The notes under the pieces are model-generated. The model made no database searches. It was not told where the DNA came from and worked only from the letters and a program-made list of their open reading frames with translations. Positions 1-21,319 of a DNA stretch of 21,319 nucleotides are shown one piece after another (the first letter of the stretch is position 1; every line of letters starts with the position of its first letter). Source of the stretch: a virus; the IMG/VR virus record IMGVR_UViG_3300036791_000600, positions 1 through 21,319 of that record; one strand, given 5' to 3'. Made by a program: the position numbers and the translations under genes.

Positions 1-5
1 CATAT

Positions 6-218
6 ATGTGTAGCATGAGCGAGAAAAAATATATTTGGGCGCATTACCCAACGGCGACAAAGTACTACTTTGCCGCTGCGGTATACATTGCATTGCTTGT
101 TTTGTTTCTGGCCTTGATAGCCGGAGAATTTTCTGAGGATGGCGCGCTTTATTGGATATCGGGGGTAGTGATTGCTGGATTAGCGATCTTGTTCCCGAAA
201 TATATTCGTACTGTTTGA
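6..218 (+). CDS. Small two-helix membrane protein (holin-like size)
   Basis: The 70-residue product has two hydrophobic stretches, about residues 21-41 (YFAAAVYIALLVLFLALIAG) and 48-63 (ALYWISGVVIAGLAIL), joined by a short acidic turn, with a charged N-terminus. This predicts a small inner-membrane hairpin protein. The start may be ATG at 6 or, more likely, ATG at 15 (MSEKKY); the window edge hides any upstream signal. It is the only plus-strand gene at this end and converges on the late operon, with only 5 bases between the two stop codons. Position next to a wall-active virion gene and the two-helix layout would fit a holin or other lysis membrane protein, but no family was recognised. Its AT-richer codons differ from the GC-rich late genes. 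Confidence 0.6.
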   Translation: MCSMSEKKYIWAHYPTATKYYFAAAVYIALLVLFLALIAGEFSEDGALYWISGVVIAGLAILFPKYIRTV

Positions 219-223
219 AGATA

Positions 224-3034
224 TTACGGGGCATCGTAGTAGGTTCTCGCCGCGTTTTGTAATTCTTCCCTATTGCGCCATAACCAATCAGCGCCCCTAA
301 TTGCTGGACCTATCCCTTTCTCCATGCCACGCAAGAGTTTGCCTCCAGGCAATTGTTTTGGATTGCGCCAGTTTTCATATGCTCTTTGACGTAAATCCTC
401 CTCAAAGCTTGGCGGACGTGGACTGAATCGCGGCATCCCCGGCGGTGTTGCATTGTTTTGTTGCTCCACCAATTGCGCCAATTCCGGGCTCAATTCATTG
501 GACGAAGACGCAAGGCGTATGGGTCCGGGTCGCGGGCGTTGCTGAGCTTGTGGGCCGGCTGGCGGGGGTGCGGCGGCGGTCGGCTGCTGTGTTTGCCCGC
601 GCGCGACCTCGCGATTGTAGCGATCCGCCCACATGCCGCGGAACTGTCCGGCGGTGACCTGCTCGACTGGGGTGCGGCGCAATGGATTGTCGCCGGGAAT
701 GTTGCCGCGAATGGCGCTCTTGGCCTTTGCATCGGACCCGTAGAACCGGCGCACGCTCTGCCATGCCGGCTGATCGGCGGGAGCGCGCAGCAGTGCCGGG
801 CCGCCCGCCTGACCTTGCTGGTGGGTCAGGTAGAGCTCGGCCCCGGTCGGATCGCGACCGAGCGTGTTGCGCAAAATCCGGGTGTTATCCTGTGTCTCGC
901 GCTGCAGTGCCGCTTGCTGTGCCGCCGGATCGTTGCGATTGCGCGCATTGAGCCCATATCGGCGTTCTTCCTCGGGACCGAATTGTCCGAGCCCGCGATT
1001 GCTACCAGTCCTGGCACCGGGGTTGCCGCCGCTTTCAATGGCAAACGTGGCGCGTGCGTAGTTCTCCTGCGGGAGCGAGGAAATCCCGCCCGCGGTTGCG
1101 TTGGGGATTGGCATTGGTGGGCGCGGCGCATTGGCAGACTGAATAACAGCGGACCCATCGCGATTGATCGTCAACATCATCGGACCACGACGGGCCGCAT
1201 CCTGGAATTGACGGTTAAAGGCTCCCCATTGTGAACTGTTGACACCAATGCATCCATTGGTGTGCCCATTGGCGGGATGGATTTCGATGCCATTGCGCGG
1301 GCGGCCAAATTTGGCATCGTTGACCGTGTTGCTGCCGGGGCTGTTGCTGTCGGATACCCCCGCGACCGCGCCAATCCGCCGACCAGTAGGTCCGATCGCG
1401 CCCGGATGAATGTAGTAGGTGCCATAGGGCAAGCTGCCGAATTGCCCGCCACCGGTGGCAAAATCGAATTGCTGACCATTGATGGAGAGCTTGCCGCCGT
1501 AACGGAATGGCCGGTCATTCTGGTTGGGTAGTTGGCCAAACCCCGGTGTCGGCGGGGGCGCGGTGGTTGTCATCCCGCCGGGCATTCCTTGCGTGGCTTG
1601 CGGGTTGGGTTGCTGGCTCGCCGGATTGGCGTTTGCCTGTGCGGGGGTTGGAGCAAAACCTGCCCCCGGCGCGCCAACCGTCATTTTGCCGGGAGTGCCC
1701 ACGGTGGCCCCACCCGTAGGTGCGCCCGGCGGTGTTGCCGCCTCGGCCGAAGCTACGCCGGTCGGACGCGGGGTTGCCATTGCCGCCGTTACCGGTGTCG
1801 GTGGTGTGGTGGCGAGCGCCGGCCCGGTCGGGCTCGGGGTTGTTCCCGGACGCGCGACCTGATCCGGCAAGCCGGTCTGCGTGCCGGCGAGCTGCGTCTG
1901 TGGTGTTGTTTGCCCGTATGTCGGCACGCCGCTCGGATTGACGGCAACGCCAGTCTGTAACGGGGATGCATCCGGTCCCGCGCCCGGTTCTGGGCCAATC
2001 TCGCGTGTGCCCCCGCCACCTAACGGGGCCTCTGCACCGGGTTGGGAAGATGGCGTACCCGCCTGCGCGCCCTGACCGCCGAACAAATCCTGAAAAAAGC
2101 GCCCGAAATTGCCCTGGAACAGGTCGCCCAGGGCCTGTCCCTTGCCCGCGCCACCCATGGCAGGCATGCCGCCAGCCCCAACCCCGCCGGTTCCTGCGCC
2201 GCTCGGCGTGCCCGCGCCTGTGTCGCCGTAGCCGTAGCCGCCGCTGGTGTAGCCTTGCGAGGTGTACTGATTGGGATCGGGTGCCGGCGCGGCCGCAGGC
2301 GCGGCCTGCGCCCCAGTTCCGGTTTTATTTCCAGAAGTTTGGGGAGATTGTGGCGAAACTGTGTCAGCGGCGGCGGTCTGGTCGCCGGTTTCGGTCGGAA
2401 ATGGCAATGGTGGGATGGGAAGCTGCGCCGGTTGCTGATCCGGGGTCTGTGCGGCCGGTGGGATGCTGGCTGCGGCTGCAGCGGGGTTCTGTGCGGCTGG
2501 CGGCACGGCGGGCGCGGCAGCAGTCTGCGGGCTCGGGGTCTGGGTCTGACGCGGGTTGAAAAAGCCGGTCCCGGTCAGGTTGGTTTGGCTTTGATCTGTG
2601 CTCGTCGTATCCGGCCCAACCATAGTCAGGGGACGGCTCTGTGTCGGTGTCGGTGGTCCGCCGGCAGCGCCGGCACTGGTCGCCTGCGCCTGCGTTGAGC
2701 CGAGTTGGTTGCTGTCCTTGCCGAGCAGAATGTTGCTGATGTTGTCGAGCAAAGACGGGTCGGTTGATCCGGATTGTTGCCCACCGGGCGCGGTGGTGTC
2801 GGCCGGCGGCGGCGGGCTCGACGCGTTGGCTGCTTGATTGGCCTGGAAAGTCGGGTCGTTGTAGGTGCCAACATCGGTTGCCGGCGTGGTATCGCCGATG
2901 CCCCACGGGGCGCTTTGACTACCCGCACTCCCGGAAAGGCCCTGGCCTGCGAATGCAAACGGATTGCCGGCCCCACCGCCGCCGCCGCCTCCACCACCAC
3001 CCCCGCCACCAGCACCGCCGATCAATCCGCCCAT
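224..3034 (-). CDS. Large virion/ejection protein with L,D-transpeptidase-like and lytic transglycosylase domains
   Basis: The product is 936 residues. A poly-glycine N-terminus (about residues 3-25) is followed by a very long Pro/Thr/Gln/Ala/Gly-rich, probably disordered region to about 505. Residues 510-650 look like a YkuD/DUF2778-type L,D-transpeptidase fold, with H586, H591 and C595 in HPANGHTNGCIGV. Residues 655-790 look like a goose-lysozyme/SLT transglycosylase, with catalytic Glu about 667 in FAIESGGNPG and the following GLGQF motif. The C-terminus is basic. A wall-cutting domain in a giant virion protein is typical of podovirus ejection proteins (T7 gp16-like), which open peptidoglycan during DNA entry. 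The ATG at 3034 was chosen over the one at 3064 because GAGAGGTG lies just upstream and it avoids overlap with the preceding gene. It is the last gene of the late operon. An endolysin role is possible but less likely given the size and disordered region. Confidence 0.85.
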   Translation of the reverse strand: MGGLIGGAGGGGGGGGGGGGGAGNPFAFAGQGLSGSAGSQSAPWGIGDTTPATDVGTYNDPTFQANQAANASSPPPPADTTAPGGQQSGSTDPSLLDNISNILLGKDSNQLGSTQAQATSAGAAGGPPTPTQSRPLTMVGPDTTSTDQSQTNLTGTGFFNPRQTQTPSPQTAAAPAVPPAAQNPAAAAASIPPAAQTPDQQPAQLPIPPLPFPTETGDQTAAADTVSPQSPQTSGNKTGTGAQAAPAAAPAPDPNQYTSQGYTSGGYGYGDTGAGTPSGAGTGGVGAGGMPAMGGAGKGQALGDLFQGNFGRFFQDLFGGQGAQAGTPSSQPGAEAPLGGGGTREIGPEPGAGPDASPLQTGVAVNPSGVPTYGQTTPQTQLAGTQTGLPDQVARPGTTPSPTGPALATTPPTPVTAAMATPRPTGVASAEAATPPGAPTGGATVGTPGKMTVGAPGAGFAPTPAQANANPASQQPNPQATQGMPGGMTTTAPPPTPGFGQLPNQNDRPFRYGGKLSINGQQFDFATGGGQFGSLPYGTYYIHPGAIGPTGRRIGAVAGVSDSNSPGSNTVNDAKFGRPRNGIEIHPANGHTNGCIGVNSSQWGAFNRQFQDAARRGPMMLTINRDGSAVIQSANAPRPPMPIPNATAGGISSLPQENYARATFAIESGGNPGARTGSNRGLGQFGPEEERRYGLNARNRNDPAAQQAALQRETQDNTRILRNTLGRDPTGAELYLTHQQGQAGGPALLRAPADQPAWQSVRRFYGSDAKAKSAIRGNIPGDNPLRRTPVEQVTAGQFRGMWADRYNREVARGQTQQPTAAAPPPAGPQAQQRPRPGPIRLASSSNELSPELAQLVEQQNNATPPGMPRFSPRPPSFEEDLRQRAYENWRNPKQLPGGKLLRGMEKGIGPAIRGADWLWRNREELQNAARTYYDAP

Positions 3035-3044
3035 GGCGCACCTC

Positions 3045-3392
3045 TCACAAGAACCCGCCCGCAAGCCCGGCGACCTGACCGATTGCGCCGATCTGGTTGC
3101 TCTTGGACTGGATCGCGCTGTTCGCCGAGGAGGTGGTTTGGCTCAGGTCCTGGCTCTGTGTCTGGCCAAGTCCCGCCTGGAACTCGGCGGGAATGCCGCC
3201 GGTCAGACTGGGCGCGACCCCAAGGTCCATCGCTTCCGGAGTTGAGCCCGGCATCCCGAGTTGATTGTAACGGTTGGCCATGGCCTGCATCGATGTGCCC
3301 TGGCCGCTGGAAAATGCGCCTGTATCGAACGGCGATAGAAATCCGGCCTGACCGGGTCCGCCAAATCCACCCGCACCGCTGCTGCCGCCCAT
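3045..3392 (-). CDS. Gly/Gln/Ser-rich small virion protein, ejection-type
   Basis: The 115-residue protein starts MGGSSGAGGFGG, has a mixed middle (SMQAMANRYNQLGMPG) and a Gln/Ser-rich segment (GQTQSQDLSQTTSSAN), and ends with a small hydrophobic Gly/Ala/Leu tail (AIGQVAGLAGGFL). No enzyme motif is visible. Its ATG overlaps the stop of the upstream gene as TAATG, so translation is probably coupled. By position, after the gp10-like gene and before the wall-degrading protein, it matches the slot of small ejection proteins such as P22 gp7/gp20, but similarity was not recognised. The hydrophobic tail could help membrane insertion. Confidence 0.75.
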   Translation of the reverse strand: MGGSSGAGGFGGPGQAGFLSPFDTGAFSSGQGTSMQAMANRYNQLGMPGSTPEAMDLGVAPSLTGGIPAEFQAGLGQTQSQDLSQTTSSANSAIQSKSNQIGAIGQVAGLAGGFL

Positions 3393-3736
3393 TAGCCGCC
3401 TCCTCCACCACCGCCACCGCCGAGCAGGCTACCAAGTCCGCCGCCGATGGTGCTGAGATTGCGCGAAGTCGCGGCCTTTTGCGCATTTTGCAATGAGGCT
3501 TGCGCCGCCGCGTTGGCATCGGATTGCTGCGCCAGCGAGGCCGCCTGCGCTGCCCGCGCGCCCGCGTCGGCTTGGGTGAGATTGGTCGAGGTCGGCATGC
3601 CGCTGAATGCCGCCGCGTTGGCGACCTGATCCTCCGCGCCGGTATATTGCGCAAAGGCTTGCTGTGGCCCGCTGACCATGCCCGACGACGGCCCGCCGCC
3701 GGTACCCAGGATATTCCCGAATGCGTTTCCGCCCAT
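3392..3736 (-). CDS. Ala/Gln-rich small virion protein with poly-glycine tail
   Basis: The 114-residue protein opens MGGNAFGNILGTGGG, continues with an Ala/Gln-rich, probably helical stretch (about residues 55-92, AQAASLAQQSDANAAAQASL), and ends in GGGLGSLLGG followed by a run of nine glycines. No known domain is visible. The start follows the upstream stop by two bases, with AGG as a modest Shine-Dalgarno. The first bases ATGGGCGG are shared with the next two genes, suggesting related N-termini. Helical, Gly/Ala-rich small proteins at this location are common among podovirus ejection proteins; that role is inferred from position only. Confidence 0.75.
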   Translation of the reverse strand: MGGNAFGNILGTGGGPSSGMVSGPQQAFAQYTGAEDQVANAAAFSGMPTSTNLTQADAGARAAQAASLAQQSDANAAAQASLQNAQKAATSRNLSTIGGGLGSLLGGGGGGGGG

Positions 3737-3738
3737 GG

Positions 3739-4188
3739 CTACAACCTGACGACAAAGCGCGGGCTGACCTGATCGGCATTGATCCGCCGCGCAAACGCTT
3801 CCAAGTCGGTGTCAGTGTCGGACGACATGCGCCAGTAGGTGCATTTGCGCTTGCGCGACCAGTCGAGCGACACGCGCATCAGCTTGACCGCTTCCCACAT
3901 TGCGCCGTCGTCGGCGCAGATACAGACAATATCGCAGGAAAACTCGGCCGGCAGCCAGGGTACGAACGTCAGCATGGAAATGCAAAAGGCGTTCTCGGTG
4001 CGCTGCGGTAGATAAACCATCGGCTGCTTCAGCACGAGGTTGCGGTACCAGCCCTCGGTCGTCACCGCGTCGTAGCGATGCGAGTATTTCTTGCGCATCA
4101 ACCGATAGAGCCACGGAATGTCGTCTTCGGTGAGCAGGCGTGGCTCTACCAGAACGGATACTGGGCTGGGCCAAGTATCATCCACCAC
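3739..4188 (-). CDS. GNAT-like (acetyltransferase-fold) phage protein
   Basis: From a GTG at 4188 the product is 149 residues. The pattern LLTEDDIPWLYRLMRKKY near the start, then FCISMLTFVPWLPAEFSCDIVCICADD and a late helix (WEAVKLMRVSLDWSRKRKCTYWRMSSD), follows the strand-helix layout of GNAT-fold proteins found in many podovirus late operons. The acetyl-CoA loop (Q/RxxGxG/A) is not evident, so it may be a structural member and not an active enzyme. The start is uncertain: the open frame extends to an ATG at 4275 deep inside the upstream gene, and no strong Shine-Dalgarno precedes either GTG (4188 or 4185). The overlap with the upstream gene is about 43 bases. Confidence 0.65.
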   Translation of the reverse strand: MVDDTWPSPVSVLVEPRLLTEDDIPWLYRLMRKKYSHRYDAVTTEGWYRNLVLKQPMVYLPQRTENAFCISMLTFVPWLPAEFSCDIVCICADDGAMWEAVKLMRVSLDWSRKRKCTYWRMSSDTDTDLEAFARRINADQVSPRFVVRL

Positions 4189-4577
4189 CCCGGCGGGTTG
4201 GGGTCCGTTGCCGGCATCGGCAGCACCGCGTTGTTGGTGGTGTAGTGTTCTTGATGGTTGATGAATGTCCACCATGTTTGGCTCTCCGCGTCCTGCAGAT
4301 TGCTGTCCACCAATATCTGATCGGTCGGAATGCCAAACCCGACATGGGTCGCGTCCCAGAACGGCGGCAGCACGTTGGTGAAGTCATTATGCGCTTGTTG
4401 ATGGTGCAAATTCCACGGCCCGGCGCGAATTTCCGTGCCGAACGCCGGATCGAGCAAATAGGGCAGGGTGGAAAAGCGGTAGAGCGGGGCCATGATCGCG
4501 AAATATTCGCGATGCTGCATCATGTGCTCGAAATCGTAGATCGGATCGTTCCGATTGAGCAGGACCGGCAGCGGCAT
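4146..4577 (-). CDS. Conserved-type late phage protein of unknown function
   Basis: The 143-residue product is rich in aromatics, Pro and His (YDFEHMMQHREYFAIMAPLYRF, QTWWTFINHQEHYTTNN, PPGWWMILGPAQYPFW). No signal peptide, membrane helix or enzyme motif is seen. GGGGAG lies 8 bases before the ATG and contains the tail of the preceding gene (GGGGAG TAA), so expression is coupled. It sits among small genes between the tail hub and the ejection proteins, where accessory head-tail or tail-needle/fibre proteins are found. Composition suggests a folded beta-rich structural protein; no family is recognised. Confidence 0.7.
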   Translation of the reverse strand: MPLPVLLNRNDPIYDFEHMMQHREYFAIMAPLYRFSTLPYLLDPAFGTEIRAGPWNLHHQQAHNDFTNVLPPFWDATHVGFGIPTDQILVDSNLQDAESQTWWTFINHQEHYTTNNAVLPMPATDPNPPGWWMILGPAQYPFW

Positions 4578-4582
4578 GCGGG

Positions 4583-4903
4583 TTACTCCCCGCGATTTCG
4601 CCCTCGGCGCACCTCGCGCGACAGCAGATCGCTGGCTTCCTGGGCAGGGGCGCGGGTGTCGGATGTGCCCATGGGGTCGAACCCGCGCGGGCTGATACGG
4701 TCCATGCCGAGATCGGAACTACCGTTGCGTAATGCGCCTCTTGGGCCGACACCGGGCGCGGTACCGAGCCGCAAAGGACCGTCGAGTGAGCGATCGGACC
4801 TCTGGATGACCTCGTTTTTCAGAAAGTATCCGGTCGGGCTGTTGCGGCTGGTCCCGTCCGTTGTTCGTCCTCGCGGCCATTCGCGTTGGTTCCCGATTGG
4901 CAT
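4583..4903 (-). CDS. Small basic hypothetical protein
   Basis: The 106-residue product is low in hydrophobics and rich in Arg, Gly, Ser and Asp (MPIGNQREWPRGRTTDG, RSDRSLDGPLRL), ending REVRRGRNRGE, so it is probably disordered and may bind nucleic acid. The ATG is preceded by GAGGT at 7 bases. It overlaps the end of the VRR-NUC gene by 85 bases in another frame. It fills the only space between two supported genes and ends 5 bases before the next start, which supports it being real. Function unknown. Confidence 0.6.
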   Translation of the reverse strand: MPIGNQREWPRGRTTDGTSRNSPTGYFLKNEVIQRSDRSLDGPLRLGTAPGVGPRGALRNGSSDLGMDRISPRGFDPMGTSDTRAPAQEASDLLSREVRRGRNRGE

Positions 4904-5295
4904 AGGTTGACCTCGCGGTGCATGATCCTGGCGCTATCGAGGGCGTTGATCACGTCCTCTTGGCTCCTGCACACATACACCCGAATGCCAACCCCCTGCA
5001 ATTTCGAGAACATCTCGCGCTGCGCCGCACTGACCGAATTGGCCCCGACCTTGATCTCGATGCCGATCACCTTGCGCCCGAGATCAAACACCAGGATGTC
5101 GGGCATGCCCTTTTTCAGGCCGGAGGCATACAGCCGGCCGGCGGTGCCCTTGGTGAGCTTGCCCCAGCCGGCGGGAAACGTCGTGTAGATGGTCGGCGGC
5201 AGCAGCACCCAGTCGAGCAATTGCGCCACCGACGCATGCAGCTGGCTTTCCCGCGGGTTATGCGGGAGCGCATGCGGGCGCTGCCGTTTGGTCAA
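4819..5295 (-). CDS. VRR-NUC domain nuclease
   Basis: The 158-residue protein has the PD-(D/E)XK layout of VRR-NUC enzymes: E16 in the first helix (RESQLHASVAQLL), GMPD with D66, then E80 and K82 in IGIEIKVG, and Q92 in the following helix (SAAQREMFSKLQ). Related phage proteins cut branched or structured DNA, for example stalled or recombining forks before packaging. The start is TTG at 5295, overlapping the stop of the preceding tiny ORF as TTGA, with GGAGAG 7 bases upstream; no ATG is placed to encode the first helix. The last 35 residues (SGTNANGREDEQRTG...) are a disordered tail overlapping the next gene. A nuclease inside a structural operon suggests a role in head DNA processing, which is inference. 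Confidence 0.88.
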   Translation of the reverse strand: MTKRQRPHALPHNPRESQLHASVAQLLDWVLLPPTIYTTFPAGWGKLTKGTAGRLYASGLKKGMPDILVFDLGRKVIGIEIKVGANSVSAAQREMFSKLQGVGIRVYVCRSQEDVINALDSARIMHREVNLCQSGTNANGREDEQRTGPAATARPDTF

Positions 5296-5462
5296 CGCCG
5301 CGCTCTCCGTACCGGGCCGGTGCGTGCGCCGGGACGCGGCGAGCGGCCGACGCGGTGGCCGGCACGTTTGCCCCGGTTCCAGTCTGCCGGAAACGCGCCG
5401 TCAGACCAGGGTGCGCGACACACCGGGCCATGGCGGCCCGGCGCTTTGTCACGTTTGGCCAT
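5292..5462 (-). CDS. Micro-ORF f: basic 56-aa protein
   Basis: The product has 56 residues and begins MAKRDKAPGRHGPVCR, with a Trp-containing middle (APWSDGAFPADWNRGKRAG) and an Arg/Gly/Pro tail ending VRRARR. The start is supported by GGAG 7 bases before ATG. The previous ORF's TAA directly abuts this ATG in the same frame, and its own TGA overlaps the TTG start of VRR-NUC. About one quarter of residues are Arg or Lys. A competing frame runs across the region (GTG at 5578 to 5258, 106 codons), so the assignment is not certain. It is the last member of the arginine-rich array. Confidence 0.55.
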   Translation of the reverse strand: MAKRDKAPGRHGPVCRAPWSDGAFPADWNRGKRAGHRVGRSPRPGARTGPVRRARR

Positions 5463-5612
5463 TTACGGACTCCGTCGTCCGCGCCGGCCGCGTCCAACAC
5501 CTTGGCGGTGACCCCGATGTCGGCGAATGCGGGTAGAGGGGCGATGCAGCCGCCCCAGTTTGCCCGCTGGATCAACACGGCTGCGTGGCCCGAGATTGAC
5601 GCCTCTGGGCAT
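5463..5612 (-). CDS. Micro-ORF e: Arg-rich 49-aa protein
   Basis: Starts MPRGVNLGPRSRVDPAGKLG and ends in a dense basic tail (RRHRGHRQGVGRGRRGRRSP). GGAGG lies 6 bases before the ATG, and the ATG overlaps the stop of micro-ORF d as TAATG, so initiation here is well supported. Downstream of the first dozen codons another minus frame reads more like an ordinary protein (LIQRANWGGCIAPLPAFADIG...), beginning at a GTG at 5578 with no Shine-Dalgarno. Either the two frames overlap, or a frameshift joins this start to that frame. The reading given follows the initiation signal. Confidence 0.45.
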   Translation of the reverse strand: MPRGVNLGPRSRVDPAGKLGRLHRPSTRIRRHRGHRQGVGRGRRGRRSP

Positions 5613-5773
5613 TAGAGCCTCCTCGTTCTGCGAAGTGCTGCCCGTTTGTAGAAGGAATTAGGCCGCCATCTCCAACTCGGCGTGCGGAAGTTGCCTTGAC
5701 GCTTGGCCGCGCCCTGCACCTGCCGCCGCATGATGTCGGAAAATTTCGACCCGGCTCCTCTGCTAACGGCCAT
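5612..5773 (-). CDS. Micro-ORF d: basic Trp/Arg-rich 53-aa protein
   Basis: The 53-residue product begins MAVSRGAGSKFSDIMRRQVQ, has an aromatic-basic centre (FRTPSWRWRPNSFYKRAAL) and ends RRTRRL. It has about a dozen Arg and a few Lys, giving a strongly positive protein that could contact DNA. AAGAAGG lies immediately upstream of the ATG, inside the end of micro-ORF c, whose stop it overlaps by 11 bases. The TAA is shared with the next start (TAATG). Of the array it looks most like a small folded protein. Confidence 0.7.
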   Translation of the reverse strand: MAVSRGAGSKFSDIMRRQVQGAAKRQGNFRTPSWRWRPNSFYKRAALRRTRRL

Positions 5774-5834
5774 GCCTTCTTCGCTTGCGGGCTCTGATGC
5801 GGCGGGCGCGGCGGGTTTGTTTGAGACGTGCCAT
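5763..5834 (-). CDS. Micro-ORF c: protamine-like 23-aa peptide
   Basis: The peptide begins MARLKQTRRARRIRARKRR: 11 of 23 residues are Arg and 2 are Lys. Arg is written with five different codons (CGC, CGT, CGA, AGA, AGG), so the bias is not a simple repeat artefact. GGAGGT sits 6 bases before the ATG, and its last bases form the stop of micro-ORF b. It resembles a protamine or the Arg-rich segments of viral nucleoproteins. Function by homology cannot be assigned. Confidence 0.62.
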   Translation of the reverse strand: MARLKQTRRARRIRARKRRRHGR

Positions 5835-5839
5835 CGGAA

Positions 5840-5920
5840 CTACCTCCGCTTGCGACGTCTTGCACGGGCGGCCTTGCGCGATGCAGGAACCTTCACCATG
5901 CGCCTTCTACGCCTTGCCAT
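5840..5920 (-). CDS. Micro-ORF b: protamine-like 26-aa peptide
   Basis: The peptide begins MARRRRRMVKVPASRKAARA and ends RRRKRR: 12 Arg and 3 Lys in 26 residues, with no acidic residue. Arg codons mix AGG, AGA, CGT, CGC and CGG, which points to selection for the amino acid. No Shine-Dalgarno is seen; the ATG lies 9 bases after the stop of micro-ORF a, so reinitiation is the likely mode. It could condense DNA, neutralise charge in the head, or bind RNA; none is shown directly. Confidence 0.6.
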   Translation of the reverse strand: MARRRRRMVKVPASRKAARARRRKRR

Positions 5921-5929
5921 TTGTGGAGG

Positions 5930-5992
5930 TTAGCGGCGAACGCGGCGACCGCGACGGCGGCGACGGTTTGCCTCCAGGATGTGCTGTTCCAT
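5930..5992 (-). CDS. Micro-ORF a: Arg-rich 20-aa peptide
   Basis: First ORF of the array, 66 bases after the gp10-like gene. It starts MEQHILEAN and finishes with a run of nine Arg broken only by Gly and Val. AGGGGAGAAGAG lies 3-14 bases before the ATG, a good ribosome-binding site. It is the only member with acidic residues in a short head before the basic tail. Very short ORFs are weakly supported alone; the case rests on its place in a row of six with the same composition. Confidence 0.55.
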   Translation of the reverse strand: MEQHILEANRRRRRGRRVRR

Positions 5993-6058
5993 AATCTCTT
6001 CTCCCCTATCGGGTTGGTTGGTTTACTTTGGTCAAGCACCGGGGAGCCTACGCCTTCG

Positions 6059-7693
6059 TCACGCCCCGAACAAGGTCCTGTCTTCAGCCCCCATGTGAAG
6101 CCGCTCGATGATGAAGTCGGGCGAGATGCTTTCCAGATCGACCGCCCCGGCAATACCTGCGCCCTCGGTAGCATAGGGCTCGAAGGCGTATTTGGCACCC
6201 GGCGGCATGGCAAAACCGATGTCCTGACTGCCGCCGGGCACTCCACCGGCATGGGTGACCAGCTTGCCGGTGAACGAGACGCCACCGCCGAACTCGTCAT
6301 GAAATTCGAGGTACAGGCGTTTCCAGTTCTTGATGGTCACCGGTTTCTGCGCCCCGGTGCCGCGCAGAAACTTGGTTGAGAGTTTCTTGATCAATGCGGG
6401 GTCTGGCTGAGCAAATAGTTGATAGAGATTGGTCCCGTCCGTGCCATAGGGCGTGATGATACTGTCCTGCTCATACGCGCCGATATGCGTCAAGGTGAGG
6501 TTCTGCGAGGCAATCGACCAGAATTCGTTGTCGCCGGTCGGGTGCCACATCAACAACAAATTGCGTTTGACGCCCCACGGGTCGGTGAACATGCCGTTGC
6601 ACAGCAAAACCTTGAAGCCGAACATTGTAGCCGGGCACATCGTCGGCAGAAATTGCGATGTATCCAATGTGTTATAGATGTTGGTCGTGCGCGCGCCGAT
6701 TTCGCGCGTCTCTGCACCGCGTATCTCGAAAATTCCCGCCCCGTTGAACATTTGAAAGTATCGGCCGATGCGGCCGACCGGACGCGGGAAGCGGCTTCCC
6801 ACCTGCGGATCGAGATTTTGATAGTTCATGTTGGTGGTGAACGGGCTCGCCGACGTGCCCTGCCCGGCCAGCTGCACGTTGGCAATCATGTCGGTGGAAC
6901 TGTCACCGAACACATACAGATAGCCCGCACTGGCGGCCAGATCATTGAAGACGTATGTCAGCTTGTTGCCGAAGTAGCCGAAAGACCCGCCTCCGTCCGT
7001 GGTGCTGAAGTCCGCGCCATTAGAGGGCGCGGAAAAGCTGATCACGTCCTTGCCAGCAACAAATAACCGGCTTTGGTAGACCTCCATACAATAAATACCC
7101 GGCAATCCAGTCGGCATGGTGTAGATCGGCGGGCCGGGATTGGTCTCTTGCTGATTGGTCAGCCAGTCGGGCGCGGTAGAACCGGGCGGGGAGAGGGTTG
7201 TTCCGTCCCAGGCGTAGAGCCCTCCAGTCGTGGCACCTTGGGGGCTGCCAAAGAGGACACCGCCGGCTTGCCCGGCAACTGAACCGAAGTATTGAGGCCG
7301 CCACACCACTGCGGTGCCCCAATACTGCGGGGCAATGGGGTTCCAAGCAGTGCCGACGTGGACGACGGTCTGAGTGTCGAGATCGACTTGGTCGATGGTT
7401 CCGTCAGAGAGGAACATCCAGCCGTAGCGACCGGGAGGCGGGGCGGCGAATTGGCTTGTGACATCACCGATAAATCCAAAGAAGATGCGTAGGATACTGG
7501 TTCCGGCGGGTGCCGTATAGATAGCCGGCCCGTGTCCCCAACAAGAGCGCAAAGCACCGGGGCCGATTGCGAACAGATTTTCATTCCAAAATTCCTCGTC
7601 GTCATCGATCGAGCCGCGCGGCGATTGCTGGTTCAGCCCTTTCCAGGTGCCAACGGTGTGGATTTCAAACGGGTTGGCGCTTTGGATAGGCAT
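6059..7693 (-). CDS. P22 gp10-like packaged-DNA stabilisation / tail hub protein
   Basis: The 544-residue product is rich in Gly, Thr, Tyr, Phe and Trp, with repeated blade-like strands (GYLYVFGDSSTDMI, YFQMFNGAGIFEI, FGFKVLLCNGMFTDPWG, LLLMWHPTGDNEFWSI) typical of the beta-propeller tail protein family that includes P22 gp10. Those proteins sit under the portal, hold packaged DNA in and connect to the tail tip. The length is near that of the family (about 470-550). It follows the adaptor gene by one base between stop and start. Assignment is by composition, motif style and gene order. Confidence 0.8.
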   Translation of the reverse strand: MPIQSANPFEIHTVGTWKGLNQQSPRGSIDDDEEFWNENLFAIGPGALRSCWGHGPAIYTAPAGTSILRIFFGFIGDVTSQFAAPPPGRYGWMFLSDGTIDQVDLDTQTVVHVGTAWNPIAPQYWGTAVVWRPQYFGSVAGQAGGVLFGSPQGATTGGLYAWDGTTLSPPGSTAPDWLTNQQETNPGPPIYTMPTGLPGIYCMEVYQSRLFVAGKDVISFSAPSNGADFSTTDGGGSFGYFGNKLTYVFNDLAASAGYLYVFGDSSTDMIANVQLAGQGTSASPFTTNMNYQNLDPQVGSRFPRPVGRIGRYFQMFNGAGIFEIRGAETREIGARTTNIYNTLDTSQFLPTMCPATMFGFKVLLCNGMFTDPWGVKRNLLLMWHPTGDNEFWSIASQNLTLTHIGAYEQDSIITPYGTDGTNLYQLFAQPDPALIKKLSTKFLRGTGAQKPVTIKNWKRLYLEFHDEFGGGVSFTGKLVTHAGGVPGGSQDIGFAMPPGAKYAFEPYATEGAGIAGAVDLESISPDFIIERLHMGAEDRTLFGA

Positions 7694-7694
7694 G

Positions 7695-8429
7695 TCAGGC
7701 GGATCGCATTGTCGCGCCGTATACGTTCGTCACCATCTGCGGACACACCACGGCGGCGGCAAACGGCATCTCGGCATTGAAGGCGACGGCCATGGCCTGC
7801 GCGTCCTGTTGCCGTTGTTGTTGCAACATGGCGAGCACTGCCGCCCACCACACAACCGCGTCCGTCCACGGATACGGGATCAGTTCCGGGTCGTTATCCG
7901 TGAGCAGATTTTCAGGAATACATGTGAGATCGACCTCCATCGGCAGCGACTGCGTCGGAATGGGTGCGAGGTAGAGTGAACCGATGGGACCCTCGTTGAA
8001 CTGAGCATACCAGCCGGGTTCGCTAATCGTACCCATGAAAGTCCGGCCATAGATGCGCATCCTCGCCTGAAAATCAGTGAACACAAGCCTGCGCCAAACG
8101 GGTTTCCAGCTGCCGCCGCGAATGGCCCAATTACCCGCCGCGTCCTGTTGCCACTTGCCGCCGATGCCGACAGCGAGCGAGCGGCAAGACAGGATCGAGC
8201 GCACGCCCGGCAAGGCTTGCTGCGCCAGTGAGTTCCAGGCGGCGAACGGGTAGATTTCCTGATCAGGTACGGTTTGAGTGCCCGGAGGAATGACGCGTAG
8301 GCATCCGCTTGCCGCGGCCACGCGTCTGCGACTGCGATTGATGTAGCTGTTCAGGGTTGGATCGCTGAAGAATTGTCCCTGAAGGTCGTTCAGCAACAGT
8401 CTCGTCTCCGACTGATATTGCGCCAACAT
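7695..8429 (-). CDS. Head-tail adaptor protein
   Basis: From ATG at 8429 the product is 244 residues. The N-terminus (SETRLLLNDLQGQFFSDPTLNSYINRSRRRVAAASGC) has the form of phage adaptor proteins that ring the portal: a short helix, then D-x-x-L-x-x-Y-I-N and a basic helix. The centre contains FEARMRIYGRTF-like strands (DFQARMRIYGRTFMG) and the end a long helix (WWAAVLAMLQQQRQQDAQAMAVAF). Only a weak GGTG precedes the ATG. The open frame continues upstream to 8663, but that part is Arg/His-rich shadow of the TIG gene. The start lies inside the TIG gene, an overlap of 167 bases. Confidence 0.78.
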   Translation of the reverse strand: MLAQYQSETRLLLNDLQGQFFSDPTLNSYINRSRRRVAAASGCLRVIPPGTQTVPDQEIYPFAAWNSLAQQALPGVRSILSCRSLAVGIGGKWQQDAAGNWAIRGGSWKPVWRRLVFTDFQARMRIYGRTFMGTISEPGWYAQFNEGPIGSLYLAPIPTQSLPMEVDLTCIPENLLTDNDPELIPYPWTDAVVWWAAVLAMLQQQRQQDAQAMAVAFNAEMPFAAAVVCPQMVTNVYGATMRSA

Positions 8430-9105
8430 CGTGCGGCACCAGAATTGACATTCCGTTGAGTGTAATCTGTGCAACGGTCGCCGTCGATGGTGGGGTCGTC
8501 GGTGTCGCCCCACCCGTGAAAATATTGGAAAAAACAATCGGCACGCCAGCCGGCGGATTGTTTGGAAAACCGGCGTAGGCGGTCGTCGTGGTGAATTGCG
8601 GCCAGTAGCCGCTAGATGCCGGCGTGGTAGCGCTGCCCGTCTTGAATTGCGGCTGCACCACACCGGCCAGAGACGGCGGGACGGGCGCGGGTCCTATCGC
8701 CGGACCCACCAATGGGCCCTTTGCCGGCGGGATAGCTGGAGGCGGAAAAGCGGGTGGGGGCGGGTTGCCAATGAGCGGGGGCGGAATGATTGGCACGAAA
8801 GCGGGAAAGAAGGCGTCCGTCTTGGTCTGCTCGAAGGTAAAGCCGTTGAACATCGTGTTGTTGCCGCCGGGCGTGACAACGGTGACGTCTACGACCTGAT
8901 CAGCGGTAACGAGCGGCGTGGCGCAGGTGATGCTGGTATCGCTGACGACCACGACACTGGTCGCAGCGACTGCGCCAAACGTGACCGACGTTGCGCCAGT
9001 AAAGCCGTTGCCGCCGATGGTCACTGCGGTGGCTGTGTTCAGCAGCCCGTGATTGGGCGTGATGCTGTTGATGTTTGGCGCGGCTTCGGTTTCGGGCTCG
9101 CCCAT
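8263..9105 (-). CDS. IPT/TIG (Ig-like) domain virion protein
   Basis: The 280-residue product contains a TIG domain at about residues 10-93: the pattern NINSITPNHGLLNTATAVTI, GNGFTGATSVTFG, ITCATPLVTADQVVDVTV is characteristic. A Pro-rich spacer (about 95-145, PPPLIGNPPPPAFPPP) and a Thr/Pro/Phe-rich segment follow. Ig-like domains on phage heads and tails often bind carbohydrates at the host surface. ATG at 9105 was chosen: GGAGG is 5 bases upstream and the ATG overlaps the previous stop (TGATG). The last 55 or so residues, where the adaptor gene overlaps, lose this character (QRSNPEQLHQSQSQTRGRG), suggesting the stop codon was once nearer 8429. Confidence 0.78.
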   Translation of the reverse strand: MGEPETEAAPNINSITPNHGLLNTATAVTIGGNGFTGATSVTFGAVAATSVVVVSDTSITCATPLVTADQVVDVTVVTPGGNNTMFNGFTFEQTKTDAFFPAFVPIIPPPLIGNPPPPAFPPPAIPPAKGPLVGPAIGPAPVPPSLAGVVQPQFKTGSATTPASSGYWPQFTTTTAYAGFPNNPPAGVPIVFSNIFTGGATPTTPPSTATVAQITLNGMSILVPHDVGAISVGDETVAERPSGTILQRSNPEQLHQSQSQTRGRGKRMPTRHSSGHSNRT

Positions 9106-9374
9106 CAGCGCCTCCACCCCCAAGACGGCGGCGGACAGGGTGGTGGGCACGGAAATGGTCCGCTGCTGATCAGCCCGGTTCCGGCGGCGCGCGTCTCACT
9201 CTCCCCCGGCCACGGGGTGCGCGGCAGCGGCCAGCCGCCGCGCCATGGATTGGGATTTCTTGGCATCTGCCAATAGGCCGGATCGTTCCAATGTGATCCG
9301 GGTATTACGTAGCGCGGCGACCGCGCAGGCGAGGCCGGCGGTAGCGGCCCGCAAATCGCTGTATTGGGCGGCAC
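9105..9374 (-). CDS. Pro/Trp-rich small protein, start uncertain
   Basis: Between capsid and TIG genes a frame reads an unusual Pro/Trp sequence (RYVIPGSHWNDPAYWQMPRN, PWRGGWPLPRTPWPGE) and ends at a TGA coupled to the TIG start. The interval is given from a GTG at 9374, whose GGAG is only 2 bases away. A better-spaced GGAGG at the capsid end would start an ATT at 9434 (109 aa), and entry by a -1 shift from the capsid frame is also possible. Another minus frame, ending at 9196, is open across the same bases and reads as an Ala/Arg-rich helix. The coupled stop and Trp/Pro pattern favour the frame given. Function unknown; a head decoration or connector is plausible. Confidence 0.55.
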   Translation of the reverse strand: MPPNTAICGPLPPASPARSPRYVIPGSHWNDPAYWQMPRNPNPWRGGWPLPRTPWPGESETRAAGTGLISSGPFPCPPPCPPPSWGWRR

Positions 9375-9409
9375 GACTCCGCGCGCTACTGACGACGGCG
9401 GTCTCCCGA

Positions 9410-10447
9410 TTAGGGCGGCGGGGCGGGTCCAAATGTTGCACCTCCAGTGATGCCTTCTATCAGGATGCCGGTTGACGGTTTGGAGCAGACGAGGTTGAGC
9501 GCTGTGAGCGACAAGCCGACGCTGGCGATCTGCCCTTGTGGAATTGTTGAATACCAACCAGTCCATGCAAAGTTGGCATCTTCGTGTATTACGAGTGTGA
9601 TGTATTTGGAGTTGAAGCCGATGGCCGTCCCCTTTGGACAATTCAAGTCGAAGAAAATGGGGGTATCCCCGAGCAACAAACCGCGGAAACCTGAATTGAC
9701 TGGATCGTCCTTGCCCCACCTACTTGACGGGTCGTTGTTATAACGCTCGATGCTCATGAAGTCCGTCATGAGCGTAGTCCAATCTTCGATCGACATGACC
9801 ACGAAGTCGAGCGCCTCGCCGCCAGCGTGCTTGGCTGCGTTGAGCAGGTACGGAATGAAGGCAACACGCGACAGCGCCGCGCCCGCCGCCGGGACTTTCA
9901 GGCCAGCCCAGGTGGGATAGGTCGTGCGCGAGAGGCCGCCGTAGGTGGTGACTGTCGTGCCATCGTCATAGGCGTCAAGCAAACCAAACATTTGCAGGGC
10001 GACGTTGGCGGAATTGGAACTGAACAGCGCGGTCGAAAGCGTATTCAGCGCCGAATTTTTCAAGTCGTTGAGTTTCAACATCAAACGGCTGGCGACTGCA
10101 ATCGCATCCTGAGTTACGAGTTGCTCCAGACCCAGGGATGAAACAGGAGTCGCCAGCGCGCACAGGTTAAACTCCGCGTTTACTGTGGCTGCGACGTCGG
10201 TCGGCAAGTTGAACTGGCCAGCCGGGCCGATCCAGCTACTTGTCACGTACTGACCAGTCTGCACGGGCTGCGTATAAGGGGACACGCCGCCCGATGCACG
10301 AATGGCATTTCTGAGCAGTAACGCGAGCAGTGGATTTTGCCGGTAAATCAGCACGACAACCATTTGCGCGAACACGCGACGCACGGTCGCCTCCAACTCC
10401 AATCCGATCGGGCCGGATGGAATTAGGCCACTGCCGAGAATAGGCAT
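9410..10447 (-). CDS. Major capsid protein
   Basis: The 345-residue product has features of a HK97-fold capsid protein: an N-terminal helical region (EATVRRVFAQMVVVLIYRQ), a central domain (DAIAVASRLMLKLNDLKNSALNTL) and a C-terminal half with FVVMSIEDWTTLMTDFMSIERY, GFRGLLLGDTPIFFD and FNSKYITLVIHED. The ATG is preceded by AGAGGT at 5 bases. It directly follows the scaffold gene, the usual order. It ends GPAPPP before TAA; the CCG CCG CCC TAA end is the kind of site where +1 slippage occurs in some phage capsid genes, and an open +1 frame follows. Confidence 0.88.
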   Translation of the reverse strand: MPILGSGLIPSGPIGLELEATVRRVFAQMVVVLIYRQNPLLALLLRNAIRASGGVSPYTQPVQTGQYVTSSWIGPAGQFNLPTDVAATVNAEFNLCALATPVSSLGLEQLVTQDAIAVASRLMLKLNDLKNSALNTLSTALFSSNSANVALQMFGLLDAYDDGTTVTTYGGLSRTTYPTWAGLKVPAAGAALSRVAFIPYLLNAAKHAGGEALDFVVMSIEDWTTLMTDFMSIERYNNDPSSRWGKDDPVNSGFRGLLLGDTPIFFDLNCPKGTAIGFNSKYITLVIHEDANFAWTGWYSTIPQGQIASVGLSLTALNLVCSKPSTGILIEGITGGATFGPAPPP

Positions 10448-10461
10448 TTGCTACCTCTGGA

Positions 10462-11007
10462 TTAGAACCGCTGTTGCTTGGTGCGCGCTTCGTCGTTGCG
10501 CAGTGACTTCAGAATTTCTGACCTCGCCCATTCCTCCGGGTCTTTTGCAATTTCTGCAAACCCCGGTGTTTTGGCGTGGTTCCAACGGTCGTCACTAAAG
10601 GAGGCTTCGATGGGTTTGGGTTCTTTGCTGGCCATGTATTGAGCCGCCACGTCATAGTCGCCGACGTTGCGCTCAACCATCAGCTTCTCCAAGTCTTCCA
10701 TTTGTTTGTCGGAGTAGCCGTACTGTTCTTGCGTTTTCTTGCGCACGCCCTGGAAATGTTTCTGATCTTCCTCGTTGCGGCGGGAGTTTTCCTGCTCCTC
10801 ACGCTCGCGCCGATCTGCGGCTAGACGTTCCTCGACCCGTTGCTCCAGGTCGTAGTCGTCAATGCGCATGTTGGGATGTTTTTTCTTGATCATCCCTTTG
10901 AGCTCGCGGGAGAGCTCGGGATCGTTGTAGAGACTTTCGGCAAAATCGGCGATCTGACGCCTCTGCTGCAAAAAATTGTATTCCTCGTCGGTGACGTTAC
11001 GCGGCAT
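10462..11007 (-). CDS. Scaffold protein
   Basis: The 181-residue protein is highly charged (about 40% Glu, Asp, Lys and Arg) and helical, with a likely coiled coil at about residues 50-95 (DDYDLEQRVEERLAADRRER, RNEEDQKHFQGVRKKTQEQ). A small basic end (SEILKSLRNDEARTKQQRF) matches the capsid-binding tail of many scaffolds. Its position immediately before the major capsid gene is the standard place for a head scaffold. No protease domain is visible, so it is probably expelled whole, as in P22. The start has only a weak GAG upstream. Confidence 0.82.
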   Translation of the reverse strand: MPRNVTDEEYNFLQQRRQIADFAESLYNDPELSRELKGMIKKKHPNMRIDDYDLEQRVEERLAADRREREEQENSRRNEEDQKHFQGVRKKTQEQYGYSDKQMEDLEKLMVERNVGDYDVAAQYMASKEPKPIEASFSDDRWNHAKTPGFAEIAKDPEEWARSEILKSLRNDEARTKQQRF

Positions 11008-11016
11008 AGCTCAAGC

Positions 11017-11202
11017 CTAGTTGTTGTTGGATTTTCCCGTGATGCTCGGCTGCAGCGGCACGCCGCCTTCTGGCTTAGGAACAATTTTTGGGAGGGCCCC
11101 CCACTCTGATACCTCCGACTGAGTATCCACCTGCAGAACGGTGCGGGGCGGTGTTTCTGGAGGTGTAGTGATAGGGGGATCGTACGACCGATTTTGTGCC
11201 AT
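11017..11202 (-). CDS. Small Pro/Thr-rich late protein
   Basis: The 61-residue product is Pro/Thr-rich (PPITTPPETPPRTVLQV), with no helix-forming core, probably disordered. The ribosome-binding site AGGAGGT, 5 bases before the ATG, is the strongest in the late operon, which argues that it is a real and well-expressed gene. It sits between the inserted HNH gene and the scaffold. Function unknown. Confidence 0.7.
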   Translation of the reverse strand: MAQNRSYDPPITTPPETPPRTVLQVDTQSEVSEWGALPKIVPKPEGGVPLQPSITGKSNNN

Positions 11203-11213
11203 AATACCTCCTG

Positions 11214-11666
11214 TTAACTAGTTGAATTTGTTAGCTTTTGACGTGCTCTGAAGCGTTTTAGACCCTCCTGAGCGCACACATAACAAAACCGCCTTCCATC
11301 GGCGCGAATTTTAAGAATGTGACCTCTCGCGCAAGTGTTGACAGTAGCAATGCGGTGCGCGCGTTGGCGACGAATGTTCTCTTGATGCGTTACCAACTCA
11401 AGATGATCGGGGTTTACACACCACCGATTATGACAGAGGTGATCAATCTCTAAGCCCTTGGGGATTGATCCTTTGTGTAGTTCATAGATGACGCGAGCAA
11501 CACGTCCGCCAAGTCTGCGCAACTCTCCAGTCCACCTGATTTTTGCGTAGCCTCTGCTGTGCGGACCAAGCCAGCAGTAACATCCGCATTCGGGAATGGG
11601 CATCGACAATCGCTCGATTGTCTCGGCGACAGTTTCTGCTCGTTTCATGCCCGGAGCGAAAACCAT
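11214..11666 (-). CDS. Free-standing HNH endonuclease
   Basis: The 150-residue protein carries a clear HNH motif: EIDHLCHNRWCVNPDHLELV, with D75-H76, N85 and H88 as core residues. A second zinc site follows (C112ARGH and C128YVC). The start is ATG at 11666, 14 bases after the previous stop; ATG at 11648 is the alternative. The frame continues upstream to 12221, but that part is shadow of the preceding gene. Such enzymes are usually selfish homing endonucleases that nick DNA of related phages; some HNH proteins next to terminases act in packaging, but this one lies away from TerL. It ends 11 bases before the next gene, a compact insertion that leaves both neighbours intact. Confidence 0.9.
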   Translation of the reverse strand: MVFAPGMKRAETVAETIERLSMPIPECGCYCWLGPHSRGYAKIRWTGELRRLGGRVARVIYELHKGSIPKGLEIDHLCHNRWCVNPDHLELVTHQENIRRQRAHRIATVNTCARGHILKIRADGRRFCYVCAQEGLKRFRARQKLTNSTS

Positions 11667-11680
11667 AGTTTTGCTCTTTA

Positions 11681-12169
11681 CTACGATCCTGGCATAGGTG
11701 TCGATGGCATTGGCGCGGGCGCGGGGCCGGCGGGCTGGTCGGGACTGGCTCCCGGCTGCGGCCGTTGCTGCCCGGCAATCTTCGACAACATCGCGCTCTT
11801 GACCAAGCCTTGCAGCAAATCCTGCAGGTTTGTGCGCTGCACGCCAAGTGTCGGCGAGCCCTGTGGCAGGTGGCGGTTGATCCGCTGCAGCGCGCGCAGC
11901 ACGTCCTGGTAAGCCGGGTGTCCCATCAGGCCGGGCAACGCTCTGTTCATTCGCGCCATGGCTTCCTGCAGCATCGTCATGCTCGAAGCCTGATCGCCGG
12001 GACCGGGCGCACTGACCGGCATCTGGCCGCCTTGCTGCTGGCGCAGCTGGGCGAGGACCGGCCCGCCTCCTGGCGGGCCGGCGGGCGGACCTCCGCTCGT
12101 AGCTGGGCCGCTGGGTGAAGGGGGCCCGCCTTCCTCTGCCGCGTCCTGCTGACTGTCGAGAAACGACAT
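11681..12169 (-). CDS. Pro/Gly/Gln-rich late protein after portal
   Basis: The 162-residue product has a disordered N-terminus (PPSPSGPATSGGPPAGPPGG), a helical centre at about residues 62-130 (TMLQEAMARMNRALPGLMGH, NLQDLLQGLVKSAMLSKI) and a Pro-rich tail. GAGGCG lies 5 bases before the ATG. It is encoded between portal and capsid genes, a position often held by scaffold-like or portal-associated proteins, but no family is recognised. Confidence 0.75.
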   Translation of the reverse strand: MSFLDSQQDAAEEGGPPSPSGPATSGGPPAGPPGGGPVLAQLRQQQGGQMPVSAPGPGDQASSMTMLQEAMARMNRALPGLMGHPAYQDVLRALQRINRHLPQGSPTLGVQRTNLQDLLQGLVKSAMLSKIAGQQRPQPGASPDQPAGPAPAPMPSTPMPGS

Positions 12170-12189
12170 GATCGCCTCGTATTAGGTGC

Positions 12190-12210
12190 CGCCCCCGCTC
12201 ACAGGGGGCG
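12190..12210 (-). other. GC-rich hairpin between portal and the next gene
   Basis: A perfect 7-bp inverted repeat (CGCCCCC / GGGGGCG, 7-base loop) lies in the 115-base gap after the portal gene. No U-run follows on either strand, so it is not a typical intrinsic terminator. An RNA stability or processing element is more likely. Little else is seen in the gap. Confidence 0.45.
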
Positions 12211-12284
12211 AGGAGGGACAACGGGGGCGGCGGTGTGCTTCCAGGGTCGGGGGACGACTGAGAAGCAACAACAAGGCTACACCC

Positions 12285-14006
12285 CTAACCGCGCCGTCGT
12301 CTACCGCCTCCGCGCCCTTGCTGCCGGTTGGGCAGCTGCAGCACGTCGCGCATGGTTTCCTTGGCCTCCTCCTGTTGGGCGGCTTGGGCCTGCTGTTTCT
12401 TGCGCTGGCGCAAGCGGGACAGCAGCAAATCGGCTCCCGGCGGGTGCAGCATATGGATCAGGTCCTCGCTGTCGATCGCCTGGGCGCGGGCGAGGGCAAT
12501 GGCGATCTGGCGATTGTCCTCGGCAAAGGCCGGGCTGGCTGAATGGCTGTCTACCTGGACTTGGAAGTCGTCAGGTATCTGGTGCAGGGTAAATTCGATC
12601 TTGCTGTCGCCGGTCGTGTAGATGTGGGCATCCATGGCCTGCATGACGCGCAGACACAGATAGCCGCTCTCGGCCAACTGCCGTTCGATGCGCGCGGCTT
12701 GATCGATCAGCCGCGGGGTCGAGGTGCGCACCAGGGTTTGCGCGTGCACGCCGGCACGCACGCCGGGCTCGCCCTGGCCGGACATCACCGGGGTAAAACC
12801 GGCCGCCTCGTCAAACAGCTGAAACAGGAACTGTAGTTCCTCCAAATAATTCGGTGGGGGCACATCGAGCAGTTTTTGTGATTTTGCATTTGGGTTGGGG
12901 TCGTTGATAAAGCCGCCCTCGTTGATGATCTTGAAATATTGCTCCTCGGTGATCGACGTGAACCCGCTGAACACCTGCGGCGCGCGCGAGTTTCGTTCCC
13001 AGGCCACTTGATTGTCGCGCATACGGCGGTTGAGGACATCCTGCAGCATCTGCACGTCGGCAATCCAGGAACGGCCCCAAAAATAGCCGGGGGTCGGCTG
13101 CGCCTGCACTTTGACGAACGGGTGGCGGCCGGGGATTTTGCTGATGTTGCGGCGGGGGTCGTCGCCCTCGATGATGATGGGCTCGTCGCCGTAAATGCAC
13201 TGGATGACGGTGTAATCGCCGTCGCGGTCACGGTCCTTGACCCAGAGCTCGCACAGCTTGACGGTCGGGGTCAGCTTGCGGTTTGGCCGCCACGGGGTCG
13301 GTACGGGGAACACGTTGACAATGCCGGCCGCCTCGGAGCGCGGTGAACTGCCGACGTCGCCCAACGGCTGCAGGCCGCCGACAACCATGGCGTGGAAATA
13401 CGAGGGGGTCTCCTCCGCGTCCCGGTCACTGCGCCGGCCGGCCTCGACTTGCTCCATGATTTGCCGATAGCGCTTGTGTCCTTGCAGGATGCTGCGCAAG
13501 CGGCTGATGGTGGGGTAGCTGACGTGGCAGAACGCCTCCTGCTCATCGAGCGACATGGTAGTTTCAGCCAGCACGCCAAAATTCTGCGGGTGCACTTGCC
13601 CGACACTGAAGCCGTAGTCGTCGGTCGGAATGTGTTTGAGAATGGCGCAGCCGTTGATCAGCGACCACACCACGGTTTCGGCAAACGTCACGTCCGAGTC
13701 GGTGTTGCGATAGTCGGCCGAAAGTTTTTCCGAGACCAGCTGGGCGCGTTCCAGCACGCTGTCGTCCTGGCTGGTGTCGTAGACCATGGCAAACCGCACG
13801 TCGGTCGGCTGCATCAGAAAGCCGGCGAGCTTGTCAATGAACGGCTTGGTTTTGTTGTAGATCGCGGCTTTTTGGTCCCAAGTGCCTTGGTAGTAATACT
13901 GCGCGGCGCGGGTGTAGATCATGCCGCGTTCTTCGGAACTGGCCATACATTCGTCAGCCAGTTCCTTGACCCATAATCCCAGGTCCTCGTCAGGAATGCG
14001 CAGCAT
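12285..14006 (-). CDS. Portal protein
   Basis: The 573-residue product matches podovirus-type portals in length and layout: an N-terminal helical/alpha-beta region (WDQKAAIYNKTKPFIDKLAG, FAETVVWSLINGCAILKH), a middle wing (YFHAMVVGGL, VNVFPVPTPWRPN), stem and crown helices (PGYFWGRSWIADVQMLQDVL, NRRMRDNQVAWERNSRAPQV), and a Gln/Arg-rich tail ending GRGGGRRRRG. Twelve copies would form the DNA channel and dock TerL. The ATG lies within the end of the preceding gene (17-base overlap). The basic tail could touch DNA in the channel. Confidence 0.88.
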   Translation of the reverse strand: MLRIPDEDLGLWVKELADECMASSEERGMIYTRAAQYYYQGTWDQKAAIYNKTKPFIDKLAGFLMQPTDVRFAMVYDTSQDDSVLERAQLVSEKLSADYRNTDSDVTFAETVVWSLINGCAILKHIPTDDYGFSVGQVHPQNFGVLAETTMSLDEQEAFCHVSYPTISRLRSILQGHKRYRQIMEQVEAGRRSDRDAEETPSYFHAMVVGGLQPLGDVGSSPRSEAAGIVNVFPVPTPWRPNRKLTPTVKLCELWVKDRDRDGDYTVIQCIYGDEPIIIEGDDPRRNISKIPGRHPFVKVQAQPTPGYFWGRSWIADVQMLQDVLNRRMRDNQVAWERNSRAPQVFSGFTSITEEQYFKIINEGGFINDPNPNAKSQKLLDVPPPNYLEELQFLFQLFDEAAGFTPVMSGQGEPGVRAGVHAQTLVRTSTPRLIDQAARIERQLAESGYLCLRVMQAMDAHIYTTGDSKIEFTLHQIPDDFQVQVDSHSASPAFAEDNRQIAIALARAQAIDSEDLIHMLHPPGADLLLSRLRQRKKQQAQAAQQEEAKETMRDVLQLPNRQQGRGGGRRRRG

Positions 14007-14217
14007 TGCTCCACTCCGTGTCCATGGCTCGCCACTCGACTTCGCGATGCACAGCGTTCAGCTGGACAACGATATTCTCGCTGTGGACTTTGCTTTTGTC
14101 GAGTTTGTCCATCCAGCGCCAGAGCGCGGCCTCGTAAACGATCAGGTCGGCCATACTCATTCGGGTGATGCGCTGTTCCTGCAGCTTGGTTAGTCGGTGC
14201 TGCAGGATGATGGGCAT
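13990..14217 (-). CDS. Small helical protein before portal
   Basis: The 75-residue protein is largely helical and amphipathic (RLTKLQEQRITRMSMADLIVY, LWRWMDKLDKSKVH). It has no cysteine motif or membrane segment. It begins two bases after the previous stop (TGATAATATG) and overlaps the portal start by 17 bases, so it is translated with both neighbours. Possibly a portal or terminase accessory; no homology recognised. Confidence 0.75.
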   Translation of the reverse strand: MPIILQHRLTKLQEQRITRMSMADLIVYEAALWRWMDKLDKSKVHSENIVVQLNAVHREVEWRAMDTEWSNAAHS

Positions 14218-14221
14218 ATTA

Positions 14222-14335
14222 TCAGTCGTCCGGCATGAACAGGATCGGAAATGTTACGTTACGTAGCAAATACAAGATTAAAACGATCAGCGGCGGGGAA
14301 GCAATAAATCCGAGACAAAAGCCTATCCAGAACAT
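14222..14335 (-). CDS. Tiny single-span membrane protein, 37 aa
   Basis: Starts MFWIGFCLGFIASPPLIVLI, followed by LYLLRN and a polar tail ending MPDD. About 25 consecutive hydrophobic residues predict one transmembrane helix with a short end outside or inside. The ATG is two bases after the zinc-ribbon gene's stop, so translation is probably coupled. The bases upstream in the longer open frame are shadow. Tiny one-span proteins in phage operons can be holin-like, anti-host or assembly factors; none can be chosen here. Confidence 0.6.
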   Translation of the reverse strand: MFWIGFCLGFIASPPLIVLILYLLRNVTFPILFMPDD

Positions 14336-14337
14336 GG

Positions 14338-14802
14338 TTACCACACCCGCATAGCCCGCTTTTTCGAAGCCTCGATCAGGTCGGGCTGCTCGCCGCTCTT
14401 GAGCATTCTTTGCAGGGTGTCCACGCCGGAAAAGCCGCCATTGGCCATGCGCGTCTGGCGGCCAAGGGTCATGGCCTGCTGCAGCACCTCGCCGGTCGCG
14501 CCCCAGGCGGACGTCTGTGCCGGGTTGCCCTGATCCTTGTAACGCACCTTGGGGGTACCGCCGTGCCGGGTGTCGTGCTGCATGTCGGCCACGCCATAGT
14601 CTTCGGCCGCGATGGTCTCGGCCAGCTTGACCGCCTTGCCGATGGTCGAGCCGCCAATGGCAAACGGCTTGAACTCTTGCTGCATGGCCGCGGCCGCGCA
14701 GTGCGGGCATTCCGGGGGAGGATCGTCGGACTGTTCCAAGGTCAAGGTGACCTCGATGAAATGGCCGCAGTCGTTGCAGCCGTAGGTTCTAACTATCGGC
14801 AT
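14338..14802 (-). CDS. FmdB-like zinc-ribbon protein
   Basis: From ATG at 14802 the product is 154 residues. A zinc ribbon covers residues 1-36, with C9-x2-C12 and C32-x2-C35 (YGCNDCG and ECPHC), resembling the FmdB/CxxC-SSSS regulatory zinc ribbons found in many phages. The rest is charged and helical (GKAVKLAETIAAEDYGVADM, LIEASKKRAMRVW). An upstream ATG at 14841 is possible, but the shorter start begins right at the conserved ribbon. It overlaps the previous gene by 14 bases. A DNA- or protein-binding role near terminase and portal is likely, details unknown. Confidence 0.75.
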   Translation of the reverse strand: MPIVRTYGCNDCGHFIEVTLTLEQSDDPPPECPHCAAAAMQQEFKPFAIGGSTIGKAVKLAETIAAEDYGVADMQHDTRHGGTPKVRYKDQGNPAQTSAWGATGEVLQQAMTLGRQTRMANGGFSGVDTLQRMLKSGEQPDLIEASKKRAMRVW

Positions 14803-14989
14803 GCCACACCCACTGACCGAGAACGTGCTGGTAATGGCCATACTCGATTTCGACGGGCTTATCGGGCGGTGTGTCCACTGTGAAATTCATAGTGCGCCGC
14901 CGTGTTATTAGATCAACCCTGCGGCGCATGCTGACCAAGTCCTCGCCGTCTGTCGGCCCGCCGCGGCAGCGGCCGCTGTAGGTTTTCAT
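14789..14989 (-). CDS. Small late protein following TerL
   Basis: The 66-residue product has a basic centre (MRRRVDLITRRRTMNF) and an aromatic C-terminus (GHYQHVLGQWVWHADS). Its ATG overlaps the TerL stop as TAATG, which fixes the start; the open frame further upstream is TerL shadow. Related small proteins after terminase are common in phages, but no family is named. Confidence 0.72.
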   Translation of the reverse strand: MKTYSGRCRGGPTDGEDLVSMRRRVDLITRRRTMNFTVDTPPDKPVEIEYGHYQHVLGQWVWHADS

Positions 14990-16782
14990 TAGAACCGTTC
15001 CTTGCGTTCGCGCGATTTGCGATTGATCATAGACAGATGCGAACTGAATGCAAAACTGAGCACCGTGCCCATGTCCTGGGGCGGCCGGTCGCCTTTCACT
15101 GAGTCCCAGGTCAGATTGCGTGCGACCAGCATCGGCCGCCGCCATTCCACCCAAGCATGATGGGCCAGCACCAGTGCAGACACTAGGTCGTCATTTTCGC
15201 CCGTATCGGGTCCAGCCCCAATCCATCCATCGTCTTCGACTATGGCTTGCATTTGTTGTATTAGTTTTGGCGATCTTACTTCTAGGCGGCGCAGCATCAG
15301 GCTATCGCGCAACTCACTATAAACTTGATACTTATTGTCGGCATTGGCCTTCCATGCGATCACGTTTCCCGCACCTCCCAAAGTATCTGGCCTTTTGTAT
15401 AGAAACCATCGTACCGCACCAATCAGGTTTAAGATGTTTTCTGTACCCGGCTCCCCTTGCAAAATGCCGCGCTCGGCCAGTTGTCGAAGGTTTCTGACTT
15501 CCGGCAATACTGCCGCCCCAACACCAGTAACTTCCAGATTGGCGATGTGATCCGTGTACGCGCCGGCCAGATGCGCCAGCACCCAAGCTAACTGATAAGT
15601 CAACGGTTTGTTTGATTGGAACTCGGCGACCTGTACGACGCGGTCGGAATAGCAACGCAACACTTGTATTGCATGATCGTCGCTATCGCCGCCGCCGCCG
15701 CCGGACGGATCAACACCAATGACGTAGATGCCCTTGGGCTCGGGCGGTTCCCAGATTTTGAGCATCGCGTTTTCTGGCTTGTCGATTTGATCGATGCGCG
15801 AGGACAGGAATTTTTCATCGAATGTGTATTTGTAGCCGCGATAGGGCGGGCTCGGAGTGAGTTCTTCGGCAATTTCCAAGGTGCGGCGTGCCGGGAAAAA
15901 TCCACTTCCTGACGCGATGAAACATTCCTGCTCGTGCCATGGGTAATGGCGTAGCATGTATTCTTCAGCCTTAAACTCGCTTTCTCTCCGCCACCACGCG
16001 ATTTGCTCCGGTTTGATGATGTAGTTGTAATGTTCCTTGACGTAGCGGGCGCGGTTGATTTCGTCAGTGGTGAGGGTGCCGTCCCAGTAGATTTTGTAAT
16101 CGGGATCGGTTTTGGCGATGCTGTAAGTTGGCTGCGCCCAGAAACCGATGAAAATAAATTTCAGGTGGCGGTCGATTTGTGCCTGCTTGCAAAAATTATA
16201 GTACCAGTTGAAGCCGTTCGCGATTGACTCCCAGATGTAGAGCCGATGCGGGTTCTGGCGCGCCAGTGACGCCTTTAGACTTTCGACACCGGCGAGGGAT
16301 TTCCACTGACTGCACTCGGTTGCGTGCAACATGTTGATGGCGCGCGACGCGCCCAGGTCGGGATTGTTTGCTGCGGCCATCAGGTCAATGACTGACCGAT
16401 TTGCAAATGCGAGGCCGTTGCGATTGTTTTGCGTGAGCTTGTGCTCAGGCGTGCGCCACTCGGGTGGCAGCGTTTCAAGCAATGATGCGAATATTCGGCG
16501 CAGACGTTCCAAATTGTCTGTGCGGTCGGCGATGATTGCGGCCTGCACACCGGGATTGGCCAACGCCCAAAATAACTCGATGACGCTGGTCACGGTGGTG
16601 ATGGCAACTTGGCGGCATTTGAGAATGACGAACTCGTGCACGCCTTCGTTCAGGCCCTTTGACACCGCGTCAATGACGAGACGCTGGGACAGCCACGGCT
16701 CTATCCGTGACCGCCCCAATTCTTTGGTATCGACTTCAACCGACGTTAGTAGATCGTAAATTCCCTGGCGGACTGTCGGCAC
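14989..16782 (-). CDS. terL: Terminase large subunit
   Basis: From GTG at 16782 (GGAG 7 bases upstream) the product is 597 residues. The ATPase domain has a deviant Walker A (KCRQVAITT, about residues 55-63, with Ala where Gly is usual) and an acidic coupling segment with H153 and E156 in LHATECSQW. The C-terminal nuclease domain has the RNase H-fold acidic residues: D358 in GVDPSGGGGGDSDD, E417 in LEVTGVG, and D531/D532 in ENDDLVSAL. It packages DNA through the portal and cuts concatemers. A longer TTG start at 16833 is possible but lies further into the preceding gene. The overlap with that gene is 47 bases. Confidence 0.92.
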   Translation of the reverse strand: MPTVRQGIYDLLTSVEVDTKELGRSRIEPWLSQRLVIDAVSKGLNEGVHEFVILKCRQVAITTVTSVIELFWALANPGVQAAIIADRTDNLERLRRIFASLLETLPPEWRTPEHKLTQNNRNGLAFANRSVIDLMAAANNPDLGASRAINMLHATECSQWKSLAGVESLKASLARQNPHRLYIWESIANGFNWYYNFCKQAQIDRHLKFIFIGFWAQPTYSIAKTDPDYKIYWDGTLTTDEINRARYVKEHYNYIIKPEQIAWWRRESEFKAEEYMLRHYPWHEQECFIASGSGFFPARRTLEIAEELTPSPPYRGYKYTFDEKFLSSRIDQIDKPENAMLKIWEPPEPKGIYVIGVDPSGGGGGDSDDHAIQVLRCYSDRVVQVAEFQSNKPLTYQLAWVLAHLAGAYTDHIANLEVTGVGAAVLPEVRNLRQLAERGILQGEPGTENILNLIGAVRWFLYKRPDTLGGAGNVIAWKANADNKYQVYSELRDSLMLRRLEVRSPKLIQQMQAIVEDDGWIGAGPDTGENDDLVSALVLAHHAWVEWRRPMLVARNLTWDSVKGDRPPQDMGTVLSFAFSSHLSMINRKSRERKERF

Positions 16783-17104
16783 TGTCGGGCTCCGGTTTTG
16801 CCGGAGAGTGCACCGCGACCGCCGTGGGTTCAAGCTGTTGCGGCTTGAGACTGTAGGTATCGCCGTCGCGTTTGGGCCAGCGACCGGACATCAGGCTGGA
16901 CGCGGGGATTGACGATATGGAGCGCTGGGCGTTTTCGATTGCCCTTTGCCGGTCTTCCAGCATTTTGACCTCGGTTTGGGTTGCCGTTCTGATCGCGTCC
17001 AGTTGCTGGCTCACGGCTTGGATCAGGCTTTTTAGCTCGCTGGTGATTTCCGTCAGCCGCTTGTCCACCAGCTGGGCGAGTAGTTCGCTACCGTTGTCGG
17101 GCAT
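16736..17104 (-). CDS. Coiled-coil protein in small-terminase position
   Basis: The 122-residue product has a helical first half likely to form a coiled coil (about residues 8-64, LAQLVDKRLTEITSELKSLI, LDAIRTATQTEVKMLEDRQR) and a Pro/Ser-rich second half. It immediately precedes TerL and overlaps it, the usual position of a small terminase subunit. No helix-turn-helix is clear, so DNA binding is not demonstrated. AAAGGA lies 10 bases before the ATG. The 130-base leader holds a TATAAC-like -10 element at 17126-17131 without a convincing -35. Confidence 0.6.
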   Translation of the reverse strand: MPDNGSELLAQLVDKRLTEITSELKSLIQAVSQQLDAIRTATQTEVKMLEDRQRAIENAQRSISSIPASSLMSGRWPKRDGDTYSLKPQQLEPTAVAVHSPAKPEPDSADSPPGNLRSTNVG

Positions 17105-17191
17105 TGTCGGGGGTTCCTTTCGTGTGTTATATCGCGCTCACTCGGTCTCACACTCTGGGACTTTGGGTATTCGTGGGTACTTCGCGCAACT

Positions 17192-17226
17192 CTGCCGGCC
17201 CTTGGTTGCTCTCCGGGGGCCGGCAG
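17192..17226 (-). repeat. 10-bp hairpin exposing an SD-like loop
   Basis: Perfect inverted repeat CTGCCGGCCC / GGGCCGGCAG with a 15-base loop. On the minus strand the loop contains GGAGAGCAACCA, identical to the ribosome-binding sequence and first start base of the next upstream gene, but the start codon position reads AAG, not ATG. It may be a relic of a duplicated gene start or a structured mRNA element before the late operon. It has no U-run, so it is not a clear terminator. Confidence 0.55.
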
Positions 17227-17234
17227 TTTCCGTT

Positions 17235-17519
17235 TCACGGTTTGTTTTTTAGCACCGCATCCATTCGATCGCGCAACATACAGCAAGCGATCTCAATGCC
17301 TTTTTTGAAATGCTCGTCGCCGCGCCCCGTGCTTATTGCATTTGCGCGGGTCATCGCGACGATGACCGTCGCCATTGCCGGAACCGCACAATGCCCTAAG
17401 TCCCCTTTCCCGGCGAACCAAAGCATTAGCTCGGTTGCCATATCCGCCACCGCGTCGTCATAGCCGCTTCGTGCCACCACGTCGTCATAGTCGCGTGGTT
17501 TAGCTTTGCGCTTCGTCAT
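17235..17519 (-). CDS. Small conserved-type protein with helical core
   Basis: The 94-residue product has a basic N-terminus (MTKRKAKPRDYDDVVARSGY) and a helical core with a hydrophobic, Cys-containing stretch (ELMLWFAGKGDLGHCAVPAM, FKKGIEIACCMLRDRMDAVL). No motif was recognised. GGAGAGC at 17524-17530 is the start signal shared with the early genes, which groups it with that operon, although an HNH-like gene now lies between. It is transcribed toward TerL. Confidence 0.7.
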   Translation of the reverse strand: MTKRKAKPRDYDDVVARSGYDDAVADMATELMLWFAGKGDLGHCAVPAMATVIVAMTRANAISTGRGDEHFKKGIEIACCMLRDRMDAVLKNKP

Positions 17520-17530
17520 GGTTGCTCTCC

Positions 17531-17609
17531 GTTGGTTTTCTATCTTGCCACAATTTGGCCTTAATTTTTTATTTTCCTTTTTTTTAATTTTTAGCGTATT
17601 TTCTTGGTC
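17531..17609. promoter_or_regulatory. AT-rich divergent intergenic island
   Basis: About 80 bases of A/T-rich sequence with T-runs (up to eight T) separate the leftward gene from the plus-strand HNH-like gene. Base composition contrasts sharply with the GC-rich surroundings. On the plus strand TTGCCA and TTTATT stand 17 bases apart and could be a weak promoter for the HNH-like gene. It probably came in with that gene. Confidence 0.4.
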
Positions 17610-17948
17610 ATGTCAGCTTATAGCCCCTCCCGCGATTGGATTGGAACACCCACATACCATTCTTGGGCGCAGATGCTCAGTCGGTGCCGCAGCCCCAAAG
17701 CTACCGCGTTTAAGTATTACGGCGGACGTGGCATTGTCGTTTGTAGTCGTTGGTACTCTTTCGAAAATTTTCTAAAGGACATGGGGCCAAAGCCAGCCGG
17801 TAGATCAATCGATCGAATTAACAACGATGGCAACTATGAGCCGGGCAATTGTCGTTGGGCCACATCTTTGGAGCAGGGCAGAAATAAACGCCAACGGCAA
17901 AAGGGAACACCGTGGCGGAAAAAGCTAAAGCTAACACCGCGAATTTAG
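17610..17948 (+). CDS. HNH-like nuclease of the phage DRIxNDGxYxPxNCRW family
   Basis: The 112-residue protein shows a pattern common in phage and bacterial mobile proteins: TYHSWAQMLSRC, FKYYGGRGIVVCSRWYSFENF, then SIDRINNDGNYEPGNCRWAT and a basic tail. Such proteins are usually annotated as HNH-like or AP2-linked homing endonucleases; the DR-N-N arrangement replaces the classical DH-N-H. ATG at 17610 is used; TTG at 17604 is an alternative. No clear Shine-Dalgarno precedes it. It is the only plus-strand gene among the leftward genes here and has its own AT-rich leader and a strong hairpin after it, all consistent with a mobile insertion. Confidence 0.82.
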   Translation: MSAYSPSRDWIGTPTYHSWAQMLSRCRSPKATAFKYYGGRGIVVCSRWYSFENFLKDMGPKPAGRSIDRINNDGNYEPGNCRWATSLEQGRNKRQRQKGTPWRKKLKLTPRI

Positions 17949-17962
17949 TTGGTGGTGGGGAA

Positions 17963-17995
17963 GGGCCACGGGCTTAAGAGGCCAGCCCGTGGCCC
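17963..17995. terminator. Strong 12-bp hairpin after the HNH-like gene
   Basis: Perfect inverted repeat GGGCCACGGGCT / AGCCCGTGGCCC with a 9-base loop, 14 bases after the plus-strand stop and 22 bases after the next minus-strand stop. It could terminate or attenuate transcription from both sides. U-runs are short (TT on the minus strand), so termination efficiency is uncertain; an mRNA 3-prime protecting element is the alternative. Confidence 0.5.
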
Positions 17996-18017
17996 AAGTT
18001 GCACTTTCGTCAGAACG

Positions 18018-18248
18018 TCAGAACCTGCTGTGTCCTCCTCTACTTGTTGCTAGCTTCCACTTGATCTCGCAACCCTGGCCGCAGTGATTGCAAGCCGTGT
18101 TGCCGTCAAGTAGCTCGGTCAAGCGCCAGTCCTGTAGATGCTCGCTCCAGAGCGCGAACGCCTCCACGCGGATATCGGAGCTTCCGCAATGGCTGCAGTG
18201 CGGGCTTGCTTTCTTTTGCACGTCCCGCGCCGTCACTTGTTCAGGCAT
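18018..18248 (-). CDS. Zinc-ribbon protein
   Basis: The 76-residue protein has two cysteine pairs, C18-x2-C21 (HCSHCG) and C53-x2-C56 (CNHCGQGC), flanking a 31-residue insert with aromatic residues (FALWSEHLQDWRLTELLD). This is a compact zinc ribbon seen in many early phage proteins that bind nucleic acid or host factors. Its start has the common GGAGAGC site at 18256-18262. The stop lies in a short direct repeat (GTTCTGAC twice). Confidence 0.75.
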   Translation of the reverse strand: MPEQVTARDVQKKASPHCSHCGSSDIRVEAFALWSEHLQDWRLTELLDGNTACNHCGQGCEIKWKLATSRGGHSRF

Positions 18249-18427
18249 GGGTTTTGCTCTCCTGTTGCATTGAGGTGCGCGAGCCGATAAACCTTGCGCC
18301 CCGTGGCGACCACCACAAAGCAGGTTACCTTTCGGCTCAGACGCTCGCGCTCGCCTGACTAGGTTGTAAGGTTGATGTGGGCGGAATTGCCCGGTCGACG
18401 GCGCAACGCGCGCCGTCTGCCGTGCAA
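18249..18427 (-). other. Structured 179-base intergenic segment
   Basis: No convincing gene with a start signal fits here. On the minus strand an 8-bp perfect hairpin lies at 18397-18417 (GACGGCGC / GCGCCGTC), and a 7-bp pair (GAGCCGA / TCGGCTC) joins 18332-18338 with 18281-18287 around a loop of about 44 bases. A frame open from 18358 to 18233 would read ERLSRKVTCFVVVATGRKVY-like sequence, but has only GTG/CTG starts and no Shine-Dalgarno. It may be a structured leader, a small RNA or a decayed gene. Confidence 0.4.
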
Positions 18428-18748
18428 CTACTTGCTCCTGCTGTAGTAGTGCGCGAGCGCGTCACAGCAGGATCGCAATCGCGAGCCGCGCCCGTGTTTG
18501 TCCTGATACTCAACATTGAGCAAGCTGCAGATTATTGCTGCCAACTCGCTGGCCTCCAGGCCCATTGCGGACTTGGCACCATTCGCCAGCGTCAAACCTT
18601 TCGGGTCTGTTGGGTTGGCATAGTGTCGACGCGGCGTGATTTTGCCGTCCAGTCCGAATTCTTTGGCAAACTGTTGCACGCCTTCCGCGCCGATGAACGC
18701 ATGATCACACTCGCGTAAATCAGCCACAGCTTTGAGCTTGTCTGTCAT
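18428..18748 (-). CDS. Early protein of unknown function, 106 aa
   Basis: From ATG at 18748 the product begins MTDKLKAVADLRECDHAFIG and continues EGVQQFAKEFGLDGK and a helical, Cys-containing C-terminus (ASELAAIICSLLNVEYQD, LRSCCDALAHYYSRSK). No motif was recognised. The start has GGAGAGT at 18756-18762, the one variant of the shared ribosome-binding site. The open frame extends upstream to 18940 only as shadow of the DUF932 gene. Confidence 0.75.
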   Translation of the reverse strand: MTDKLKAVADLRECDHAFIGAEGVQQFAKEFGLDGKITPRRHYANPTDPKGLTLANGAKSAMGLEASELAAIICSLLNVEYQDKHGRGSRLRSCCDALAHYYSRSK

Positions 18749-18765
18749 GTTGTTTACTCTCCTAT

Positions 18766-18808
18766 CGGCACAAGCGCCGCAAGCTGGCCGGATCGCACCC
18801 GGCCAACT
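18766..18808 (-). repeat. Intergenic hairpin module, type B copy 1
   Basis: A 10-bp stem (18782-18791 with 18799-18808) is followed toward the gene by a small palindrome (18766-18779) and then GATAGGAGAG and the start codon. The same architecture and much of the sequence recur at 20764-20804, with a compensating change in the stem (G-C pair here, A-T there). This supports a conserved RNA structure. Confidence 0.65.
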
Positions 18809-18815
18809 GACTGCG

Positions 18816-19859
18816 CTATGCGGCTTCCAGAACGCGCTTCCATTCCGTTGTGGGCAATTCCAGTAACGCGCCGCCTGCGCTTTCAAACTCAACGGCGCGA
18901 TCATAGGACTTCGCGGTGTGCGCCTGTGCTGTGACGGCATTGAGCATACCCCACGCGCTCAGATCACCACCTTGGATCAGGGCGCGGAGTATCGAGCCCT
19001 TCTCGGTTTCGTTCGCGCCGACCTTCTGCGCCAACACCTCGATTGCTTTCGCCGGATCACCAGTAACCCGCGCGTCCGTCAAGCCGCGCATTTTGTCGAG
19101 ATTGGCGCGGAACTTGGTTTCGTCGACCACGGCGCGAACCATGTCGCGGACCTTCAGCAAGATTGCTTTGTCGTCAGCAATCATCGTGTCTTCGGCCCAT
19201 TCCAACTCGCCCTCGTCGACTTGCCGTCCGACATGGTTGCGGCGAAAGGCGTCCGCCGTTTTCATGCCGTTGAGGCAGATCAAACGCCACACCAGACCAG
19301 AGACGCTGATCGAACCAAGACCAACTTCGCTGTTGCTGATGATGCCGCCCGCCTGCACAACGTCGCCGACTTTCACCTCGCCAATGATGCTTGGCACAGT
19401 GAAGTGGATGTACAAGCGACGGTCAGTCACTTCCGACGACACAACTTGCACGCCCGGCAGATCGTACAGGACCGGCAACGCGGCTTCCGCAATCTGTTCG
19501 TTCTCGACGCGTTGATAGCGATTGCTCAAAAACGCGCGCGTGTTACCGCCGAGTGTGCGGACCATGCGCTTTTCCGGGTTGCGCTTGAACCACGTGTTGA
19601 CGTTGGTCGCGAGCAGCTGCGGCGCGTCCGTGACCATGCGGTCATAGTAAGCGGCTGGAATTTTCGTCCGCGCCCCGATTTGATTATGCGCGTGCGACAT
19701 AATCGGGAACGTGCCGTGTGACGGAATTTCCAGGGCCGGTCGATTGTCGTCCTGGATGACCATCTGCATTGCAGAGGTGTCCGCAACGTAGTCGCGTTTC
19801 AACTCTTTGTTTGCTTCGATCTTGCGCGCGAGATCAGTCAATGAAAGACCGCGTTGCAT
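18816..19859 (-). CDS. DUF932 family protein
   Basis: The 347-residue product matches the phage/plasmid DUF932 family in length and layout: IPAAYYDRMVTDAPQLLATN, NTWFKRNPEKRMVRTLGG, TRAFLSNRYQRVENEQIAEA, then VQAGGIISNSEVGLGSISVS and VWRLICLNGM. The molecular role is unknown; members are common in early regions of large phages and on plasmids, often near DNA-metabolism or anti-restriction genes. GGAGAGC at 19863-19869 precedes the ATG by 3 bases. It is the largest early gene and has ordinary GC-rich codons. Confidence 0.88.
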   Translation of the reverse strand: MQRGLSLTDLARKIEANKELKRDYVADTSAMQMVIQDDNRPALEIPSHGTFPIMSHAHNQIGARTKIPAAYYDRMVTDAPQLLATNVNTWFKRNPEKRMVRTLGGNTRAFLSNRYQRVENEQIAEAALPVLYDLPGVQVVSSEVTDRRLYIHFTVPSIIGEVKVGDVVQAGGIISNSEVGLGSISVSGLVWRLICLNGMKTADAFRRNHVGRQVDEGELEWAEDTMIADDKAILLKVRDMVRAVVDETKFRANLDKMRGLTDARVTGDPAKAIEVLAQKVGANETEKGSILRALIQGGDLSAWGMLNAVTAQAHTAKSYDRAVEFESAGGALLELPTTEWKRVLEAA

Positions 19860-19903
19860 TTTGCTCTCCTATGCGCCGGGCATGGCGCGGTGATACTCGC
19901 CCA

Positions 19904-19948
19904 GCAAACGTCACGGCGCGCGGCCGTGGCGCTTGCGGTGCAAGTCAG
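19904..19948 (-). repeat. Intergenic hairpin module, type A copy 1
   Basis: A 45-base block identical at 43 positions to 20259-20303; the two differences are adjacent bases in the hairpin loop. It contains a 13-bp stem with one mismatch (19904-19936) and, at its upstream end on the coding strand, the TGA stop of the preceding gene. A GGAGAGC start site for DUF932 follows about 35 bases later. Confidence 0.85.
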
Positions 19949-20229
19949 CTTGTCATTCCTGCGGTGGACGCCTTCGAACGCGTCTCACACTCGGCGAGCG
20001 CATCCGAAAAACGCTCATTGGAGTAAACAAGACTTTCGAGCTTGTTGACGATTAGGACGACAGCAGGATCAGAATAGCTTGCAAGTGTGCCGCCCGCGTC
20101 CGTTGCCTCATCGGCCGCGCGGACAAGCTCGCGTGCGATAGCGCGTAGGTTACCGCCGTCTTGTAGGTCTATCGCGTTCTGAAACCGTGTTGAGTGCCGA
20201 TCACGGCAACGGCAATAACGATCACACAT
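19945..20229 (-). CDS. Small early protein, 94 aa
   Basis: From ATG at 20229 the protein begins MCDRYCRCRDRHSTRFQNAI, with Cys2, Cys6 and Cys8 perhaps binding metal, and continues with helices (LRAIARELVRAADEATDAGG, VVLIVNKLESLVYSNERFSD). No family was recognised. GGAGAGC at 20235-20241, then AAACA, gives a clear start; an upstream ATG at 20262 lies inside the hairpin module and is rejected. Its stop lies within the repeated 45-base block. Confidence 0.75.
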   Translation of the reverse strand: MCDRYCRCRDRHSTRFQNAIDLQDGGNLRAIARELVRAADEATDAGGTLASYSDPAVVLIVNKLESLVYSNERFSDALAECETRSKASTAGMTS

Positions 20230-20258
20230 TGTTTGCTCTCCTGTAGGCAACATGCCCG

Positions 20259-20303
20259 GCAAACGTCACGGCGCGTTGCCGTGGCGCTTGCGGTGCAAGT
20301 CAG
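20259..20303 (-). repeat. Intergenic hairpin module, type A copy 2
   Basis: Near-identical partner of 19904-19948. The stem spans 20259-20291 with a 5-base loop. It carries the TGA of the upstream gene, so both copies begin at a stop codon. Downstream, GGGCATGTTGCCTAC and the GGAGAGC site match the next module at 20477-20505. Confidence 0.85.
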
Positions 20304-20476
20304 TAACCACGCGAGCGCATCAGCGCCGCGATGGCCACCTCAAAACCGAGATGCTGGCCAGCCACAGCCTTGTCAGCTGCGGTGGCAGCAACGAACCAAA
20401 AGTCTTTTGTGCCGCCTTTGCTTAGGCGCGCGATCCGCGTCAACGTGACGTTGCGCGGCTTGTGGTGCGGTGTCAT
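20300..20476 (-). CDS. Small basic early protein, 58 aa
   Basis: Begins MTPHHKPRNVTLTRIARLSK and continues GGTKDFWFVAATAADKAV, ending EVAIAALMRSRGY. Basic N-terminus with a short strand-helix body; possibly nucleic-acid binding. The ATG at 20476 follows GGAGAGC at 20483-20489. The open frame upstream (to 20536) crosses the hairpin and is not used. No homology recognised. Confidence 0.7.
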   Translation of the reverse strand: MTPHHKPRNVTLTRIARLSKGGTKDFWFVAATAADKAVAGQHLGFEVAIAALMRSRGY

Positions 20477-20505
20477 GTGTTTGCTCTCCGTAGGCGACAT
20501 GCCCC

Positions 20506-20539
20506 GCAATGGAGCGCGGCGAGCATGCCGCGCCATTGC
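20506..20539 (-). repeat. Intergenic hairpin module, type A-like
   Basis: Stem of 13 bp with a two-base bulge (GCAATGG-CGCGGC paired to GCCGCG-CCATTGC) and a 6-base loop. The flank GGGGCATGTCGCCTAC before the GGAGAGC site differs from that of the 20259 module at only two positions, and a similar short sequence at the upstream gene's stop also recurs, so it is a diverged member of the same family. Confidence 0.7.
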
Positions 20540-20547
20540 AGTGCAGG

Positions 20548-20748
20548 TCAGTCAGGATTAGCGAGCCCGTATTCGTGGCAGTCAAGCAAGTCGCGTTGAC
20601 GTTCGTTCTCGCCGTAGCGCAGACCCTGCTCGCGGTAGCATGGCCAACAAGTCAGGTTCCCGTGGTCTTTCTGCTTGAGGCAAAACGGGCAGACGTGGCC
20701 GCGTCGCGTGTGCGGGTAGTCGTGGCTATCGATTGTGAGCGCGATCAT
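20548..20748 (-). CDS. Small zinc-finger early protein, 66 aa
   Basis: Contains C20-x2-C23 (HVCPFCLKQ) and C34-x2-C37 (LTCWPCYRE), a compact zinc knuckle or HNH-like treble-clef candidate, with an acidic, Tyr-rich tail (LLDCHEYGLANPD). ATG at 20748 follows GGAGAGC at 20754-20760 and AAACA. The nearby ATG at 20769 lies within the hairpin module. A nucleic-acid-binding role is likely but not proven. Confidence 0.75.
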   Translation of the reverse strand: MIALTIDSHDYPHTRRGHVCPFCLKQKDHGNLTCWPCYREQGLRYGENERQRDLLDCHEYGLANPD

Positions 20749-20763
20749 TGTTTGCTCTCCTAT

Positions 20764-20804
20764 CGGCACAAGTGCCGCAAGCTGACCAGCGTCGCCGGTC
20801 AGCT
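20764..20804 (-). repeat. Intergenic hairpin module, type B copy 2
   Basis: Small palindrome 20764-20777 (CGGCAC TT GTGCCG on the minus strand) and 8-bp stem AGCTGACC / GGTCAGCT at 20780-20804, followed by GATAGGAGAGCAAACA and the start codon. It pairs with the copy at 18766-18808; sequence outside the loop is largely the same, with base-pair-preserving changes. Confidence 0.7.
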
Positions 20805-20811
20805 GACTGCA

Positions 20812-21036
20812 CTAGGTCGATTGCTTTTCAAGCTCATGCGTGGCGTAGGTGGTGACAACGATGGGCACACTGTCAGGCGCATCCGTGTAGACCGTCACGG
20901 TAAAGTCGCGATTAGCAGCCTCGCCGGTCAGTTTGATTGAGATGCATTGCCGCGCTGGGTCATGCTCTAATTCAATCTGCTTGATGCCGTGTACGCTCAA
21001 GTTGTAGACGCGCGGGCCGTCGTGAAACTCGCTCAT
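20812..21036 (-). CDS. First early-operon protein, 74 aa
   Basis: From ATG at 21036 the protein begins MSEFHDGPRVYNLSVHGIKQ and is beta-rich (QIELEHDPARQCISIKLTGE, FTVTVYTDAPDSVPIVVTTY). No motif was recognised. GGAGAGC directly abuts the ATG (21037-21043). The open frame extends to an ATG at 21156 but that start lacks a Shine-Dalgarno and its sequence crosses a strong hairpin. It is the first gene after the candidate promoter. Confidence 0.72.
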   Translation of the reverse strand: MSEFHDGPRVYNLSVHGIKQIELEHDPARQCISIKLTGEAANRDFTVTVYTDAPDSVPIVVTTYATHELEKQST

Positions 21037-21055
21037 GCTCTCCTCGCGTGTTAGC

Positions 21056-21078
21056 GAGCGCCGCGCCGTGCGGCACTC
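21056..21078 (-). other. Hairpin in the early-operon leader
   Basis: A 9-bp stem with one G-U pair (GAGTGCCGC / GCGGCGCTC, 5-base loop) in the leader, 20 bases before the first early start codon. It mirrors the hairpin-then-GGAGAGC arrangement before the later genes. Confidence 0.5.
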
Positions 21079-21174
21079 GACACCACGCAAGTAGGTGTAG
21101 GCTACCGAGACGTTCGACCGTCCCTCTCTGTCCCCGCCGCTACCGGGTATTCCCATGTCCGCTCTGATGCCAAC

Positions 21175-21203
21175 AATGTACGCGCGCGAGTGACAAGAAG
21201 CAA
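21175..21203 (-). promoter_or_regulatory. Candidate sigma70-type early promoter
   Basis: On the minus strand TTGCTT (21198-21203) and TACATT (21175-21180) are separated by exactly 17 bases, the optimal spacing, with an A/T-richer region upstream (GTAAAGAACTTG). It would start the leftward early operon about 130 bases before the first gene. No other stretch of the 283-base end region holds a supported gene. Confidence 0.5.
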
Positions 21204-21319
21204 GTTCTTTACAGTCAAACGAATGCGTCTTTACGCCGCACGAGGTTGATAGCCCGCCAACCCCTTTTCTCTTGACACCGATCAGGAGGACCCCGTAAGA
21301 ACTTCAGTCATTACATCAA

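Follow-up and report, generated by a model that had tools for sequence, protein, structure and literature searches.

The 21,319-base IMG/VR virus record IMGVR_UViG_3300036791_000600, analyzed here over its full length and referred to as the window, carries a podovirus virion operon on its minus strand. This includes genes for a terminase (16833-14989; PF17289), a portal (14006-12285; a weak match to SU10_portal), a scaffold-like protein assigned by position only (11007-10462), the major capsid protein (MCP; 10447-9410; phrog_9953), an SU10-type adaptor (in 8663-7695), and a gp10-like nozzle or tail hub (6059-7693), as well as a VRR-NUC nuclease (4819-5295; PF08774, E value of 2.5e-07). The nozzle protein has no match in a profile search, and its designation as gp10-like rests on an AlphaFold2 model (mean pLDDT of 62), which in the PDB is most like tail proteins of phages VP1, P22 (gp10), GP4, Pam1, T7, and SU10. 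A preliminary description, made from the sequence alone, placed a cassette of tiny Arg-rich open reading frames (ORFs) between the gp10-like and VRR-NUC genes; it lies downstream of the former and upstream of the latter. Other features of the window include an HNH endonuclease gene (PF13392; 11214-11690) lying in the virion operon between the portal and scaffold-like genes, and a Gly/Arg-rich tail, RQQGRGGGRRRRG, at the portal C terminus (12285-12330), of a kind common to most portals of the window's clade. An ORF at 224-3064 codes for a Gly/Pro/Ala-rich protein of 946 aa, residues 665 to 770 of which match PHROGs including a lytic tail protein, and is perhaps a tail-associated wall hydrolase.

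The cassette is a row of six minus-strand ORFs of 20, 26, 23, 53, 49, and 56 codons spanning 5292-5992, all present as first reported. Peptide A2 (5930-5992; 20 aa, MEQHILEANRRRRRGRRVRR) has an acidic head and an Arg tail and is preceded by the Shine-Dalgarno (SD) site GGGGAG; peptide B (5840-5920; 26 aa, MARRRRRMVKVPASRKAARARRRKRR) has no SD at its first ATG; and peptide C (5763-5834; 23 aa, MARLKQTRRARRIRARKRRRHGR; SD GGAGGT) is the best conserved of the six. The other three each combine a conserved less basic or aromatic block with an Arg-rich tail: peptide D (5612-5773; 53 aa; weak SD) has a conserved aromatic block and an RRTRRL end, peptide E (5463-5612; 49 aa; SD GAGGAGG) a conserved LGPRSRVDPAG head and an Arg/Gly tail, and peptide F (5292-5462; 56 aa; SD GGAG) an APGRxGPVCRxPWSDGAxPxDW head and an SPRPGxRTGPVRxxRR tail. 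Strong SD sites thus precede four of the ORFs (A2, C, E, and F) and not five, as had been counted. The bases upstream of the first ATG of B read CCTCC (5920-5945), complementary to an SD, and B may be coupled to A or start internally at 5899. Successive gaps are 9, 5, -11, -1, and 0 nt (C and D overlapping by 11 nt), within the limit of 9 bases given earlier, and the ORF of peptide F overlaps the VRR-NUC start by 4 nt. Arg and Lys make up 45, 58, and 57% of the first three peptides, in keeping with the 45 to 60% first described, and 28 to 33% of the other three; hydrophobic residues are scarce in peptides A-C. Each peptide of 20 to 56 aa has a net charge of +7 to +15, and the six sum to +77.

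The region is GC-rich with runs of Arg codons, and it could in principle have no feature at the protein level and be a GC-rich repeat, a decayed gene, or an Arg-codon attenuator. However, 1,000 dinucleotide shuffles fail to reproduce the cassette: 4 ORFs in the cassette region have an ATG, an SD of at least 4, and a net charge of at least 25%, compared with an average of 0.06 and at most 2 in the shuffles. Three further ORFs pass the same rule in the rest of the window (both strands), one of which is the portal gene's 3' end, entered at an internal ATG. The reported mixture of CGN and AGR codons is also evident, with AGA and AGG accounting for 21% of Arg codons in the cassette, versus 6% in the large neighboring genes. 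Four columns of the peptide C alignment are Arg in all 61 distinct sequences, and three of these use all six Arg codons and the fourth uses five (CGC 19, AGA 16, AGG 10, CGA 9, CGT 5, and CGG 2 in one such invariant column), as would not be expected of a simple GC-rich repeat. Comparison of nonsynonymous and synonymous change among relatives, proposed at the outset as a check, points to purifying selection, with pN/pS values of 0.22 for B, 0.30 for C, and 0.46 to 0.56 for A2, D, E, and F, at pS values (0.66 to 0.77) that are near saturation for the peptide alignments. The interchange of Arg codons and pN/pS ratios of 0.22 to 0.56 at near-saturated pS therefore indicate selection on the peptides, and these codon-level results leave no room for a simple repeat, for a region that works solely as an RNA element, or for attenuation that depends on particular codons; an Arg-codon attenuator in particular is ruled out by the free interchange of Arg codons.

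A search with the nozzle protein identifies 23 loci, and a search with the nozzle alignment identifies 80 (50 to 90% identity), several of them on contigs of 42 to 43 kb. Of the 79 relatives with a complete nozzle gene, 76 have cassette members behind it according to profiles of A/A2, B, C, D, E, and F, and the contigs of the remaining three stop 0, 53, and 113 nt past it. Among the 68 sequences with at least 1,500 nt downstream (window included), C is present in 60, D in 62, E in 64, and F in 62, with A or A2 in 30 and B in 18. The commonest junction is a 1-nt stop-start overlap (46 of 55 cases for D-E), and alternative orders occur, including D-B-E-F, F-C-B, and B far behind F. In one relative (L018) an HNH endonuclease gene (6942-7370) lies between intact D and E genes, and a KTSC-domain gene (7517-7768) lies between E and F. 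Because the orders vary and foreign genes are inserted between intact units, the micro-ORFs are separate genes; together with the conserved ORF ends, these features rule out a broken or frameshifted single gene, and the insertions between intact ORFs argue also against the lack of a protein-level feature.

Starts, stops, and Arg content, on which the proposal had been staked in advance, are conserved in these relatives. Conservation, codon-level selection, and synteny give strong support to the existence of a genuine Arg-rich micro-gene cassette within the virion operon. At the level of sequence comparison, the six predicted ORFs are shown to be genuine genes under selection, conserved throughout the lineage. 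The gene behind the cassette is less constant: in L011 (7789-8226) it codes for a PDDEXK_15 nuclease (PF24608) versus VRR-NUC at 4819-5295 of the window, an apparent nonorthologous replacement. A further family of Arg-rich micro-ORFs, MARRGRRMVKRHGRKTFPKPRRSKRY, is present in L191 (9898-9978), L008 (6775-6852), L205, and L198, those in the latter two being on the minus strand and adjoining B or the scaffold-like gene, and another basic micro-ORF, MATRKQKHAARRNLRKARRHRRRRK, lies further downstream past the nuclease gene in L012 (7788-7865).

Peptides C and B extend to much more distant kin. The C core is L[RK][QM]TRRA[RK]RIRAR, and the corresponding DNA pattern matches 70 stretches among 2.9 million IMG/VR contigs; all of the matching contigs examined beyond the nozzle list encode virion genes of the window's group or its distant kin. 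In three of these (L112, L124, and L147), with 28 to 29% terminase and ~27% portal identity to the window, a nearly unchanged C lies directly behind the portal and is followed by a second Arg-rich micro-ORF. In L191, L193, L197, and L205, B lies between portal and MCP, and in L196 and L198 it is upstream of MCP; B-pattern matches in L190, L200, and L203 were dismissed as chance. Kept as they are in distant kin, C and B rank with the most highly conserved proteins there, beyond what charge alone needs. A C core this close to fixation suggests a defined partner in addition to bulk charge, with an RNA, the polymerase, the ribosome, or a head protein as candidates. Lateral transfer of C is an alternative account of its spread.

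The main rival to the reading favored below, and one that the preliminary description also offered in the form of RNA-binding regulators, is that the peptides are regulators of the Arg-rich-motif type, expressed late as part of the virion operon, with phage or host RNA, RNA polymerase, or ribosomes as their targets and antitermination or translation control as their effect. A core that is nearly fixed at ~28% terminase identity is as expected for a specific partner, and it is reminiscent of the Arg-rich motifs with which lambda N and HIV Rev bind RNA, though this is a lead only. However, all copies examined belong to structural operons, where they take up two slots next to head or tail genes, there are several peptide families per phage, and the 10- to 16-aa versions in a sister clade keep mainly charge. 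Regulation is considered a less likely role, but a live one.

The sister clade was found in an MCP profile search, which yields mainly phages like those of GenBank records MW202753 and MW202825 (Manatee Spring), in which GC lies for the most part between 0.37 and 0.56. The set comprises 62 loci with both portal and MCP genes, with L215-L217 being nearer to the C-bearing kin. Strongly basic micro-ORFs of 10 to 22 codons lie between portal and MCP in 50 of the 62, mostly paired and within ~360 nt of the portal gene, as illustrated by MRKAHKKSRKSKR with MARKARKGRKARK, and by MRKAYKKTRKTRR with MARAKRKGRKARK in MW202753; some of the 12 loci without such ORFs have weaker versions, such as MYGMKRDMMKAMAKRGRKARR. 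The density of basic micro-ORFs in this post-portal place is 56 times that elsewhere, and the enrichment in the cassette of the window's clade is 105-fold. The pair sites in MW202753 (L025; about 4758-4920) and MW202825 (L027; about 8277-8440) are both unannotated as genes, and at the former the GenBank annotation contains only the minus-strand hypothetical coding sequences UOF81572.1 and UOF81573.1.

Synonymous codons vary at fixed positions in the sister clade too, but less than in the window's clade, and Lys replaces Arg in the AT-richer genomes. This exchange with base composition indicates that charge is selected and that GC content is not the cause. Chance or a GC artifact is thus ruled out by the shuffles, the Arg codon interchange, and the use of Lys for Arg in AT-rich relatives, and an origin of the cassette in a repeat, a decayed gene, or an attenuator is hardly credible.

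Database searches place the peptides outside described families. None matches Pfam, PHROGs, or NCBIfam (Pfam and PHROGs at an E value of ≤10, with low sensitivity for 20-aa peptides), and in the PDB there is no match for C or B and only implausible ones for F. Among cultured phages, with the low-complexity filter on, there is nothing for peptide E and only weak matches for F, and the cultured phages distantly related by MCP, namely Mx8, Mx9, BUCT555, ppBjS10J-1, and Mwe-JY13 have no comparable micro-ORF cluster. A profile search of GTDB genomes reveals no relative of the nozzle protein, and a Rhodopila MAG contig with the E pattern has neither a cassette nor a virion protein of the group and is attributed to chance. 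No description of such genes was found in the open-licence literature, and we know of no virion-associated basic peptides of this kind in tailed phages.

The favored reading, to which we assign a probability of roughly one-half, is that the cassette codes for late, virion-associated DNA-binding peptides, or "phage protamines," similar to the J and mu peptides of other viruses. Translation of the six micro-genes would be coupled along this block within the virion-assembly operon, and the cationic peptides would bind genome DNA during or after packaging and probably be carried in the particle, some of them held by nonbasic anchors (the acidic head of A2, the aromatic block of D, and the heads of E and F), with a mode of action like that of the phiX174 J peptide or adenovirus peptide mu. 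Late expression, presence in the virion, and DNA as the target are what we infer from the genes, every examined copy of which lies within the structural module. This protamine-like reading is the best candidate for two reasons: the genes are confined to the head-tail module, where they occupy two different slots, and AT-richer kin use Lys in place of Arg. The anchor-plus-tail plan of A2, D, E, and F, the scarcity of hydrophobic residues in A-C, and the Gly/Arg tail of the portal are counted as support. If each peptide is assumed to be present at ~360 copies, the copy number of a T4 internal protein, a summed charge of +77 amounts to ~28,000 charges, or roughly one for every three of the ~85,000 phosphates in a 42.5-kb genome. 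Of the preliminary interpretation, the Arg-rich micro-gene cassette itself stands, and the protamine-like, head-internal part remains the best candidate, drawn from gene place and Arg/Lys exchange. Counting against a DNA-binding role are the fixed C core, which exceeds charge needs, the lack of such genes in the cultured Mx8-like relatives checked, and the finding that in motor-packaging tailed phages as a class, capsid charge is not scaled with genome size (PMC7096446).

The same gene positions, behind the nozzle or among the portal, scaffold, and MCP genes, and the conserved nonbasic anchors in D, E, and F would also suit assembly cofactors binding nucleic acid or head proteins (scaffold, portal, or terminase) during morphogenesis, or an injected, nucleoid-acting cargo like the T4 internal proteins; searches gave no homology to internal proteins, and we regard such roles as quite unlikely. 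Short cationic phage peptides with an outer-membrane-disrupting role are known (PMC9636201), and the cassette could code for lysis peptides of this "disruptin" type. However, the few hydrophobic residues in A, B, and C speak against membrane activity, the amidase gene does not adjoin the cassette in one relative, and there are six different peptides per phage, making this highly improbable.

The prevailing view is that the DNA inside tailed phages is largely naked, its charge balanced by polyamines and metal ions. Conserved peptide counter-ions, if true, would be a different solution, bearing on how packaging pressure is managed, and the DNA-binding role favored here would be a variant of virion-associated basic peptides that is new in this virus class. 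More tentatively, a whole lineage of motor-packaging tailed phages may possess dedicated phage protamines, separately translated cationic peptides of 10 to 56 residues that coat or condense the packaged genome and have some of the shortest conserved genes among viral proteins. The cassette genes are too small for the size cut of gene callers, and routine proteomics would miss their products, since peptides rich in Arg and Lys are destroyed by trypsin. The cassette is a concrete, testable example of functional protein genes of 10 to 26 codons.

Several known systems invite comparison. Arg-rich-motif peptides of the lambda N type have a short Arg-rich core with fixed residues, as does peptide C, but lambda N is an early regulator, whereas the cassette genes lie in a structural operon and not with early regulatory genes, and there are several families per phage. 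The T4 internal proteins IPI-IPIII, present at ~360 copies in the head (PMC9026906), are comparable as small basic proteins of a tailed phage. However, they are folded proteins of 8 to 20 kDa that are injected and have a capsid-targeting sequence cleaved off by the prohead protease, whereas the cassette peptides have 10 to 56 residues, among which no shared N-terminal targeting signal is seen by eye. Adenovirus mu (protein X), with 19 residues and 100 to 300 copies per virion, binds and condenses dsDNA (PMC7998265) and is a short Arg-rich peptide like those predicted from the cassette; mu is released by proteolysis of a longer precursor, whereas each cassette peptide has its own conserved start and stop. 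The Microviridae J protein coats the inside of the capsid and has a part in packaging the DNA (PMC11945456), and J of phiX174 and VP8 of gokushoviruses are, like the cassette peptides, small, basic, and encoded by their own gene among virion genes. No sequence homology between J and the cassette peptides is detected (Pfam and PHROGs at an E value of ≤10, with low sensitivity at 20 aa), and whereas J belongs to single-stranded DNA T=1 viruses with one peptide each, the cassette belongs to a tailed double-stranded DNA phage and codes for up to six.

Follow-up and report, generated by a model that had tools for sequence, protein, structure and literature searches.

Introduction

Reports from several phage groups describe repeated start-associated sequences to which no function has been assigned. 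In T7, hairpins that serve as RNase III sites lie between the early genes, and T4-type phages carry PeSLs, which are mobile cassettes of a promoter and a stem-loop. In Cluster K mycobacteriophages, the start-associated sequences (SAS and ESAS) consist of a repeated extended Shine–Dalgarno (SD) sequence that immediately precedes some of the non-structural genes, with an inverted repeat upstream in about half of the cases; the repeat consensus differs between subclusters, a role in translation initiation was proposed, and departures within the inverted repeats generally do not support RNA pairing according to the authors (passages of PMC3203893). The alphaproteobacterial anti-SD small RNAs (sRNAs) ar14/NfeR1 and AbcR silence a number of mRNAs at their start regions (passages of PMC10746234), and the short phage antisense RNAs OOP and aQ of lambda and sar of P22 lower the expression of phage genes (parts of the review PMC12197685).

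Here we describe a comparable arrangement in 21,319 nucleotides of DNA, hereafter the window, from an uncultured soil phage family. No near relative was found among 50,697 phage records, and a terminase-based search for the host found no relative in the genome collection. The predicted hairpins between early genes are reminiscent of T7. As in PeSLs, stem-loop cassettes are repeated between unrelated genes; these differ in that they span the distance from stop codon to SD and, in types A–C, have no promoter that we could recognize by eye. A previous sequence-only reading had likened the early starts to those of Cluster K, and the comparison is apt: both families have an extended SD-like repeat at several non-structural starts in one orientation, but the window's family lacks the 13-bp GGGATAGGAGCCC and the mycobacteriophage genes, and its motif differs. 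Changes in the inverted repeats support RNA pairing here and generally not in Cluster K, and the complementary small RNA locus that we propose goes beyond the Cluster K description in the published passages cited (PMC3203893).

The putative sRNA resembles ar14/NfeR1 and AbcR, which, in the passages cited, likewise have a constant anti-SD loop on diverging stems (PMC10746234); a hairpin loop complementary to the SDs of its targets, with stems free to vary, is what we find. Those RNAs are host-encoded, whereas this one would be encoded by a phage and directed against early genes of that same phage; its seed is longer than the CUCC of the alphaproteobacterial RNAs and differs between clades. OOP, aQ and sar each act on a single phage gene in the parts of the review cited (PMC12197685), while the target proposed here is a site shared by many early genes. 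Early SDs marked as a regulon by GGAG are shared with the T4 RegB system as described in the cited part of PMC3014915. In the titles and abstracts of a limited literature, we found no description of a phage whose early genes are acted upon by a multi-target anti-SD RNA of its own.

Results

A start motif shared by the early genes

The eight minus-strand early starts previously listed with GGAGAGC or GGAGAGT are all present in the window, with the first G of GGAGAG at positions 21043, 20760, 20489, 20241, 19869, 18762, 18262 and 17530 and a spacing of 7–14 nt between each site and its ORF start. GGAGAG occurs 14 times on the minus strand and 4 times on the plus strand; the occurrence at 17214, absent from the earlier list, lies away from any gene start and turned out to be the most informative site. 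Most late genes had been said to use varied sites, and within the clade GGAGAG indeed precedes 46/108 early versus 4/138 late ORFs (Fisher p 2e-15). The extended SD reads AGGAGAGCAA in the window's clade (clade 1) and AGTGGAGA in clade 2 of the same phages, a division that was drawn after the motifs had been seen. Across 64 loci, GGAGAGCAA has 70 copies upstream of TerL, all of them on the gene strand, and none on the other strand or downstream of TerL. Its early-side copies in the 17 clade-1 loci comprise 65 at starts, 11 in the loop of a hairpin adjoining TerS, and 1 elsewhere. Right-arm non-structural genes also use GGAGAG, mostly without an evident cassette. As an alternative start motif of other relatives we considered and rejected AGCGAGCC, which is part of an array with a 37-nt period in L042.

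Hairpin cassettes upstream of early starts

At least six early genes had been credited with an upstream hairpin, and folding bears this out: the 75-nt stretches preceding the eight sites have z-scores of -2.2, -4.8, -4.1, -2.4, -2.6, -2.1, -1.2 and -0.8, so that six fall below -2. Over 16 clade-1 loci, z was below -2 at 61/110 early motif sites versus 3/102 late starts, and in 19% of 150 random early 75-mers. The two recurring hairpin families already recognized are both real, with three copies of type A and two of type B in the window, and relatives carry repeated copies of a third family, type C; all three fold as single stems of ~18–21 bp that an internal loop or a bulge interrupts. Since the hairpin begins at most 3 nt from the stop codon of the upstream gene in 37 of 39 copies, each unit can be described as a stop-hairpin-SD-start cassette. 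The early-side features of the window are:

21038–21080, minus strand: hairpin region and GGAGAG of the first early gene, which starts at 21036
20755–20814, minus strand: type B cassette with stop TAG (20814–20812), long imperfect hairpin and GGAGAG; the next ATG is from 20748
20484–20550, minus strand: diverged type A cassette with stop TGA, hairpin and GGAGAG
20236–20302, minus strand: type A cassette with stop TGA, hairpin and GGAGAG
19864–19947, minus strand: type A cassette and a second small hairpin, then GGAGAG; starts a 347-aa DUF932 gene
18757–18818, minus strand: type B cassette with stop TAG, hairpin and GGAGAGT
18263–18374, minus strand: type E leader-like RNA element with P1, a conserved GUCYGAGCCGAAAG internal loop, P2 and P3; ends at the GGAGAG of the 18248 start
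17525–17530, minus strand: GGAGAG of the 17519 start, with a 13-nt match to the complement of the putative sRNA loop

Compensatory changes indicate that the early hairpins are selected as RNA, with many such changes in types C and E, fewer in A, and few in B. Two-sided compensatory cells numbered 25 versus 9.5 after shuffling for type C, 53 versus 17 for type E, and 6 versus 1.5 for type A; type B covariation was weak (3 versus 1.3, with 30/500 shuffles as high). Loss of the stems in relatives had been named in advance as evidence against the hairpins, and what we found instead was that compensatory changes keep them, albeit weakly in type B.

We found no support for a ribosome-driven switch with SD exposure under the control of the upstream stop codon: blocking the first 15 nt during folding moved the mean openness of the SD in 38 modules only from 0.55 to 0.49. 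Inspected by eye as a possible hammerhead-like core, type E does not keep the cleavage triplet, and this reading was discarded. Searches against Rfam gave one weak, chance-level match in the window, located elsewhere than these elements, and no match at gathering score in seven relatives; no tRNA was found in the window.

A putative antisense small RNA beside TerS

The loop of a hairpin beside TerS, TTGCTCTCC, is the complement of the early start motif. This hairpin is present in 17/17 clade-1 loci, where the loop is constant and the stems differ. Clade 2 has TCTCCACT in place of TTGCTCTCC, matching its own motif, and there the complement lies outside the loop. We interpret the locus as a putative sRNA gene spanning 17104–17236 on the plus strand, promoter included:

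17104–17133, plus strand: putative sigma70-like promoter, TTGTCG-N18-TATATC, opposite the TerS start codon
17140–17236, plus strand: putative antisense small RNA, its 5' end placed from the promoter
17192–17226, plus strand: predicted terminator hairpin, with loop 17202–17216 TTGGTTGCTCTCCGG carrying the start-motif complement and a weak T-run TTTCCGTTT

Candidate signals for a promoter and a Rho-independent terminator of its own are conserved. Taking the GC-strongest hairpin of each genome regardless of its flanks, an A-run of at least 4 on the 5' side, which would be a U-run for antisense transcription, was present in 27/54 genomes versus 3/168 late controls, and a 3' T-run in 1/54 genomes versus 6/168 late controls. 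This polarity led us to reject the hairpin as a sense terminator ending the early operon. The window's own terminator is weak, with a weak T-run, and failed the antisense-terminator screen. The best promoter score in 37 genomes had z = 1.81 in antisense versus 0.10 in sense. The TTG of the antisense -35 element may be a by-product of the CAA-ATG start context. As the promoter of a plus-strand HNH gene, the antisense promoter was also rejected, as a homolog lies at most 1.5 kb before the hairpin in only 2/37 loci, the window included.

Lineage-specific complementarity

In the window, 7/8 early starts match the loop complement over 8–13 nt. Loop-start matches of at least 7 nt in clade 1 occurred at 108/175 of its own early starts, 34/229 of its own late starts, and 113/875 comparisons with the region of the other clade; the corresponding values in clade 2 were 29/91, 19/117 and 276/1365, and matches of at least 8 nt there had frequencies of 0.20 at own early starts versus 0.04 at late starts and 0.05 with the other clade. 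Duplex energies of the whole region separated modestly in clade 1 (own early -21.3, own late -19.0, swapped -17.2) and hardly in clade 2 (-19.6, -18.6 and -18.9). Two genomes fetched later fit the pattern: L205 has the clade-1 motif and the same loop on a new stem, GCCGCTGGGG, and L206 has the clade-2 motif. Partial lineage-specific matches were found in L032 (AAAAGGAGAG at 2/7 starts) and L026 (GGAGAGCGC at 1/3 starts). Several related lineages depart from the pattern: comparing the TerS-side region with the early starts of L023/L024, L040, L042, L045 and L047, which have a different early motif, gave only single-case matches, and in L043 and L052 the starts are stereotyped yet an antisense terminator was not found.

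Discussion

The best explanation of these results, which we regard as somewhat more probable than not, is that one anti-SD sRNA encoded by the phage targets the start motif common to the early genes. The proposal draws on the motif, the cassette anatomy, the RNA covariation, the antisense terminator and promoter signals, and the lineage-specific complementarity, all of which can be read directly from the genomes; from these we infer the transcription of the putative sRNA, its pairing in vivo, repression, and their timing. Each early gene would start from a stop-hairpin-SD-start cassette, whose hairpin, running from the upstream stop codon, would leave the region of the SD and start codon comparatively accessible. 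The length of the extended SD may exceed what pairing with the ribosome requires because a single phage sRNA targets this sequence as well. That RNA would be transcribed toward the early operon, from the sigma70-like promoter opposite the TerS start to the intrinsic terminator, and would pair with the SD of many early genes through its terminator loop UUGCUCUCC in clade 1 and through a single-stranded 5' part, UCUCCACU, in clade 2. Such pairing should block early translation, late genes being without the motif, and the level of the sRNA would climb with genome copy number, closing the early phase. The complementarity thus suggests that a single sRNA could shut down all the early genes together. 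Of translation control, RNA processing and module shuffling, the three roles put forward in the sequence-only reading, the first is best supported, although it would act through an antisense sRNA partner that had gone unnoticed.

One may postulate instead that the motif is the site of a phage protein, for example an endoribonuclease like RegB that cleaves the SDs of early genes, or a binder of the RegA or CsrA kind for which GGA in the loop of the sense strand is a further site. The sequence at which T4 RegB cleaves early SDs, GG*AGRAYARAA (cited part of PMC3014915), is by inspection close to GGAGAGCAAACA; the motif is concentrated in early genes, and the sense hairpin would present GGAGAG in its loop. 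Pfam RegB matched in 0/10 records, but the control gave no match anywhere either. We nevertheless consider a protein site unlikely, in that it leaves the antisense terminator polarity and the position of the clade-2 motif outside the loop unexplained.

An equally unlikely alternative is that host RNase III processes the intercistronic hairpins, as it does those separating the early genes of T7, and that the common SD is a stereotyped strong ribosome-binding site carried with the linkers. The types located between early genes, A, B and C, have stems interrupted by an internal loop or a bulge and ~18–21 bp long, a length compatible with T7-type processing, and A and C are RNA-selected; however, neither the complementary loop adjoining TerS nor its clade-wise change would be explained, and the right-arm motif occurs without evident hairpins. 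RNase III processing could also hold together with the anti-SD sRNA.

Least probable is concerted evolution of mobile linkers, with cassettes that spread within the genome and shuffle genes and a TerS hairpin that is a functionless stray linker piece: 12 type A and 19 type C copies do occur next to a wide variety of genes, and the linker after family-1 genes is of type B or type C depending on the genome, but the TerS-side copy has a constant loop and changing stem in every clade-1 locus, is accompanied by antisense terminator and promoter signals, and recurs with an unrelated stem in the later-fetched L205. The module shuffling suggested earlier is borne out in part, as one linker type can separate gene pairs that are unrelated to each other, and the linker type carried by a single gene family varies with the sub-lineage.

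For the anti-SD sRNA we also propose, tentatively and with less confidence, a wider form: that the phage silences its own early genes through a motif in every early start, that seed and motif have changed in step from one lineage to another, and that Cluster K1 mycobacteriophages arrived at the same principle independently. Should start-associated sequences be read by a single sRNA, they would be the targets of an RNA-only early-to-late switch, an idea open to immediate testing in cultured Cluster K1 phages, and lineage-matched seed and target pairs would offer natural swaps for anti-SD specificity. An independent origin in K1, if true, would explain start-associated sequences whose function has been unknown since 2011. 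In Cluster K1 phages, a reverse SAS, given only as a reversed site in the passages cited (PMC3203893), lies in a hairpin loop, CCUCCUAUCC, that is similar to the anti-motif loop described here.

Genome context and relatives

Genes in the window, a linear virus fragment of 21,319 bases, lie on the minus strand in the order of eight small early genes, a TerS-like gene (labelled from its position), the terminase large subunit, and portal and head genes. One early gene matched DUF932 in Pfam, and the remaining early genes had no Pfam match. Of 50,697 phage records, none was a near relative, the closest terminase match being 36% identical, and a host was sought but none assigned. A scan of viral contigs yielded 80 relatives with terminase identities of 71-96%; we used the 64 in which the terminase start lies far enough inside the contig to show upstream sequence. 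An HNH endonuclease ORF (17604-17948, plus strand) lies antisense to the early operon, with a homologue at the matching place only in relative L010.

A stereotyped start motif marks the early genes

The sequence-only reading had proposed eight early start sites carrying GGAGAGC or GGAGAGT, and we recovered all eight in the window. Across the 64 relatives, GGAGAGCAA has 70 copies on the gene strand upstream of the terminase and is missing from the opposite strand and from the 512 kb downstream; further motif copies precede non-structural genes in the right arms of complete genomes. We distinguish two clades among the relatives. In clade 1, which includes the window (16 loci), GGAGAG precedes 46/108 early ORFs vs 4/138 late ORFs as predicted by a simple gene caller, and the stretch conserved over 111 sites reads A-GGAGAGC-A-(A)-(A); positions 5′ of the first A are little conserved. 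Clade 2 (L018, L022, L025, L029, L033, L044) instead carries AGTGGAGA, and AGTGGAG precedes 14/39 of its early ORFs vs 0/59 late ORFs. The 16-mer GGAGAGCAAACAAATG is present in 36 stretches of viral contigs, and multiple copies are confined to members of the window's phage family.

Other repeats also occur in these genomes. The early regions of L022, L023, L029, L043 and L052 have their own stereotyped early SDs, some of them behind a small hairpin whose loop is of the ATTCC type, and GGCNNGGC-rich repetitive stretches precede some starts in the L025 early region and in L119 near 11019. L042 carries at 3036-4100 an array of about 27 units with a period of 37, AGCGAGCCA-N9-ATCAACATCA-N9, in which the two halves are conserved and the two spacers variable; AGCGAGCC also has many copies in L020, L040 and L041.

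Many early starts belong to stop-hairpin-SD-start cassettes

Significant folding (z<-2) was found upstream of early motif sites in 61/110 sequence windows of clade 1 and 13/24 of clade 2, compared with 3/102 and 8/72, respectively, at late starts. Three intercistronic hairpin types recur. Type C (19 copies) has 97% of cells paired and 25 two-sided changes vs 9.5 in shuffles, and its covariance model retrieved 3 additional copies; for type A (12 copies) the values are 86.9% and 6 vs 1.5. Type B (8 copies) is weakly supported under our own structure, the score of which was reached in 30/500 shuffles, but RNAalifold extended it by an outer stem that contains a compensatory pair. The hairpins start at the upstream gene's stop codon, with TGA at offset 0 in 17/19 copies of type C, TAG at -1 in 8/8 of type B, and a stop codon at offset -2 or -3 in 11/12 of type A; in the three exceptions among all types, the stop is 3, 6 and 11 nt upstream. 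The unit is therefore a stop-hairpin-SD-start cassette, 64 to 87 nt long. Genes flanking the cassettes belong to many unrelated families, and the linker after family-1 genes is type B in L006 and L008 and type C in L009, L013 and L017.

A further element, type E, is larger than types A-C and occurs once in each of 12 genomes:

18263-18374, minus strand: type E structured RNA, upstream of the start at 18248

Two-sided compensatory changes affect 15/21 of its pairs in the 12 genomes; with later matches added, there are 53 two-sided cells vs 17 in shuffles, in an alignment fitted to the model. Out-of-sample matches were found in L018 (E 6e-13) and twice in L205 (E 2e-17 and 5e-12), with marginal matches in L023 and L024 (E 0.004) in which P1 and P2 are kept, as judged by eye. 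Types A, C and E are selected at the RNA level. The conserved loop of type E is GUCYGAGCCGAAAG, and Rfam returned no match to the element. Type E looks like a 5′ leader, because a TTGAC-like promoter, identified by eye, directly precedes it in L010, L011, L013, L014, L017, L018 and L074; in several relatives this promoter carries the inverted repeat CTTGACA-N5-TGTCAAG.

A putative antisense RNA beside TerS complements the early starts

One motif copy, at 17214, lies away from any start, in the loop of a hairpin that separates the last early gene from TerS. This loop is kept while the stems differ in 17/17 clade-1 loci examined, and on the opposite strand a T-run follows the hairpin in many relatives. 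To avoid selection, we examined whichever hairpin was GC-strongest within the stretch 200-600 nt upstream of the terminase, and the flanking runs show the polarity of an antisense terminator: an A-run of at least 4 lies on the 5′ side in 27/54 and a T-run on the 3′ side in 1/54, with late controls at 3/168 and 6/168. Most relatives have TTGNNN-N16-18-TATANN on the opposite strand, in the interval from the hairpin to the TerS start, and the best promoter score exceeded shuffles by a mean z of 1.81 antisense vs 0.10 sense (37 genomes). In the window the predicted features are:

17104-17109 (TTGTCG) and 17128-17133 (TATATC), plus strand: putative antisense promoter
17140-17236, plus strand: predicted antisense RNA

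For every SD-bearing start, we compared the preceding 24 nt with the TerS-side region in 15 clade-1 and 5 clade-2 genomes, having excluded L017 and L022 (no hairpin passing the A-run rule) and L007 (early part cut). Matches of at least 7 nt occurred in clade 1 at 108/175 early and 34/229 late starts, and in 113/875 comparisons when the region was taken from clade 2; the clade-2 counts were 29/91, 19/117 and 276/1365, and at 8 nt or more the clade-2 fractions were 0.20, 0.04 and 0.05. The complementarity is clade-matched. With 35 genomes together, 159/397 early and 83/585 late starts matched. In the window, the loop complement is matched over 8-13 nt at 7/8 starts and over 6 nt at the eighth, and L205 and L206, which were retrieved by way of an early protein, repeat the clade-1 and clade-2 arrangements. 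We infer that the putative antisense RNA is made, pairs with the early start sites and silences the early genes. The intercistronic hairpins may be processed by RNase III, an explanation compatible with this antisense-RNA reading.

In clade 2, the complement UCUCCACU sits in the 5′ part of the putative RNA, outside the loop, where it might alternatively be a promoter element. A small hairpin lies ahead of it in L022, L033 and L206 (by eye), and its spacing from the promoter therefore varies, which argues for UCUCCACU being part of an RNA. The antisense hairpin is present in L023, L024, L040, L042, L045 and L047, but a start motif that matches it is missing there except at single starts; L043 and L052 have no recognised antisense terminator, and whole-region duplex energies give modest discrimination in clade 1 and almost none in clade 2; for these reasons, the system may be a development of two clades upon an older small RNA.

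Comparison with Cluster K mycobacteriophages

A possible parallel, which we regard as a lead and not proof, comes from the start-associated sequence (SAS) of Cluster K. According to the 2011 paper (PMC3203893), Anaya, Adephagia, Angelica and CrimD each have one reversed SAS away from gene starts. In Anaya and CrimD we found it in a noncoding gap, where a long hairpin has it as its loop, CCUCCUAUCC:

Anaya JF704106, about 59850-59905: noncoding-gap hairpin with loop CCUCCUAUCC, the complement of SAS; also in other Anayavirus records

The Anaya stretch is present in 127 records. Of 11 phages examined for the loop, 6 have it, namely Anaya, CrimD, Stinson, Dole, DrHayes and LilPharaoh, with the outer stem changed in LilPharaoh; it is absent from the sequence inspected in Pixie, Bryler, Sunflower1121, Wintermute and Miryou.
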